Assembly (NCBI RefSeq): GCF_014204915.1
Contig: NZ_JACHMH010000001.1
Coordinates: 372,001-436,000, forward strand
DNA length: 64,000 bases
Source: Crossiella cryophila
GTDB lineage: Bacteria; Actinomycetota; Actinomycetes; Mycobacteriales; Pseudonocardiaceae
Direction: 5' to 3'
Below, piece by piece: positions 1-64,000 of the stretch (position 1 is the first letter of the stretch; each line of letters opens with the position of its first letter). The notes under the pieces were generated by a model. It was not told the origin of the DNA, ran no database searches, and worked only from the letters and a program-made list of their open reading frames with translations. A program made the position numbers and the translations under genes.

Positions 1-363
1 GGGGCGGCCCAGCCGCAACCGGCGGGTGAGGCCACCGGCGGCCTTGGCGGACAACAGGAACACCAGCACGGTTGGCAGCAGCGGCAGCACGCCGAGGTCG
101 AAGCCGCGAATGGTCAGCGGCACGTGGTGGGCGGCCAGCCACAGCGGTCCGGCGGCCGAGGAGACCGCCTCCAGCGAGATCACCGCGCGGTCCGCGCTCG
201 CCAGCACCAGCGCGATGACCGCGGCCGATCCCAGGTAGCCCAGGGCGATCACGCCGAGGGACACCGCCAGCGCGGCCCGCACCTGCTGCGCCGCGGTGGC
301 GGGCGGCGCGGCAACGCCGGGGCCCGCAACGCTGCCGTGCGTAGTCGGTCGGAGCACGGTCAC
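1..363 (-). CDS. perM: PerM/DUF6350 family membrane protein, N-terminal part (cut by window start)
   Basis: Only the first 121 codons are present; the gene runs off the left edge. The visible protein has a polar N-terminus of about 30 residues, then a hydrophobic span around residues 32-54 and a second around 88-105, as expected for the start of a multi-pass membrane protein. The assignment rests mainly on order: sucC, sucD, a DUF5336 protein and then this gene matches M. tuberculosis Rv0951, Rv0952, Rv0954, Rv0955 (PerM, a divisome-stabilising protein). The GTG at 363 is the likely start. A hairpin at 435-468 separates it from the upstream gene, so it probably has its own promoter. Confidence 0.7.
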   Translation of the reverse strand, partial: MTVLRPTTHGSVAGPGVAAPPATAAQQVRAALAVSLGVIALGYLGSAAVIALVLASADRAVISLEAVSSAAGPLWLAAHHVPLTIRGFDLGVLPLLPTVLVFLLSAKAAGGLTRRLRLGRP

Positions 364-434
364 CCGGCCACCATCGCACCCCGACCTGGGCGATTCACCG
401 AGGCACGCCGAGCTGACCAGGTATCTGCACACCA

Positions 435-468
435 CCGGGGTGACTCCGAGTGTTCGGAATCACCCCGG
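435..468 (-). terminator. Hairpin terminator after the DUF5336 gene
   Basis: Arms 435-449 and 454-468 pair over 15 bp with one G-T type mismatch around a 4-nt loop. It lies 35 bp past the stop of the gene at 503-1192 and before perM. No clear T-run follows, which is usual for high-GC actinobacterial terminators. Confidence 0.55.
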
Positions 469-502
469 CGTCGCACTGTCCGCTGTGGACGGTGCGGGTG
501 GC

Positions 503-1192
503 TCAACTCTGTTGCGGGCCGCCGAATCCACTGGGCGGGGTGCCCGGGTGCTGGAACTGCCGGGTCGCCTCGGGCGAGCCGAAGGCGCCACCGGCCTGCG
601 GCGGCTGCTGCGGCTGGCCGTACTGCTGCGGCTGCCCGAACTGACCCGGCTGCGGCTGCGGCTGCCCGTACTGCGGCGGCTGCTGGCCATAGGGCGACTG
701 CTGCTGCGGCATCGCGCCCGAGGGCGGGTTCCAGCCACCGGGCTGGCCGCCGTAGGGGTTGACCGGGGCCGAGGGCTTCGGCTCGAACTTGATCATGCCG
801 ATGTCCAGCAGCAACGCCGCGGAGACCGCGCCTGCCTGGAGCACCGCGGCGATCAGCACCACCACGTACAGCCCGGCCACGCTCACCGTGTTGGTGATGT
901 TGACCAGCAGGTCGAGCATGCCGACCACGGCCAGCATGGCCGCCACCCACAGGAACTGCGGCGCCTTGGGCAGCAGGGTCATCCCGGTCAGCACGGCGCT
1001 GGCCAGCATCAGCGCGATGCCGAATGGCAGGCCGAGCCGGGAGACGTCATCGGAGAAGGTGCAGAAGAAGATGACCAGGCCGAGCCCGGCCGCGACCAGC
1101 GCGAGGATCAGGCCGAAGTTCGGTCCGGCGGCTGGCTGCCCCGGCTGCTGCTGGGGCGGCTGCGGCGGCGGAACGCCGAATGGCACGGACAT
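503..1192 (-). CDS. DUF5336 family membrane protein (Rv0954-like)
   Basis: A 229-residue protein with a short Pro/Gln-rich N-terminus, four membrane spans between about residues 25 and 135, and a cytoplasmic-type tail of about 90 residues rich in Pro, Gln, Gly and Tyr. This architecture and the place between sucD and perM match M. tuberculosis Rv0954, a membrane protein linked to the cell-division machinery. The ATG at 1192 follows a GGAGGA ribosome site. The low-complexity tail is the likely interaction surface. Function beyond a probable envelope or divisome role is unknown; the family call is firm, the role inferred. Confidence 0.8.
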   Translation of the reverse strand: MSVPFGVPPPQPPQQQPGQPAAGPNFGLILALVAAGLGLVIFFCTFSDDVSRLGLPFGIALMLASAVLTGMTLLPKAPQFLWVAAMLAVVGMLDLLVNITNTVSVAGLYVVVLIAAVLQAGAVSAALLLDIGMIKFEPKPSAPVNPYGGQPGGWNPPSGAMPQQQSPYGQQPPQYGQPQPQPGQFGQPQQYGQPQQPPQAGGAFGSPEATRQFQHPGTPPSGFGGPQQS

Positions 1193-1296
1193 GACCGGTT
1201 GTCCTCCTCGTTCGAGGTGACCGCGGGTGACGGCTCTGCGCCGGAAACGCTAGCCGATATCGATCGGGTGATACGCCCCGGGACCCCGGAACGACA

Positions 1297-1329
1297 ACGG
1301 CCGGGCGCCCCCGTTGGGCACCCGGCCGT
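1297..1329 (-). terminator. Terminator of the sucCD operon
   Basis: Arms 1297-1310 and 1316-1329 form a 14-bp stem with one wobble position and a CCGTT loop, 25 bp beyond the sucD stop on the minus strand. Confidence 0.7.
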
Positions 1330-1354
1330 GTCCGTCCATAAAGGACTATTGGGC

Positions 1355-2245
1355 TCAGCCCAGGTTCTGCATGATCTCGCGCATCAGCGCGGCGGTCGCA
1401 CTCGGGGTCTTGCCGACCTTGACGCCGGCGGCCTCGAGGGCCTCCTGCTTGGCCGCGGCGGTGCCCGAGGATCCGGAGACGATGGCGCCCGCGTGGCCCA
1501 TGGTCTTGCCCTCCGGCGCGGTGAAGCCCGCGACGTAGCCCACGACCGGCTTGGTGATGTGCTCGGCGATGTAGGCCGCCGCGCGCTCCTCGGCGTCGCC
1601 GCCGATCTCACCGATCATCACGATCGCCGCGGTCTCCGGGTCGTCCTGGAAGGCCTGCAGCGCGTCGATGTGGGTGGTGCCGATGATCGGGTCGCCACCG
1701 ATGCCGACCGCGGTGGAGAAACCGAAGTCCCTCAGCTCGTACATCATCTGGTAGGTCAGGGTGCCCGACTTGGACACCAGACCGATCTTGCCGGGGCCGG
1801 AGATGTCCGCCGGGATGATGCCGGCGTTGGACTTGCCGGGCGAGATGACGCCGGGGCAGTTCGGCCCGATGATCCGGGTCTTGTTGCCGGTGGCGTTGGC
1901 GTGCGCCCAGAAGTAGGCGGTGTCGTGCACCGGGATGCCCTCGGTGATGACCACCGCGAGGCCGATGCCGGCGTCGATGGCCTCGACCACGGCGCCCTTG
2001 GCGAACTTCGGCGGCACGAAGACCACGGTGACGTCCGCACCGGTGGCGGCCATGGCCTCACCGACGGAGTTGAACACCGGGAGCAGGGTGCCGTCGAAGT
2101 CGACGGTCTGGCCACCCTTGCCGGGGGTCACGCCGCCGACGATGGTGGTGCCGGACTTCAGCATCCGCTTGGTGTGCTTGGAGCCCTCGGCACCGGTCAT
2201 GCCCTGGACGATGACCTTGCTGTGCTCGGTCAGGAAGATAGCCAT
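1355..2245 (-). CDS. sucD: Succinate--CoA ligase (ADP-forming) subunit alpha
   Basis: Alpha subunit (296 residues) of succinyl-CoA synthetase, the TCA step that converts succinyl-CoA to succinate with nucleotide triphosphate formation. The CoA-binding Rossmann domain is N-terminal. The ligase domain carries the phospho-histidine motif [10 protein letters not shown] with His about residue 251. Length is normal for the family. It lies 3 bp after sucC, so the two are co-transcribed and probably translationally coupled, giving the alpha-beta complex in equal amounts. Transcription likely ends at the hairpin at 1297-1329. The initiator Met is followed by [17 protein letters not shown], the typical family start. 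Confidence 0.97.
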
Positions 2246-2248
2246 CGG

Positions 2249-3418
2249 TCATGCCCCCGCAGCAGCGAGCTCGGCGGCCTTGTCGGCCGCGTTGTCCATC
2301 GTGTCCACCACGGTAACCAGCGGGTGGTTGGCCTCCGCCAGGATGCGGCGGCCCTCTTCGACGTTGTTGCCGTCCAGGCGGACGACCAGCGGCTTGGTGG
2401 CCTCGTCACCGAGGATGCCCAGCGCCGCGACGATGCCGTTGGCCACCGCGTCGCAGGCGGTGATGCCACCGAAGACGTTGACGAAGACCGACTTGACGTC
2501 GGGGTCGCCCAGGATGATCTCCAGGCCGTTCGCCATGACCTCGGCGGACGCGCCGCCGCCGATGTCCAGGAAGTTGGCCGGCTTGACGTTGTTGTGCTGC
2601 TCGCCCGCGTAGGCCACCACGTCCAGGGTGGACATGACCAGGCCAGCGCCGTTGCCGATGATGCCGACCTGGCCGTCGAGCTTGACGTAGTTGAGGCCCT
2701 TGGCCTTGGCCTTGGCCTCCAGCTCGTTCTCGGCGGCCTTGTCGACCAGCTCGGCGTGCGCCGGGTGCCGGAAGTCGGCGTTCTCGTCCAGGGTGACCTT
2801 GCCGTCCAGGGCGATGATCTTGCCCTGGGGGTCCCGGACCAGCGGGTTGACCTCGACCAGCGTGGCGTCCTCGGCGACGAAGGTCACCCAGAGCTTCACG
2901 ATGACCTCGGAGACCTGGTCGGCCACCTCGGCCGGGAACTTGGCCAGCGCGACGATCTCGTCGGCCTTGGCCTTGTCCACGCCCTTGATCGGGTCGATCA
3001 GGACCTTCGCGAGGGCCTCGGGCTTGGAGACCGCGACCTCCTCGATGTCCATGCCGCCCTCGACGGAGGCCATGGCCAGGAACGTGCGGTTGGCCCGGTC
3101 CAACAGGAAGGAGAAGTAGTACTCCTCCGCGATGTCGGAGGCCGGGGTGACCAGGACGCGGTGCACGATGTGCCCCTTGATGTCCAGGCCCAGGATGGCT
3201 TCCGCCTTGACCTTGGTGTCCTCGGGGCTCTCGGCGAGCTTGACGCCGCCGGCCTTGCCACGCCCGCCGGTCTTGACCTGGGCCTTGACCACAACGGTCG
3301 TGCCGAGGTCCGCCGCGATCGCGCTGGCTTCTTCAGGGGTGCTGGCCACGTTGCCGGGCAACACCGGCACTCCGTGGGCGGCGAAGAGATCCTTCGCCTG
3401 GTACTCGTACAGGTCCAC
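2249..3418 (-). CDS. sucC: Succinate--CoA ligase (ADP-forming) subunit beta
   Basis: Beta subunit (389 residues) of succinyl-CoA synthetase. The N-terminal ATP-grasp domain begins with [20 protein letters not shown], the family signature, and the C-terminal CoA-ligase domain ends the protein. GTG at 3418 is the start, preceded by a GGAGA ribosome site. It is the first gene of the sucCD operon; the promoter must lie in the roughly 100 bp up to the B12-domain gene at 3523. Sequence and length are ordinary and the call is secure. Confidence 0.97.
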
Positions 3419-3522
3419 TAGAAGTCTCCTGCGACGCCGGTGTCGGACTGGCAGACCCTATCGACACCAGACCCTTGACACGCGCCCCTACCCGGTGAAG
3501 TCCGTCACCGTGAGCAACGGCA

Positions 3523-3921
3523 CTACTGCGCAGGCACGTTCCCGCGGACCCAGTCCACGATTTCCTGGGTGGTCGCGCCGGGGGTGAAGACCTTGGCCAC
3601 ACCCATCTCGCGCAGCCTGGGCAGGTCGTCGTCGGGGATGATGCCGCCGCCGAAGACGACCACGTCCGCCGCGCCCTTGTCCCTGAGCAGTTCGATCACC
3701 CTGGCGAACAGGGTGAGGTGCGCGCCGGAGAGCACGGACAGGCCCACCACGTCGGCGTCCTCCTGGATGGCGGTCTGCACGACCTGCTCCGGAGTCTGGT
3801 GCAGGCCGGTGTAGATGACCTCCATACCGGCGTCCCGCAGTGCCCGCGCGACCACCTTGGCGCCCCGGTCGTGGCCGTCCAGACCGGGCTTGGCCACCAC
3901 CACGCGAATGCGACCGCTCAT
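3523..3921 (-). CDS. Cobalamin (B12)-binding domain protein, MCM small-domain type
   Basis: A 132-residue stand-alone B12-binding flavodoxin-like domain. It shows the full cobalamin signature: D15-x-H17-x-x-G20 (the His is the lower axial cobalt ligand), then SxL near residue 70 (SVLSGAHL) and the GG motif (GGGIIPDDD). The closest known homologues are the C-terminal domains of methylmalonyl-CoA mutase and small subunits of related acyl-CoA mutases. No large mutase subunit is encoded in this window, so it must either partner a distant subunit or serve as a B12 carrier or sensor. It sits 9 bp downstream of the 3931-5595 membrane-protein gene stop-side neighbour, on the same strand, and upstream of sucCD. 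Confidence 0.9.
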
Positions 3922-3930
3922 GCCGGCACG

Positions 3931-5595
3931 CTACTCCGTGAAGCGTGTTTCTGACGAGCGTCGCGACCACGCGACACCCGCCCCGGCGAGCAGCGCGATC
4001 AGCGCGCAGATCCCCGGGAAAAGCCCGATACCGGCAGAACCACCGCCACGGATCGGCAGTTCCGCCACCCGCAGCGCGATCACCAGCGCGGCCCCGGCGA
4101 GCAGCGCGGCGCCGCGGATGGGCCGGGCACGCGGGGCGAGCAGCGCGGCGGCGACCACGGCGGCCGCACCCAGCAGCAGGCCCCAGCTCTCGGTGCGGAA
4201 GTCGCCGAGCAGCCCGCTGGCGAAGTCCGGGCTGTCCACCACCGGCAGCAGGTAGGCGGCCAGCCCCAGCGCGGCCGCGAGCAGCGCCGGCACCAGCACC
4301 ACCCGGTCCGCGCTGATCTCGGACAGGTCCACCGTGTCCTCCCGCTCCACCCCGCCCGCGAGCAGGGTGAGCAGCCCGGCGACCGCCGCGCAGAGCACCG
4401 AGACGATCACCAGCACCGCCGCGAGCACCGCCACCGAGGTCCCGTTGACCTGGCTCAACGCGGTGTCCAGCACGTCGAGACCGGTGACCGGGACCGCCAC
4501 CCAGGCCACCGCGAGCGCGGGGCGGGTGCCGGTCGCGGTGTCCCGGAAGAGCAGCAGCAGGCCCAGCCCGAGCAGGATGAACCCGGCCGGGGCGAGCATC
4601 CGGGAGGAGCCGACGGTCTGGGTGGCGCCCGAGGCGAGCCGGGCGATCGGCAGTGCGCTGGCGGTCACCGCGAGCACGCCGGAGACGGTGGCCAGGACAC
4701 CCGCGGCGAGCTGCAGCCTCTGGTACCCGGCCAGTCCGAACTCGAAGACCAGGTCCCGGCGCAGCCCGGCCACCCAGGCGAAGATCACCAGCGCTGTGAG
4801 CAGCAACGCGGTCAGCAGCGCGCTGACCCCGTGCGGGAAGTCGAACTCCAGGCCGGGCGTGGCCAGCGCGGAGATCAGCGGCACCAGCGTCTGCCCGGCC
4901 ACGGCCGCGACCAGGCCGATCAGCCCGCCCCTGGCCACCGCCGGATCGGCCGCGCTGGCGAAGTACCCGGCGGCGAAGAGCACCGCACCGGCCAGCAGCA
5001 GCGTGCCGGTGAACACCAGCACCGGGGCCTCGGTGATCGCCCGGACCGGCAGGAACGGCTCGGTGGAGCCGAAGGAGGGCAGGAACAGCAGCAGCACGAC
5101 CGCGCAGGCCACGCCCAGCGCGCCGAACATCAGCCCCGGCCGGGACCGCGCGGCCTCCCTGGCCTCGACCTCCCCGCCGCTGCCCGCGAGCACCCCGGCC
5201 GCGGCCAGCAGCAGCCTGCTCAGCAGCAGTAGATAGAGGCCCCCGCTCGCGGAGAGCTGCACCAGCGCGGTCGGCACGAACAACTCCGGCCGGGTCACGC
5301 TCCACGGATCGGTCAGCACCTGGAGGTCGGCCAGCAGCAGTCCGGGCGTGAGCATCGCGGCGGCACGCAGGATCCCGGCCGCCCCGCCGTGGTCGCCACG
5401 CAGGGTCCAGATCAGCGCCAGCACCGCCGGTAGCGCGCTGACCAGCCCCAACAGCAGCCAGGATGGGTAGCTGGGCGGCATCGCGGGGGAAACCGACCCG
5501 ATCAGCGGAGCGAGTGCGGCGAACGGGACCGCGAGTGCGGCCACACCGATCGCGGCGCGTAGCCGGGCGGGCGGGACGGGGGATCCGGACGTCAC
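3931..5595 (-). CDS. Large polytopic membrane protein, function unknown
   Basis: About 554 residues made almost entirely of hydrophobic segments separated by short Arg/Glu loops; roughly 14 membrane spans are visible. No catalytic motif was recognised. An upstream ATG at 5721 would overlap the divergent lipase promoter and add a non-hydrophobic stretch, so GTG at 5595 is preferred. The stop lies 9 bp from the B12-domain gene at 3523-3921 on the same strand, so the two are probably co-transcribed. A transporter or integral envelope protein is possible, but nothing seen decides this. Confidence 0.75.
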   Translation of the reverse strand: MTSGSPVPPARLRAAIGVAALAVPFAALAPLIGSVSPAMPPSYPSWLLLGLVSALPAVLALIWTLRGDHGGAAGILRAAAMLTPGLLLADLQVLTDPWSVTRPELFVPTALVQLSASGGLYLLLLSRLLLAAAGVLAGSGGEVEAREAARSRPGLMFGALGVACAVVLLLFLPSFGSTEPFLPVRAITEAPVLVFTGTLLLAGAVLFAAGYFASAADPAVARGGLIGLVAAVAGQTLVPLISALATPGLEFDFPHGVSALLTALLLTALVIFAWVAGLRRDLVFEFGLAGYQRLQLAAGVLATVSGVLAVTASALPIARLASGATQTVGSSRMLAPAGFILLGLGLLLLFRDTATGTRPALAVAWVAVPVTGLDVLDTALSQVNGTSVAVLAAVLVIVSVLCAAVAGLLTLLAGGVEREDTVDLSEISADRVVLVPALLAAALGLAAYLLPVVDSPDFASGLLGDFRTESWGLLLGAAAVVAAALLAPRARPIRGAALLAGAALVIALRVAELPIRGGGSAGIGLFPGICALIALLAGAGVAWSRRSSETRFTE

Positions 5596-5735
5596 TGCGC
5601 AGATCGTAGGTGAGCCGGGTGGCCCAGGCGCGGCGAATGATCTCCAGCCAACCCTGGTTCGTGCTGGTGGGAACCCACATAAAACGATGCGATCGAGGGC
5701 GGCGAATATGGTCCAGATCACTTACCGTGAGTTGT

Positions 5736-6737
5736 ATGGGCAACGATGCCACGACCGGGTTACTGGGGTTCGCCAGCGGGCTGCTCCAGCAGGCCCGGCA
5801 TGGCGTGGGCGAGGCGTTCGAGGTCTCGTCGGAGACGCTGCGGTTCGTCCGGTCGCTGCTGACCCCTGGCGGGTTGCGCGGGGCGACCATGGAGACGGCC
5901 TGGCTGGCCGCGCACGCGGTGCTCTACCCGTGGGGCGCGCTGACCGAGCAGCTGCGTTCCGAGGGTCCCTACGGCAGCTACCGCACCGACGGGCTGCCGC
6001 CGATGCAGCGCGGGCTGGTCTGCTCGGACCTGGAGGCGGCCGGCACGCCGATCGTGCTGGTGCACGGGATCGGCGACAACCGGTCGATCTTCACCTTCCT
6101 GGCCGCCGCGCTGCGCAGGCGCGGCTTCGGCGTGGTGCACGCGGTGAACTACAGCGTGCTGACCGCGCTGACCGGTGACATCCGGGCCGCCGCGGAGTAC
6201 CTGGGCAGGCACCTGGAGCGGATCTGCGAGCAGACCGGGGCGGAGTCGGTGCACGTGGTCGGGCATTCCCTCGGCGGCGTGATCGCCCGCTACCACGTGC
6301 AGAAACAGGGCGGGGACGCCCGGGTCCGCTCACTGGTGACGCTGGGCTCGCCGCACGCGGGCACGATGACCGCCTACCTGCTGCCCACCCGGCTGGCCCG
6401 GCAGCTGCGGCCGGGCTCCAAGCTGCTCGGCGAGCTGGCCGAGCCCGCACCCGGCTGCCGGACCCGGTTCCTGGCGGTGTGGAGCGAGCTGGACCAGATC
6501 ATGATCCCGCAGCGGACTGCTTGCCTGGAGCACCCCGACCTGGATGTGGTCAACCACCGGGTCCGGGATGTGGGGCACCTCTCGTTGCCGGTGGATCCCG
6601 CGATCGTGCACACGGTGCTCACACATCTCACTCGATCGGATGGATTGAGCCGCCACCCAGTAGCGAATAGAAGTGAGCTGGGTCACATGATCACGGATAC
6701 TGAGTGTCATCTCAGCAAGTCTCAGACTTGTCAGTAA
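5736..6737 (+). CDS. Alpha/beta-hydrolase lipase (class 2 / DUF676-like)
   Basis: A 333-residue serine hydrolase. The oxyanion loop is PIVLVHGIGDN, the nucleophile elbow is GHSLGG (Ser about residue 177), and the Asp and His of the triad are plausibly in SELDQIMIP and VRDVGHLSLP. It resembles triacylglycerol lipases and esterases of the lipase-2 family. An amphipathic N-terminus of about 100 residues precedes the catalytic core; no signal peptide is obvious. ATG 5736 was chosen; a GTG at 5727 is in frame. Neither has a good ribosome site, so the transcript may be leaderless or very short-leadered. It diverges from the membrane gene at 3931-5595. Confidence 0.85.
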   Translation: MGNDATTGLLGFASGLLQQARHGVGEAFEVSSETLRFVRSLLTPGGLRGATMETAWLAAHAVLYPWGALTEQLRSEGPYGSYRTDGLPPMQRGLVCSDLEAAGTPIVLVHGIGDNRSIFTFLAAALRRRGFGVVHAVNYSVLTALTGDIRAAAEYLGRHLERICEQTGAESVHVVGHSLGGVIARYHVQKQGGDARVRSLVTLGSPHAGTMTAYLLPTRLARQLRPGSKLLGELAEPAPGCRTRFLAVWSELDQIMIPQRTACLEHPDLDVVNHRVRDVGHLSLPVDPAIVHTVLTHLTRSDGLSRHPVANRSELGHMITDTECHLSKSQTCQ

Positions 6738-6817
6738 CCCCCGTTCAGCAGAATCTCCGCCCAGGGGTTTGCCCCTAGGGGCGCCGCGCCGTTACTGTCC
6801 CCGGGTCCGTTGTCACG

Positions 6818-6896
6818 GTCCGATCACAAGAGGACACGGAGCCGGTTACCCCGACCAGCTCCACCAGGATCCCCCGCCTGGTTCGTCCAATCGGAC
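6818..6896 (+). promoter_or_regulatory. Candidate three-stem structured leader RNA before the M23 peptidase gene
   Basis: A closing stem P1 pairs GTCCGAT (6818-6824) with ATCGGAC (6890-6896), 7 bp perfect. Inside it are two adjacent hairpins: P2 with GGAGC (6838-6842) and GCTCC (6858-6862) extended by GGT/ACC, and P3 with ACCAGG (6863-6868) and CCTGGT (6877-6882). P1 ends 10 nt before the GGAAGGG ribosome site at 6907-6913, so folding could affect translation. This is seen by eye only; no known riboswitch consensus was matched. Confidence 0.4.
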
Positions 6897-6919
6897 TCCC
6901 CGAGACGGAAGGGCAGGCA

Positions 6920-7708
6920 TTGACTCAGCACCGCTCCCCCGGCGGCGGTCATCCCTCCCACGCTGTCGACGTGGTCGACCAGCAGAAGGGCGAAGTGCGT
7001 CCCCGTGGCGCGCACCGGCTTCCGCCGCCGTCCTCCGCTATGCGTGGCAGGGTTGTCGTAGCAGCAGTCGCAGCAGGCGCGTTTGTCGCCGCAGGGTCAT
7101 CCCTGGGCACCGGCAACGGCACTGCTTCGGCCAATGACGAGGTCACCCCACTGGCCTCCGGCGCAGACGCGTCGGCCAACTTCACCGCCGTCGGCGGCGA
7201 CTCCCTGGAGGTCCTGCCGCTCGCGCGGTCCACGGACTCCTCGGTCGAGTACCAGAAGCTGGCCAAGAGCGAGCGCCTCAAGCAGGACCGCGCGGCCCGC
7301 GACGCCGAGGCGCGCAGGCCCATGTTCGTCTCGCCCGCGAAGGGCGTGTTCACCTCCGGCTTCGGTGGCCGCTGGGGAACCACGCACTACGGCATCGACA
7401 TCGCCAACCGACTGGGCACCGAGATCGTGGCCGTCGCCGATGGTGAGGTCATCGAGGCCGGTCCGGCAAGCGGTTTTGGCCTGTGGGTCCGCGTGCAGCA
7501 CAAGGACGGCACCATCACCGTCTACGGCCACATGGACCGCATCACGGTCAAGGAAGGCCAGAAGGTCAAGGCCGACCAGCAGATCGCGACCATGGGCAAC
7601 CGCGGCTTCAGCACCGGCGTGCACCTGCACTTCGAGGTCTGGAGCCCCAGCGGCAAGAAGATCAACCCGCTGCCCTGGTTGAACGAGCGCGGCGTGTTCA
7701 TCAAGTAG
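6920..7708 (+). CDS. Secreted M23 family metallopeptidase (murein endopeptidase)
   Basis: A 262-residue LytM/M23 peptidase. After a polar N-terminus of about 41 residues comes a hydrophobic export segment ending in TASA, a plausible signal-peptidase site. The catalytic domain (about 135-255) has all zinc and catalytic motifs: HYGID, GHMDR and HLHFEV. Its job is cleavage of peptidoglycan cross-links during growth or division. TTG 6920 is the start, supported by GGAAGGG at 6907; a second Met at residue 42 right before the hydrophobic segment is an alternative. A strong hairpin at 7732-7771 ends the transcript. The position matches M. tuberculosis Rv0950c, between sucC and uvrD1. The leader may be structured (6818-6896). 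Confidence 0.92.
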   Translation: MTQHRSPGGGHPSHAVDVVDQQKGEVRPRGAHRLPPPSSAMRGRVVVAAVAAGAFVAAGSSLGTGNGTASANDEVTPLASGADASANFTAVGGDSLEVLPLARSTDSSVEYQKLAKSERLKQDRAARDAEARRPMFVSPAKGVFTSGFGGRWGTTHYGIDIANRLGTEIVAVADGEVIEAGPASGFGLWVRVQHKDGTITVYGHMDRITVKEGQKVKADQQIATMGNRGFSTGVHLHFEVWSPSGKKINPLPWLNERGVFIK

Positions 7709-7731
7709 CCGGCGCCCAAGCCTGTACCGCA

Positions 7732-7771
7732 CCCGCCCGGGTGTCGCATTCACGTGCGGCACCCGGGCGGG
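7732..7771 (+). terminator. Strong terminator after the M23 peptidase gene
   Basis: Arms 7732-7748 and 7755-7771 form a 17-bp stem with a single wobble pair and a 6-nt loop, 24 bp after the stop codon. Confidence 0.85.
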
Positions 7772-8106
7772 CGCGTGTCCCCACAGTTCCCCGGCCGGTT
7801 GTCTCCCGTCGGACCCGGCGGCCCCCGAAACACGCCGCCCAAGCCCTCAACCGCCGAAGCTCTGTCTCTTGGTAACTACCCGTTGTCCTCCCCGGTTATT
7901 CCCGCCCGATCGGGTGCCGATGACGATCTAACACCGCCCCACCGACAAAACTTCCCGCTCCGCGTCGACGGCTGCCTGTCGAGTTCCTGTTGGGATGGAA
8001 CCGCAGGTCAGGGGGTTGGCCGGAATTGGTCAGGGGCGGTTTTGGATGTCCGGAGGGGCAGCGGCTGCCTGAGGTTGGGCCAAACGGCCGCACCACGCGC
8101 ACAACA
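7772..8106. other. Gene-free spacer between convergent genes
   Basis: About 335 bp between the M23 terminator and the pcrA terminator. No open frame with actinobacterial codon use, no ribosome site and no further hairpin of note was seen. It is somewhat less GC-rich than its surroundings and appears to be a plain convergent intergenic region. Confidence 0.6.
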
Positions 8107-8144
8107 GAACGCCCCAGCACTGCCGAGGCGGCACTGGGGCGTTC
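8107..8144 (-). terminator. Terminator after pcrA
   Basis: Outer stem of 11 bp (8107-8117 with 8134-8144), a 3-nt bulge, then 4 further pairs around a short loop. It starts 22 bp beyond the pcrA stop on the minus strand. Confidence 0.75.
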
Positions 8145-8165
8145 CCGAACGGGTGAGGCGCGGGG

Positions 8166-10562
8166 TTAGAGCTTCACCATCGGCACGCCGCCGATGAGCA
8201 TCAGGCGGACCTTGCCGGAGCTGCCGAAGTCGATGGTGGCGGTGGCCTGGGGGCCGGTGCCGTTGGTCTCCACCACGGTGCCAAGGCCGTACTTGTCGTG
8301 GCTGACGCGGTCGCCGACGTCGAGTTGCATGGCGGGGGTGTTCTGCCAGTTGCGGGCGCCGGGCAGGCGGGAGCTGCGCAGCGGCGAGGTCACCGTCTGG
8401 CTGCTGCTGGCGGCGCGGTCGAAGCCGCGGCGGCCCCAGGTGGTGGCGGCGGCCGGGCCTGCGCGGTCGGGTTCGACCCGGCGCCAGTCGAGCAACTCGG
8501 CCGGGATCTCGTCCAGGAAGCGGGAGGCCGGGTTCATCATGGGCTGGCCCCAGGCCGAGCGCATCAGGGCCCTGGAGACGTAGAGACGCTCCCTGGCCCT
8601 GGTGATGCCGACGTAGGCCAGTCGGCGCTCCTCGGACAGCTCGGCCGGGTCGCCGAGGGCGCGCTGGTGCGGGAACATGCCGTCTTCCCAGCCGGTGCAG
8701 AAGACCACCGGGAACTCCAGGCCCTTGGCGGTGTGCAGGGTCATCAGGGTGACCACGCCGTCGCCCTCGTCCGGCAGCTGGTCGGAGTCGGCGACCAGGG
8801 AGACGCGTTCCAGGAAGGCGGCCAGGGAGTCACGGGCGGGCAGGCCGTCGTCCTCGGGCAGGGGGGCGGTGTCCTCGGCGTCCTCGCCATCGGCGGGGGT
8901 GGCCACCTGGAGCTGGACGAACTCGCGGGCGACGGTGACCAGCTCGGTCAGGTTGTCCAGCCGGGAGGCGTCCTGCGGGTCCTCGCTGGCCTCCAGCTCA
9001 CCGCGGTAGCCGGTCTTGTCCAGCAGGGTGTCCAGCACCTCGGCCACGTCCTGGCCGACCTCGACCAGGCCACGCAGTTCGGTGATCAGGTCCACGAAGC
9101 CGGTGATGGCGCGCTGGGAACGCGGGTTGAGCAGCGGGATGCGGTCCGCGGCCGCCTCGCGCAGGGCGGCGGCGAAGGAGATCCGCTCGCGTTCGGCGTG
9201 TGCGGCCAGCACCGCCTCGGCCCGGTCGCCGATGCCGCGCTTGGGCACGTTGAGGATGCGGCGCAGGCTGACCGTGTCCTCCGGGTTGTCCAGCACCCGC
9301 AGGTAGGCCAGCGCGTCCCTGACCTCGCGCCGCTCGTAGAAGCGGACGCCGCCGACCACCCGGTAGGGCAGGCCCAGCCGGATGAAGACCTCTTCGAAGA
9401 CGCGGCTGGAGTTGTTGGTGCGGTAGAAGACCGCGATGTCGCCGTTGACCGCCTCGGCCGAGTCGACCAGCCGGTCGATCTCGTTGGCCACGAACGCGGC
9501 CTCGTCGTGCTCGTTGTCCGAGACGTAGCCGACGATCTTCTCGCCGTCGCCGGAGTCGGTCCACAGCCGCTTGTCCCTGCGGCCGGTGTTGCGCGCGATC
9601 ACCGCGTTGGCCGCGGACAGGATGGTCTGGGTGGAGCGGTAGTTCTGCTCCAGCAGGATCGAGCGCGCCTGCGGGTAGTCCCGCTCGAACTCCTCGATGT
9701 TGCGGATGGTCGCGCCGCGGAAGGCGTAGATGGACTGGTCCGCGTCGCCGACCACGCACAGCTCGGCAGGCGGGATGCCGTCCGCCCCGGTGCCGACCAG
9801 CTCGCGGATCAGCATGTACTGCGCGTGGTTGGTGTCCTGGTACTCATCGACCAGCACGTGCCGGAACCGCCGCCGGTAGTACTCGGCGATGCCGGGGTGC
9901 TGCTGCAGCAGCTCCACCGTGCGCATGATCAGGTCGTCGAAGTCCATCGCGTTGGCCTGGGTCAGCCTGCGCTGGTACTCCCCGTAGACCTCGGCGACCC
10001 GGCGCTCCAGGTCGTTGCCCGCGCGCTCGGCCGCGTCCGCCGGGACGAGCAGCTCGTTCTTGAGGTTGGAGATCTGGATCGCCAGGTTGCGCGCCGGGTA
10101 GCGCTTGGGGTCCAGGTCGAGGTCCCGCGCCACCAGGGTGATCAGCCGGCGGGAGTCGTCGCTGTCGTAGATGGAGAAGTTGGAGTTCAGCCCGGCGGAC
10201 TTGGCCTCCCGGCGCATCACCCGCACGCACATGGAGTGGAAGGTGGACACCCACATCGCCCGCGCCCGCGGTCCGACCAGGGCGGTGACCCGCTCCTTCA
10301 TCTCCGCGGCTGCCTTGTTGGTGAAGGTGATCGCCATGATCTCGCCGGGGTGCACCCCCCGGGCCGCGAGCAGGTAGGCGATCCGGCTGGTCAGCACCTT
10401 CGTCTTGCCCGAACCCGCGCCGGCCACCACCAGCAGCGGCGCCCCGCTGTGTTCGACGGCCTCGCGCTGCCGTGGATTGAGCCCGTGCACCAGCTCGGCC
10501 GGATCGGCGACGACCGGGCGGCGGGGGGCGGGTGGGTCCTGGAGTTCGAACAAGGCGTCCAT
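8166..10562 (-). CDS. pcrA: ATP-dependent DNA helicase PcrA/UvrD1
   Basis: A 798-residue superfamily 1A helicase. Walker A is GAGSGKT (residues 48-54), Walker B is VDEYQD, and the later SF1 motifs QNYRST, VMTLHTAKGLEFP-like and VGITRARERLYVSRA are present in order. It unwinds DNA 3'-5' in nucleotide-excision and recombination repair. The last 50 residues form a small Tudor-like domain (LDVGDRVSHDKYGLGTVV), known from PcrA/UvrD1 to bind RNA polymerase. ATG 10562 gives MDALFELQDPP, matching family starts. It is monocistronic, with its own terminator, and diverges from the DedA gene. Synteny equals M. tuberculosis Rv0949. Confidence 0.96.
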   Translation of the reverse strand: MDALFELQDPPAPRRPVVADPAELVHGLNPRQREAVEHSGAPLLVVAGAGSGKTKVLTSRIAYLLAARGVHPGEIMAITFTNKAAAEMKERVTALVGPRARAMWVSTFHSMCVRVMRREAKSAGLNSNFSIYDSDDSRRLITLVARDLDLDPKRYPARNLAIQISNLKNELLVPADAAERAGNDLERRVAEVYGEYQRRLTQANAMDFDDLIMRTVELLQQHPGIAEYYRRRFRHVLVDEYQDTNHAQYMLIRELVGTGADGIPPAELCVVGDADQSIYAFRGATIRNIEEFERDYPQARSILLEQNYRSTQTILSAANAVIARNTGRRDKRLWTDSGDGEKIVGYVSDNEHDEAAFVANEIDRLVDSAEAVNGDIAVFYRTNNSSRVFEEVFIRLGLPYRVVGGVRFYERREVRDALAYLRVLDNPEDTVSLRRILNVPKRGIGDRAEAVLAAHAERERISFAAALREAAADRIPLLNPRSQRAITGFVDLITELRGLVEVGQDVAEVLDTLLDKTGYRGELEASEDPQDASRLDNLTELVTVAREFVQLQVATPADGEDAEDTAPLPEDDGLPARDSLAAFLERVSLVADSDQLPDEGDGVVTLMTLHTAKGLEFPVVFCTGWEDGMFPHQRALGDPAELSEERRLAYVGITRARERLYVSRALMRSAWGQPMMNPASRFLDEIPAELLDWRRVEPDRAGPAAATTWGRRGFDRAASSSQTVTSPLRSSRLPGARNWQNTPAMQLDVGDRVSHDKYGLGTVVETNGTGPQATATIDFGSSGKVRLMLIGGVPMVKL

Positions 10563-10667
10563 CGGGAGACCACGGTACTCGGGGCCACCGACACCCCAGG
10601 GTTTGCGTTCAGGGACGGTCCAGGGTCGTTCCCCGATTCTTCTCACCAGGTTCAGCGACAACATCAC

Positions 10668-10689
10668 TACTAGTCCGATCGACCTAGTA
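10668..10689. promoter_or_regulatory. Dyad in the pcrA/dedA divergent promoter region
   Basis: TACTAG (10668-10673) and CTAGTA (10684-10689) are perfect inverted 6-mers separated by 10 bp. The location, just upstream of the DedA start and between divergent genes, suits an operator or core promoter. The short AT-rich arms stand out in this GC-rich sequence. Confidence 0.3.
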
Positions 10690-10701
10690 AGTAGGGATGT
10701 C

Positions 10702-11316
10702 ATGAACCTGATGCCGGACCTCGCTGGGCTGGGACCGCTCACGGTTCTGCTCATCATCACCGCGCTGTGCGTGGTCGAGGCGACCCTGCTGATCGGTTCC
10801 CTGGTGCCGGGCGAACTGGTGGTCATCGCCGGCGCGGTGACACTGGGGCCGGAGTACTTCCCGCTGGTGGCCATCACCGCCGGTCTGGGCTCACTGCTCG
10901 GCCAGACCGGCGGCTACCTGCTGGGCCGCGGCACCGGCGGCCGGATCAGGTACAGCTGGGCCGGGCGCAAGCTGGGCGAGCACCGGTGGGCCAGGACCGA
11001 GGCGCTGGTCAAGGCGGCGGGCCCGAGCATGATGATCGCGGTCCGGTTCGTCGCGGTCGGGCACACCCTGGCGCCGATCCTGGCCGGTGCGATGCGGGTG
11101 CCGCCGCGCCGGTTCTTCTTCCTCGCCGCGGTCAGCTCGATCGGCTGGTCGAGTGTGTGGGCGCTGCTCGGGTTGTTCGCCAGCAGCCTCGGCCAGGCGA
11201 TGGACAGCCAGTTGATGGCCCTGGCGCTGGGTGTCGCCGGCATGGTCGTGGCCGGGATCCTGCTCACCAGGGCCGCCAACCGGGCCCTGCCGGTCGAGGT
11301 CAGTGGTCGTAGCTAG
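10702..11316 (+). CDS. DedA family integral membrane protein
   Basis: A 204-residue DedA/SNARE-associated family protein with a hydrophobic N-terminal span, the family's VPGELVVIAGA-type re-entrant region, GQTGGYLLGRGTGG, and the conserved R-F-x-A-x-G-H-T segment (VRFVAVGHTLAPILAG). DedA proteins are proposed lipid-carrier flippases (undecaprenyl phosphate or phosphatidylethanolamine) needed for envelope integrity. ATG 10702 follows GTAGGGATG, a usable ribosome site. Its 3' end overlaps the convergent secreted-protein gene by 17 bp. The family is clear; the exact lipid substrate is not. Confidence 0.9.
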   Translation: MNLMPDLAGLGPLTVLLIITALCVVEATLLIGSLVPGELVVIAGAVTLGPEYFPLVAITAGLGSLLGQTGGYLLGRGTGGRIRYSWAGRKLGEHRWARTEALVKAAGPSMMIAVRFVAVGHTLAPILAGAMRVPPRRFFFLAAVSSIGWSSVWALLGLFASSLGQAMDSQLMALALGVAGMVVAGILLTRAANRALPVEVSGRS

Positions 11317-11770
11317 TCACCTGGATGTTGACCACGTTGTTGGTGTGGTTCTGCTCGGAGCGGCGGTGGCCGTCCGCCGTCACCGGGATGAAGGTGTGCG
11401 AGGTGGAGCCGTCCGTCACCCCGGTCACCGTGATCTTGGGCAGGCTCTGCCCGTGCTGCAGGTTGACCTGGTTCATGCAGAAGAACGACCAGGGCTCCGA
11501 GGGCTCGGGCACGCAGTCCCAGCCCTCGCCGGTGGCGGTCAGCTTCAGGCCCTTGACCCTGGGCGCGTGCACCGCGCCCACGCTGCCGGACTCCGTGCCC
11601 AGGTTGGTCACGGTCAGCTCGAAGTTGAACGCCTCCCCGTTGTATGCCTGGATGTCGGTGACGTTGCTGGCCATCGCGATGTCCCACTGCAGTGCGGGGG
11701 CGGCGTTGGCGACCGGCGCCGTGACGGCGAGCACGGTCAGGCCGATCGCGGTGAGGGCGAGCTTGCGCAT
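11300..11770 (-). CDS. Small secreted protein, unknown function
   Basis: A 156-residue protein with a classical Sec signal peptide (MRKLALTAIG followed by a hydrophobic core, probable cleavage after VANAA). The mature part of about 130 residues looks all-beta, resembling a DUF11/CARDB-like Ig repeat (NFELTVTNLGTESGS, NNVVNIQVT) and contains two Cys that could form a disulphide. No catalytic motif is visible. A good ribosome site (GGGAGGAACC) precedes ATG 11770. The 3' end overlaps dedA by 17 bp in a convergent arrangement. The call of a secreted beta-sandwich protein is well supported; its role is unknown. Confidence 0.8.
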   Translation of the reverse strand: MRKLALTAIGLTVLAVTAPVANAAPALQWDIAMASNVTDIQAYNGEAFNFELTVTNLGTESGSVGAVHAPRVKGLKLTATGEGWDCVPEPSEPWSFFCMNQVNLQHGQSLPKITVTGVTDGSTSHTFIPVTADGHRRSEQNHTNNVVNIQVTSYDH

Positions 11771-11857
11771 GTGGGTTCCTCCCAGTGAGTGGATCTAGCT
11801 ACCCAGCACATTCACGCACAACCGGGGCGTCAGGTTGCCCGGAATCCGGGACACGGG

Positions 11858-11886
11858 TCGACGCGGGCCGATGATCGTGCCAGAAT
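11858..11886 (+). promoter_or_regulatory. Putative promoter of the attenuator leader and chorismate mutase
   Basis: A -35-like TCGACG (11858-11863) and a -10-like CAGAAT (11881-11886) are separated by 17 bp. The start point predicted about 7 nt later falls on the GTG of the leader peptide, implying a leaderless transcript, which is common in actinobacteria. Both boxes match consensus only partly. Confidence 0.4.
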
Positions 11887-11893
11887 CGGCGAC

Positions 11894-11956
11894 GTGGCTC
11901 ACCGCGCGTTCTATTTTTTCTACGGGTACCGGACTCCGGCACCCGTGGTCAGCTGA
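11894..11956 (+). CDS. Phe/Tyr-rich leader peptide of chorismate mutase attenuator
   Basis: A 20-codon frame, GTG start to TGA, whose product contains AFYFFYGY: three Phe and three Tyr in seven of eight consecutive codons after Ala. Phe and Tyr are the two end products of the branch controlled by chorismate mutase, the next gene. Such a run of regulatory codons is the hallmark of ribosome-mediated attenuation, where stalling for lack of charged tRNA-Phe or tRNA-Tyr allows read-through. There is no ribosome site, but a predicted start of transcription at or next to the GTG would make it leaderless. It is followed by the alternative RNA folds described at 11924-12003. Confidence 0.75.
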   Translation: MAHRAFYFFYGYRTPAPVVS

Positions 11957-12003
11957 CGCCAGCCGAACCACGACCGATGCCCCGGAGTCCTTGGACCCGG
12001 GGC
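11924..12003 (+). promoter_or_regulatory. Attenuator: pause, antiterminator and terminator folds upstream of chorismate mutase
   Basis: Three mutually exclusive helices can be drawn. Pause hairpin: GGGTACCGG (11924-11932) with CCGGCACCC (11936-11944), one mismatch. Antiterminator: GGACTCCGG (11931-11939) with CCGGAGTCC (11982-11990), 9 bp perfect. Terminator: GCCCCGGAGTCC (11979-11990) with GGACCCGGGGC (11993-12003), followed by TTT. A ribosome stalled on the Phe/Tyr codons (11909-11929) would block the pause arm and leave the antiterminator arm free; one reaching the stop at 11954 would cover it and let the terminator form. Confidence 0.75.
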
Positions 12004-12061
12004 TTTGTGCTGCGGGGACCGGGATAGCCGGGTCAGACCACCCGAGCAGATGAGGATCACC

Positions 12062-12346
12062 ATGAACGCCGCGCTCGACAGCGACTCACAGCCCACCAGC
12101 ACCGACGGCGACATCAGTTCGCTGCGCGAGGAGATCGACCACCTCGACGCGGAGATCCTGCGGTTGATACAGCGTCGCACCGAGGTCTCCCAGACCATCG
12201 GCGCCGCGCGGATGGCCGCGGGCGGGCCCAAGATCGTGTACAGCCGGGAGATGGCGGTGCTGGCGCGCTTCCGCGAACTCGGCCCCGAGGGCAAGGAGCT
12301 GGCCATGATCCTGCTCCGCCTCGGCCGCGGCCGTCTCGGGCGGTGA
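12062..12346 (+). CDS. Chorismate mutase, AroQ (AroQ-delta) type
   Basis: A 94-residue all-helical chorismate mutase converting chorismate to prephenate, the committed step to Phe and Tyr. The core reads LREEIDHLDAEILRLIQRRTEVSQTIGAAR, here cited only as its pieces LREEIDHLDAEIL and LIQRRTEVSQTIG, with Arg and Glu residues in family positions. Length and place beside pcrA match M. tuberculosis Rv0948c, whose activity depends on a complex with DAHP synthase. ATG 12062 is chosen because GAGGATC lies about 6 nt upstream; an in-frame ATG at 12050 lacks one. The C-terminus ends LRLGRGRLGR, the region used in the DAHP synthase complex. Expression is probably controlled by the attenuator at 11894-12003. 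Confidence 0.93.
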   Translation: MNAALDSDSQPTSTDGDISSLREEIDHLDAEILRLIQRRTEVSQTIGAARMAAGGPKIVYSREMAVLARFRELGPEGKELAMILLRLGRGRLGR

Positions 12347-12368
12347 CATTGGCGCGCTCCGCGCGCGG

Positions 12369-12461
12369 GATTTTTCGCTCTAAGTCGCCTCGTCGTGCAC
12401 CCGCCGCACGCGAAGCAAGCTTCGGATGCGTCGGGCACACGACAAGGCAACGCGAAAAATC
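12369..12461. repeat. Nested 93-bp imperfect inverted repeat
   Basis: Outer arms GATTTTTCGC (12369-12378) and GCGAAAAATC (12452-12461) are perfect. A second pair, 12387-12397 with 12438-12448, matches 10 of 11. The centre is GAAGC-AA-GCTTC (12412-12423). The element is locally less GC-rich than its flanks and sits between chorismate mutase (+) and a convergent deacetylase gene (-). It could be a bidirectional terminator or a small non-coding mobile element (MITE-like). Confidence 0.6.
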
Positions 12462-12552
12462 AACCCCGCCGCTGGTGAACGGCTCGCCGTGTCGCTGGCG
12501 CGCCACGCCTTTTCGCAACAAGTGAACGGGTGGGCCGCGGCCGCTCGGGGCG

Positions 12553-13659
12553 TTAGAGGTCCCAGTGTTCGCGCAGCGCCGACCGCACCAGGTCCAGATC
12601 GGCTGTGGTGCGGTCGGGGTTTCGCGCCGAATCGTCCGGCAGGTAGGCGAGTGGGTCGGCCAGTAGCGGTTCGGTGTGGCCGAGCAGGCCCTCGACCAGG
12701 GCGTGCAGGCACAGGGCCGCGTAGCCGCGCAGGTAGCCGCCCTCCTGGGTGAGGACCGGGCCGTGTCCGGTCAGTTCGTCGGCCAGCGCCGCCACGCGGC
12801 CGCCGATCCAGCGGTAGCCGGCGGCGGTCAGGTTGTGCCTGCCGTTGGGGTCGAAGGTGGAGCCGTCGAAGCCGGAGGCGCCCAGCAGCAGGGTGGGGCG
12901 GAACTGGCGGAGCACGGGTTCGGCGATCTCGGTGAAGGCTCGTTGATAGGCCGCGTCGCCCGCGCCGAGGGACAGTTCGATGTTGACGTTGTGGCCGGCG
13001 CCGGTCTCCTCGGGCGCGCCGGTCTGCGGGTGGGCCTGGCCCCAGCGGCCGTGCCGCATGTGCACCGAGACGGTGAGCACCCTGGGGTCGTTGTAGAAGG
13101 TCTCCTGGGTGCCGTTGCCGTGGTGCACGTCCCAGTCCAGGATCGCCACCCGCTCGACGCCGCAGGCCAGCGCGTGCGCGGCGGCCACGGCCACGTTGTT
13201 CACCAGGCAGTAGCCGTCGGCCTGGGTGGGCTGGGCGTGGTGGCCGGGTGGGCGGACCAGGGCGTAGGCGGTGTTCGCCCGGCCGGACAGGACCGCCTCG
13301 GTGGCGGCCACGGCGGTGCCCGCCGCGGCGCGGATCGCGTCCCAGGAGCCGGGGCCGACGACGGTGTTCTCCTCGATCGCGACCAGTTCGCCGGTGCCGC
13401 AGGCCGCCTGGAGGTCGGCCAGGTAGGCGGGGGTGTGCACGGCGGTCAGCTCGGCGGAGGTGGCGTGCCTGCCCTGGTGCCAGCGCAGGGCTCCGGCGAC
13501 CGGGCCGTGCCGGAGGGCGTGCCGGAAGGTGCGCAGGCGGGCCGCGTTCTCCGGGTGTGGTTCGGGCTCGTCCAGCCAGTCCCAGCTGCCGGGCAGTTCC
13601 CACAGGCCGGTGCCGGTGTCGTGCGCCAGGCAGTCCGGGTGCCAGTAGACGTCGATCAC
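12553..13659 (-). CDS. Histone-deacetylase-like / acetylpolyamine amidohydrolase family protein
   Basis: A 368-residue class II HDAC-fold zinc amidohydrolase. It carries the catalytic His pair region RPPGHHA, the zinc motif ILDWDVHHGNGTQ (Asp and His ligands), the second zinc Asp in SGFDGSTFDP, and a C-terminal EGGY motif contributing the transition-state Tyr. Bacterial members remove acetyl groups from polyamines, acetoin-related proteins or acyl-lysines; substrate cannot be read from the sequence. Length is typical. The start ATG 13659 gives MIDVYWHPDCLAHDTG, the usual family N-terminus. It stands alone, with the nested inverted repeat beyond its 3' end and a divergent small membrane gene upstream. 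Confidence 0.9.
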   Translation of the reverse strand: MIDVYWHPDCLAHDTGTGLWELPGSWDWLDEPEPHPENAARLRTFRHALRHGPVAGALRWHQGRHATSAELTAVHTPAYLADLQAACGTGELVAIEENTVVGPGSWDAIRAAAGTAVAATEAVLSGRANTAYALVRPPGHHAQPTQADGYCLVNNVAVAAAHALACGVERVAILDWDVHHGNGTQETFYNDPRVLTVSVHMRHGRWGQAHPQTGAPEETGAGHNVNIELSLGAGDAAYQRAFTEIAEPVLRQFRPTLLLGASGFDGSTFDPNGRHNLTAAGYRWIGGRVAALADELTGHGPVLTQEGGYLRGYAALCLHALVEGLLGHTEPLLADPLAYLPDDSARNPDRTTADLDLVRSALREHWDL

Positions 13660-13721
13660 CGGGGGAGCATTTCAGGGATGTCACCGATGCCGCCGCCGCA
13701 TTACCGGCGCACACTGGGTTT

Positions 13722-14024
13722 ATGCATCTCATCGCTGTTCTCGTCGCGCTTGTCGCCTTGCTCGCCGCGCTGGCGAACGGCGGCTACCTGGCCATGCTGA
13801 AGTCCGCCGCCACCAAGCGGGCGGGCGGCGAACCCGTTGTGCACTACGTGCAGGAGCGGATGCCCAAGGTCGGGATCACCGTCGTGCTCGCCGTGCTGGC
13901 GCTACTGATGACCAACGGCGGGTTCATCTTCGACGTGCTGGCCGTCGTGGTCGCCGCCGGAGCCGGGGCCACCGCGGCCAAGGAGCTGCGCTCCACTCAC
14001 GAGCGGTATGGCAAGGCAAGCTGA
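13722..14024 (+). CDS. Small membrane protein, unknown
   Basis: A 100-residue protein with an N-terminal hydrophobic segment (residues 2-22), a middle amphipathic stretch containing EPVVHYVQERMPKVG, and two closely spaced hydrophobic segments (about 50-90). No family was recognised with certainty. ATG 13722 is preceded by an ACTGGG-type weak ribosome site. It diverges from the HDAC-like gene and ends before a clear terminator at 14032-14060, so it is a single-gene transcript. The codon bias and the full-length frame support it as real; the function is unknown. Confidence 0.7.
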   Translation: MHLIAVLVALVALLAALANGGYLAMLKSAATKRAGGEPVVHYVQERMPKVGITVVLAVLALLMTNGGFIFDVLAVVVAAGAGATAAKELRSTHERYGKAS

Positions 14025-14031
14025 TCTTGCT

Positions 14032-14060
14032 CCCGGGCGGGTGGAATACACCCGTCCGGG
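14032..14060 (+). terminator. Terminator after the small membrane protein gene
   Basis: Arms 14032-14043 and 14049-14060 pair over 12 bp with one wobble and a GAATA loop, 7 bp past the stop. Confidence 0.75.
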
Positions 14061-14126
14061 TATCACTCCGGGTAGTTAGAGGGACCCGGAGCGCAACCAG
14101 ATGGCGGGACACCTACCCTGGGTGAG

Positions 14127-14864
14127 ATGGCTCACGGACCCGCTCTCGACGACCACGACATCACCCGCGCCCTGGTCGTCGCAGCTCACCCAGACGACGT
14201 CGACTTCGGCGCCGCCGGGACGGTGGCCGCCTGGATCAAGGCGGGCGTCGACGTCGCCTACTGCCTGTGCACCTCCGGCGAGGCGACCGGCGATCTGGCC
14301 ACCCCCCGCTCGGCAATCGCCGACCTGCGCGAACAGGAACAACGCGCGGCCGCCGAGATCGTCGGCGTGACCAACCTGTACTTCCTGCGGCACCCCGACG
14401 GCCGGGTCGTGCCGGGACTCGCGCTGCGCCGCGACATCACCAGGGTGATCCGCACCTTCCGGCCGGACCGGGTGCTCACCTGGTCGCCGGAGATCAACTG
14501 GGACCACATCGTCACCTCGCACCCGGACCACCGCGCCGCGGGCGAGGCCACCCTGGCCGCGGTCTACCCGGACGCCCGCAACCCGCACGCCTATCCCGAG
14601 CTGCTCACCCAGGAAGGGCTCCAGCCCTGGACGGTGCGCGAGCTGTGGCTGGCCGACGGGCCCCGGCAACGACGCAACCACGCCGTCGACATCACCGACC
14701 TGATGCCGCTCAAGCTGGCGGCCCTGCGCGCGCATCAGTCACAGACCGGAGGAATGGCGGGGCTCGAGGAGCAGCTCCGCGGCGAGTTCGCCAACCAGGC
14801 GAACTACGCCGGTCTGCCCGAGGGCAGGCTCGCCGAGACGTTCCAGGTGGTCAACACGGCATAG
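14127..14864 (+). CDS. PIG-L/LmbE family deacetylase
   Basis: A 245-residue zinc-dependent N-acetylglucosamine deacetylase-like protein. The first zinc motif is AHPDD (about residues 20-24), the third zinc ligand lies in HPDHRAAGE (about residue 130), and the conserved CTSGEATGD loop is present. Known relatives deacetylate GlcNAc conjugates, as in mycothiol synthesis and recycling (MshB, Mca) or natural-product pathways. This one resembles the general LmbE group more than MshB. ATG 14127 has no strong ribosome site. It is followed after 39 bp by the first of the three sensor-like membrane genes, but no functional tie is evident. Confidence 0.9.
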   Translation: MAHGPALDDHDITRALVVAAHPDDVDFGAAGTVAAWIKAGVDVAYCLCTSGEATGDLATPRSAIADLREQEQRAAAEIVGVTNLYFLRHPDGRVVPGLALRRDITRVIRTFRPDRVLTWSPEINWDHIVTSHPDHRAAGEATLAAVYPDARNPHAYPELLTQEGLQPWTVRELWLADGPRQRRNHAVDITDLMPLKLAALRAHQSQTGGMAGLEEQLRGEFANQANYAGLPEGRLAETFQVVNTA

Positions 14865-14903
14865 GCGGGAAACCGCCCTGCTGGGGCGAAAGAGGTCAGC
14901 GAG

Positions 14904-15779
14904 ATGAACAGCGGACAGGGGCCCCCCGAGCGGTACCGGCCACGCCACGGCCGGCACCGCCCGGAAGCCAACGCACTGTCCTGGACGCCGGAGGTGTCGC
15001 GGCCGGAGCCGCCACCCCTGGTGGACCCGGTGGCCGACACCGCGCCGCCCGGTCTGCGCAAGTTCGACCTCGGCATGGTCCCGGCCTCGGTCACCCCGCC
15101 GCGCACCTGGAAGCGGGCGGCCTGGTTCGCCGGGCTGTCCTCGGCCACCGTGCTGCTGGTGCTGGTCGCCGCGGCCACCGCGCTGGTCAGTCCGGGCGGG
15201 GACGACCGCCTCGACGCGCTGCCCGGGTATCCCAGTGACATGGTGCTGCCCGATGGCAGCCGGTCCGGCACGCCGAAGCCGACCAGTAGCGGCGGCGCCC
15301 GCGCGGGCAGCCGCACGCCCAGCGCCGCGCCCAAGTCGCCGCGCACCTCCGGCACGCCGTCCGGGCCGGTGCGGCTCACCGGGGGCGAGAGCAAGCCGGG
15401 CAGCAGCGTCTCGCAGCCGCCGGTGACCACGGTGACCAACGACCGGGCCGTGCCGCTGGTCCCGGTGGACAAGCTGGCCGGGCAGACCATGGCCTTCTTC
15501 GCCGCACTGCCGGAGGACCCGCAGCGCGCGTTCGAGGCGCTGACCGGACCGGCGATCAAGGACAGCGGATTCCCCGCCTTCCAGCAGCGTTTCGACAACC
15601 TCCAGCGGGTCGAGGTCAAGACCATCCAGGTCGATCCGGGCCGCGGGGTGACCACCTCGGTGGTGGAGGTGCAGGCCAAGGACGGCTCGCTGAGCACCCA
15701 GCAACGCGAGCTTGTGTTCACCGTGGCCGAGGTGCCATTGGTCAACGGCGAACGGCTGGTGTCCGCCGCCGAACGGTGA
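14904..15779 (+). CDS. Single-span membrane protein with extracytoplasmic NTF2-like domain (copy 1)
   Basis: A 291-residue bitopic protein: a Pro/Arg-rich cytoplasmic N-terminus (1-70), one membrane span (about 72-95), a Ser/Thr/Pro/Gly linker (about 100-185) and a C-terminal domain (about 195-291). The C-terminal domain starts MAFFAALPEDPQRAFEALTG and has the helix-helix-beta layout of small NTF2-like folds. The same pattern recurs in the next two genes and in the outer part of the kinase at 18017-19777. No signal peptide or enzyme motif is seen. ATG 14904 follows a GAAAGAGGTC site. Role unknown; a ligand or peptidoglycan sensor is inferred from the kinase link. Confidence 0.8.
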   Translation: MNSGQGPPERYRPRHGRHRPEANALSWTPEVSRPEPPPLVDPVADTAPPGLRKFDLGMVPASVTPPRTWKRAAWFAGLSSATVLLVLVAAATALVSPGGDDRLDALPGYPSDMVLPDGSRSGTPKPTSSGGARAGSRTPSAAPKSPRTSGTPSGPVRLTGGESKPGSSVSQPPVTTVTNDRAVPLVPVDKLAGQTMAFFAALPEDPQRAFEALTGPAIKDSGFPAFQQRFDNLQRVEVKTIQVDPGRGVTTSVVEVQAKDGSLSTQQRELVFTVAEVPLVNGERLVSAAER

Positions 15780-15948
15780 GCCCGGACCTCAGCCGGACTC
15801 AATGCACGCAGTGACCATTCATCCGTTCGACTGGCTTTTTTCGACCGCTTGTCGACTCGAACGGGTGAACTGTGGCCAGTCGCTGGCTCCCGCTGCCGAT
15901 GTGACGGTACGAGTCCTGACGACCACAGAACGTACGGAGGCCACCACC

Positions 15949-16809
15949 GTGGAGCGTTCGACGACTGGTCGTCGGCACCACCGTGCCGGATCAGTCACCG
16001 TGGCGGATCTGATCAGGCAGCAGCCCTGCCCGGTCCGGATCCCGCCACGCGAGGTAGTCGAGACCGAGGAATTCGTCGACGAGCTGCTCGGCGAGGAGAC
16101 GACCGTGACGGTCGCCCCGCCGCAGCCGGTAGAGCGCACCAAGCGCTCGACCCGGCTGATCGGCATGCTCATCGGCGCCATCGTGCTCACCGGCGCGGTC
16201 ACCGCCGCCTCGGCGATCACCTCGAACAACTGGACCAGCCCGCAGGCCAGTCCGGCCCCGGTGCAGCGGGCGACCGAGCTGACCGGCGCCATGGTGCTGC
16301 GGCCCGACCTGCTCACCGCCGAACTCGTCAGCTCGCGCACCTCGCAGCGCTCCCCGGCCGAGCGGAGCCCGGCCCCGGTGGCCGGGGTGCTGGTGGCCGA
16401 GGCGACCAGCTCGCCGCTGGCCGTGCGGCCGGGCAAACCGGTGGTGACCACCACGCCGGTGGCCCAGCGCACCGCGACCACCCAGCCGCCTGCCCAAGGG
16501 CTCAACACCCCGGTCGGCGTGGTCAGGGAGTTCTACCAGCGGCTCGGCCAGAAGCAGCCGGAGACCGCGGCCGGACTGCTGACCCCGAACCTGCTCGGCG
16601 ACCTGGCCGCGTTCATCCGGTCCTGGACCGAGCTGCGCCAGCTGGAGCTGAAGGAGACCGAGACCCGGCCGGACGGCTCGGTGCTCGCGGTGGTCCGGTT
16701 CCAGCAGGCCGACGGGAGCTGGCTGCACGTCGAGCAACTGCTCCGACTGGCGAACTCGGTGCCCATGCGGATCACCGGCGCGGAGCTGCTTTCAGCCCAG
16801 CGCGGTTAG
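15949..16809 (+). CDS. Single-span membrane protein with extracytoplasmic NTF2-like domain (copy 2)
   Basis: A 286-residue bitopic protein. The cytoplasmic part (1-68) contains the motif GSVTVADLIRQ, then a span (about 69-90), a Pro/Thr-rich linker, and a C-terminal NTF2-like domain (about 190-286) starting REFYQRLGQKQPETAAGLL. GTG 15949 is chosen because ACGGAGG lies 8 nt upstream; an extension to an ATG at 15802 would add residues of poor coding quality. The 169-bp gap before it contains an 8-bp dyad (15823-15830 with 15857-15864), so it may have its own promoter. It is a paralogue of its two neighbours and of the kinase ectodomain. Confidence 0.8.
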   Translation: MERSTTGRRHHRAGSVTVADLIRQQPCPVRIPPREVVETEEFVDELLGEETTVTVAPPQPVERTKRSTRLIGMLIGAIVLTGAVTAASAITSNNWTSPQASPAPVQRATELTGAMVLRPDLLTAELVSSRTSQRSPAERSPAPVAGVLVAEATSSPLAVRPGKPVVTTTPVAQRTATTQPPAQGLNTPVGVVREFYQRLGQKQPETAAGLLTPNLLGDLAAFIRSWTELRQLELKETETRPDGSVLAVVRFQQADGSWLHVEQLLRLANSVPMRITGAELLSAQRG

Positions 16810-16919
16810 GCCATTAGGCCGAAGATTGCGCATAAGTTCACCCGAATTGGTGGCACACAACACCTCAAGTCCGGTATCTCAACCCCGTTGAGAAGCTCCC
16901 CGGCCGGAAGGTGACAGCG

Positions 16920-17846
16920 GTGCGCAAGGGCAGTTCACGGGATACCGAATCCCAGATCCTGGTGACCGACCTGCTCCGCAGGGAGGGCCAGACGCCCAAG
17001 GCGGAACGCCGCCCGAGGACGGCGCTGCGGGTGCTCGGCGCGGCCGCGGGTGTCGCGGTGCTGTGCGGCACGGTGGCGCTGGGCATCACCTACGCCGCGG
17101 GCGAGGACGGCCCCAAGACGCCAGCCGCGGCGCAGCAGAACCTCTCCGGCATCGTCGGCGGCAAGGCGCTCTCGCCGAACGCGATCAACGCGCAGACCGG
17201 CCAGGAGGGCGGCGGCGAGCAGCCAGGCGGCGGCACCGGTGGCGACCAGCCCGGCGGCCAGGGCTCCAATGGCGGCAACGGTGGCACCGGCGGTCAGGGT
17301 GGCCAGGGCGGCCAGCAGGGCGGCGCCGGGACCGGCGGCGGTCAGCAGGGCGGCAACGGCGGCACCGGCAACGGTGGCGGCCAGCAGGGTGGCAACACCG
17401 GCGGCGGCAGCACCGACCCCGCGCCCACCGGCGGCCAGACCAGCCAGACCGGCGTCCCGGCCACCAGCGCGGGCAAGCCCACCTCCAGCGCGCCGAAGCC
17501 CACCTCGGCCGCGCCCACCAGCAGCAAGAGCGGCGGCATCCTGGACCCGATCCTGGACCCGATCCTCGGTCTGCTGGGCAAGGCGCCCGACCAGCCCGAG
17601 CAGGCATTCGCGATGCTCGGCCCGGAGATGCGCTCCGGCGGCGTCGAGGAGTTCAAGGCCGACTGGGCCGGGGTCGAATCGGCCACCGTCGCCGAGTCCA
17701 GGGCCGACGGCGTGGACGCGGCCGTGGTGACCGTGGACTACCGCTGGAAGGACGGCCGCACCCTGCGGGTCGAGCAGCGGATGACCGTGGACAAGGTCCA
17801 GCGGAAAATCACCAACGCCAAGGTTCTGTCCAGCAAAGGCCGTTGA
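16920..17846 (+). CDS. Single-span membrane protein with Gly-rich linker and NTF2-like domain (copy 3)
   Basis: A 308-residue bitopic protein. The cytoplasmic part includes ILVTDLLRREGQ, similar to the VTVADLIRQ motif of copy 2. The span is about residues 36-60. A long Gly/Gln/Asn repeat linker (about 95-165) and a Thr/Ser/Pro stretch lead to the C-terminal domain (about 218-308), beginning LLGKAPDQPEQAFAMLGPEM. GTG 16920 has GGAAGG 8 nt upstream; an in-frame GTG at 16911 is too close to it. A 7-bp perfect hairpin (16877-16893) lies just before the ribosome site. The glycine-rich linker may cross the cell wall. Paralogue of its neighbours; function unknown. Confidence 0.8.
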   Translation: MRKGSSRDTESQILVTDLLRREGQTPKAERRPRTALRVLGAAAGVAVLCGTVALGITYAAGEDGPKTPAAAQQNLSGIVGGKALSPNAINAQTGQEGGGEQPGGGTGGDQPGGQGSNGGNGGTGGQGGQGGQQGGAGTGGGQQGGNGGTGNGGGQQGGNTGGGSTDPAPTGGQTSQTGVPATSAGKPTSSAPKPTSAAPTSSKSGGILDPILDPILGLLGKAPDQPEQAFAMLGPEMRSGGVEEFKADWAGVESATVAESRADGVDAAVVTVDYRWKDGRTLRVEQRMTVDKVQRKITNAKVLSSKGR

Positions 17847-17939
17847 CCAGCACTGATGGCATTACCTCCAGTAGCGGCGGCACCCGAGTTGACCAGCCGC
17901 AAGTCAACCCGTCCGGGTGATACCCCTAACCTAGGTGGC

Positions 17940-18020
17940 GTGACCGACACCGGGACCCGGGCTGACGAGCGCCGCTGGCACGCCCCGATCCTGCCGGTGC
18001 GCAGGACGGAGGAGCTGTGA
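17940..18020 (+). CDS. Possible 26-residue upstream ORF coupled to the kinase gene
   Basis: A GTG-started frame of 26 codons ends in TGA overlapping the kinase GTG (GTGA). Its predicted product is Arg-rich without a recognisable motif. The GTG falls a few bases after a CTAACC-type -10 candidate, so it might be translated leaderlessly and couple to the kinase, which also has its own GGAGGAG site. Evidence is positional only. Confidence 0.3.
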   Translation: MTDTGTRADERRWHAPILPVRRTEEL

Positions 18021-19777
18021 GCGACGAAGGCCGCCTGGTCTCCGGGCGCTACCGACTCACCAGGCGGATCGGCGCCGGTGCGATGGGTGTCGTCTGGCAG
18101 GCCAAGGACGAACGTCTCCAGCGGGTCGTGGCGGTCAAGCAGCTGCTGCTCCAGCCCAACCTGGAGCACTCCGAGGCGGAAGAGGCCAAGCAGCGGGCGA
18201 TGCGCGAGGGCCGGATCGCGGCCCGGTTGCAGCACCCCAACGCGATCGGCGTCTTCGACGTGGCCGAGGACGACGGCGCGCCGTGGCTGGTGATGGAGTA
18301 CCTGCCCTCACGCAGCCTGGCCGCGGTGGTCAGCGACGAGGGTCCGCTGCCGCCGCGTGAGGTCGCCAGGATCGGCGCGCAGGTCGCGCTGGCGCTGTGG
18401 GCGGCGCACCAGGCCGGGATCGTGCACCGGGACGTCAAGCCCGGCAACATCCTGATCGGCGACGACGGCACGGTGAAGATCACCGACTTCGGCATCTCCC
18501 GTGCTCAGGGCGATGTCACGGTGACCAGGACCGGCATGCTCGCGGGCACCCCGGCCTACCTGGCGCCCGAGGTGGCCAAGGGCTACGAGCCGGGCGCGCC
18601 ATCGGATGTGTTCTCGCTGGGCTCCACGCTGTACGCGGTGGTCGAGGGCGAGCCGCCGTTCGGGCTGAACGAGAACACCCTGGCGCTGCTGCACTCGGTG
18701 GCCGCCGGTGTGGTCCGGCCGCCGCAGATGGCCGGTCCGCTGACGCCGGTGCTGATGCACCTGCTCCGGCCGCAGCCGAACGACCGCCCCAACATGACGC
18801 AGGCGAGCGAAGCCCTCTCCGCGGTGGCCGCGGGGCGGCAGAGCGCGCTCAGCACGCCTCCGGGCGGCTGGGCCACCGTGGTGACGCCGACCACCCAGCT
18901 GCCCAACGGGCCGTCCGCGCCGACCCAGTCGATGCCGCCCGCCCTGCAGTCGCACCCGCAGGCGTTGCAGTCGCCGCGGCTGCATCAGGGTTCCGGCCCG
19001 CAGATCCAGAACCAGCCGCCGATGACCCGGCTGGACGCGCGACCGCTCTCGGACGCGCCGATGACCAGGGTGGGTCCGCCCACCCCGCCGCCGCGCCCGC
19101 ACCCGGCCACCAACACCGGCGGCCGCCCGATCGGCCCGATCGGGCCAGGGGGTCCAGGCGGCTCGGTCAAGAACGCGCCGCCCCCGCCGCCGGAGCGCTC
19201 GCGGCGCAAGACGATCCTGCTGGCCGCCGCGGCCGTGGTGGTCGCGGCGCTGGTCGGCGTGCTGATCGCGAACTACGCGTTCAACAACAACACCGGCAAC
19301 GCGGGTCCGCAGACCTCGGACGTGCTGGTGCCCACGACCGCCGCCGCGCCGACGAAGAAGACCACGCCGAAGAAGACCACCGCCGAGGCCACCTCCTCCA
19401 GCAGTACCACGACCAGCACCACGACCACCTCGGCCGCGCCGACGCTGGCGCCGGAGGACATGGTCTCGGAGGTCAAGAAGTACTACGCGCTGCTGCCGGA
19501 CCGGGCCGAGGCCGCATGGCAGCGGCTGGGCCCTGCCATGCAGCAGAAGACGCCGTTCGCCTCGTACAAGAAGTTCTGGGACGAGATCAAGGACGTCGAG
19601 GTCGGCGATGTCACCGCGCAGGGCAAGGACAAGGTGCGGGTGCAGCTGACCTACACCAAGAAGAACGGCGAGCAGAACGAGTCCTCCGAGACCCGGGTGC
19701 TCACCATGGTCCCCAACGCGGACACCGGCGCGGCGCAGATCAACGGCGACCAGCGCACCGGCGGCGGCAACAACTAG
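18017..19777 (+). CDS. Transmembrane serine/threonine protein kinase (PknB-type)
   Basis: A 586-residue receptor-like Hanks kinase. The kinase domain (about 10-270) has the glycine loop IGAGAMGVV, Lys41, HRDVKPGN (Asp139), DFG (Asp157) and the activation loop TVTRTGMLAGTPAYLAPE with phosphorylatable Thr residues. A Pro-rich juxtamembrane segment (about 275-398) leads to one span (about 399-421), a Thr/Lys/Ser linker, and an outer domain (about 484-575) beginning KKYYALLPDRAEAAWQRLG. That outer domain lacks PASTA repeats and instead resembles the C-terminal domains of the three upstream membrane proteins. GTG 18017 follows GGAGGAG. The stop overlaps the convergent LysR gene by 4 bp. The ligand is unknown. 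Confidence 0.93.
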   Translation: MSDEGRLVSGRYRLTRRIGAGAMGVVWQAKDERLQRVVAVKQLLLQPNLEHSEAEEAKQRAMREGRIAARLQHPNAIGVFDVAEDDGAPWLVMEYLPSRSLAAVVSDEGPLPPREVARIGAQVALALWAAHQAGIVHRDVKPGNILIGDDGTVKITDFGISRAQGDVTVTRTGMLAGTPAYLAPEVAKGYEPGAPSDVFSLGSTLYAVVEGEPPFGLNENTLALLHSVAAGVVRPPQMAGPLTPVLMHLLRPQPNDRPNMTQASEALSAVAAGRQSALSTPPGGWATVVTPTTQLPNGPSAPTQSMPPALQSHPQALQSPRLHQGSGPQIQNQPPMTRLDARPLSDAPMTRVGPPTPPPRPHPATNTGGRPIGPIGPGGPGGSVKNAPPPPPERSRRKTILLAAAAVVVAALVGVLIANYAFNNNTGNAGPQTSDVLVPTTAAAPTKKTTPKKTTAEATSSSSTTTSTTTTSAAPTLAPEDMVSEVKKYYALLPDRAEAAWQRLGPAMQQKTPFASYKKFWDEIKDVEVGDVTAQGKDKVRVQLTYTKKNGEQNESSETRVLTMVPNADTGAAQINGDQRTGGGNN

Positions 19778-20679
19778 CGGGCGGCCGTTCGCGCGGCCGC
19801 CTGGAGCGCGCCGAGCAGCGCGCGCAGCACCGGCCGGCCCGCGTCGGCGGTGCGCACCGCGGCGTAGATCCGGCGCACCGGCTCCGGGTTGCGGACCTTG
19901 CGCACCAGCACGCCGGGGTGCACCGCGCCCAGGCCCAGTTTGGGCACCAGGGTCAGGCCGAGGCCGGCCGCGGCGAAGCCCTGGGCGGTGGGGAAGTCGT
20001 CGGACTCGACCACGAAGCAGGGGCTGAACCCGGCGCTGGCGCAGGCCTCCAGCACCGCCTTCCGGCAGGGTCCGCTGGTGGCCATGCTGTCCACCAGCGG
20101 TTCGCTGCCCAGGTCGGCCAGGTCGATGACCCGTTTCGCGGCCAGCCGGTGGCCCTTGGGCAGGACCAGCCGGTAGGGGTCGTCGAAGAGGTGGGTGAGC
20201 TGGATGCCCGGCACCACCGGCTCGTCGTCGAAGACCACCACCACGGCCAGGTCGGAGCGGCCTGCGATCACCTCGTCGAGGGGGCTCTCCGGGTCCTTGA
20301 GGGTCAGGTCGAGCCGGACCGTGGGGTGTTCCCGGCGGAAGGCGGCGACCGCCGGCGGGACCAGGGCGGCGCCGGCGGTGGCGAAGAAGCTGACGCCGAG
20401 CCGTCCGGTGCGGCCCTCGCGCAGGTCGGCGAGGGAGCGCTCGGCCTCGGCCAGCTGGGCGGTGATCACCCCGGCGTGGTCGGCGAGCAGCCTGCCCGCC
20501 GCGGTGGGGCGCACGCCGCGGCCGGACTTCTCCAGCAGCGGCAGGCCTGCCTCGCGTTCCAGCGCGGTGATCTGCTGGCTGATCGCCGAGGGCGTGTAGC
20601 CCAGGTTGGTGGCCGCGGCGGTGACCGAACCGCTGGTCACCACGGCTCGGAGGACTCGCATCCGGCGCACGTCGAGCAT
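19774..20679 (-). CDS. LysR family transcriptional regulator
   Basis: A 301-residue LTTR with an N-terminal winged helix (MLDVRRMRVLRAVVTSGSVT, then GYTPSAISQQITALE) and a C-terminal periplasmic-binding-fold effector domain (about 90-300). It diverges from the EamA transporter gene at 20762 across 82 bp of comparatively AT-rich sequence, the classic arrangement for an LTTR controlling an adjacent exporter. The inducer is unknown. The 3' end overlaps the kinase gene by 4 bp. Confidence 0.93.
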   Translation of the reverse strand: MLDVRRMRVLRAVVTSGSVTAAATNLGYTPSAISQQITALEREAGLPLLEKSGRGVRPTAAGRLLADHAGVITAQLAEAERSLADLREGRTGRLGVSFFATAGAALVPPAVAAFRREHPTVRLDLTLKDPESPLDEVIAGRSDLAVVVVFDDEPVVPGIQLTHLFDDPYRLVLPKGHRLAAKRVIDLADLGSEPLVDSMATSGPCRKAVLEACASAGFSPCFVVESDDFPTAQGFAAAGLGLTLVPKLGLGAVHPGVLVRKVRNPEPVRRIYAAVRTADAGRPVLRALLGALQAAARTAAR

Positions 20680-20761
20680 GCCCCGACTGTACAGATTCGC
20701 TAAAGGGTCGTGTAGAAGTATTCACTTGTGCTGACAGGTTGCGGAGCGCACCGTTGCTGAC

Positions 20762-21691
20762 GTGACATCCAAGGGCAATCTGGTGCGGTTGGGCCTGCTG
20801 GCGCTGTTCTGGGGCTCCAGCTTCCTCTGGATCAAGTTCGCGCTGACCGGGTTCTCCCCGGTGCAGATCGTGCTGATCCGGGTGGGGCTGGGGGCGCTGG
20901 TGCTGCTCGCGGTGGTGCGGGTGCAGCGGCTCCGGCTGCCGCGCGGTGGTCGACTGTGGGGTCACCTGGTGGTGGCCGCCTTCTTCAGCAACGTGCTGCC
21001 GTTCACCCTGTTCGGCATCGGCGAGCTGACCGTGGACTCGGGCATGGCGGGCGTGCTCAACGCCACCGTGCCGCTGTGGACAGTGCTGCTCGGCCTGGTG
21101 GTCGGCCAGGAACGGCGGATCAGCCTGGTCAGGGCGATCGGGCTGGCGATCGGGTTCGCCGGCACGCTGGTGATCTTCGCCCCGTGGCAGGGCGCGACCT
21201 CGGAACTCGGCGGCGCGCTGGCGATCACCGCGGCCGCGGTGAGCTACGGCATCGGCGCGCTGTACATGGCCAGGTTCCTGGCCGGTGAGGGCCTGCCGCC
21301 GGTGGTGGTCTCGGCCGCGCAGATGATCTCGGCCACCGCGCTGATCGCGCTGGCGGTGCCCTTCGCCGGGCTGCAGCCGGTGCACCTGAGCTTCGCCTCG
21401 GTGGGTGCGGTGACCGTGCTCGGCGTGCTGGGCACCGGGATCGCGTTCATCTTCTTCTACCGGCTGATCGCCGATGAGGGCCCGACCAGCGCGACCACGG
21501 TGGCCTACCTGATGCCGCTGGTGTCGGTGCTGCTGGGTGCGGTGGTGCTGCAGGAGGAGATCGGACTTCGGGTGGTGCTGGGCATGGCCGTGGTGCTCGC
21601 CGGGGTCATGCTGGCCCGGCGCCAGCCGAAGGTGGCCGCTGTCGCACCGGAACCACTGCCGGTGCCCGCGGCGGCCACCGCCGGGAAGTGA
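20762..21691 (+). CDS. EamA/DMT family transporter
   Basis: A 309-residue drug/metabolite transporter with ten hydrophobic segments forming two EamA repeats (about 5-135 and 145-285). The first repeat has LALFWGSSFLWIKFAL, a family hallmark. Members export amino acids, nucleobases or toxic metabolites; the substrate cannot be told. GTG 20762 is the start. The divergent LysR gene is the likely regulator. A perfect 11-bp hairpin at 21697-21723 ends the transcript. Confidence 0.92.
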   Translation: MTSKGNLVRLGLLALFWGSSFLWIKFALTGFSPVQIVLIRVGLGALVLLAVVRVQRLRLPRGGRLWGHLVVAAFFSNVLPFTLFGIGELTVDSGMAGVLNATVPLWTVLLGLVVGQERRISLVRAIGLAIGFAGTLVIFAPWQGATSELGGALAITAAAVSYGIGALYMARFLAGEGLPPVVVSAAQMISATALIALAVPFAGLQPVHLSFASVGAVTVLGVLGTGIAFIFFYRLIADEGPTSATTVAYLMPLVSVLLGAVVLQEEIGLRVVLGMAVVLAGVMLARRQPKVAAVAPEPLPVPAAATAGK

Positions 21692-21696
21692 GCGGG

Positions 21697-21723
21697 GCGG
21701 CCCGGCGCTCGACGCCGGGCCGC
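21697..21723. terminator. Bidirectional terminator between EamA and response-regulator genes
   Basis: Perfect 11-bp arms GCGGCCCGGCG and CGCCGGGCCGC around a CTCGA loop, located between convergent stops at 21691 and 21729. Confidence 0.8.
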
Positions 21724-21728
21724 GTCAC

Positions 21729-22421
21729 TCACACCAGGCGGCGGTCGGAGGCCCAGCGGGACAGCTCGTAGCGGTTGGAGAGCTGGGTCTTGCGCAGCAC
21801 GCTGGACACGTGCGTCTCCACCGTCTTGATCGAGATGAACAGCTCCGAGGCGATCTCCTTGTACGCGTAACCCCTGGCCAGCAGGCGCAGCACATCGCGC
21901 TCGCGCGGGGTGAGCAGGTCCAGCTCGGGATCGCGGATCGGCGCGGCGCCCGGCCGGTCGGCGAAGGCGTCCAGCACGAAGCCGGCCAGGCGCGGGGAGA
22001 AGACCGCGTCGCCCTCGCGCACCCGGCAGACCGCGTCCACGAGTTCGCGGCCGGAGATGGTCTTGGTGACGTAGCCGCGGGCGCCGTTGCGGATCACCGC
22101 GATGACGTCCTCGGCCGCGTCGGAGACGCTGAGCGCGAGGAAGACCACGTCCGGGAAGGCCTTGCGGGCGCGGCGCAGCACCTCGTTGCCGCCGCCGTCG
22201 GGCATGTGCACGTCCAGCAGCACCACGTCCGGGCGGAAGTGCCCGATGCCGGCGACCGCCTCGCCGACCGAGCCTGCCTCGCCGACCACCTCGACCTCGG
22301 CGTGCGCCTCCAGCTCGGCGCGCACGCCCGCGCGGAAGAGCGCGTGGTCGTCGACCAGGAAGACCCTGACCGGCCCCTTGGCCTCCGCCGGTGTCCCGGT
22401 GTTCTCGACCTCTTCGCTCAC
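21729..22421 (-). CDS. NarL/LuxR-family response regulator (EsrR-like)
   Basis: A 230-residue two-component regulator. The receiver domain (about 17-135) has the acidic pair in FLVDDHALFRAG, phospho-acceptor Asp70 in VVLLDVHMP, and the conserved Ser/Thr and Lys (GYVTKTISG). The LuxR helix-turn-helix (about 168-215) reads LTPRERDVLRLLARG. The upstream kinase stop overlaps its start by 4 bp, so the pair is translationally coupled. With a PspC-bearing kinase and the nearby guaA, it resembles the EsrISR envelope-stress system of Corynebacterium glutamicum; orthology is inferred from architecture and location. Confidence 0.92.
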   Translation of the reverse strand: MSEEVENTGTPAEAKGPVRVFLVDDHALFRAGVRAELEAHAEVEVVGEAGSVGEAVAGIGHFRPDVVLLDVHMPDGGGNEVLRRARKAFPDVVFLALSVSDAAEDVIAVIRNGARGYVTKTISGRELVDAVCRVREGDAVFSPRLAGFVLDAFADRPGAAPIRDPELDLLTPRERDVLRLLARGYAYKEIASELFISIKTVETHVSSVLRKTQLSNRYELSRWASDRRLV

Positions 22422-23749
22422 GTCCGTGCCTCCTTGCTCGCCCTGGGCATCTCGAGCTGGATCTCGGTGCCCTCACCGGGCGCGGTGCGCACGCGCACCT
22501 TCCCGCCGTTGCGCTCCATCCTGCCGTGAATCGAGTCGGCGAGCCCGTGCCGGTCGGCAGGCACCGCCTCCGGGTCGAATCCGGCGCCCCTGTCACGCAC
22601 GAAGACGTAGACCACCTCGGGCTCGACCTCGGCGTACACGCTGACCTCGCTGACCCCGGCGTGCTTGGCCGCGTTGACCGCGGCCTCGCGGGCGGCCTGC
22701 ACCAGCGCGGCCATCCGGTCGTCCAGCGGGCAGTCGCCGACCACGACCTGCTGCACCCGGATGGCGAAGGTGTCCTCGACCTGGCCGCAGGCGATGGCCA
22801 CCGCGTCGGCCACGCTCTCCCCGGCCACGCCGTGCGCGGGTTCCTCGGTCTCGGGGGTGGCCGCGCCGCGGCCGTAGCCAGCCGGACCGTAGAGCCAGTT
22901 CCGCAGCTGGCGTTCCTGGCCGCGGGCCAGGCGGCTGACCTCGCGCGGGTTGTCCGACTGCTTGAGGATCAGGGCGAGGGTCTGCAGCACCGAGTCGTGC
23001 AGGTGGGCGGCGATCTCGGCGCGTTCCTCGGTGCGGATGCGCGCCCGGCGCTCCTCGTTCAGGTCCCGGACCAGGCGCAGCCACCAGGGCACGGTGAGCA
23101 CGCCGACGCCGAGCAGGGTGGTGATCACGGCCAGCACGGCCAGCTGGGCCTGGTTCAGGTCCACGCTGCCGACCAGGAAGAACACGATGCCGGTGGCGGC
23201 GAACAGCACGCCGGCGCCCATCCGGAGCACGGCCATCCGGCCGCCCTGGCCGAGCATCCCGGACTTGGCCGAGTCCCGCCAGCGCCGTTTCTGCGCCTCG
23301 TCGGCCTCCCGCCACACCAGGGCGGCGCCTGCCAGTGCCACGCCAAGCGGGCCGACCACCCAGCCGCTGACCGCGCCACTCCACATGCTCAGCGCGAGCG
23401 CCATGGCCAGGCCGATGGCGATCACGCCGATGGCCTGCTGGCGCTGCACCGGGGTGTCGGTCTGTGGTTCGGCGCCTGCCATCCGCTGCGGCACCAGCAG
23501 CCACAGCAGGCCGTAGGCGAGCACGCCCGCGCCGGCGAAGGCGACCAGCACGGTGAAGGCGACCCGCACCCACAGCACGTTGACGCCGAGGTGCTCGGCG
23601 AGGCCGCCGGCGACCCCGGCGAGGATGCGGCCGTTGCGGCGGCGGTACATGCGCAGCGGGAGGACCATGGTGGCCTCGCCCGTGATCACGGGCGGCTGGC
23701 CCACGCCGCTGCGGTCGGTGCTGCCCGACGTGGCCTGGGAGTTCACCAT
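22418..23749 (-). CDS. PspC-domain sensor histidine kinase (EsrS-like)
   Basis: A 443-residue membrane kinase. An N-terminal PspC domain (about 34-90, MYRRRNGRILAGVAGGLAEHLG) is followed by several spans to about residue 210, a HisKA_3 helix with phospho-acceptor His251 (AAHLHDSVLQTL), and a HATPase_c domain (AREAAVNAAKHAG N-box, DRGAGFDP, GEGTEIQLEMP). PspC modules sense membrane damage in phage-shock and Lia-type responses. ATG 23749 is chosen; an ATG further upstream would add a low-complexity extension. It overlaps the response regulator by 4 bp and diverges from a second PspC protein, forming a three-part envelope-stress module. Confidence 0.92.
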   Translation of the reverse strand: MVNSQATSGSTDRSGVGQPPVITGEATMVLPLRMYRRRNGRILAGVAGGLAEHLGVNVLWVRVAFTVLVAFAGAGVLAYGLLWLLVPQRMAGAEPQTDTPVQRQQAIGVIAIGLAMALALSMWSGAVSGWVVGPLGVALAGAALVWREADEAQKRRWRDSAKSGMLGQGGRMAVLRMGAGVLFAATGIVFFLVGSVDLNQAQLAVLAVITTLLGVGVLTVPWWLRLVRDLNEERRARIRTEERAEIAAHLHDSVLQTLALILKQSDNPREVSRLARGQERQLRNWLYGPAGYGRGAATPETEEPAHGVAGESVADAVAIACGQVEDTFAIRVQQVVVGDCPLDDRMAALVQAAREAAVNAAKHAGVSEVSVYAEVEPEVVYVFVRDRGAGFDPEAVPADRHGLADSIHGRMERNGGKVRVRTAPGEGTEIQLEMPRASKEART

Positions 23750-23871
23750 GGCATGGTCACACGCGGGCAGCGGAGCCCGCATCGGGGCGGAACCCGGAGT
23801 CCCGGCCTCGGGGTGAGGTCGGGGGGCTTCCCTGATGTGGCGGAGCGGCCGGATCACCGAAGCTGTTCATC

Positions 23872-25407
23872 GTGAGCGGGACGGACGGAAACATGCGCGT
23901 CGAGGAGACGCTGCGCGACCTGTGGTCGTCGCGGCCACGGCGGCCCAAGGACGATCGCAAGATCGCCGGGGTGGCCGCCGCGATCGGCAATCGCTATGCG
24001 ATCGATCCGGTCGTGATCCGGGTCGGACTCGTGGTGACGGCGGTGTACGGCGGCATCGGGTTGATCGTCTACCTGGCCGGGTGGCTGTTGCTGCCTGGTC
24101 CGGAGGACCGGGTCTCCCCGCTGGAGTCGCTGCTCGGGCGGGGCCACAGCGCCACGCCCAAGGTGCTGACACTGCTGTTGCTCTTCGGCATGCTGCCCGC
24201 CTTCGGCTGGGCGGCCACCACCTTCATCGGCGGCATCTTCGCGCTGGTCATGGTGGTCGGACTGGCCTACCTGCTGCACCGCAGTCGCGGCAAGATGCCG
24301 GCGCCGCCACCGCCACCGGTGACGGGCTACGTGCCGCCACCGATGCCGATGCCACCCTTCCCCGCGCCGGAGACGACGACGTACCCCGTGCCCCCGGTCG
24401 CGCCGGACCAGCCGACCATGGACCTGCGGACCCCGGCGCCCGAGGCTCCGGAGACTCCGGCTGCCACGGAGACCACGCACACCGTCGACCTGGGCATCCA
24501 GCAGGAGCAGGTGACCAGCCGGGTCGAGCCGGTGGCCGAGACGAGCACCCAGGCCGCGGACGCGCCGGTGACCACCGAGCACCCGGCCGGGGCGCCCCAG
24601 TTCACCCAGTCGGTCAGCACGCCGGAGACCCCGGAGGCGCAGGCCCGCCGCGAGCAGCTGCCCGCGCCGAGCTTCCCGCCGGTGACCTACCCGGCCACCG
24701 GCACCCCGCCGCAGTGGGACCCGCTGGGCGCCGCGCCGTTCGCCTGGGACCTGCCGGAGCCGCGCCGCACCACCGAGGTGGAGGCCGAGCCGGAACCCAA
24801 GCGCAAGACCAGGGTCACCTCGGTGACGCTGGCGCTGGCCTTCATCGTGGGCAGCGTGTCCGGCATCCTGGCCGGGCTGGTGCCCTGGTTCACCGCGCCG
24901 CACGTGGTCGGCATGGTGGTCGCGGTGCTGGCCATCGGCACCCTGGTCGGGGCCTTCCGCGGCGGCGGCAGGCTGCTGGTGGTGCTGGGCTTCCCGGTGG
25001 CCATCGTGGCGATCGGGCTGACCGCCTCGCAGTACTGGACGCAGAGCGTCGGCGAGCGGAGCTTCCGGGTCACCTCGGCCAGCCAGCTGGAGCCGAACTA
25101 CCGGCTCGGCGCGGGCTCGATCGACCTGGACCTGAGCGCGCTGGACCTGAACGACCCCAAGGTCAACGCGAGCACCAGCATCGTGGTGGGCGCCGGGACG
25201 ATCCACGTGGTCGTGCCCAAGGACGTGGACCTCGACCTCTTCTGCAAGTCCGCGATCGGCTCGGTCCAGTGCCTTGGCAACGAGCGTGACGGCGGCGGCG
25301 AGGTCAAGTTGGACGACAACGGGGCCGACGGCCCCGGCGGCGGCAAGTTGCGGCTGCGCGCGGAAGTACAGGGACCGGGAAGCGTGGAGGTGCACCGTGT
25401 CGGCTGA
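23872..25407 (+). CDS. PspC-domain membrane protein with LiaF-like C-terminal domain (EsrI-like)
   Basis: A 511-residue protein. A PspC domain (about 20-85, KDDRKIAGVAAAIGNRYAID) with two spans, a third hydrophobic region to about 140, a long Pro/Thr/Glu linker (about 142-300), further spans (about 320-400) and a C-terminal domain (about 405-511) like the beta-helical DUF2154/LiaF domain (GAGSIDLDLSALDLN, VVGAGTIHVVVPKDVD). LiaF-like proteins inhibit the partner kinase until the membrane is stressed. GTG 23872 gives MSGTDGNMRVEETLRDLW. It diverges from the PspC histidine kinase across 122 bp and overlaps the next small gene by 11 bp. Confidence 0.88.
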   Translation: MSGTDGNMRVEETLRDLWSSRPRRPKDDRKIAGVAAAIGNRYAIDPVVIRVGLVVTAVYGGIGLIVYLAGWLLLPGPEDRVSPLESLLGRGHSATPKVLTLLLLFGMLPAFGWAATTFIGGIFALVMVVGLAYLLHRSRGKMPAPPPPPVTGYVPPPMPMPPFPAPETTTYPVPPVAPDQPTMDLRTPAPEAPETPAATETTHTVDLGIQQEQVTSRVEPVAETSTQAADAPVTTEHPAGAPQFTQSVSTPETPEAQARREQLPAPSFPPVTYPATGTPPQWDPLGAAPFAWDLPEPRRTTEVEAEPEPKRKTRVTSVTLALAFIVGSVSGILAGLVPWFTAPHVVGMVVAVLAIGTLVGAFRGGGRLLVVLGFPVAIVAIGLTASQYWTQSVGERSFRVTSASQLEPNYRLGAGSIDLDLSALDLNDPKVNASTSIVVGAGTIHVVVPKDVDLDLFCKSAIGSVQCLGNERDGGGEVKLDDNGADGPGGGKLRLRAEVQGPGSVEVHRVG

Positions 25408-25600
25408 TCAGCAGACCGAACGCAAGCCGAAGGCAAGCCTGTTCATGGTGTTGTTCGGGCTGTGCGGCCTCGGTGTCGCCGCCTACGCGCTCACCGACGG
25501 GGTCATCTGGCAGGTCGTGGACGTGCGCTGGGCGATCGCCGCCATCGCGTTGTTCATCGGACTGGCACTGCTCGGGAACTCCCTGCGTCCACGCAGGTAG
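25397..25600 (+). CDS. 67-residue two-span membrane protein coupled to the PspC/LiaF gene
   Basis: A small protein with a short Lys-rich N-terminus and two hydrophobic segments (about residues 14-33 and 42-60), ending RPRR. GTG 25397 lies 6 nt after TGGAGG and overlaps the end of the upstream gene by 11 bp, so it is co-translated with it. No family was recognised. Its place at the end of the inhibitor-type gene of an envelope-stress module suggests a small membrane modulator, which is inference. Confidence 0.75.
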   Translation: MSADQQTERKPKASLFMVLFGLCGLGVAAYALTDGVIWQVVDVRWAIAAIALFIGLALLGNSLRPRR

Positions 25601-25687
25601 GAGACCTCCCGGAAATCAAATCGATACTGAATTCACGTTTGACCCGATTGCGTCGCCCAGGTGGTTTCTTCCCACCGGAGCGGCGCA

Positions 25688-25717
25688 TTCGGCTTTTTCG
25701 ATCCTTCTCTGTATTAA
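25688..25717 (+). promoter_or_regulatory. Promoter candidate for a leaderless LacI-family gene
   Basis: TTCGGC (25688-25693) and TATTAA (25712-25717) are 18 bp apart in an AT-rich island. The start predicted about 7 nt later coincides with GTG 25725, and no ribosome site is present, implying a leaderless mRNA. Confidence 0.5.
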
Positions 25718-25724
25718 TAGCGGG

Positions 25725-26762
25725 GTGAAGACGCCGCCAGCCCTGCACGGAATCGGCCGCCCCACCCTGGAGGACGTGGCCGCGGTGGCGGGTGTGTCCC
25801 GCGCGACCGTGTCCCGGGTGATCAACGACTCGCCCAGGGTGAGCCCGGAGGCGCGCGAGTCGGTGCAGGAGGCGGTGCGCCAGCTCGGCTACGTGCCGAA
25901 CAAGGCGGCCAGGACGCTGGTCACCCGGCGCACCGAGGCCATCGCGCTGGTGTTGTCGGAGAAGGAGAACAAGGTCTTCGACGACCCGCACTTCGCCACC
26001 GTGGTGCGCACCGCCACCGAGGAGCTGTCCACCATGGACACCCAGATGGTGCTGATGCTGACCCAGGACGAGACCACGCACGCCAGGGTGCTGCGCTTCC
26101 TCGGCGGCGGGCACGTGGACGGCGCGCTGCTGCTGGCCCCGCACAAGCGGGACCCGCTGCCGGAGGCGGTGGCCAACCTGCCCATCCCGGTGGTCTTCGG
26201 CGGCAAGCTGTGGCTGCCGGAGGACGGCCTGCACCTGGTGGACAACGACAACGTGGGCGGCGCCCGGATGGCCACCGAGCACCTGCTCGGCCTGGGCCGC
26301 CGGACCGTGGTGACCATCACCGGCCCGTCGGATGAGAAGGCCGCGCTGGACCGGCTGGCCGGCTGGCAGCAGGCGATGAGCGCGGATCAGGACCGGGTCG
26401 CGCGGCTGAGCGCCTGCGGGGAGTTCACCCGGCAGGGTGGCGAGCAGGCCATGCGGGAACTGCTGGCCAGGGTGCCCGAGCTGGACGGGGTGTTCGCGGC
26501 GAACGACCTGATGGCCGACGGCGCGCTGCGGGTGCTGCGCGCGGCGGGCCGCCGGGTGCCCGAGGAGATCGCGGTGATCGGCTTCGACGACCAGCCCGCG
26601 GTGGCCCCGCTGGCCGATCCGCCGCTGACCACCATCCGGCAGCACCCCGGCGAGCAGATGCGCCGGATGGTGCAGATCCTGCTCCGGCTGGTCGCCGGGG
26701 AGGACGTCCCGCCCGGCCGGGAGATCCTCCCGACCGAGCTGATCCGCCGCGCTTCCGCCTGA
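25725..26762 (+). CDS. LacI family transcriptional regulator
   Basis: A 345-residue LacI/GalR regulator. The N-terminal HTH and hinge read PTLEDVAAVAGVSRATVSRV and QLGYVPNKAARTL; the C-terminal sugar-binding periplasmic-like domain (about 65-345) contains VDNDNVGGARMATEHLLGLG and VIGFDD. No sugar transporter or glycosidase lies nearby, so the regulated genes are elsewhere or the ligand is not a sugar. GTG 25725 is probably leaderless. The gene converges on guaA, with a complex repeat between them (26764-26866). Confidence 0.92.
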   Translation: MKTPPALHGIGRPTLEDVAAVAGVSRATVSRVINDSPRVSPEARESVQEAVRQLGYVPNKAARTLVTRRTEAIALVLSEKENKVFDDPHFATVVRTATEELSTMDTQMVLMLTQDETTHARVLRFLGGGHVDGALLLAPHKRDPLPEAVANLPIPVVFGGKLWLPEDGLHLVDNDNVGGARMATEHLLGLGRRTVVTITGPSDEKAALDRLAGWQQAMSADQDRVARLSACGEFTRQGGEQAMRELLARVPELDGVFAANDLMADGALRVLRAAGRRVPEEIAVIGFDDQPAVAPLADPPLTTIRQHPGEQMRRMVQILLRLVAGEDVPPGREILPTELIRRASA

Positions 26763-26763
26763 C

Positions 26764-26866
26764 CCGTCCCACAACGGCCAACACCCCGTACAAGAACGGC
26801 CAACACTCCGGGCGGTTTTGGCTGCTGCCGGAGTGTTGGCCGTTGTGGGACGGGGTGTTGGCCGTT
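26764..26866. repeat. Four copies of AACGGCCAACAC in inverted pairs between lacI-type gene and guaA
   Basis: The 12-mer occurs at 26773-26784 and 26795-26806, and inverted at 26833-26844 and 26855-26866. Copies 1 and 3 lie within perfect 21-bp arms (26764-26784 with 26833-26853); copies 1 and 4 pair over 17 bp; copies 2 and 3 pair with an extended CTCCGG. These are alternative stems between converging genes, so a bidirectional terminator is likely, but the fourfold repeat is more elaborate than a simple hairpin. Confidence 0.75.
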
Positions 26867-26875
26867 ATGGGGCGG

Positions 26876-28450
<1,575 letters not shown>

Positions 28451-28528
28451 CGTGGCGAACCTCCAGGTCAGGACCGGGATCGGGGAAATCGATTCTCCCA
28501 GCCGCACGGGCCCGGTTAACGTCCGGGG

Positions 28529-29236
28529 GTGGAGCAGGAGCAGCAGCTGGGCGCGGGCGTGACGCAGGTCGCGCGGGCCGGGGACACGGTTCGACGCACC
28601 GCCAGCGGGTGGACACCCGCCGTGCACGAACTGCTGCGTGGTCTGCGCACCGCCGGGTTCACCGAGGCGCCGGAGCCGCTGGGCTTCGACGAGCAGGGCC
28701 GGGAGGTGCTCAGCTTCGTGCCGGGCGAGGTCGGCGACGACCCGCGCGGCGAGGCGGCGGTGATCTCGGCGGCCCGGTTGCTGCGGCGGTTCCACGACGC
28801 GAGCGCGACCCTGGTGGACCGGCTGCCGCACACCGGCTGGCAGTTCCCGGCGCTGGACCCGGCCGAGGTGATCGTGCACGGGGACTTCGCGCCGTACAAC
28901 CTGGCCTTCGCCGGGCAGGACGCGGTCGGCGTGATCGACTTCGACACGGCCCGGCCGGGTCCGCGCTGGTGGGACATCGCCTACTCGGCCTACCGGTTCA
29001 GCCCGCTGCCGGACTTCGCGCACCGGGCGGACCTGTTCTGCACGGCCTACGGGCGTGAGCTTGCCGAGCCGGAGCTGCTGCCCGGCCGGGTGGTGATCTT
29101 CCTGCGCTGGCTGGCCGGGCTGATCAGGGAGCAGGCCGCGGCGGGTCACCCGGCCTTCAGCCAGCACCTGGCCGAGGGCCACGACCTGGGCTATCTGGCC
29201 GACGCCGAGCGGATCGCCGGGATCACCCTGTGCTGA
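28529..29236 (+). CDS. APH family phosphotransferase
   Basis: A 235-residue aminoglycoside-phosphotransferase/choline-kinase fold protein. The catalytic loop is [12 protein letters not shown] (HGD-x4-N) and the metal-binding motif is [10 protein letters not shown] (DFD). The N-lobe is short compared with true aminoglycoside kinases, and the protein is at the small end of the family, so a small-molecule kinase rather than a resistance enzyme is likely. GTG 28529 starts the gene, which diverges from guaA. It is followed after 27 bp by an aldehyde dehydrogenase gene, perhaps in one transcript. Substrate unknown. Confidence 0.88.
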
Positions 29237-29263
29237 GGCCGGGGGCAGGCTTACGGTGATTCC

Positions 29264-30721
29264 ATGACCGACCTCGAGCCCCCGAAACCCCGCCCGTCCT
29301 GGATCGCCGGCATCGCCGAACCCGGGGTCACCGAACTGGTCGTGCGCCATCCCTTCGACGGCAGCGAGGTCGCCACCGTCGGGGTGCCAGGACCGGAGCA
29401 GGTCGAGCGCGCCGTGGCCGCGGCCGCCGCGGTGTTCACCGAGTTCCGCTCCTCCCCCGCGCACCTGCGGGCCAACGCGCTGGCGCACGTCTCCCAGCGG
29501 CTGGCCGAGCGCACCGAGGAGATCGCCGAGATCATCACCGCCGAGAACGGCAAGCCGCTGAAGTGGGCGGTCGGCGAGGTCGGCCGCGCGGTGCACACCT
29601 TCCGGCTGGCCGCCGAGGAGGCCCGCCGGTTCACCGGCGAGCTGACCAGGCTGGACACCGATCCGGCCGCCGAGGGCCGGGTGGCGATGATCAAGCGCAT
29701 CCCGCGTGGCCCGGTGCTGGGCATCTCGCCGTTCAACTTCCCGCTCAACCTGGTCGCGCACAAGGTCGCCCCGGCGCTGGCGGTGGGCGCGCCGATCATC
29801 ATCAAGCCCGCCCCGCGCACCCCGCTGACCGCGCTGATCCTTGGCGAGATCCTGGCCGAGACCGATCTGCCGGCCGGCGCGTTCTCGGTGCTGCCGGTGG
29901 GCAACGAGGCGACCGCGGCGCTGGTCAAGGACGAGCGGCTGCCGGTGGTCAGCTTCACCGGCTCCGGGCCGGTGGGCTTCTCGATCATGGACTCGGCGCC
30001 GCGCAAGCACGTGGTGCTGGAGCTGGGCGGCAACGCGGCCGCGGTGGTCTGCGGGGACTGGAGTTCCGAGCCGGATCTGGACTTCGCGGCCAAGCGGATC
30101 GCGTTGTTCAGCAACTACCAGGCCGGGCAGTCCTGCATCGCGGTGCAGCGGGTGCTGGTGGACCGCTCGGTGTACGAGGACTTCCTGCCCCGGCTGGTCG
30201 GCGCGGTCGGCGCGCTGCGCACCGGCAGCCCGCACGACCCGGACGTGGAGGTCGGCCCGCTGGTCGACGTGGCCGCGGCCGAGCGGGTGGAGCAGTGGAT
30301 CTCCGAGGCGGCCGAGGCCGGGGCGAAGATCCTGGCCGGTGGCACCAGGGACGGGTCAACGGTGGCGCCGACGGTGCTCACCGAGGTGCCCAAGGACGCC
30401 AAGGTCTGGTGCGAGGAGGTCTTCGGGCCGGTGCTCGCGGTGGCCGCGGTGGACGGCGTGGACGAGGCCTTCGCCGAGGTCAACAACTCCGCGTACGGGT
30501 TGCAGGCCGGGGTGTTCACGCACGACATCCAGACCGCGTTCCGGGCGGGCACCGAGCTGGAGGTGGGCGGCGTGATCATCGGCGACGTGCCGTCCTACCG
30601 CGCGGACCAGCTGCCCTACGGCGGCGTGAAGGGCTCCGGCGTCGGGCGCGAGGGCGTGCGCACCACGATGACCGATTTCACCGAGGAGCGGGTGGTGGTG
30701 CTCACCGGCGTCAGCTGGTGA
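29264..30721 (+). CDS. Aldehyde dehydrogenase family protein
   Basis: A 485-residue NAD(P)-dependent aldehyde dehydrogenase. The active-site Cys is about residue 291 ([11 protein letters not shown]) and the general base Glu about 253 (VLELGGN). The cofactor-binding segment [13 protein letters not shown] and the C-terminal [14 protein letters not shown] are intact. The [18 protein letters not shown] segment places it with succinate-semialdehyde or phosphonate-pathway ALDHs rather than betaine-aldehyde enzymes. The substrate is not certain. It overlaps the convergent FAD-oxidoreductase gene by 11 bp and may be co-transcribed with the phosphotransferase upstream. Confidence 0.93.
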
Positions 30722-32180
30722 GTCCCTGGGCGAAGCGGAACACGCCGTCCGGGTCGTACCGGGCGGCGGCCGCGCGCAGCCGGGCCAGGTTCGGGCCGTA
30801 GTAGGCCTGCGCCCAGTCCCGCTGCGCCGGGTCGAGGTAGTTGACGTAGCTGCCCTTGCCGACCAGGCCGGGCAGCGCGGTCTGCACGTCGGTGACCGCG
30901 CTGGTCTGCCTGGCCGCGTCGGCGCGTTCGGCCGGGGCGTAGATCTGCACGCTGGCCAGGGCCTTGCGGTGCGGGAAGGCGGTGTCGGCCACGCCGACGT
31001 CGCCGACCGCGCCGCCGAGGCCGTCGAAGAGCAGGTCCATCTTGCGGCCCTGGATCTGGCCGACCACCTGGTCCAGGCCGGTGATCTTGTGTTCCATGAT
31101 CCGGGAGGCGGCGGCGAAGCCCTCGCGCCTGCCGCCGCCGCTGCCCGCGAAGTGCCGCATCGCGTCCAGGTAGCCCTTGGGCTGCACCAGCCGCTGGCCA
31201 GGACGGGCTCCACTGGCGCTGATCAGCCGGTCCAGCAACGGGTTCAGCCCGGCCGCGCCGCCGACGTAGCACCCGGCCACCACCGGCACCGGGGGCGCGC
31301 CGCCGAGCAGGTGGCAGATCGACCACAGCTCGGGCGCGGCGGTGGTGATCCAGTCCTGCCAGGCGCCGAGCACCGCGGCCCCGGACCCGGCCGGGAAGCG
31401 CAGCGAGAACACGGTCAGCCCCGGCGCGGGCACGGTGCCGAACTCGAACTGGGTGACGACGGCCAGGTTGCCGCCACCGCCGCCGCGCAGCGCCCAGAAC
31501 AGCTCCTGCTCGGAATCGGCAGAGGCGGTGCGCAGCGAGCCGTCCGGCAGCACCACCTGGGCGGAGCGGAGGTGGTCGCAGGTGAGGCCGAATTTCCGGG
31601 CCAGCACGCCGATCCCGCCGCCGAGGGTGAGTCCGGCGATGCCCACCGAGGGGCAGGACCCGGCGGGCAGCGCACGCCCGGCGCGGGCCAGTGCGGTGTA
31701 GACGTCGGCGAGTTTGGCGCCGGCGCCGATGCTCACGGTGCCGTCCGGCCGCACCCGCACGGCGTTCATCGGCGAGACGTCCAGCACCAGCCCGCCGGCA
31801 GGCGCGCTGTACCCGGCGTAGCTGTGCCCGCCGCTGCGCGCGGCCACCGGGAGCTTGGCCCGGCGGACCACGTCCAGGCAGGCCTGCACCTGCTCGGGGG
31901 TGCCGCAGCGGGCCAGCGCGGCGGGCGGGGCCGGGCTGAGCGCGGAGTTGAACGGGGACCAGGCGTTGCCGAACTCCGGGTCCGAGGGCAGCAGCAGGCT
32001 GACCTTGCCGCGCAGACCCGCCCAGTCCGGCGGCGGGGGCGGGCCGGTGCTGCCGGGCGGGGGCGGCGCGCTGCCACTGGTGGTGGTGCTGATCGGGGCG
32101 GTCTCACCGCTGCCGCACGCGCCGGTGGCCAGTGCCGCGGCGCCGATCCCGGCCAGCCGCAGGAATCCACGACGGTCCAT
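30711..32180 (-). CDS. Tat-exported FAD-linked (BBE-type) oxidoreductase
   Basis: A 489-residue PCMH/berberine-bridge-like oxidase. The N-terminus MDRRGFLRLAGIGAAALATG is a twin-arginine signal, with Cys soon after that could be lipidated (imperfect lipobox). The FAD-binding_4 domain has ARSGGHSYAGYS, whose His is the usual covalent flavin anchor, and GIAGLTLGGGIG. The C-terminal BBE region YVNYLDPAQRDWAQAYYGPN binds flavin. Such enzymes oxidise sugars, alkaloids or other alcohols at the cell surface. ATG 32180 has AGGAGG upstream. The true substrate is unknown. Confidence 0.9.
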   Translation of the reverse strand: MDRRGFLRLAGIGAAALATGACGSGETAPISTTTSGSAPPPPGSTGPPPPPDWAGLRGKVSLLLPSDPEFGNAWSPFNSALSPAPPAALARCGTPEQVQACLDVVRRAKLPVAARSGGHSYAGYSAPAGGLVLDVSPMNAVRVRPDGTVSIGAGAKLADVYTALARAGRALPAGSCPSVGIAGLTLGGGIGVLARKFGLTCDHLRSAQVVLPDGSLRTASADSEQELFWALRGGGGGNLAVVTQFEFGTVPAPGLTVFSLRFPAGSGAAVLGAWQDWITTAAPELWSICHLLGGAPPVPVVAGCYVGGAAGLNPLLDRLISASGARPGQRLVQPKGYLDAMRHFAGSGGGRREGFAAASRIMEHKITGLDQVVGQIQGRKMDLLFDGLGGAVGDVGVADTAFPHRKALASVQIYAPAERADAARQTSAVTDVQTALPGLVGKGSYVNYLDPAQRDWAQAYYGPNLARLRAAAARYDPDGVFRFAQGLTS

Positions 32181-32242
32181 CCGTTCACCTCCTGCCGTAC
32201 AGGAGACGCCTGATGGGGTGCCCGCGTTGGGTGTAAGCCCGG

Positions 32243-33787
32243 TCACCACCCGGTCGCGCGACGCAACGCGCTGACCAGCCCGGCGCCGAGGTCCCCTGCC
32301 CGCAGCACCGCGGCCAGGTGACCGTCCGGCCGGACCAGCGCGGCCGAGCCCGGCGGCATCCGCAGCGCCTCGGCCAGCGCGCCGCCGTCGGATGCCTCCT
32401 CCAGCGGCTGCACGTGCACCGGCGGGCCCTTGGGGATGCGCGGCCGGGAGGCCACGGTGAGCAGGTGGAACTCGGGGCCGAAGTGCGGGCGTAGTCGCCC
32501 GTGGCCGGTCAGCGGGGCATCCGGGCAGAGCACGCCGGGCAGGGGCGGCCTGGCCTCGCCGGGATCACGCGGGAAGGCGGAGATCTCGGTGGGCTGGGCG
32601 GGCGTGGTCAGCGGGGAGTCCAGGTAGTAGAAGGGCTCGGCCAGCTTGCCGGAGTCGATCTTGGCGCGGGCCGCGGCCTCGCGCACACTGCGTTCCAGCA
32701 CGTCCCGGCGGTAGGCCTGCTCGGCACCGGTGCGCGGCACCAGGAAGCGCATGGTCTCGCCGGTGACCCGCAGGTTCTCCCTGGCCGCTGCCCGGCGTTC
32801 GGCGTCGTAGGAGTGCAGCAGCACCGGTCCGCCCCAGCCTGCCCGGTCGAAGGCGATCTTCCAGGCGGCGTTCTCCGCGTCCGCGATGCCGGAGTTGAGC
32901 CCGCGCGCGCCGAAAGGGCTCATCACGTGCGCGGCGTCCCCGGCCAGCAGCACCCGGCCGATCCGCATCGCGGGCACGCAGCGCTGGTGGAAGCGGTAGA
33001 CCGAGGCCCATTCCAGCTCGTAGTCGGCATCCCCGACCACCGAGCGGACCAGCGTCTCCAGCCCGCCGTTGGCGCGCTGCTCGGTCAGGTCGAAGTCATC
33101 CGGCACCTGCCAGTCGATCCGCCAGCGGCCGTTGGGCTGCGGGTGCACCAGCACCTGGCGGCCGGGGTTGGCGGGCGGATCGAAGTAGAAGCGGCGTTCC
33201 GCGGCGTGGGTGAGCGGGGCGCAGATGTCGGCGATGAGGAACTTGTCCCGGAAGCTGTAGCCCTGGAACGGCAGGTCGAGCAGCTGGCGGACCAGCGAGC
33301 GCGGGCCGTCGGCGGCCAGGCAGTGGCTGCCGCGGAAGGTGCGTTCGCCCACCGGCGCGGCCACGGTGACCTCGACGCTGTCCCGGTTCTGGCTCAGTCC
33401 GACCACCTTGTGCGCCAGGTGCACGGTGATCAGCGGCTCGGCCGCGACCCGCTCGTCCAGCAGCCGTTCCAGGTCGGTCTGCGGCAGGTTCACGAACGGC
33501 GGGAAGCCCGGCCGGTGCGGCAGTCGGACGGTGAGCACCTCGTGCTCGCGGTAGTAGGTGCGGCCGGTGTGCCAGGTGACCCCGGCCTCGGCCACCCGCT
33601 GGCCGAGCCCGACCCGCTCCAGGATGTCCAGCACATCGCCCTGCACGCAGATGGACCGGCTGCCGACGGCGGAGCGCCGGGGGGCCGCCTCCAGCACGAT
33701 GCTCGGCACTCCGGCCCTGGCCAGGAGCAGCGCGCCCATCAGTCCGACCGGGCCGCCGCCGACCACGAGCACACACTCCGCACTCAT
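32243..33787 (-). CDS. FAD-dependent aromatic hydroxylase (MhpA/PHBH-like monooxygenase)
   Basis: A 514-residue class A flavoprotein monooxygenase. The dinucleotide fold VLVVGGGPVGLMGALLLARA starts the protein; the second FAD motif GDAAHVMSPFGARGLNSGI and the conserved DG sequence (AADGPRS) are present. The C-terminal thioredoxin-like region of about 120 residues is typical of MhpA or polyketide hydroxylases. Likely reaction: NAD(P)H-dependent ring hydroxylation. ATG 33787. It is on the same strand as the BBE oxidase 62 bp downstream, so both may act in one oxidative route; this is inference. Confidence 0.9.
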   Translation of the reverse strand: MSAECVLVVGGGPVGLMGALLLARAGVPSIVLEAAPRRSAVGSRSICVQGDVLDILERVGLGQRVAEAGVTWHTGRTYYREHEVLTVRLPHRPGFPPFVNLPQTDLERLLDERVAAEPLITVHLAHKVVGLSQNRDSVEVTVAAPVGERTFRGSHCLAADGPRSLVRQLLDLPFQGYSFRDKFLIADICAPLTHAAERRFYFDPPANPGRQVLVHPQPNGRWRIDWQVPDDFDLTEQRANGGLETLVRSVVGDADYELEWASVYRFHQRCVPAMRIGRVLLAGDAAHVMSPFGARGLNSGIADAENAAWKIAFDRAGWGGPVLLHSYDAERRAAARENLRVTGETMRFLVPRTGAEQAYRRDVLERSVREAAARAKIDSGKLAEPFYYLDSPLTTPAQPTEISAFPRDPGEARPPLPGVLCPDAPLTGHGRLRPHFGPEFHLLTVASRPRIPKGPPVHVQPLEEASDGGALAEALRMPPGSAALVRPDGHLAAVLRAGDLGAGLVSALRRATGW

Positions 33788-33950
33788 GCCCGCTCCCTGA
33801 CGTCCTCTATCGGCTGATCCATCCCCACACTGTGCCAGCGGTCACACTCGCGCGGAACATTCCGTGATGGATCAGCTACATGCCGTACCCCAACGGCCGA
33901 GATCGTCACCATTCCGCCCACTGAGCGTGATCTCCAGGGGCGGAACGGCC

Positions 33951-35618
33951 TCAGCTGACGATGGGCAGCCGGAGCGCGCCGGGCGCGGCCGTCGGCACCG
34001 CCGGACTGACCGGCGGGATGGGCGCGAGCCGCTGGTACGGGGCGTCCTGGGCCGGGCGGATGTCCCGCTCGCCCTTGTTCGGCCACAGCGAGAGCGCCCG
34101 CTCGGCCTGGGCGGTGATGGTCAGCGAGGGGTTCACCCCGAGGTTCGCCGAGATGGCCGAGCCGTCCACGATGGACAACCCCGGGTAGCCGTGCACCCGG
34201 TGGTAGGGGTCGATCACACCGTGCTCGGCGTCCAGGCCGATCGGGCAGCCGCCGAGGAAATGCGCGGTCATCGGGATGTTGAACATCTCGCTGATCGCCC
34301 CGCCCGGGATGCCGTCGATCTTGTCAGCAGCCAGCTCGGCTGCCTTGACCCCGGCCGGGATCGAGTTCGGGTTGGGCGCGCCGTGGCCCTGCTTGGAGGT
34401 CAGCTTGCGCCTGCCCAGCCAGGTCTTGCGGGTGAAGGTGGTGATCGAGTTGTCCAGGCTCTGCATCACCAGCAGGATCACCGTGCGCTGGCTCCAGTCC
34501 CGCACCGAGAGGTTGCGCAGGGTCAGCAGCGGGTGCCGCAGCATGGTGGCCACCGCCGGGGCCTGCAGCAGGCCCATCGCGTTGCTGCCCTTGCCATAGC
34601 GGACCGGCTCGATGTGGGTGACCTCGTCCGGGTGGAAGGAGGAGGTGATCGCCACGCCCCTGGTGAAGTCCCGGCTCGGATCGATCTTGGACGCCTTGGC
34701 GCCCAGGATCGCCTCGGAGTTGGTCCTGGTGAGCTGGCCCAGCCTGCCGGAGATGTCCGGCAGCGAGCCGTTGTCCCGCAGCTTGTGCAGCAGGTTCTGG
34801 GTGCCCCAGGTGCCGGCGGCCAGCACCACCTGGGCGGCGGTGAAGGTCCGGCGGCCCTTGCGCAGCCAGGACCCGGTGCGCTCGGTGCCGATCACCCAGC
34901 CCCCGCCCTCCCGGCGGCGCAGCCCGGTGACCGTGGTCAGCGGGAAGACCTCGGCGCCCTTGCGCTCGGCCAGGTAGAGGTAGTTCTTCATCAGGGTGTT
35001 CTTCGCGCCGACCCGGCAGCCGGTCATGCAGGAGCCGCATTCGGTGCAGCCGGTGCGCTCGGGCCCGGCGCCGCCGAAGTACGGGTCGGCCGCTGGTTTG
35101 CCCGGCTGGTCGAAGAACACGCCGACCGGGGTGGTGGTGTAGGTGCCCGCCACGCCCATGTCCTCGGCCACGTCCTTGATCACCTGATCGGACGGGGTGG
35201 TGGTCGGGTTCGGCACCACGCCGAGCATCCGGGTGGCCTGCTCGTAGTAGGGCGCGAGTTCGGCCTCCCAGTCGGTGATGTGCGCCCACTGCGGATCCCG
35301 GTAGAACGGTTTGAGCGGCCGGTACAGCGTGTTCGCGTAGTTCAGCGACCCGCCGCCGACCCCGGCCCCGGCCAGGATCAGCACGTTGCGCAGCAGGTGG
35401 ATCCGCTGCACGCCGAAGCAGCCGAACTTCGGCGCCCACAGGAACCGCTTGAGGTCCCAGGAGGTCTTGGCGAACTCCTCGTCGGCGAAGCGGCGCCCCG
35501 CCTCCAGCACCGCTACCCGGTAACCCTTCTCGGCCAGTCTCAGCGCCGAGACGCTGCCACCGAAGCCGGAACCGATCACCACGACGTCGTAGTCGTTGTT
35601 ACTGGCGAGTTGGGTCAT
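33951..35618 (-). CDS. GMC-type FAD oxidoreductase (cholesterol-oxidase-like)
   Basis: A 555-residue GMC flavoenzyme. The FAD fold is YDVVVIGSGFGGSVSALRLA; a Cys-rich loop (TGCTECGSCMTGCRVGAKN) resembles an iron-sulphur-type motif found in this subfamily; the C-terminal region has HFLGGCPIG and VVDGSAISANLGVNPSLTI. It corresponds in position to M. tuberculosis choD (Rv3409c), next to guaB3 and guaB2, but sterol specificity cannot be proved here. No signal peptide is seen. ATG 35618. The four-Cys loop deserves attention as an unusual cofactor or zinc site. Confidence 0.9.
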   Translation of the reverse strand: MTQLASNNDYDVVVIGSGFGGSVSALRLAEKGYRVAVLEAGRRFADEEFAKTSWDLKRFLWAPKFGCFGVQRIHLLRNVLILAGAGVGGGSLNYANTLYRPLKPFYRDPQWAHITDWEAELAPYYEQATRMLGVVPNPTTTPSDQVIKDVAEDMGVAGTYTTTPVGVFFDQPGKPAADPYFGGAGPERTGCTECGSCMTGCRVGAKNTLMKNYLYLAERKGAEVFPLTTVTGLRRREGGGWVIGTERTGSWLRKGRRTFTAAQVVLAAGTWGTQNLLHKLRDNGSLPDISGRLGQLTRTNSEAILGAKASKIDPSRDFTRGVAITSSFHPDEVTHIEPVRYGKGSNAMGLLQAPAVATMLRHPLLTLRNLSVRDWSQRTVILLVMQSLDNSITTFTRKTWLGRRKLTSKQGHGAPNPNSIPAGVKAAELAADKIDGIPGGAISEMFNIPMTAHFLGGCPIGLDAEHGVIDPYHRVHGYPGLSIVDGSAISANLGVNPSLTITAQAERALSLWPNKGERDIRPAQDAPYQRLAPIPPVSPAVPTAAPGALRLPIVS

Positions 35619-35676
35619 GCAGCCAAGGTAGGCAGAACGCGTCGCCGCCGCTAGAGGGTGTTACCCGAAGTAACGA

Positions 35677-36189
35677 TTAAGACGAAGGCAGATCCGATCG
35701 GACCATCCCGTAGACCACGATGTCCCGGCGCGCCCCGTCCCGGAGCTGGGCCCCGCGCAGCACGCCCTCCCGGCGCAGCCCGGCCTTCTCCAGCGCGCGC
35801 TGCTCGGCCCGGTTCTCCACATCGGTGGACGCCTCCACCCGGTCCAGGTCGGTGCTGGCGAACAGGTGCTCGACCAGCAGCCGCTGGGCGGCCACGCCGA
35901 GCCCCCGGCCACGGGCCGAGGGCAGCAGCGCGATGCCGAAGTTCCACGCCGTGCAGGCGTAGGACGGGCCGTAGGAGACCGGGTGCCAGGAGACGTCGCC
36001 GACCAGCTCGCCGGTGATCTGGTCCACCACCACCGCGTGCCCGGCCTCGAAGCTGATCAGCTGCTCGCGCTGGTCCCGGTCCACGTCGAAGGCGCCGTCG
36101 CTGCCGTTGTCCAGCAGCTCCTTGTCCCCCGCCGCGAACTCGGCCAGCGCGACCAGGTCGTTCTCCGCCAGGATTTCCCTGACCGTCAC
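35677..36189 (-). CDS. GNAT family N-acetyltransferase (RimJ/RimL-like)
   Basis: A 170-residue GNAT protein. Motif A is GIALLPSARGRGLGVAAQRLL, shortened here to LLPSARGRGLGVAAQRLL with the acetyl-CoA pyrophosphate loop RGRGLG. The C-terminal VENRAEQRALEKAGLRREG is typical for RimJ/RimL-like acetyltransferases that modify protein N-termini or small amines. GTG 36189 overlaps the guaB3 stop (GTGA), so it is translationally coupled to guaB3. Substrate unknown. Confidence 0.88.
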   Translation of the reverse strand: MTVREILAENDLVALAEFAAGDKELLDNGSDGAFDVDRDQREQLISFEAGHAVVVDQITGELVGDVSWHPVSYGPSYACTAWNFGIALLPSARGRGLGVAAQRLLVEHLFASTDLDRVEASTDVENRAEQRALEKAGLRREGVLRGAQLRDGARRDIVVYGMVRSDLPSS

Positions 36190-37313
36190 GTGCGCACCGT
36201 CAGGCCGACCTTCTGGAACTCCTTCAGGTCGGAGTAGCCGGTCTTGGCCATCGCCCTGCGCAGCGCGCCGAAGAGGTTCAGCGTGCCGAACGGGCTGGTG
36301 GCAGGCCCGAACAGGACCGACTCCAGGCTGTGCCCGCTGGTGTAACCGGCCACGTCGCTGCGCGGCAGCGAGGGGTGCGCGGCGGCCGCGGTCCAGTAGT
36401 AGCCCTGGCCGGGCAGGTCCTGGGCCTCGGTGAGCGCCTCGCCCAGCATCACCGCGTCCGCGCCGCAGGCGATGGCCTTGGCGATGTCGCCGGAGTAGAC
36501 CAGGCCGCCGTCGGCGATCACGTGCACGTACCGGCCGCCGGTCTCGTCCAGGTAGTCCCGGCGGGCGGCCGCGGCCTCGGCGATCGCGGTGGCCATCGGC
36601 ACCCCGATGCCCAGCACCCGGTTGGTGGTGCTGGCGTGCGACTCGCCGTAGCCGACGATGACCCCGGCCGCGCCGGTGCGCATCAGGTGCATCGCGGTGC
36701 GGTAGTCGCCCACCCCACCGGCGATCACCGGGATGTCCAGGTCGGCGATGAACCGCTTGAGGTTGAGCGGCTCGCCGTCCCGCGAGACGTGCTCGGCGGA
36801 GATGATGGTGCCCTGCACGATGAGGATCTCCACGCCCGCGGCCAGCAGGTCGGGGGTCAGCTCCTCGGCGTGCTGCGGGCTGACCCGCACCGCCACCGTG
36901 TTGCCGGACTCGCGCACGGTCCGGATGGCCTCGGTGAGCAGGTCCACCCGGATCGGCGCGGCGTGCAGCTCCTGCAGCAGCCGCACCGCGGCGGCCGGGT
37001 CCTCTTCCTCCTCGGCCGCCTGCACCACGCGGAAGAGCGCGTCCTCGGCGTTGGCGTGCCGGGCCCACACCCCCTCCGCGTTGAGCACGCCGAGCCCGCC
37101 CAGCTCACCGAAACGCACCGCGGTGGCCGGGGAGACCACCGCGTCGGTGGGGTGGGTGATCAGCGGGATGTCGAAGCGGTAGGCGTCGATCCGCCAGTCC
37201 AGCGACACGTCCTTGGAGGAGCGGGTGCGCCGGGAGGGCACGATCTCGATGTCGTCAAGCCCGTAGGCACGCAACGCGGTGCGCCCGGCACCGATCTCCA
37301 CCTGGTCCCGCAC
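36186..37313 (-). CDS. guaB3: GuaB3 family IMP dehydrogenase-related protein
   Basis: A 375-residue IMPDH/GMPR-type barrel without CBS domains, the actinobacterial GuaB3 class. Start MRDQVEIGAGRTALRAYGLD and DIEIVPSRRTRSSKDVSLDW are diagnostic. It lacks the GxGSICTTR catalytic Cys loop seen in the true IMPDH next door. Its biochemical role is uncertain (reported as a GMP-reductase-like or purine-linked oxidoreductase in some organisms). The gap to guaB2 is about 60 bp on the same strand, so they form an operon, with the GNAT gene coupled at the end. Confidence 0.93.
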   Translation of the reverse strand: MRDQVEIGAGRTALRAYGLDDIEIVPSRRTRSSKDVSLDWRIDAYRFDIPLITHPTDAVVSPATAVRFGELGGLGVLNAEGVWARHANAEDALFRVVQAAEEEEDPAAAVRLLQELHAAPIRVDLLTEAIRTVRESGNTVAVRVSPQHAEELTPDLLAAGVEILIVQGTIISAEHVSRDGEPLNLKRFIADLDIPVIAGGVGDYRTAMHLMRTGAAGVIVGYGESHASTTNRVLGIGVPMATAIAEAAAARRDYLDETGGRYVHVIADGGLVYSGDIAKAIACGADAVMLGEALTEAQDLPGQGYYWTAAAAHPSLPRSDVAGYTSGHSLESVLFGPATSPFGTLNLFGALRRAMAKTGYSDLKEFQKVGLTVRT

Positions 37314-37374
37314 GTCGATCCTCTCTTACTGTCCGAAATGCACTGTCCACCCACGATCGTCCCGGCAGGACGAC

Positions 37375-39417
<2,043 letters not shown>

Positions 39418-39430
39418 TCACGGTGTGACC

Positions 39431-39465
39431 AGGTCCCGCGCCCCCGGGCTGGGGACACGGGACCT
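39431..39465. terminator. Terminator between DUF5319 and metalloprotease genes
   Basis: AGGTCCCG (39431-39438) pairs with CGGGACCT (39458-39465), with an inner CCCC/GGGG stem. It lies between convergent stops at 39411 and 39498, so it may serve both. Confidence 0.65.
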
Positions 39466-39497
39466 AGGTCATCGGGTTTTTCACTTCAAGGTGATTT

Positions 39498-40832
39498 TCA
39501 AGGCCGTTCGATGCGGCTGTGCGCCGCGGCGTTGTCGTTGCGCGCCTGCTGCCGGTTGGCCGGGGTCACGCACACGTCGTCACCGGGCCAGGCATCCCGC
39601 CAGACGAAGCCCTGCACGCAGGTGTGCGGGCCGTAGGGGCCGTTGTACCAGCGGGTGTTGGCCAGGTTGTTGTCCGTGGCGTTCTGCTGCCGGACCGCGT
39701 GGCTGACGCACACGTAGTCCTGCTGGTCGGCATCCCGCCAGACCCAGCCGCTCTTGCAGGCGTTGGGGCCGTAGGTGTTGCCCTGCACGGTGTTGGTGCT
39801 CACGGTGACTGTGGCGGTGTTGCCGCTGACGCCGTTGATCCGCACGGACACGCCGTTGGCGTCCAGTGACTGCACCGGGTGCCGGTCGCCGCCGCGGGTG
39901 CGCAGCAGGTACGGGGTGCCGTTGCGCACCTCGTTGAGCATCACGATGTCGGCCGGGATGCCCGCGCTCCAGCCGGTCTTCTTGCGGAACTCCACCGTGT
40001 AGTAGCGGTAGGGATCGTTGGCGTCGAAGGGGATGCGCAGCAGCTGGGTGCCCGCGGTGCCGGGGGTCTCCAACGCGGACAGGGTGATGGTGCGGGTGCG
40101 CACGCCGTCCGCGCCCAGGGTGAACACCCGGTCCCGGCTCAGCCAGCCGAGCTTGTCCCGGAAGTAGCCGTTGAGCCCGACCGCGCTGGTGCCGAAGCGC
40201 GCGGTCTGGAAGGTGTGGATGTTCATCGCGGACTGGATGTCCCACGGGTTGTCGTACTCGCCGATCTGCGCCCACTCGACGTTGCGGTAGGTCGGGTCGT
40301 CGGAGAAGGAGTGGCCGAGGCCGTAGCCGTGCAGCATCTCGTGCGCGGCGAAGCCGACGTTCCAGGCGCCTGGGTCGAGCAGCACCCGGTCACCGGCCGC
40401 GCCGGAGTCCACCCAGTCGTTGAGGATGGCGATGATCCGGTGCCCGGCCGGCACGGTGTAACCGTTGCTGGCGGCGGTGTTCACGCAGTCCTGGATCTTG
40501 TCCCAGCGGTTCTTCGGGCGCTGCTGCTCCAGGGTGAACGGCATCGTGTACCAGCCGCGCACCGTCGAACCGTGCAGGGTCACCCGGCCGCGGGACTGGT
40601 CGGCGAAGTAGTCGGCGAGGCCGCCCTGCCCCGCGCCGTCCTGGGTCAGGAAATCGCGGAAGAACTGCGGGTTCTGCGGCTCCTGGGCCTTGTCCTTGAA
40701 CTTGCACAGCAGCACCGACCAGCCGGTCTGCCCACGCACCGGCACCGCCTGCGCCGGATTGGCCAGCACCAGGCCGATGCCGCCCACCAGCAGGGCCAGC
40801 GCCATCGCCGCCCATGTCCGCCGTTGTCTCAC
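39498..40832 (-). CDS. Secreted zinc metalloprotease with two C-terminal Cys repeats
   Basis: A 444-residue exported protease. A Sec signal peptide ends near NPAQA. The zincin motif HEMLHGYGLGH (HExxHxxGxxH) places it in the M6/metzincin-like group. After a beta-rich region, two repeats of about 40 residues close the protein: GPNACKSGWVWRDADQQD and GPHTCVQGFVWRDAWPGD, each followed by a second Cys (VCV) and an R-Q-x-N/D segment. Similar repeats occur in Streptomyces secreted proteins. GTG 40832 is the start. Targets are unknown; nutrient protein breakdown or developmental remodelling is possible. Confidence 0.88.
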   Translation of the reverse strand: MRQRRTWAAMALALLVGGIGLVLANPAQAVPVRGQTGWSVLLCKFKDKAQEPQNPQFFRDFLTQDGAGQGGLADYFADQSRGRVTLHGSTVRGWYTMPFTLEQQRPKNRWDKIQDCVNTAASNGYTVPAGHRIIAILNDWVDSGAAGDRVLLDPGAWNVGFAAHEMLHGYGLGHSFSDDPTYRNVEWAQIGEYDNPWDIQSAMNIHTFQTARFGTSAVGLNGYFRDKLGWLSRDRVFTLGADGVRTRTITLSALETPGTAGTQLLRIPFDANDPYRYYTVEFRKKTGWSAGIPADIVMLNEVRNGTPYLLRTRGGDRHPVQSLDANGVSVRINGVSGNTATVTVSTNTVQGNTYGPNACKSGWVWRDADQQDYVCVSHAVRQQNATDNNLANTRWYNGPYGPHTCVQGFVWRDAWPGDDVCVTPANRQQARNDNAAAHSRIERP

Positions 40833-40933
40833 GTCACTCCTCCAAAGAAGTTGGCGGAGCGGAAACTAGTCGGCGAAAACGGACTAATCGGGCAGCTGCC
40901 CGCGCTGCCGCACCTTGGGGCGGCAGCCCTGCC

Positions 40934-41587
40934 CTATCGCCCGGTCAGCACGCCGATCGCGATGCCCAGCAGGGCGGTGTTGTACAGAAAGGACATCGTG
41001 CTGTGCACCAGCACGGCGTAGCGCAGCTCGCGGCGGCGCACGGTGACGTCGGAGACGGCGAAGGAGGTGCCGATGGTGAAGGCGAAGTAGGCGAAGTAGG
41101 CCAGGTTCGGCTCGTCCTCGTCCGGGAAACCCAGTCCCTGCCCGCCCGCCAGCTCGTAGTGCAGGTGTGCGTACCGCTCAGCGAAGCCGAGGTGCAGCAT
41201 CAGCCAGGCGAAGATGATGGTCGGCGCGCCGATCAGCTTGATCAGGAAGGTCAGCTCGCCGTCCATGCCGAACCGGTCGTAGAGCACGATCATCAGTCCG
41301 GAGAGCACGCCGACCAGGCTGGCCAGCACGGTGGCCACGAAGCCCAGTTTCCGCCCGGCGACCGTGCGCAGCCAGGCCGGTGAGCCGTCCTCCCGCTCGG
41401 CCATGCCCAGCCGCGCGTCGCGCACCCGGCGCCAGCGCAGCAGCACGTAACCGAAGGCCACCAGGTTCCACACCGCCAGCAACAGCACACTGGACACGCT
41501 GACCAGCTCGCCAAGCACCGCGGCCAGGCCGAGCAGGATCAGTACCAGCTCGCCGAGGCGGTAGACCAGCCGGCGCGGGCTAACCAC
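40934..41587 (-). CDS. DUF1345 family membrane protein
   Basis: A 217-residue protein with about five spans and the family-typical segment AYFAFTIGTSFAVSDVTV near residue 170. DUF1345 proteins are widespread and uncharacterised, though the fold of the C-terminal half has been compared with two-pore ion channels. It is the last gene of a tightly overlapping four-gene set (44112 down to 40934); its start overlaps the CPBP gene by 8 bp. GTG 41587. Confidence 0.85.
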   Translation of the reverse strand: MVSPRRLVYRLGELVLILLGLAAVLGELVSVSSVLLLAVWNLVAFGYVLLRWRRVRDARLGMAEREDGSPAWLRTVAGRKLGFVATVLASLVGVLSGLMIVLYDRFGMDGELTFLIKLIGAPTIIFAWLMLHLGFAERYAHLHYELAGGQGLGFPDEDEPNLAYFAYFAFTIGTSFAVSDVTVRRRELRYAVLVHSTMSFLYNTALLGIAIGVLTGR

Positions 41588-42446
41588 GGACCGCCCGCCG
41601 GGCCGGGGCGAACACCAGCGCGCAGCCGACCGCGAGCGCCACCGTGGTCAGCACGCTGGCCTCCAGGCCGAAGGCCGCGCCGTTGAGGATGCTGGGCTCG
41701 CCATTGCGCAGGCTCAGCAGCGCGGTCTGCACCGAGGTGCCCGAGACCGAGGCGCCGAAGACGTTGCCCTGCACCCAGTTCCACATCAGGTGGAAGCCGC
41801 AGACCCCCCACAGCCCGCCCTCCGCGATCGCCCACCCCGCGGTGAACAGCCCGAACAGCACCAGGTTCAGCACCGCGAGCACCTGCAGCCCGCCCACGTT
41901 CCCGGTGTGCAGCGCGGCGAACAACGCGGCCTGCACCAGCACCGCGGCGAGCACGCCCCAGCGCCGGGTGAGCGCCTGCAACAGGAAGCCACGGCAGAGC
42001 AGTTCCTCGGTGGAGCCCTGGATCGCGTACGCGGCCAGGGCGATCAGCACGCCCGGCAGCAGCGACCACCTCGGCTGCCCGGCGAACTCCATCTGTCCAC
42101 TCAGGACAGCGATCAGCACGATCGCGGTGAAGGTCAGCAGCGCCGCCAGCATCCCGCCCAGCACCCGGCGCGGTGGCGCCTCGAAGCCGACGGTGGCGAA
42201 CGGACGGCGTTCCTTGAACCGGATCCACAGCCACAGCACGAGCGCCACCGGGGCGAACCCGCCGAACAACATCGCCACCTGACCGCGCAGGGTGCCCTCC
42301 GGCGCGGTCGAGCCGGTCAGCAGCAGGTTGGCCGCCACCCCGCCGGCGCCACCGACCAGCAGCATCAGCAGTGCCACCACGACCAGGGCGAGCCAGGGGC
42401 CGGTCGGACGGCGCGCGGTGTCCATACCGGTGAGGAAGGAACTCAT
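41580..42446 (-). CDS. CPBP family intramembrane metalloprotease (Abi-type)
   Basis: A 288-residue polytopic protease with eight hydrophobic segments. The active-site motif is TEELLCRGFL (Glu147, Glu148, Arg152), with ALFAALHTGN and GFHLMWNWVQ supplying the later His and Asn. This is the CAAX-protease and bacteriocin-processing superfamily, related to Rce1; some members act in regulated proteolysis. It is coupled to the PrsW homologue upstream (4-bp overlap) and to DUF1345 downstream. The neighbourhood of rsdA-sigD suggests a membrane-signalling role. Confidence 0.9.
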   Translation of the reverse strand: MSSFLTGMDTARRPTGPWLALVVVALLMLLVGGAGGVAANLLLTGSTAPEGTLRGQVAMLFGGFAPVALVLWLWIRFKERRPFATVGFEAPPRRVLGGMLAALLTFTAIVLIAVLSGQMEFAGQPRWSLLPGVLIALAAYAIQGSTEELLCRGFLLQALTRRWGVLAAVLVQAALFAALHTGNVGGLQVLAVLNLVLFGLFTAGWAIAEGGLWGVCGFHLMWNWVQGNVFGASVSGTSVQTALLSLRNGEPSILNGAAFGLEASVLTTVALAVGCALVFAPARRAVRG

Positions 42447-43582
42447 CGGACTCCTTGCTGCTCCAGGGCGAGACGAGCATGCCGCACGTCGTGCCGGGCC
42501 CGGTCGACGGAGGGGTCCAGCTCGTGGTCCGGGCTGTTCTCCAGCGCGATGGCCAGTGCCAGCTGCGCATCTTGGAGCTGATGCATCCGTTGCGCGCCAA
42601 CGCTTCCGTACTGCCGCCTGGCCAGTCGGCGGGCCTTGCGCCTGGCCCGGCCGGTGCGCAACGCGTACACCTCGTGCGGGGTGATGATCTCCGGTTCCTC
42701 CTCGTGCACGGTGGCGGCGAACCAGGCGAACTCCTTGCGCGCGGTGTACCGGTAGACCAGCGCGAACAACAGCACCAGCACCGCGTACTTGGCCAGCGCG
42801 CCGAGCACGCCGAGCTGCCCGAGCAGCGGGGAGTTCCACAGCACGTGCAGTCCGTACCCGGTCAGCACCGCCCCGGCCGCGACCAGCACCCGGTGCCCGT
42901 AGGAGCGGTCGAGCGCGGTGCGCGCGTAGCCGAGGCCGAACCCGGCGATGCCGGTGAAGATCACGTGCGCGCCGACCCCGAACAGCAGCCGGGCCACCGA
43001 ACTGCCCAGCGCGGCGGAGAAGTCGTCGTTGACGTCGGTGAGCGCGGCGTTGACCGCGTAGCCGAAGTTCTCCAGCGCCTCGAAGCCCAGCCCGACCATG
43101 GCGCCGTAGACCAGCCCGTCCAGCGACCGGTGCAGGTGCTCGCGGGCGATCACCAGGATGGCCACCACGCCGAGCCCCTTGAGCCACTCCTCGGAGAGCG
43201 GACCGGCCAGCGCCGCGCCCCAGTCCGCGGCGAAGCTCGCGCCGCCGGTCTTGCCTGCCAGGCTGAGCAGCGCGCCGTTGGCCGGGGCGGCCACCGCCGG
43301 CGCGATGAAGGCGCCCCACAGGAAGGCCAGCGCGAGCAGCACCGGCGGTTCCTTCTCGAACAGATCCAGCCGCCGGATCAGCACCGTGAACAGCACCACC
43401 AGCAGGCACTGCGCCAGCACCGCGGTGAGCGCGGCGATCGGCGCCCCGCCCGCGGCGTAGAGATCGCCGGCTGCGAACGAGCGCAGGCCGAAGAGCAGCA
43501 GGATCAGGTAGGCCCAGAACATCGGGCGGCGCAGCAGCACGGTCCAGCCCGAGCGCGGGGCCACCGGCGAGGTGATCGTCAC
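42443..43582 (-). CDS. PrsW family intramembrane metalloprotease
   Basis: A 379-residue membrane protein with about nine spans. PrsW motifs are seen: PLSEEWLKGLGV (Glu131-Glu132 with Lys), LGFEALENFGY, HVIFTGIAGFGLG and HVLWNSP. In Bacillus subtilis, PrsW makes the site-1 cut in the anti-sigma factor RsiW. A C-terminal cytoplasmic tail of about 110 residues (Arg-rich, helical) is longer than in the Bacillus protein. ATG-type start at 43582; 4-bp overlaps with both neighbours. It is about 650 bp from the anti-sigma-factor gene rsdA, a possible substrate. Confidence 0.9.
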   Translation of the reverse strand: MTITSPVAPRSGWTVLLRRPMFWAYLILLLFGLRSFAAGDLYAAGGAPIAALTAVLAQCLLVVLFTVLIRRLDLFEKEPPVLLALAFLWGAFIAPAVAAPANGALLSLAGKTGGASFAADWGAALAGPLSEEWLKGLGVVAILVIAREHLHRSLDGLVYGAMVGLGFEALENFGYAVNAALTDVNDDFSAALGSSVARLLFGVGAHVIFTGIAGFGLGYARTALDRSYGHRVLVAAGAVLTGYGLHVLWNSPLLGQLGVLGALAKYAVLVLLFALVYRYTARKEFAWFAATVHEEEPEIITPHEVYALRTGRARRKARRLARRQYGSVGAQRMHQLQDAQLALAIALENSPDHELDPSVDRARHDVRHARLALEQQGVR

Positions 43583-44112
43583 GGCTCGATCACCACCCCG
43601 TCCAGCAGCCGCCGCAGCACCGGCGCGCCCAGGCCCTGCGCGGACACCGTCACCACCGGCCCCGGCCCGCCCAGCAGCACCAGCGTGCCGCCGCCGAACT
43701 CACCGGCCAGCCCGGTCAATCCGGTCGCGGTGCGTAGTTCACCCAGCGGGGTGATCGGCCGCCCCTGCAACTCGTACAACCGGGCGATCCTGGCGAAGGT
43801 CACCGCCGGGTCGAGCACCCCGGTCTTCAGCTCCACGGTGACGCCTGCCTGGTCCTGACCGGCGGAGAAGCTGTCCTGCGGAGTGCTGCTCGGCTGCCGG
43901 AACCCGGCCAGCGGACTCAGGTCCAGCCGCGCGTTCCCGGCGCCGTCCGAACGCAGGTCCACGGTGTCCCCGGCACGCACGGTGACCGTCGGCTCGACCA
44001 GCACGGCATCGGCCAGCAGCGGCAGGACCAGCATGCCGAACACCCCGGCGAGCAGTCCCAGCGCGCCCCACAGCCCACGCCACTCGAACCCCGGACCGCG
44101 CCATCGTGTCAT
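43579..44112 (-). CDS. Single-span membrane protein of the PrsW operon
   Basis: A 177-residue protein: a short N-terminus with MTRWRGPGFEWRG, one span (about 15-37), and an extracytoplasmic part that looks beta-rich. No family was recognised. It is first in the operon with PrsW, CPBP and DUF1345, overlapping PrsW by 4 bp. ATG 44112 was chosen because upstream sequence is Arg-rich and non-coding and includes the rsdA terminator. It could be a ligand sensor or a protease partner; nothing in it proves either. Confidence 0.72.
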   Translation of the reverse strand: MTRWRGPGFEWRGLWGALGLLAGVFGMLVLPLLADAVLVEPTVTVRAGDTVDLRSDGAGNARLDLSPLAGFRQPSSTPQDSFSAGQDQAGVTVELKTGVLDPAVTFARIARLYELQGRPITPLGELRTATGLTGLAGEFGGGTLVLLGGPGPVVTVSAQGLGAPVLRRLLDGVVIEP

Positions 44113-44184
44113 CCGCACGCTCCCAGCCAGCTGATTCAGACGCTCCACAGTGGACCCGGGATTGCCCGGCGGCAAGAGCGCGAA

Positions 44185-44217
44185 CACCCCCTGTTCGAGT
44201 GAGTCGAACAGGGGGTG
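44185..44217 (-). terminator. Terminator of the sigD-rsdA operon
   Basis: A perfect 14-bp stem (44185-44198 with 44204-44217) with a GTGAG loop, 14 bp beyond the rsdA stop. It separates sigD-rsdA from the PrsW operon. Confidence 0.88.
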
Positions 44218-44230
44218 CGCGGAGCTTTTC

Positions 44231-45208
44231 TCAGTTGTCCACAGCCGCCGGGGTCTCCTGGACCGTCTGCGGCGCGGTGGCCGGTGGCGGCGGAGGCGGT
44301 GGTGGCGGCGGGTTGTTCTCGGTGCTGCGACCGCCACCGCTGCTGCTGTTGCCGCCGCTGCCGGTTGGCGCCTCGGACGGCGAGGTGCTCGTGGTGCTCG
44401 ACGGCGGCGTGGTGCTGGTCGGCACCGTGGTGGTCGCGGGCGGGGTGGTGGTGCTCGGGCTCGGCGGCGGTGGTGGCTCCGACTTGGAGGTGGTGGTCGC
44501 CGCGACCACCGGCGGCGGCTGCACCGGGGACGGGTTGCCGGTGTTCGGCGCAGGCGGCTCGCCGACCTGTTCCTTGAGCGTGTCGTGCTGCTGGGCCAGG
44601 GTGTCCTTGCCGTCCTCGGCCGCGACCGCGGCCAGCGCGGCGGCGGCCCGGTCCAGCGCGGCCTTGGCGATGTCCGGCCTGCCCTGCCGCAACGCGTTGG
44701 TGGCGATGTCCAGGTCCGCGCGCACCGAGGCGGCGGCCTCCACCGACCGGGCGTGGTCGGCGTAGAGCACCCTGGTCAGTCCCCAGAGGGTGTCGCCGGG
44801 TTCGGCGGAGCGGGCCGCGAGGCCGACCCCGGTGAACCCGATCGCGAGCACCGCGGCGGCGGTGGCCAGCGGGATGAGAAAACGGTGGCGGCGACGGCTC
44901 TGCGTCTTGGCCGCCTCGATGGTGGCCAGCGCGGTGTCCAGGTCGACCAGCTCGCCGATCGGCTCCGCGTCCACGTCCCGTCGCCAGGACAGCAGCAGTG
45001 CGGAGAGTTCCTGATCGCCGATGGAGCGATTCGAGTCCAGGTGCGCGGCGGACAGGCTGTCCAGCAGCATGTCGTCCGCACGGACCGCCATCAGGTCGAC
45101 CGGGCCGTCGACCTCGCCGTGGTCGGTGGTCAACGGGTCCTCGGGCGCCAGTGCCCCGGCGCGCCGCCGTGCCAGTTCGACGTCACCTTGGTTGTGCTGC
45201 TCGGCCAT
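44231..45208 (-). CDS. rsdA: Anti-sigma-D factor RsdA
   Basis: A 325-residue bitopic anti-sigma factor. The cytoplasmic sigma-binding domain (about 35-100) reads PVDLMAVRADDMLLDSLSA and ELSALLLSWRRDVDAEPI, matching RsdA. One span is at about 110-132. The outer part has a helical region with several Ala/Asp repeats and then a long Pro/Thr/Ser tail (about 205-325) likely to cross the wall. It begins 2 bp after sigD, so the pair is co-expressed. Release of SigD is expected to need proteolysis; candidate proteases lie next door. Confidence 0.93.
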   Translation of the reverse strand: MAEQHNQGDVELARRRAGALAPEDPLTTDHGEVDGPVDLMAVRADDMLLDSLSAAHLDSNRSIGDQELSALLLSWRRDVDAEPIGELVDLDTALATIEAAKTQSRRRHRFLIPLATAAAVLAIGFTGVGLAARSAEPGDTLWGLTRVLYADHARSVEAAASVRADLDIATNALRQGRPDIAKAALDRAAAALAAVAAEDGKDTLAQQHDTLKEQVGEPPAPNTGNPSPVQPPPVVAATTTSKSEPPPPPSPSTTTPPATTTVPTSTTPPSSTTSTSPSEAPTGSGGNSSSGGGRSTENNPPPPPPPPPPATAPQTVQETPAAVDN

Positions 45209-45210
45209 GT

Positions 45211-45783
45211 TCAGACCACCTCCTCCGGTGCCAAGGTCTTGCGGAGCCTGGCGAGTGCCCGGTGCTGGGCCACCCGCACTGCTCCCGGGGTCGAGCCGAC
45301 CGCGTCCGCGGTCTCCTCGGCGGACAGCCCGACGACCACCCGGAGAAGCAGGATCTCCCGTTGCTTCGCGGGCAGCACCCGGAGCAACTGGGCCATCCGT
45401 TCGGACAGCTCACCGTGCATGGCCCGCTGTTCGGGACCGGCTTCGGTCTCCGGGGCGTCTGGCACCTCGGGAACCGGTTCCGACCGATTGCGGGCGGCGC
45501 TGCGATGCGCGTCAGCCACCTTGTGCGCGGCAATGCCGTACACAAACGCCAGGAACGGGCGTCCCTGGTCGCGGTAGCTGGGCAACGCCGTCAACACGGC
45601 GAGACACACCTCCTGGGCAACATCGTCCGCGGAAGCGTACGAACGTTCCTGCCTGCCTACCCGGGCACGGCAGTACCGCACCACCAAGGGACGGATCGAC
45701 GCCAGCAGACGGCCGATCGACTCTCGGTCGCCGCCGATCGCGGCGCCTACGACGGCGTCCAGTCCGTCCCCCGTGTTGGTCAT
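45211..45783 (-). CDS. sigD: RNA polymerase sigma factor SigD (ECF)
   Basis: A 190-residue ECF sigma factor. Region 2 includes IRPLVVRYCRARVG and SADDVAQEVCLAVLTALPSY, then GRPFLAFVYGIAAHKVADA; region 4 has LPAKQREILLLRVVVGLSAE and GSTPGAVRVAQHRAL. It closely resembles mycobacterial SigD and Streptomyces SCO4769-type sigma factors. ATG 45783 gives MTNTGDGLDAVV; longer starts at 45837 or 45822 are possible, none with a clear ribosome site. It is co-transcribed with rsdA. Confidence 0.95.
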   Translation of the reverse strand: MTNTGDGLDAVVGAAIGGDRESIGRLLASIRPLVVRYCRARVGRQERSYASADDVAQEVCLAVLTALPSYRDQGRPFLAFVYGIAAHKVADAHRSAARNRSEPVPEVPDAPETEAGPEQRAMHGELSERMAQLLRVLPAKQREILLLRVVVGLSAEETADAVGSTPGAVRVAQHRALARLRKTLAPEEVV

Positions 45784-45969
45784 CGTGGTGAGTAGCCCTG
45801 GTGTTACGCGCTGGCGGACTGACATAAAACGATTCACCGACCGTGGCCCGCCCTCCCGGTCCGCTTCACCGTACCCGCCGGGGTCCGGAGAACAGAGTGC
45901 CGGGGCGCAGACCGTGGGGAAAGCGAGACCAGCGCCCAGGGGGTCTGGCCTCGCGCGAATAGGTCACGG

Positions 45970-46045
45970 GGTGTGCCTGGCGGAGGTCCGCCGAACACAC
46001 CCCGGCATGGCAGCAGGTAGCCCGGCGAGACGCCGAGCTACCTGC
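45970..46045 (-). terminator. Two hairpins between sigD and bldM, second one strong
   Basis: The stem 46013-46027 with 46031-46045 pairs 14 of 15 with an AGA loop, 28 bp past the bldM stop, and is the likely bldM terminator. A second dyad, GGTGTG (45970-45975) with CACACC (45996-46001) enclosing GGCGGA/TCCGCC, follows. The rest of the 290-bp gap (45784-46073) must hold the sigD promoter; no clear boxes were seen. Confidence 0.7.
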
Positions 46046-46073
46046 TTCGTCAGCGAGTATGTGGCCGCTGCGG

Positions 46074-46670
46074 TCAGGAGACCAGACCGCGGCGGAAACC
46101 GTGCGCGACCGCCTGGGCGCGGTCCCGGACGCCGAGCTTGCGGAACAACCGCCGCGCGTGCGTCTTCACCGTGTCCTCGGACAGGTACAGCTCGCGACCG
46201 ATCTGTCCGTTGCTCTTGCCCTGGCTCATGCCCCGCAGCACCTGGAGTTCACGCTCGGTGAGCTGAACGCCGGGGTCGGAGGGCTGCCGGGGAGCGGGCA
46301 CCGAGGTGCTCGCCAGGGTGTGCGCCAGCGCGGCGACCAGTTCGGGCCGCGAGGCGTCCCAGCGCAGGTAGCCGCGGGCGCCGCCGGCGATGGCCGCGGC
46401 GATGCTGCCCGCGTCGTCCGGAGCGCCGAACACGATCACGTTGGCCTGCGGGTGCGCCGAGACGAGACGCCGAGTGGCCTCCACCCCGGTCGGCACCGCG
46501 CGCTGGGTTCCCACCAGGACGACGTCGACCGCCTGCCGGGAGAAGCGCGCGAGCAGCTCGTCGCCGTGACCGACACAGTCGATGCGGCTGACCCCAGGGA
46601 CGGCCGACATCACGCGAGTGAGACCCTCCCGGACGCTTCGCCGGTCATCACAGATCAAGACCGTCGTCAC
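46074..46670 (-). CDS. bldM: BldM-like atypical response regulator
   Basis: A 198-residue receiver-LuxR protein. The start TTVLICDDRRSVREGL and the HTH ELQVLRGMSQGKSN and LSEDTVKTHARRLFRKLG are close to Streptomyces BldM, which controls aerial-hyphae genes and works alone or with WhiI. The order guaB, sigma factor, bldM, whiB, groES/groEL also matches Streptomyces. The residue at the phospho-acceptor position is Gly54 (VVLVGTQR) rather than Asp, so phosphorylation there is impossible. GTG 46670 has AGGAAGGAG upstream. The neighbour set suggests a developmental or stress role. Confidence 0.87.
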   Translation of the reverse strand: MTTVLICDDRRSVREGLTRVMSAVPGVSRIDCVGHGDELLARFSRQAVDVVLVGTQRAVPTGVEATRRLVSAHPQANVIVFGAPDDAGSIAAAIAGGARGYLRWDASRPELVAALAHTLASTSVPAPRQPSDPGVQLTERELQVLRGMSQGKSNGQIGRELYLSEDTVKTHARRLFRKLGVRDRAQAVAHGFRRGLVS

Positions 46671-46751
46671 CGGGGACTCCTTCCTACAGCTGAGTGACGT
46701 TCCAACTCCCCTATCGGACGCTGACGGCGGAACCTTGACACGATCTGGTGC

Positions 46752-47672
46752 TTAATCCGTCAAGAAATTCATCCGGCTGGCCGCATCCCCCGGTTCACTA
46801 GAACGGAGCAACCACGAGGGTAACCACGCAGATCGGGCGGCCAACCGCCGTCCGGACGCGTCAGTCCGGCCTAACACCGTGGTCAGAGCCTCGCGAGCGC
46901 CATTCCGGTGATATCCGACCCGATCGGGTTCTGCCTCCGAGAGCAGTAACGCAGAGGGCCAGACGAGCGGCAGCAGCCCGTGCTGACCCCCGTTTTTGAT
47001 CACACTGCGTAGAAAATCCACTCCGGTGGGTAACCCGAGAACGTGCTGCGTCACGCCCAGGACCAGCCCTGACTTGGTTTGATGCCGCACCGAAGAAGAG
47101 GTGTGAGCTAGGTCACATGCGTGTTTACTCGCTGGTAGGGCCTGGTGCGGGTCCCCCTTGGCGAGGGCGATCTCGGCCGCCACCCACCCGATCCGGACCC
47201 TCGGCCGCCAGTCCGGGTCACTTCCGAGAGTCGAAACCGCTTCGCCGTGCAGCCGGGCCGCCGCGGTCAGCCGGCCGCGGCCGATCGCGTCGGCCGCCAG
47301 ACCGAGCAGGACGTCCACGACCACCGAGCGCAGTGGCTCGGGCGCGGGTGGCGCGATCGTGTCCTGGGTGAGCGGATAAAGCCCCGCTTGGGCCAGTCTG
47401 CGCAGCGCCTCGCCGTCGTGGCCCGCGGCCGCGGTGTGCGCGCCGAGCTGGCGGCGGTGCGAGGCCAGCGCGGTCCAGGCGGCCGCGGCCAGCACCGGGT
47501 CCCGGCCCTGACCGAGCGGGGTGAGGGTGGTCAGCGCGGCGGCGTAGTGGCCCTGGCCGCCGAGGGCGACCGCGGCGTACCAGGCGGCCCAGCCCCCGGC
47601 GGCGGCCTCGGCGAAGACGTTGTCGGCCGGGCGGTCGCCGAAGGCGGCCGCCCGCACCCGGTCCAGGTTCAC
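46752..47672 (-). CDS. Helical repeat protein, Rv3415c-like, unknown function
   Basis: A 306-residue soluble protein rich in Ala, with paired-helix periodicity like TPR (AEAAAGGWAAWYAAVALGGQ, then ALTTLTPLGQGRDPVLAAAAW). No enzymatic motif. The position between sigD and whiB matches M. tuberculosis Rv3415c, also uncharacterised. GTG 47672 overlaps the stop of the upstream MerR-like gene by 4 bp, so the two are translated together. A protein-interaction role is inferred from the repeats. Confidence 0.75.
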   Translation of the reverse strand: MNLDRVRAAAFGDRPADNVFAEAAAGGWAAWYAAVALGGQGHYAAALTTLTPLGQGRDPVLAAAAWTALASHRRQLGAHTAAAGHDGEALRRLAQAGLYPLTQDTIAPPAPEPLRSVVVDVLLGLAADAIGRGRLTAAARLHGEAVSTLGSDPDWRPRVRIGWVAAEIALAKGDPHQALPASKHACDLAHTSSSVRHQTKSGLVLGVTQHVLGLPTGVDFLRSVIKNGGQHGLLPLVWPSALLLSEAEPDRVGYHRNGAREALTTVLGRTDASGRRLAARSAWLPSWLLRSSEPGDAASRMNFLTD

Positions 47673-48637
47673 CCCAGCGATGCTGCCAGTCGTTGCACCG
47701 CGTCACCCGGGCCGCCCACCCGGCGCACCTGGGGTGGCAGGTCGATCTCGGCCCAGCCGGGTCCGGCCGCGAACAGCGGGACCCGGCCCTTGGTCCGGTG
47801 GAAGAAGCGCGGCTCGGCCTGTTCGGGGCAGCCCGCCCAGAGCAGGATCGCGGCCGGGGACAGCCTGCGCACCAGCGCGGCCAGCGCCTCGGCCGGGAAG
47901 GCGGCCAGCAGTATCGTGCGCGGGATGCCGCGCTGGGCCAGCGCGGCGGCCAGCACCTGCGGCGGCAGCGCGCCGGGGTCGGCGCAGAACAGCAGCACCG
48001 GGTTGTCGGTGACCGGCAGCGGGGCGCCCACCTCGGCTGCGGCCAGCGCGGCCCGCACGCACTGCCCGGCCAGGTGGCTCACCGGCGGCAGCCCGCGGTC
48101 GGCCAGCGCGGCCAGCACCGGCCCGGCCAGCAGCTCCCAGGTGCGGGTCACCCCGTCCTCGGCGATCGCCTCGGCCAGCACCTCCTGCGCGGCGGCGGCG
48201 TCCATGGCCAGCAGCGCCCGGCCCAGCCCCCTGGCCCGGCGGCCTGCCCCGGGCAGCCGCAGGCCGCGGCCGATCCGGTGCGCCGAACTCCGCGGGGTCT
48301 CGGCGGGCGGCTCGATGTCCTCGGCGGTGCTGCGGGCGTAGCGGGCGGCCTCGGCCGGGGCGGCCCCGCGCAGCAGCGCGCGGTGCATCCGCTCCAGCCG
48401 GGCGATGTCGGCCGGGCCGTAGCGACGGTGCCGTCCGGTGGTGTGCCCGCCGGGGCCGAGGCCGTAGCGGCGGTCCCAGGTGCGCAGGGTGGCCGGGGCC
48501 ACGCCGAGCCGGGCGGCCATCGCGGCCACGGTCAACCGGAGGGAGGACTCCTCGTCGCCAGTTCTCGGGACGAGTTCGGGCGACGTGGCATTTTGCCGCG
48601 TCGGCCGGGGTATACCCGGACCTGTCGATCTCGTCAC
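47669..48637 (-). CDS. MerR-type regulator with degenerate B12-binding-like domain
   Basis: A 322-residue regulator. After about 30 polar residues comes a MerR HTH (LTVAAMAARLGVAPATLRTW, then RRYGPADIARLERM). The middle and C-terminal parts resemble CarH/LitR: a helical bundle (residues about 135-205, EVLAEAIAEDGVTRTWELL) and a Rossmann-like fold (about 210-320, VLLFCADPGALPPQVLAAAL). The DxHxxG cobalamin signature is absent, so B12 is unlikely to bind as in CarH. GTG 48637. It diverges from whiB and is coupled to the Rv3415c-like gene. The effector is unknown. Confidence 0.85.
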   Translation of the reverse strand: MTRSTGPGIPRPTRQNATSPELVPRTGDEESSLRLTVAAMAARLGVAPATLRTWDRRYGLGPGGHTTGRHRRYGPADIARLERMHRALLRGAAPAEAARYARSTAEDIEPPAETPRSSAHRIGRGLRLPGAGRRARGLGRALLAMDAAAAQEVLAEAIAEDGVTRTWELLAGPVLAALADRGLPPVSHLAGQCVRAALAAAEVGAPLPVTDNPVLLFCADPGALPPQVLAAALAQRGIPRTILLAAFPAEALAALVRRLSPAAILLWAGCPEQAEPRFFHRTKGRVPLFAAGPGWAEIDLPPQVRRVGGPGDAVQRLAASLG

Positions 48638-48750
48638 GTGTTCAGTTTCGGGTCGGGGTCACCCGGTCGGCAACCTGAGTCAGGTGGCGCAGGCCGTTGA
48701 CATGCCATTTCGATCACCCGGCGTTCAACAAGGTCTGACGAGCCGAGCGA

Positions 48751-48779
48751 TTGAACAAGTTTTGGCGCGGTTCTACGGT
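48751..48779 (+). promoter_or_regulatory. Promoter candidate for the whiB gene
   Basis: TTGAAC (48751-48756), a 17-bp spacer and TACGGT (48774-48779) fit a vegetative-type promoter. The predicted leader to ATG 48848 is about 60 nt. A second TTGACA at 48697-48702 lacks a matching -10 box. Confidence 0.5.
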
Positions 48780-48847
48780 TGATCAAGGTTAGATCCGGGC
48801 ACCCCACGGCACGACGACACATCAACTCCGGCAAGAAGGTGGTCGCG

Positions 48848-49156
48848 ATGGCTGACACCCGGCGACTCCCCGGCCCGAACGCGGACCTGTGGGACTGGCA
48901 ATTGCGCGGCTCCTGCCGCGGTATGGACAGTGCGTTCTTCTTCCACCCCGACGGTGAGCGGGGACCAGCAAGGGCACGGCGCGAGGCCAAGGCCAAAGCG
49001 GTGTGCGAGGCGTGCCCAGTGCTCGCCCAGTGTCGTCGGCACGCCCTCGCCGTCCAGGAGCCGTACGGCATCTGGGGCGGTATGTCGGAGGCCGAACGAG
49101 AGTCGATCATCAGCAACCGCCGGCGCAAGCTGGCCCTGACCCCAGCTTCGGCCTGA
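48848..49156 (+). CDS. WhiB family iron-sulphur transcription factor (WhiB3/WhiD-like)
   Basis: A 102-residue WhiB protein. The four cluster-ligating Cys are residues 23, 53, 56 and 62 (C...CEAC...C), followed by the GIWGG turn at 74-78 and the basic C-terminal region SNRRRKL. WhiB proteins bind a 4Fe-4S cluster and the primary sigma factor to sense O2/NO or steer development. By location next to groEL1/groES and sigD it is the counterpart of M. tuberculosis WhiB3 and Streptomyces WhiD. ATG 48848 follows AAGAAGG. Confidence 0.95.
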   Translation: MADTRRLPGPNADLWDWQLRGSCRGMDSAFFFHPDGERGPARARREAKAKAVCEACPVLAQCRRHALAVQEPYGIWGGMSEAERESIISNRRRKLALTPASA

Positions 49157-49210
49157 TTCCGCCGAAGTCCGCCGCCGCACCCAGCGCAGCCACCGCTCAA
49201 CACCTCTTGA

Positions 49211-49256
49211 CGACTTAGGGCGACACCCCCGGATCCGGGAGGTGCCGCCCTTGTCG
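49211..49256. terminator. Bidirectional terminator between whiB and groEL1
   Basis: AGGGCG...CGCCCT with inner imperfect pairing around GGATCC, plus flanking CGAC/GTCG, spans 49211-49256 between convergent stops at 49156 and 49289. Confidence 0.75.
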
Positions 49257-49288
49257 TTTGTCAGCCGTGCTTCGTTACCTGGTGAAGG

Positions 49289-50989
<1,701 letters not shown>

Positions 50990-51003
50990 TCAGCAGCAGG
51001 TCG

Positions 51004-51300
51004 TCACTTCTGGATGACGGCCAGCACGTCGCGGGCGGAGAGGATCAGGTACTCCTCGCCGTTGTACTTGACCTCGGTGCCACCGTACTTGGAGTAGATG
51101 ACGACATCGCCGACGTTGACGTCGACGGGGACTCGGTTGCCCTTGTCGTCCACGCGACCCGGCCCAACGGCCAGGACGGAGCCCTCCTGGGGCTTCTCCT
51201 TGGCGGTGTCCGGGATGACGATGCCGGACGCGGTCGTCGTCTCGGCCTCGCTCGCCTGGACGAGGATCTTGTCCTCGAGCGGCTTGATGTTCACGCTCAC
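51004..51300 (-). CDS. groES: Co-chaperonin GroES
   Basis: A 98-residue co-chaperonin: [20 protein letters not shown] at the start, the mobile loop [20 protein letters not shown] and the C-terminal [10 protein letters not shown]. It caps GroEL during folding. GTG 51300 gives the standard N-terminus. A ribosome site is in CTACGGAGGTCAAACCG upstream. The CIRCE operator lies about 100 bp before the start, so HrcA repression is expected for groES-groEL1. Confidence 0.97.
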
Positions 51301-51402
51301 CGGTTTGACCTCCGTAGGTCTTCGAAAGCGTTGGCAGGTAGTTGAGTTACGGCTCCTACCATCCCGTCGTCGCGGGTGCCGGGGCGGTGAAGCGCCGTTC
51401 GA

Positions 51403-51429
51403 TTGGCACTCTACCCCTGAGAGTGCCAA
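51403..51429 (-). promoter_or_regulatory. CIRCE element (HrcA operator)
   Basis: TTGGCACTC (51403-51411), a 9-bp spacer and GAGTGCCAA (51421-51429): perfect 9-bp arms with the exact CIRCE geometry, positioned upstream of groES. Known actinobacterial HrcA represses groES-groEL through this site. Confidence 0.95.
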
Positions 51430-51432
51430 CGC

Positions 51433-52791
51433 TCAACGACGACCCCTGGGAATGAGTGAGCGGTATCTCTCCGCCTCCGCTGCCAGCCCCCTGGCCGTGG
51501 CGAGTTCCGCGAGGTCACGATACGCACCCGGCTCGCCCGCCGTGACCAGACCCAGCAGTTCGGTCTCGGCCTCGGCCAGCCTGCCGTCGGCCCAGAGCAG
51601 GTGCGCCAGGTTGTACCGGGCCAGGTCGTCCCCGCCGGCGATGGCCGTGCGGTAGATCTCCTCGGCCGCGGCGGAGTCGCCGAGGTGCTCGCTGTAGTAG
51701 TTGCCGAGGGAGTTGACCGCCTCGCTCTCCCCGGCGGCGATGCCCGCGCGCAGCAGTTCCACCCCGGCGGGCTCGCGGCCGGTGTCGATGAGCTGGTCGG
51801 CCAGCTGCACCCGGGCCATGGCCAGGTCGCCGGGGTGCACCAGCTCGGCCATCGCCCGCCACAGGATCTGCTCGGCCTCGGTGCGCCGGTCGTCGAGTTC
51901 GGCGATCTCGGCCGCCTCGAAGAAGGTCTCCGCGTCGCCAAGGCCCATGCCCAGGTCCAGGGCGGCGAACATCTCCTGGCGTTCGCCCAGGTCACGGTGG
52001 GCGCGGGCGAGCTGGGCGTAGGCCTCGGACAGTCCGGCGGTGGCGGCCTCGGTGAAGACCGCGACCGCGTCCCTGGCCCGGTGGTTGCGGCGGAGCAGGC
52101 GGCCGAGCTTGAGCAGGGCCTGCCGCTCGCCGAGGTCGATGGCCCGGCGGAAGGCGGGTTCGGCCCGGTCCGCGGCGTGCCAGTCCTCGTCCAGCAGCAG
52201 CGCGTACTGGTAGGCGGAGTGCCGCTGGCCACCGGCGGCGCCCTCGGCGAGCAAGGTCTCGGCCTCGGCGGCGCGGGTGTCGAAGCGCAGCACGATGCCC
52301 AGTTCGGCGCGGGCGCAGTCGGCCAGCACCGGGTCCTCGTCGGCGAGCAGCCCGCGCAGCAGCCGCTCCTGCTCACCGGGTTCGCCGTCGGCCTCGGCGA
52401 GCTGGGCCTGGCCCATCACCGCCCACCGGTCGCCGAGCCGGGCGGCCACGGCGAGCTGTTCGCGGGCCTCCTCGGTGTACTGGCCGAGTTCGATCAGCGC
52501 CATGCCCAGTGCCTGGTGCGCCTCCAGGCAGCCGGCCACCACGGCCTTGCGGTAGCTGTGCACGGCCGCGCGCAGCAGGTCGCGGTCCCGGCCGGGCAGG
52601 TAGCGCTGGCGCAGCACGTTGCCGAGGTTGTAGTGGGCGTGCTCGCCACCGGCGGCGATGGCCCGGCGGAAGCAGTCCTCCGCGGCGGGCCAGCGCTTCT
52701 GGTCGGCCAGCGCCATGCCCAGTTCGTTCCACTGCATGGCGGTGGCCCCGTCGCGCTCTGCCCGGCGCAGCCGGTCATCCAGCCAGCTCAT
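51433..52791 (-). CDS. Tetratricopeptide/Sel1-repeat protein
   Basis: A 452-residue helical repeat protein with about a dozen TPR/Sel1-like units, visible as recurring A-x-x-x-G-N/L-x-x-x-x-x-L patterns (for example HYNLGNVLRQRYLPG, NSLGNYYSEHLGDSAAAEEI, RYNLAHLLWADGRLAEAE). It starts MSWLDDRLRRAERDGATAMQ. There is no signal peptide and no enzyme domain, so a cytoplasmic scaffold is likely. Its stop is 4 bp from the CIRCE element, so groES transcription starts close behind it. Function unknown. Confidence 0.85.
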   Translation of the reverse strand: MSWLDDRLRRAERDGATAMQWNELGMALADQKRWPAAEDCFRRAIAAGGEHAHYNLGNVLRQRYLPGRDRDLLRAAVHSYRKAVVAGCLEAHQALGMALIELGQYTEEAREQLAVAARLGDRWAVMGQAQLAEADGEPGEQERLLRGLLADEDPVLADCARAELGIVLRFDTRAAEAETLLAEGAAGGQRHSAYQYALLLDEDWHAADRAEPAFRRAIDLGERQALLKLGRLLRRNHRARDAVAVFTEAATAGLSEAYAQLARAHRDLGERQEMFAALDLGMGLGDAETFFEAAEIAELDDRRTEAEQILWRAMAELVHPGDLAMARVQLADQLIDTGREPAGVELLRAGIAAGESEAVNSLGNYYSEHLGDSAAAEEIYRTAIAGGDDLARYNLAHLLWADGRLAEAETELLGLVTAGEPGAYRDLAELATARGLAAEAERYRSLIPRGRR

Positions 52792-52920
52792 GGCTCAACC
52801 GTAGGCCCGGAGTTGCCGGAAATTAACCTCGCCGTGCCGATGTGGCTACCGATCGTGGCTGGCGGATGTCATCGCCGTGGGCATGGGATCAGGAAGTTCC
52901 CTGACCCGGAGGTTCCCACC

Positions 52921-54441
52921 ATGCGAGTGACCCGACGCACCGCCTTGCTCGGCAGCGCCGCGACCCTGGCCCTGACCACCGCGCTACCCGCGGTGGCCGC
53001 CCCCTCCCGCAAGCTGATCGGCCCGTTCACCCTGGGCATCGCCTCCGGCGACCCGACCCCCGACGGCGTGGTGCTGTGGACCCGGCTGGCGGTGTCCCCG
53101 CTCAACGAGGACGGGCTGGGCGGCATGCCGGACCGGGTGGTCCCGGTGCACTGGGAGGTGGCCGAGGACGAGCGGTTCCGCCGGATCGCCCGGCGCGGGG
53201 TGGCGCACGCCCGGCCGGAAGCCGCGCACACCGTGCACGTGGAGGTCGGCGGCCTGCGCGCGGGCCGGGAGTACTGGTACCGGTTCCGCACCGGCGGCGA
53301 GATCTCCCCGGTCGGCCGGACCCGCACCGCGCCAGGTCCCGAGGTGCTGCGCACCGAGCTGACCATGTGCTTCGCCTCCTGCTCGAAGTACGAGGACGGC
53401 CACTTCACCGCCTACCGGCGGCTGGCCGAGGACCACCCGGACCTGGTCCTGCACCTGGGCGACTACCAGTACGAGTACCAGGGCAAGGCGGGCGACATCC
53501 GTCAGGTGCTCGGCCCGGAGACCACCACCCTGGCCGGCTACCGGCAGCGGCACGCCCAGTACAAGACCGACCCGGACCTCCAGCTCGCGCACGCCACCGC
53601 GCCCTTCCTGGTGGTCTGGGACGATCATGAAACGGAGAACAACTGGGCCGACGAGGTCCCCGAGCAGCCGGACCCGCACTTCCTGACCCGCCGCGCGGCC
53701 GCGTTCCAGGCCTACTACGAGAACATGCCGCTGCGCCGCGGTGCCAAGCCCAACGGCATCGACCTCCAGCTCTACCGGCGGATCCGCTGGGGCGGGCTGG
53801 TCGACTTCCACATGCTCGACACCCGGCAGTACCGCGACGACCAGGCCTGCGGCGACGGGGTGCGGGTGGACTGCGCGGCCCGGCTGGACCCGGCCCGCAC
53901 CATCACCGGCGCGGCCCAGGAACGCTGGCTGCTCGACGGCCTGCGCGGGTCGAGGGCGCGCTGGAACGTGCTGGGCCAGCAGGTCTTCTTCGCCGGGCTG
54001 GACTACACCGCCGGTCCGCAGAAGGGGTTCCACATGGACTCCTGGGGCGGGTACGTGGCCAGCCGGAACAAGATCGCCGCCGGGCTCGCGCAGACCCGCA
54101 ACGGCGTGGTGCTCACCGGCGACGTGCACCAGCACTGGGCCGCCGACATCCCGGTGGTCTTCGACGAGGGGTCCTCGAGGACGGCGGGCGTCGAGCTGGT
54201 GACCACTTCGATCACCAGCGGCCGGGACGGCAGCGACAAGGTCAACGAGACCACGCTCGCGGAGAACCCGCACGTGAAGTTCAACAGCAACCGGCGCGGG
54301 TACGTGCGGACCAGGTTCACCGCCGACGAGCTGCGCGCGGACTTCCGCACCCTGCCGTACGTGACCAAGCCGGACGCCCCGGCCACGACCGCGGCCAGCT
54401 TCGTGGTGCGGGACCGGGAGCCCGGTCTGCACCGCGCCTGA
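52921..54441 (+). CDS. phoD: Alkaline phosphatase D (PhoD), Tat-exported
   Basis: A 506-residue secreted phosphodiesterase/phosphatase. The twin-arginine signal VTRRTALLGSAATLALT runs to the cleavage region PAVAAPS. A PhoD N-terminal Ig-like domain (about 35-130) precedes the catalytic domain with LHLGDYQYEY, VWDDHETENNW, and GDVHQHW as metal ligands (iron and calcium in known PhoD). It liberates phosphate from esters outside the cell. No certain PHO box was found in the 129 bp upstream. ATG 52921 has CCGGAGG nearby. Confidence 0.95.
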   Translation: MRVTRRTALLGSAATLALTTALPAVAAPSRKLIGPFTLGIASGDPTPDGVVLWTRLAVSPLNEDGLGGMPDRVVPVHWEVAEDERFRRIARRGVAHARPEAAHTVHVEVGGLRAGREYWYRFRTGGEISPVGRTRTAPGPEVLRTELTMCFASCSKYEDGHFTAYRRLAEDHPDLVLHLGDYQYEYQGKAGDIRQVLGPETTTLAGYRQRHAQYKTDPDLQLAHATAPFLVVWDDHETENNWADEVPEQPDPHFLTRRAAAFQAYYENMPLRRGAKPNGIDLQLYRRIRWGGLVDFHMLDTRQYRDDQACGDGVRVDCAARLDPARTITGAAQERWLLDGLRGSRARWNVLGQQVFFAGLDYTAGPQKGFHMDSWGGYVASRNKIAAGLAQTRNGVVLTGDVHQHWAADIPVVFDEGSSRTAGVELVTTSITSGRDGSDKVNETTLAENPHVKFNSNRRGYVRTRFTADELRADFRTLPYVTKPDAPATTAASFVVRDREPGLHRA

Positions 54442-54477
54442 GGCAGGATCCCCACCCCGTCTGGTAGCAGTGGGGGC

Positions 54478-55200
54478 GTGGACTTCTGGGAACGGCTGAT
54501 CAGTGTGCAACCGGCGCCGCCGCAGTGGGTCGTACTGGTGACGGCGTTGGTCGCGCTGATCGTCGTGCTGGCCAACGGGCCGTGGCTGCTGGCGCGCAAC
54601 GTGGTGACGATCGTGCACGAGGCCGGGCACGGGCTGATCGCGGTGCTGGTCGGACGGCGGTTGAGTGGCATCCGGCTGCACTCGGACACCTCAGGGGTGA
54701 CCACCTCCAGGGGCAAACCGACCGGCCTCGGCATGATCCTCACCGTGCTGGCCGGCTACATCGCGCCGTCCCTGCTCGGCCTCGGCCTGGCCGCACTGCT
54801 CGGCGCGGGCATGATCACGCTGTTGCTGTGGGTGTGCACCGCGTTGCTGCTGCTGGTGCTGATCATGATCCGCAATGTCTACGGCGCACTGTTGCTGCTG
54901 GTCACCGGCGGCGCGCTGGTGGCGATCTCGGTGCTGGCCGACAGTGCGGTGCAGGCCGGGTTCGCCTACCTGGTGACCTGGTTCCTGCTCATCGGCGGGG
55001 TGCGGCCGGTGCCGGAGCTGCAGCGCAAGCGGCGGCGGGGCCGGGCCAGGGACTCCGACGCGGACCAGCTGGCCCGGCTCACCGGCCTGCCCGGGATCCT
55101 CTGGGTCACCGTGTTCGGGCTGGTGGCGCTGGGTGCGCTGGCCCTTGGCGGGAGCTGGCTGCTGGCCGAGGTGCTGGACGGCTGGTCGCTGCGGCCGTGA
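54478..55200 (+). CDS. M50B-family membrane peptidase
   Basis: A 240-residue polytopic protein with HEAGH (about residue 47, VTIVHEAGHGLIAVLVGRRL), the zinc motif of site-2-type metalloproteases. About six spans. The usual second motif (NxxPxPxLDG) is not obvious, as in other M50B/DUF-type members, so catalysis is likely but not proven. GTG 54478 follows phoD by 36 bp and could be co-transcribed. Its last 95 bp overlap the convergent membrane gene at 55106-56044. Confidence 0.85.
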   Translation: MDFWERLISVQPAPPQWVVLVTALVALIVVLANGPWLLARNVVTIVHEAGHGLIAVLVGRRLSGIRLHSDTSGVTTSRGKPTGLGMILTVLAGYIAPSLLGLGLAALLGAGMITLLLWVCTALLLLVLIMIRNVYGALLLLVTGGALVAISVLADSAVQAGFAYLVTWFLLIGGVRPVPELQRKRRRGRARDSDADQLARLTGLPGILWVTVFGLVALGALALGGSWLLAEVLDGWSLRP

Positions 55201-56044
55201 CCGCCGCGGCGAGCAGGCCGAGCACCAGCACGGCCAGTGCGGTCAGGGTCAGCGCGTCCGGGCGCAGCAGCGGCTGGCCGCGCAGGGCCTGCCAGGTCAC
55301 CAGGGCGAGCAGGCCGAGGTAACCGGCCCCGGCGACGAGCACCAGCCGGGCCCGCAGCAGCGCGGGCAGGCCCAGTGCGGTGAGCAGCAGCAGGAACAGC
55401 GGCAGCGCCTGTAGCGCGTGCATGCCGAGGAAGTGCGGGATGCGCAGGTCGCCGCCGGTGCTGCTCCAGCCGGTGAGCGCCAGACCTGGATCGCTGTCGG
55501 GCACGCCGACGCTGTGCGCGCCGATCACCGGGCCCGGCACGGACTGGCCAGTCCTCGGCAGCACCATCAGGCCGCCCATGGCCAGGCCGAGCAGGGAGAT
55601 TCCGGTGCCCAGCCGCAGCGCCCAGCGCCGCCCGGGGTCGGCGATCGGCGTGCGCAGCACCTGCAGGGTCAGCGCGGCCGTGCCCAGCCAGAGCACCACC
55701 ACCGCGAGGCCCATGGCCACGTAGAGCACGGTGTCCAGCGGGGTGGCCAGGTTGAAGTGACTGGGCCGCCCGCGCAGGGCCTGGCCGAGGATGATCGCGA
55801 AGTCGAAGACCATGATCACCGCGGCCAGCACGCACCAGCGGTGCGCACCCCTGCCCAGCAGCGAGGCCAGCCAGGCCCAGGTCACGCCGTAGAGCGCGTT
55901 GGACACCGCGAACTTGAACGGTTTGAGCCACAGCGGCGCGCCCAGCACGGTCCGCTCGTCCAGGACCAGCCCGGCCAGGCAGACCACCGCCAGCACCGCC
56001 ATCGCGGCCGAGCAGATCAACAACGGTCGGTGCCAGCCGGTCAT
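55106..56044 (-). CDS. Polytopic membrane protein, unknown
   Basis: A 312-residue protein with about eight spans and a Pro/Ala/Arg-rich tail. Segments LWLKPFKFAVSNALYG and DFAIILGQALRGRPSHFN are distinctive and recur in unannotated actinobacterial membrane proteins. No catalytic motif was recognised. ATG 56044 follows GGAGGGG. It diverges from the MerR gene over a 54-bp region filled by a periodic operator, so it is probably the MerR target. Its 3' end overlaps the M50B gene by 95 bp antisense. Confidence 0.8.
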   Translation of the reverse strand: MTGWHRPLLICSAAMAVLAVVCLAGLVLDERTVLGAPLWLKPFKFAVSNALYGVTWAWLASLLGRGAHRWCVLAAVIMVFDFAIILGQALRGRPSHFNLATPLDTVLYVAMGLAVVVLWLGTAALTLQVLRTPIADPGRRWALRLGTGISLLGLAMGGLMVLPRTGQSVPGPVIGAHSVGVPDSDPGLALTGWSSTGGDLRIPHFLGMHALQALPLFLLLLTALGLPALLRARLVLVAGAGYLGLLALVTWQALRGQPLLRPDALTLTALAVLVLGLLAAAVTAAATSRPAPRPAASSRQGPAHPAPPARTR

Positions 56045-56057
56045 GTCCCCTCCAAAT

Positions 56058-56096
56058 GGAAAGTCTCACTTTCCGTTTTGGAAAGCTACGCTATCC
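56058..56096. promoter_or_regulatory. Periodic operator between a membrane gene and merR
   Basis: Four 6-mers alternate in orientation with exact 5-bp gaps: GGAAAG (56058-56063), CTTTCC (56069-56074), GGAAAG (56080-56085) and CTATCC (56091-56096). The 11-bp period equals about one DNA turn, placing all half-sites on one face. It fills the divergent promoter region and ends 2 bp before the MerR start. Confidence 0.7.
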
Positions 56097-56098
56097 AT

Positions 56099-56758
56099 AT
56101 GGCGCTGACAAGTAGGTTGACCGGCATGCGGATGGCGGAGCTGAGCGCCGAATCGGGGGTCCCGGTCGGGACGATCAAGTTCTACCTGCGCGAACAGCTG
56201 CTGCCGCCGGGTGAGCGGACCAGCCCGAACCAGGCCCGCTACTCCGCCGAGCACGTGCGCAGGCTCAAGCTGGTCCGCGCGCTGATGGAGACCGGTGGCT
56301 TCTCCGTGGCCGAGGTGCGCAGGGTGGTCGACTCGCTGGACAACAGCGCCGGGCTGTTCGACACCCTGGCGGTGGCCCAGTACGGCCTGACCCACCCGGC
56401 CGCCGAGGACGCGGACTGGGCCTACCAGCGACTGCGGGTGGCCGCCGCCGACCGGGGCTGGGTGATCGATCCGGCCGATCCGGCCGGGCGCACCGCAGCC
56501 GGGCTGCTGAACACCTTCCGCGAACTCGGCCACGAGCGGTTGCTGGACCGGCTGGAGCGCTACGTCGAGCTGGCCGAGGGCGTGGCCAAGGCCGATCTGG
56601 ACCAGCTCGACGGGCTGAGCAGTCCGGAGGCGGTGGTGGAGACCGCGGTGGTGGGCACCGTGCTCGGCGACGCGCTCTTCGCCGCGCTGCGCCGCCTCGC
56701 CCAGCAGCAGGAGGCGGCCAGGCGGTTCGGCTCAGGCGAGCCGGTTCAGGAGCCGTAG
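56099..56758 (+). CDS. MerR family transcriptional regulator
   Basis: A 219-residue regulator. The HTH near the N-terminus reads [20 protein letters not shown], then [20 protein letters not shown]. The C-terminal 120 residues are helical, with no Cys cluster, so it is not a metal sensor of the MerR type; a hydrophobic-ligand or drug sensor is more likely. ATG 56099 may be leaderless; an internal ATG nine codons later is an alternative. It probably acts on the periodic site 56058-56096 and so on the divergent membrane gene. The 3' end overlaps tsaD by 13 bp. Confidence 0.9.
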
Positions 56759-57783
56759 ACCAGCGGCAGCGACGGGTCGGCGGACAGCGTCAGCGGTGAC
56801 GGGTCCGCGCCCGCGGCCACCACGTGCGCGCCGAGTGCGGCGATCATCGCGCCGTTGTCGGTGCACAGCCGGGGCCGGGGCACCCGCAGTTCGATGCCGG
56901 CGGCCGCACAGCGTTCGCGGGCCAGTTCGCCGAGGCGGGAGTTGGCCGCGACGCCGCCGGAGATCACCAGCGTGCCCACGCCCAGTTCCTTGGCCGCGCG
57001 CACCGCCTTCATGGTGAGCACGTCGGCGACGGCCTCCTGGAAGCTGGCCGCGACATCGGCCACCGGCACCGGCTCGCCCGCGCGTTCGCGCTTCTCCACC
57101 CAGCGGGCGACCGAGGTCTTGAGGCCGGAGAAGGAGAAGCCGTGCCTGGCGTCCCTGGGGCCGGTGAGGCCGCGCGGGAAGTCGATGGCCTTGGGGTTGC
57201 CGGTCCGAGCCAGCTTGTCGATGGGCGGGCCGCCCGGGTAGGGCAGGTCGAGCAGCCGGGCCACCTTGTCGTATGCCTCGCCCGCGGCGTCGTCGATGGT
57301 GGAGCCGATCTCGGTGATCTTGCTGACCAGGTCGTCCACCAGCAGCAGCTGGCTGTGCCCGCCGGAGACCAGCAGGGCCAGGCAGGAACTCGGCAGCGGG
57401 CCGTGGTCCAGGGTGTCCGCGGCCACGTGTCCGGCCAGGTGGTTGACGCCGTAGAGCGGTTTGCCCGCCGCGCTGGCGTAGGCCTTGGCCGCGGCGACGC
57501 CCACCATCAGCGCACCGGCCAGGCCGGGCCCCGCGGTGACCGCGATGGCGTCCACATCGGACAGTGACATCTTCGCCGTGTCCAGTGCCCTGCGCATGGT
57601 CGGCACCATGGCCTGCAGGTGCGCGCGGCTGGCGATCTCGGGCACCACACCGCCGAAGCGGGCGTGCTCCTCGACGCTGGAGGCGACCTCGTCGGCCAGC
57701 AGTTCCAGGTGGCCGTCCGGACTCCGGCGCACGATGCCGACGCCGGTCTCGTCGCAGGAGGTCTCGATGCCGAGCACGATCAT
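56746..57783 (-). CDS. tsaD: tRNA N6-adenosine threonylcarbamoyltransferase TsaD
   Basis: A 345-residue ASKHA-fold enzyme that transfers threonylcarbamoyl to A37 of ANN-decoding tRNAs. Start [16 protein letters not shown], metal-binding His in [14 protein letters not shown] and HLAGHVAAD, and [14 protein letters not shown] are diagnostic. It is coupled to rimI upstream (4-bp overlap). It works with TsaB, TsaE and TsaC; the first two are in this window. Confidence 0.97.
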
Positions 57784-58259
57784 GCGGTCCTCCCCGCGGT
57801 TTCCGTCTTGGCCAGTCGCCGCATGGTGAAGGCGTCCGCGCCGGAGGGCTGGTAGTAGCGCCTGCGCACACCGAGCTTCTCGAAGCCCTGCCGCTCGTAC
57901 AGTGCGATGGCGGCCTCGTTGTCGGTGCGCACCTCCAGGAACACGGTGGCCTCGACCTCCGCCACGTGCGCCAGTAAGTCCAGCAGCAACGCCTTGCCGA
58001 TGCCGTTGCCCTGCCAGTCAGGGTGCACCGCGATGGTGTGCACCTCCGCCTCCGCCTGCGGTGGGCTGACCAGCAGCGCGATGCCCGCGTAGCCGATGAG
58101 TTCGTCCCCGGCGTAGGCGCCGACGTAGTGGTGCCCGCCGTCGATCTCACCGGCGAAGGCGGCTTCCGACCAGGGGTCGTCCCCGGCGAACAGCTCGGCC
58201 TCCAACTCGGCACAGCGCTTGAGGTCCTGCTTGCGCAACGGTCCGATGTGGACGGTCAT
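57780..58259 (-). CDS. rimI: Ribosomal-protein-alanine N-acetyltransferase RimI
   Basis: A 159-residue GNAT enzyme with [20 protein letters not shown] (acetyl-CoA loop QGNGIGKA) and [18 protein letters not shown]. RimI acetylates the N-terminus of ribosomal protein S18. The gene lies between tsaB and tsaD with 4-bp overlaps on both sides, the standard actinobacterial arrangement. Confidence 0.95.
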
Positions 58260-58939
58260 GCCGGGCTCACCCGCTTGCGCGCGGCGGGTTCCACCGCGTC
58301 GGGGCGGCGCAGGTAGAGCGGGATCAGCGGAGCTGGCTCACCGCCGAGCGCGGACTCGGCGGCGCGGAGCAGGCCGAGCGGGGTGGGGTAGTCGGCGTCC
58401 AGCGGCTTGAGGCCGAACAGGTCCGCGTGCTGGGCGGCCACGTGTCCGGCGACCTGGGTGATGCCCAGTCCGGCCAGTTCCCCGGCGAGCAGTTCGGCGA
58501 TCACGTCGGGGCGTTCCACCCTGGGGCCGGTGACGTTGCGGCCGTCGGTGTCGTAGGCGGAGAAGTACAGCTCGCGGCGGCGGGCGTCGGTGACCACGAG
58601 CAGCCCGGCCTCGGCATCGGCGCCGGCGGCGATCGCGTCCAGGGTGCTCACCGGGTGCACCGGCTTGTCCAGGGCGTGCCCGAACGCGGCCGCGGTGACC
58701 ATGCCGGCCCGCAGGCTGGTGAACGGGCCCGGCCCGACGCCGGTGACGATGGCGGACAGCTCGCTCAGCGCGATCCCGGCGGCCTCGGCGGCCTGGTGGA
58801 TCTGCGGGGTGAGCAGCTCACCGGCGGCCCTCGGGTCGACGGTCACCCGCTCGGCGAGCAGCCGCGGACCGGAGCCGGCCAGCGCGAGCACCCCCGCGGT
58901 GATGGCGGGGGTGGCGGTGTCCAGGGCGAGCACGAGCAC
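58256..58939 (-). CDS. tsaB: tRNA threonylcarbamoyladenosine biosynthesis protein TsaB
   Basis: A 227-residue non-catalytic TsaD partner. MLVLALDTATPAITAGV and VTGVGPGPFTSLRAGMVTA are the family signatures. It bridges TsaD and TsaE in the t6A-forming complex. It is first in the tsaB-rimI-tsaD operon, with divergent transcription from the M14 carboxypeptidase gene 110 bp away. Confidence 0.96.
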   Translation of the reverse strand: MLVLALDTATPAITAGVLALAGSGPRLLAERVTVDPRAAGELLTPQIHQAAEAAGIALSELSAIVTGVGPGPFTSLRAGMVTAAAFGHALDKPVHPVSTLDAIAAGADAEAGLLVVTDARRRELYFSAYDTDGRNVTGPRVERPDVIAELLAGELAGLGITQVAGHVAAQHADLFGLKPLDADYPTPLGLLRAAESALGGEPAPLIPLYLRRPDAVEPAARKRVSPA

Positions 58940-59049
58940 GCGCTCAAGCCTACGACCACCTGGGTGTCGAGGGCCCTCCGAGGTCTTGACCAGCCGATCG
59001 GCCAGCGGCTAAGCACGACCCGACATCCGGACTTTGGGGAGGCGAATTC

Positions 59050-61614
59050 GTGCTGACAAGCCGTAGAAGACACCGTTTGACGGTGTTGGCCGCCGCGGTG
59101 CTCACCGCGGGCACCGCCCTTTTGGGCACACCTGCCGTCAACGCCGCCCCCGCCCAGCCGGAGCGGGTGACCAAGGGCGAGGACCCGGCCAACGGGCCGG
59201 AGCGCAACGAGATCGCGGCCACCGACACCGCGACCGGGCGCAGCGGGCTGCGGGCCTTCGGCGAGAACAAGGTCACCAAGAAGGACGGGTACCCGCGGCA
59301 GACCCAGCTCCGGGTCTACCCGGAGGACCCCAGCGACTCCTCGATCAAGCTCGGCCTGGCCCCGTACCACTCGATCGCGCCCAAGCTGAACGAGATCCAG
59401 CAGCGCAGCGACCGGGTCTCGGTGGAGGTGGTCGGCCAGTCCGGCCTCGGCCGGGACCTGTACCTGGTCACGCTGACCGCGCCGGAGCGCGCGCACGAGA
59501 CCCGGCAGCAGGATGCCTGGCGCGAGGAGATCGAGAACAACCCGCGCTCGGCGGCTCGGGACAACCGGCTGCGCCGGGAGTACAAGGCGCCGGTGTGGAT
59601 CAACGGAAATATCCACGGCGATGAGTACGAGGGCACCGACGGCGCCCTGCGGATGATCGACTACCTGGCCACCACCGGCGATCGCAAGGCCCTGGACCTG
59701 CTCAAGACGCACCGGGTCTACTTCAACGTGACCGCGAACCCGGACGGCCGGGTGACCGGGGTGCGGCCGAACGCGAACAACTTCGACCTCAACCGGGACT
59801 TCGTCACCTCCTCCCAGCCTGAGGGCCGGGCCATGCGGGACATCGCGATCCGCACCCAGCCGGTGGCCATGCTGGACGAGCACGGCTACGTCGGCGGCAC
59901 CCTGATCGAGCCGACCGGCCCGCCGCACGGCCAGAACTACGACTTCGACCTGTTCATCAAGCACGGCTACGCCAACGGCCTGAAGATGGAGCAGGGCGTC
60001 AAGGCGCTCGGCCACGCCGAGGCGCAGAACGTGCAGATCCCGTTCCGGGACTACCCGGTCGGCGAGTGGGACGGCTGGGCGCCGGTGTTCACCGCGCAGT
60101 ACGCCATGTTCCACGGCGCGGTCTCCTACACCATCGAGATCCCGTTGCAGGTCAACCGCGGCGCGTACCAGAGCCTGCCGGTGAGCGAGCTGCGCCGCCG
60201 GTCCGCGATCAACACCGACGTGGTCGAGTCGACCATCCGCAGCACCCTGGACTACGTCTCGGCCAACCGGAGTGACCTGGTGGCCAACCAGATCGAGATC
60301 TTCCGCCGCGGCGCGGCCGGTGAGGCACTGCGGCCGATCCCGGACGGGTTCGTGCCCGGCTTCGGCCCGGAGGACCGCTACAGCACCAAGTTCCCGCGCG
60401 CCTACGTCATCCCGGCAGGCGGCACCCAGCGCTCCGGCTCGGCCGCGGCCCGGCTGGTGGACCACCTGGTCGCGCACGACGTCAAGGTGACCAGGGCCGA
60501 GCGGGCCTTCCAGCTCAACGGCCGCGGTTACCCGGCTGGCTCCTACGTGGTGGACATGCACCAGCCGAAGCGGGCGCTGGCCAACGTGATGCTGGAGCAG
60601 GGCGGGGACGTCTCCGAACGCGCGCCGCTGATGTACGACATCTCCGGCTGGAGCCACCGCCTGCTCTGGGGCGCCTCGGTGGACGTGGCCGTCTCCGGCG
60701 ACCTGCGGGTGCAGGGCAAGCCGGTGGTCGCGGCCTCCCCGACCGGTGGCGTGGACGCCGCGCCGGGCAAGGACCTCACGCTGACCGTGCGGGACGGCAA
60801 GGACGCGAGCGCGGTCAACGACCTGCTCGGCCGGGGCATCGAACTGCGCCGCCGCGCGGACGGTTCGATCATCGTGCCCGCCGCCGCGCGGGTGGACGCG
60901 ATCCAGGTGGCCGACCGCCACGGCGTGCGCTTCGGCCTGGCCGCCGCCGGTGAGCCGGGCAGCCCGCTGCGCAGGCTGACCATTGCCGCCGCGGTGGGCC
61001 CGGACGAGCTGTTCGCGTTGCGGGACATGGGCTTCGACGTGCGACCGGTGTCCACCACGGTGCTCAACAACGGCTTCGACCTGAGCCGGGTGGACGTGCT
61101 CTTCGCCTCCTCCGGCCTGTCCTTCACCGGCCTCAACCCGGCCGCGAAGACCGCGCTGCAGGCGTTCCTGGCCAAGGGCGGCGTGGTCACCCGCGGCGCC
61201 ACCGGCAGCGCGTTCAACAGCCAGGCCGGCCTGCTGCCGGTCAAGGCGGTGCAGGGCAAGGGCGATGCCAACGGCGTGGTCACGGTGACCAACAACGCGG
61301 CCGGGGTCATCGGCGCCGAGGCGCTGCCCAACTCCTTCATCTACTCGCCGCAGTGGTTCACCGAGATCGGCGCCGGGGTGAGCGTGGAACAGCGCTACGG
61401 CAACGGGAACCCGCTCGCCTCGGGGCACTGGACGTCCAATGAGGACGGTTCGGGCGGCCCGACGGCGGCCGGTGGCCAGGCCGCGGTGGTCTCGGGCACC
61501 GACGAGTCCGGCGCGCGGGTGGTGCTCTTCGGCACCGAGCCGATGTTCCGGGCGCACCCGAAGGGGCTGTACAGCCAGGTCGCCAACGCCATCTACTGGT
61601 CGGCGACCCGCTGA
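59050..61614 (+). CDS. Secreted M14 zinc carboxypeptidase-like protein
   Basis: An 854-residue exported protein. A Sec signal peptide ends near PAVNAAP. The M14 domain (about 100-420) has zinc ligands His189 and Glu192 in NIHGDEYEG, the substrate Arg region NNFDLNRDF, and a later catalytic-type Glu in SYTIEIPL. The C-terminal 400 residues contain beta-rich segments and a Rossmann-like region (LFAFASSGLSFTG-like) of unknown role. GTG 59050 follows GGGGAGG. The gene is inserted between tsaB and tsaE, interrupting the usual alr-tsaE-tsaB order. Likely a peptide or peptidoglycan-stem carboxypeptidase. Confidence 0.9.
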   Translation: MLTSRRRHRLTVLAAAVLTAGTALLGTPAVNAAPAQPERVTKGEDPANGPERNEIAATDTATGRSGLRAFGENKVTKKDGYPRQTQLRVYPEDPSDSSIKLGLAPYHSIAPKLNEIQQRSDRVSVEVVGQSGLGRDLYLVTLTAPERAHETRQQDAWREEIENNPRSAARDNRLRREYKAPVWINGNIHGDEYEGTDGALRMIDYLATTGDRKALDLLKTHRVYFNVTANPDGRVTGVRPNANNFDLNRDFVTSSQPEGRAMRDIAIRTQPVAMLDEHGYVGGTLIEPTGPPHGQNYDFDLFIKHGYANGLKMEQGVKALGHAEAQNVQIPFRDYPVGEWDGWAPVFTAQYAMFHGAVSYTIEIPLQVNRGAYQSLPVSELRRRSAINTDVVESTIRSTLDYVSANRSDLVANQIEIFRRGAAGEALRPIPDGFVPGFGPEDRYSTKFPRAYVIPAGGTQRSGSAAARLVDHLVAHDVKVTRAERAFQLNGRGYPAGSYVVDMHQPKRALANVMLEQGGDVSERAPLMYDISGWSHRLLWGASVDVAVSGDLRVQGKPVVAASPTGGVDAAPGKDLTLTVRDGKDASAVNDLLGRGIELRRRADGSIIVPAAARVDAIQVADRHGVRFGLAAAGEPGSPLRRLTIAAAVGPDELFALRDMGFDVRPVSTTVLNNGFDLSRVDVLFASSGLSFTGLNPAAKTALQAFLAKGGVVTRGATGSAFNSQAGLLPVKAVQGKGDANGVVTVTNNAAGVIGAEALPNSFIYSPQWFTEIGAGVSVEQRYGNGNPLASGHWTSNEDGSGGPTAAGGQAAVVSGTDESGARVVLFGTEPMFRAHPKGLYSQVANAIYWSATR

Positions 61615-61621
61615 GTGATCC

Positions 61622-61654
61622 GGGCTCCGGTGGGGCTCAGCCCTGCCGGAGTCC
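61622..61654. terminator. Hairpin at convergent ends of M14 and tsaE genes
   Basis: 61622-61636 and 61640-61654 form an imperfect GC-rich stem (CTCCGG/CCGGAG plus GGGC/GCCC) covering the tsaE stop and lying 8 bp after the M14 stop. It is placed to terminate both transcripts, though it overlaps coding sequence on one side. Confidence 0.5.
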
Positions 61655-62110
61655 GGCCAGCAGCCGGGGTGTGCCGGAGACGGTGGCGATCCTGGTCTCG
61701 TCCTCGCGGCGGTCCAGCCGGATGAGCAGGTGCTGCTCGGCCAGGCCCTCGGCCACGCCCTCGCCCCACTCGACCACGACCGCCGAGCTGGTCAGGTCGG
61801 TCTCCAGGTCGAGGTCCTCCAGCTCGTCGAAACCGCTGAGCCGGTAGGCGTCCACGTGCACCAGCGGGATGCCGCGCTCGCCCGGCTTGTGTGCCCTGGC
61901 GATCACGAAGGTCGGCGAGCTGACCTGCCCGCGAACCCCGAGTCCGGCGCCGATTCCCCTGGTCAGCGCGGTCTTGCCGGCGCCGAGCGGCCCGGCCAGC
62001 AGCACCAGGTCACCCGCGGTCAGCAGCGCGCCCAGCCGGGCGCCGAACGCCTCGGTGTCGGCCACTTCAGGCAGTTCGATCGTCCACAGTGCACTGTCCA
62101 CAGTGGTCAT
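61637..62110 (-). CDS. tsaE: tRNA threonylcarbamoyladenosine biosynthesis ATPase TsaE
   Basis: A 157-residue P-loop ATPase with Walker A GPLGAGKTALTRG, VSSPTFVIARAHK and the Walker-B-like VVVEWGEG. It drives turnover of the TsaD-TsaB complex. ATG 62110 overlaps the hydrolase stop (ATGA); a GTG at 62122 is an alternative. It forms an operon with the alpha/beta-hydrolase and alr. Confidence 0.95.
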   Translation of the reverse strand: MTTVDSALWTIELPEVADTEAFGARLGALLTAGDLVLLAGPLGAGKTALTRGIGAGLGVRGQVSSPTFVIARAHKPGERGIPLVHVDAYRLSGFDELEDLDLETDLTSSAVVVEWGEGVAEGLAEQHLLIRLDRREDETRIATVSGTPRLLAGLRQG

Positions 62111-63213
62111 GCCCTTCGCCACCAGCGCTTTCCGCCGCCGCTGCTGGCGCAGCGCCGGATGAGTTCGGTCAGTTTCCCGGTCACCAGGTCGGCCTGTTCC
62201 AGCATCACCATGTGCCCGGCACCGGCCGCCCGCACCAGTTCGGCGTCGGGCAACTCGGCCGCGATGGCCTCGGAGTGCGAGAACGGGGTCAGCCGGTCCG
62301 CGTCGCCACCCAGCACCAGCACCGTGCAGTGCCGCAGCCCGGCCAGTGCCGCGTACCGGTTGTGCGTTTCCAGGGTGGGCAGGAAGTCGGTCATCACCTC
62401 GACCGGGGTGTCATCGATCATCCGGTCCATGAAGTCGACCAGCGAGGGGCTCACCTGGCGGTCGCCGAAGGCCAGCCGCCGCACCACGCTCCAGGTGATC
62501 TCGCCGCCCACCCTGCGCACCCACTCGACCATGCCCGGCAGCGTGCCGGCGATCTTGCCGACGCCCAGGGTCACCGGGTTGTACCGGGACAGCACCGGGC
62601 GGGGCAGGCCGGAGCTGCCCACCTTGCCGGCGGCGGTGCCGATCAGCGCGACCCCGCGCACCCGCTGCACGAACAGCTCCGGCTGCTGCTCGGCCAGCGC
62701 CATGATGGTCATGCCGCCCATGGAGTGCCCGACCAGCACCAGCGGACCGTTGGGCGCGATCGCGCGCAGCACCGCGTCCAGGTCCCTGCCCAGCTGCTCG
62801 ATGGTGGCCAGGTCTCGGCCGGAGCGGCCGGAGTGGCCGTGCGAGCGCTGGTCGTAGAGCACCAGCCGGACCCGGGGGTCGACCAGTTCGGGCAGGTCAC
62901 GACGCTGGAAGTGCCAGCAGCGGCGGTCAAGGGTGTAGCCGTGCACCAGCACCACGGTCAGCTCGGCCTTGCCGCCGTCGGCCGGGTCGATCTCCTCGAC
63001 CACGATCGGCGTGCCGTCGTCGGCGGCCACCGTGGACTGCCGGTCCGGCCGCAGCTCGCCCAGCGGCTCGTCGGCGAACGGGTCGTCCTCGGCGCCGTCC
63101 TCGCGCTGGGCCTTGATCCGGCGGGTCTGGGTGGCCGCGCCGACCGCGCCCGCGCCAACGGCCGCGCCGATCACGCCGCCCGCGATGCCGACGGCGCGCC
63201 AGATCCGGTTCAT
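62107..63213 (-). CDS. Membrane-anchored alpha/beta hydrolase
   Basis: A 368-residue hydrolase with an N-terminal hydrophobic segment (about 6-28) that may anchor it, then the hydrolase core: VLVHGYTLDRRCWHFQ (oxyanion loop), nucleophile GHSMGGM, late Asp in LGGDADRLTP and His in GAGHMVMLEQ. Lid residues between about 205 and 285 are helical. Such genes usually sit between alr and tsaE in actinobacteria. Substrate unknown. 4-bp overlaps on both sides show co-translation. Confidence 0.92.
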   Translation of the reverse strand: MNRIWRAVGIAGGVIGAAVGAGAVGAATQTRRIKAQREDGAEDDPFADEPLGELRPDRQSTVAADDGTPIVVEEIDPADGGKAELTVVLVHGYTLDRRCWHFQRRDLPELVDPRVRLVLYDQRSHGHSGRSGRDLATIEQLGRDLDAVLRAIAPNGPLVLVGHSMGGMTIMALAEQQPELFVQRVRGVALIGTAAGKVGSSGLPRPVLSRYNPVTLGVGKIAGTLPGMVEWVRRVGGEITWSVVRRLAFGDRQVSPSLVDFMDRMIDDTPVEVMTDFLPTLETHNRYAALAGLRHCTVLVLGGDADRLTPFSHSEAIAAELPDAELVRAAGAGHMVMLEQADLVTGKLTELIRRCASSGGGKRWWRRA

Positions 63214-64000
63214 CCGCGGCCCCGGTAGCTGCGCCGCACCCGCGGCCGGTACATGCCGGTGACGATCTCGTAGTGGATGGTGCCGATCTTGTCCGCCCAC
63301 TCCTGCGCGGTGGGTTCGCCCGCCTCGCCGGGGCCGAACAGGATGACCTCGTCGCCCTCGGCCACCTCGGCCTCGCCGCAGTCCACCACGATCTGGTCCA
63401 TGCAGACCCGGCCGACCACCGGCAGCCGCCTGCCGTTGATCTGCACGTCCATCCGCCCGGACAGCGCCCTCGGCACGCCGTCGGCGTAGCCAACCGGCAC
63501 CAGGGCCAGGCTGGTCTCCACCGGCGCGGTCCAGGTCAGGCCGTAGGACACGCCGGTGCCCGCGGGCACCCGCTTCACCCTGGCCACGCTGGAGCGGAAG
63601 GTCATCGCCGGGCGCAGCTGCTCGCCGCCGTGGCCGGGCACTGGGTTGAGGCCGTAGCCCGCGATGCCCACCCGGACCAGGTCGAAGTGCAGATCGTCGC
63701 GCAGCAGGGTGGCGGCGGAGTTGGCCAGGTGGCACAGCGGGGTCAGGCCCAGCTCGACCGCGAGCCGGTAGGCGTGCAGGAAGATCTGGTACTGCTGACC
63801 GGTTGCCGAGCTGTCCGGCTCGTCCGCGCTGGCCAAGTGCGACCACAGACCGATCACCTTGAGCGCGCCGTCGGCCTGGGCCTTGGCCGCGGCCTCGAAC
63901 AGGCCCCGCCAGCGGCCGGGCTCGGCCCCGTTGCGGGACAGGCCGGTGTCGACCTTGAGGTGGATCCGCGCGGTGCGCCCGGTCGCCGCGCCCGCGGCGA
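63210..64000 (-). CDS. alr: Alanine racemase, C-terminal part (cut by window end)
   Basis: About 263 codons of the C-terminal two-thirds of Alr. The barrel segment HLKVDTGLSRNG with the substrate/PLP-contacting region, the conserved LVRVGIAGYGLNP, the second catalytic Tyr in GVSYGLTW and the VCMDQIVVDCG segment are visible. Alr makes D-alanine for peptidoglycan. The N-terminus with the PLP-lysine lies beyond position 64000. Coupled to the alpha/beta-hydrolase gene. Confidence 0.95.
   Translation of the reverse strand, partial: AAGAATGRTARIHLKVDTGLSRNGAEPGRWRGLFEAAAKAQADGALKVIGLWSHLASADEPDSSATGQQYQIFLHAYRLAVELGLTPLCHLANSAATLLRDDLHFDLVRVGIAGYGLNPVPGHGGEQLRPAMTFRSSVARVKRVPAGTGVSYGLTWTAPVETSLALVPVGYADGVPRALSGRMDVQINGRRLPVVGRVCMDQIVVDCGEAEVAEGDEVILFGPGEAGEPTAQEWADKIGTIHYEIVTGMYRPRVRRSYRGRG

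Follow-up and report, generated by a model that had tools for sequence, protein, structure and literature searches.

In the window analysed here, by which the whole stretch of 64,000 nucleotides of Crossiella cryophila DNA is meant, the chorismate mutase gene is preceded by a real, widely conserved element that is very probably an attenuator. The interpretation in which we have considerable confidence is that of a leader-peptide transcription attenuator setting expression of the mutase by the supply of Phe-tRNA and Tyr-tRNA. Chorismate mutase stands at the branch point to phenylalanine and tyrosine, and it would very probably be turned up when these two amino acids run short.

Anatomy of the leader region and its gene

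Features of the region are listed in Table 1. The identity of the controlled gene as chorismate mutase, already proposed in the first-pass annotation of this DNA, was borne out by matches above cut-off to the NCBIfam profiles TIGR01808 and NF005894 and the Pfam profile PF01817, and by a match to a solved chain labelled RV0948C (E 4.8e-30). The window's mutase is by sequence a relative of Rv0948c, itself a studied enzyme, and presumably belongs to the AroQ-delta class named by that annotation; the ATG at 12062 was taken as its start, and it is the only mutase match in the window's genome. A position next to uvrD1 had also been claimed, but uvrD lies approximately 1.2 kb upstream on the opposite strand with two genes between, a VTT-domain gene (+ strand) and a DUF11-like gene (- strand, under the Pfam cut-off) being located between uvrD and the leader. 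Downstream of the mutase is a histone-deacetylase-domain gene on the - strand. An imperfect palindrome with perfect 10-nt ends was observed between the mutase and deacetylase genes (12369-12461). It contains CGAAGCAAGCTTCGG, a sequence with a single occurrence in the window; a search of 298 loci recovered this sequence solely from copies of the window's own locus and from L004 and L158 (Crossiella sp. SN42). The palindrome is possibly a small repetitive element.

The leader ORF sits 105 nt upstream of the mutase gene and reads as previously stated, with 20 codons and a run of Phe and Tyr codons. In addition to the five control codons there is a further Tyr codon at 11927-11929, and the leader is, as far as its sequence goes, a short ORF enriched in end-product codons, as is characteristic of an attenuator. 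A pause hairpin had been proposed at 11924-11944; it is present, although folding and covariation gave the slightly wider limits shown in Table 1. The 9-bp perfect antiterminator was confirmed, GGACTCCGG being the exact reverse complement of CCGGAGTCC, and the terminator stem was found where it had been described, with only TTT following. Terminator and antiterminator share one arm, are mutually exclusive and are both conserved, a second characteristic of attenuators. The RNA fold of 11894-12010 was predicted at -53.6 kcal/mol (z = -3.64), and none of 200 shuffles was equally stable. Rfam covariance models gave no match to the window at the gathering threshold, whether to the T-box riboswitch or to any other family, and no match to 11850-12100 at E up to 1.

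Table 1. Features of the leader region and the chorismate mutase gene, with positions in the window
Feature	Position	Strand	Basis or remark
Candidate -35 hexamer TCGACG	11858-11863	+	17 bp before -10; read by eye
Extended -10 TGC CAGAAT (hexamer 11881-11886)	11878-11886	+	7 nt before leader start codon
Leader ORF MAHRAFYFFYGYRTPAPVVS, 20 codons, GTG to TGA (11954-11956)	11894-11956	+	ORF list
Control codons TTC TAT TTT TTC TAC (F Y F F Y)	11909-11923	+	Sequence read
Pause hairpin (1:2), 11921-11926 with 11942-11947 and 11929-11932 with 11936-11939	11921-11947	+	Folding, covariation
Antiterminator 5' arm GGACTCCGG	11931-11939	+	Sequence, covariation
Additional covarying stem, 5' arm CGTGGT	11944-11949	+	Arm-swap test; pairs with 11967-11972
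Additional covarying stem, 3' arm ACCACG	11967-11972	+	Arm-swap test
Terminator hairpin (11979-12003) and short U-tract TTT (12004-12006)	11979-12006	+	Sequence, folding, covariation
Antiterminator 3' arm CCGGAGTCC, also in terminator 5' arm	11982-11990	+	Sequence, covariation
Shine-Dalgarno-like GAGGA of mutase gene	12052-12056	+	Sequence read
Chorismate mutase gene, 94 aa	12062-12346	+	Profile matches and solved-chain match

Distribution, promoter spacing and covariation in relatives

The mutase was found in 247 of the 249 genomes of the window's family. Seventy family loci were sampled (30 plus 40, picked among the matches listed to span many genera), and 69 of them carried an upstream short ORF with at least three Phe or Tyr in six residues when CTG starts were allowed; the exception, L052, comes from a genome (G061) that has two mutase matches and carries the element elsewhere. 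A larger set of 229 loci (L001-L070 and L079-L237) comprised 222 with the mutase and seven without it, which were set aside, and removal of duplicates left 192 unique loci. A fixed leader pattern, with ATG, GTG or TTG starts, was present in 180 of these 192 (67/69 from the family, 66/66 named and 47/57 others), in a sample that leans towards close relatives. Named loci with a leader include Amycolatopsis, Lentzea, Saccharopolyspora and Pseudonocardia, and leaders were also found in Mycobacterium talmoniae and Mycolicibacterium rhodesiae. Peptides from elsewhere include FYYGTGSPAAVGRA (family f3), F.FTYGNRP..CHGRAA (f20), FFFYG (f33) and FFYGYRPP (f37), among others. The leader was found in 180 of the 191 loci with 430 nt of upstream sequence, compared with 1/191 on the antisense strand and 0/130 downstream; each of five dinucleotide shuffles gave 0, 1 or 2 among 191. 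Intergenic terminators are common, and a terminator belonging to the upstream gene, with the leader a chance ORF, might be envisaged; but the nearest gene upstream of the leader (11300-11770) is encoded on the opposite strand and points away from it, and with the ORF pattern so rare in shuffles the probability of such an arrangement is negligible.

Twelve of the 192 unique loci lacked the fixed leader pattern: L052, L014, L156, L147, L151, L154 and six from family f2 (L116, L117, L119, L120, L121 and L122). L014 has FFYE and misses only the fixed pattern, and L156 offers just 52 nt of upstream sequence. In family f2 the leader looks to have been lost. By eye, L121 and L122 have an in-frame GTG of the mutase frame 7-8 nt after a -10-like box; the mutase itself may start at that GTG, and these loci are perhaps natural deletions of the switch. 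In L116 and L119, both from genus g48 of family f2, a -10-like box is followed by a short ORF with few aromatic codons, and a common stretch, GGTCTGTTTCACGGTGAA, precedes the mutase.

Covariance-model searches gave a broader picture. A first model, derived from 58 family rows, gave hits in 51 of 296 genomes when the class was searched with an E-value limit of 0.001, and the mutase lay close behind the hit in 22 of the 29 loci taken from among the stronger hits. The remaining seven were not before the mutase: L101 and L104 precede DAHP synthase, and the other five look like chance matches, L103 lying by eye at a tRNA-like stretch. A second model, of 67 rows, was used under stricter filters that lose weak matches. 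In the order, with an E-value limit of 1e-5, it gave hits in 246 of 298 genomes, representing 60 of 77 genera and counted irrespective of the gene behind; in the phylum, with a limit of 1e-6, hits came from 19 of 346 genomes. Besides one full-length strong match to the element, the window's genome gave 18 weaker ones with E-values of 10 or less, including the element's two antisense images. A check for a conserved leader frame and stems in relatives had been proposed in the first-pass annotation; both are conserved, the former in the 180 of 191 loci above and the latter as covarying helices, and the breadth goes beyond what had been expected, taking in those 246 genomes of the order plus other families of the class.

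The position of a -10-like box was also conserved. The -10 box in the window was recognised through its conservation in relatives; a promoter consensus scan of the window region found no promoter, and for this reason the candidate -35 hexamer is taken to be a weak box. A gap of 6 or 7 nt separated the end of the best xAxxxT hexamer from the start codon in 153 of the 180 leaders, a raw count without shuffle control, and the commonest such hexamers were CATACT, CAGACT and CACACT. This spacing is expected when the start codon is, or nearly is, the first transcribed base, which makes it probable that the leader is translated leaderless, without a 5' UTR. The -10-like box likewise points to a transcription start at the leader's own start codon rather than downstream of 11960.

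To assess covariation, 67 of 96 sources were hand-chosen with one match each and aligned to fit the pause hairpin and terminator (alignment A5); families f13, f15 and f19 are outside the covariation counts because the first model matched them weakly or not at all. An alignment of the best 150 of 206 matches from the 96 sources (A4) was dropped, containing loose matches of which some were antisense. For the pause hairpin and terminator together, 96.1% of cells were paired in the 67 rows, 44 cells showed a double change against a shuffled mean of 6.7, and the covariation score was 0.150 (shuffled 0.076; slid at most 0.037), all within an alignment fitted to this structure and against shuffles that do not remove relatedness. 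Among the double changes in the pause hairpin are C-G to U-A (8 rows) and G-C to C-G (12 of the 67 rows); in the terminator, relatives have double changes at 7 of the 11 pairs. The alignment had not been fitted to the antiterminator, which was 89.8% paired with 21 double-change cells against 6.5 in shuffles; its score of 0.151 compared with 0.086 when shuffled and with 0.107 and 0.039 when slid by -1 and +1, respectively. Three antiterminator pairs had a double change, a count also reached in 313 of 500 shuffles.

Exact complements of at least 7 nt between the antiterminator arms were frequent in Pseudonocardiaceae (53/66; shuffled 0.174) and in the DAHP synthase leaders described below (16/23; shuffled 0.215), weak in family f20 (5/11; shuffled 0.305) and in mixed other families (6/19; shuffled 0.229), and the signal was absent from Mycobacterium-type leaders (3/17; shuffled 0.165). 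The additional stem gave a native score of 5.07 compared with a mean of 4.34 and a maximum of 4.62 for 500 arm swaps, with 55 of 58 rows parsed and relatedness uncontrolled. The predicted fold can also accommodate this stem between the terminator and a pause hairpin of reduced length, and because of this alternative placement it was not assigned to the antiterminator. Swapping of terminator arms changed the mean from -21.0 (native) to -17.9 kcal/mol, pairing not being weakened for every sequence. Automatic terminator picking combined with an inter-family arm swap selected wrong hairpins in several rows, the window's included, and was not relied on.

Two sets of substitutions separate structure from coding, as judged from the alignment. 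Where a Tyr codon changes from TAC to TAT the opposite arm changes in 8 rows and a U-G pair results in 3, and in Mycobacterium-type rows column 43 is G, not C, so that pause-hairpin pair 33-43 is non-standard (it is unpaired in 15 of 67 rows overall), whereas antiterminator pair 43-117 survives, as G-C or G-U, in 13 rows. The peptide itself could be the active agent, with FFYG.RTPAPV stalling the ribosome independently of Phe- and Tyr-tRNA charging, and this sequence or a near variant is indeed present in most of the 70 family loci. However, in L011, L012, L013 and L028 the frame shifts after YG (FFYGPGLRRP) with hairpin nucleotides kept, and in other families it is the aromatic codons and the structure that persist, the remainder being different (SAVPVV, GCHGRAA or GSPAAVGRA after YG). 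The conserved C-terminal part of the leader peptide is accounted for by the RNA arms, and nascent-peptide arrest is very improbable.

The U-tract after the terminator stem is short, with 29 of the 67 rows having three T or fewer in the next 8 nt and 55 having 2 to 4. Together with the lone TTT of the window and the attenuators without a U-rich stretch that a study of S. lividans reports, this would suit a variant with unchanged sensing in which Rho, or a U-poor terminator of unusual type in place of a classical intrinsic one, brings about premature termination. Against this stands the covariation of the terminator helix described above, albeit in an alignment fitted to it, which indicates that the hairpin matters; we regard the variant as possible but rather unlikely.

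Predicted behaviour of the leader with a translating ribosome

A leader-peptide attenuator sensing Phe-tRNA and Tyr-tRNA would act as follows. Transcription would begin at or beside the GTG, with ribosomes loading at a leaderless 5' end, and the first structure to form would be the pause hairpin, holding RNA polymerase until the ribosome catches up. With charged Phe- or Tyr-tRNA scarce, the ribosome would stop on codons 6-10 and cover the 5' arm of the pause hairpin, freeing the GGACTCCGG arm to pair with CCGGAGTCC, and no terminator would form so that the mutase would be transcribed. With charged tRNA plentiful, a ribosome on codons 11-20 would cover the antiterminator arm and allow the terminator to form.

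Equilibrium folding was carried out with ribosomes of an assumed footprint placed along the leader. Before the 3' arm of the terminator is made, the predicted probability of the antiterminator was 0.82 in the absence of a ribosome and 0.83 for a ribosome at any of codons 1-9; it fell to 0.50 at Tyr codon 10 and to 0.00 at codons 11-20, and was 0.57 at the stop codon. Just before terminator completion the pause hairpin was at most 0.01 for every ribosome position, and with the complete leader transcribed the terminator reached at least 0.98 wherever the ribosome stood. No switch was thus seen at equilibrium for ribosome positions along the leader, and switching must therefore be kinetic. The positions of the control codons fit the stalling scheme, but at equilibrium the antiterminator is just as available while the ribosome occupies codons 1-5 as when it has reached codons 6-9; the leader geometry in this model would allow classical attenuation.

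Control might instead be exerted on translation, with the leader governing access to the mutase ribosome binding site, and for M. tuberculosis cysteine biosynthesis genes translation attenuation is mentioned in PMC13236596. However, predicted pairing and accessibility of GAGGA and the start region of the mutase are approximately the same with and without the terminator, the distance from the leader start to the mutase match ranges from 145 to 400 nt among loci, and the terminator that closes the switch in the window lies approximately 45 nt before the Shine-Dalgarno sequence. These points render translation attenuation improbable as compared with the transcription attenuation described above.

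Amino acid logic and comparison with known attenuators

In 178 mutase leaders, read up to the anchor, Phe and Tyr together made up 647 of 1632 residues (400 Phe and 247 Tyr), and Trp was present before the anchor in three leaders (three residues). The earlier statement that the codon content matches the end products of the enzyme is thereby upheld, and the near-absence of Trp is as expected for an enzyme that makes none. Leaders containing the motif [FY][FY]YG, of which there were 147, had TTT as the first codon of the motif in 142, this TTT being at 11915-11917 in the window; by contrast, the mutase genes at these loci, as read from the match on, contained TTC 43 times and never TTT. A rare TTT codon could sharpen sensing.

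DAHP synthase feeds all three aromatic amino acids, whereas chorismate mutase feeds only Phe and Tyr. A DAHP synthase gene was found in 80 of 197 genomes and 30 loci were examined, of which 18 had an aromatic leader. Fifteen of these are from family f18, where all 15 DAHP synthase loci found carry a Phe/Trp/Tyr leader (for example FWRFYG, WSFWYG and AFWFWYG), and the others are L278, L279 and L280, the latter two without Trp. The leader of L272 is weaker, a match at L283 was judged to be chance, and ten of the 30 loci had no aromatic leader. The phylum matches from outside the class, L295-L298, precede DAHP synthases with 63-64% identity to that of L101 and have leaders such as YFWFFG, YFAWWYLG and GYFGFWFFYGG. 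DAHP synthase leaders with Phe and Tyr and mostly also Trp codons, accompanied by a terminator, were observed in other families and beyond the class at L101, L104, L255-L267, L269, L275, L278-L280 and L295-L298. No aromatic leader was found at 17 DAHP synthase and prephenate dehydratase loci in five genomes of the window's genus, a set outside which lies one DAHP synthase locus of the window's own genome.

Leader codons thus match the pathway, DAHP synthase feeding three aromatic amino acids and the mutase only two, and the mutase and DAHP synthase leaders likely share descent. Whether they represent one ancient leaderless attenuator module across Actinomycetota, reading Phe/Tyr at the mutase and Phe/Tyr/Trp at DAHP synthases that we take to be type I-beta, with the TTT codon maybe a sensitiser, is in our estimation evenly balanced. 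If true, leader codons would match the pathway branch below the controlled gene. A testable rule follows, namely that the amino acids read by the leader depend on the gene controlled, and there are lineages apparently without the switch as well as a candidate new RNA family.

A Phe/Tyr leader at the mutase had been called not commonly described, and in the open-access literature searched no description of an attenuator at chorismate mutase was found, though an earlier description elsewhere is possible. Attenuation did not appear in the titles or abstract openings of papers naming Rv0948c, and phenylalanine, tyrosine and chorismate are absent from the main text of the S. lividans leader study. 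The mechanism appears to be of a known kind, with the target gene and the breadth undescribed in the literature searched; the element would provide a gene-level switch for chorismate mutase in mycobacteria and other actinobacteria, for which none was found in that literature.

Several known systems resemble the one proposed here. The actinobacterial attenuators of Seliverstov et al. 2005 (PMC1262725) are likewise of the classical type and concern other amino acid genes, and that survey states that none of the conserved kind of RNA structure was observed ahead of actinobacterial Phe/Tyr operons. The S. lividans leaders trpL1, leuL and ilvL and the M. tuberculosis ilvB1 uORF are, according to the publications describing them, short ORFs with product codons as in the window; the S. 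lividans leaders are leaderless, some of them lack a U-rich stretch, and the leaders listed for that species are for Leu, Trp, Ala, Ile, Met and Thr, unlike the Phe/Tyr of the window. In E. coli the pheA attenuator (pheL) also precedes an enzyme with chorismate mutase activity (CM-PDT), and pheA is described as regulated by charged Phe-tRNA (PMC11802643); it differs in belonging to another phylum and a fused enzyme, whereas the window's leader adds Tyr codons and probably has a leaderless start. A further system is the aroR leader upstream of aroF, encoding DAHP synthase, in C. glutamicum, the detection of which is given in PMC4046766. As told in PMC11802643, transcription there is increased under Phe limitation (Neshat 2014) and Tyr supply is said not to matter. 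Like the window's leader, aroR is a short actinobacterial leader, with the codons Phe-Tyr-Phe, but it controls DAHP synthase whilst the leader in the window would control chorismate mutase.
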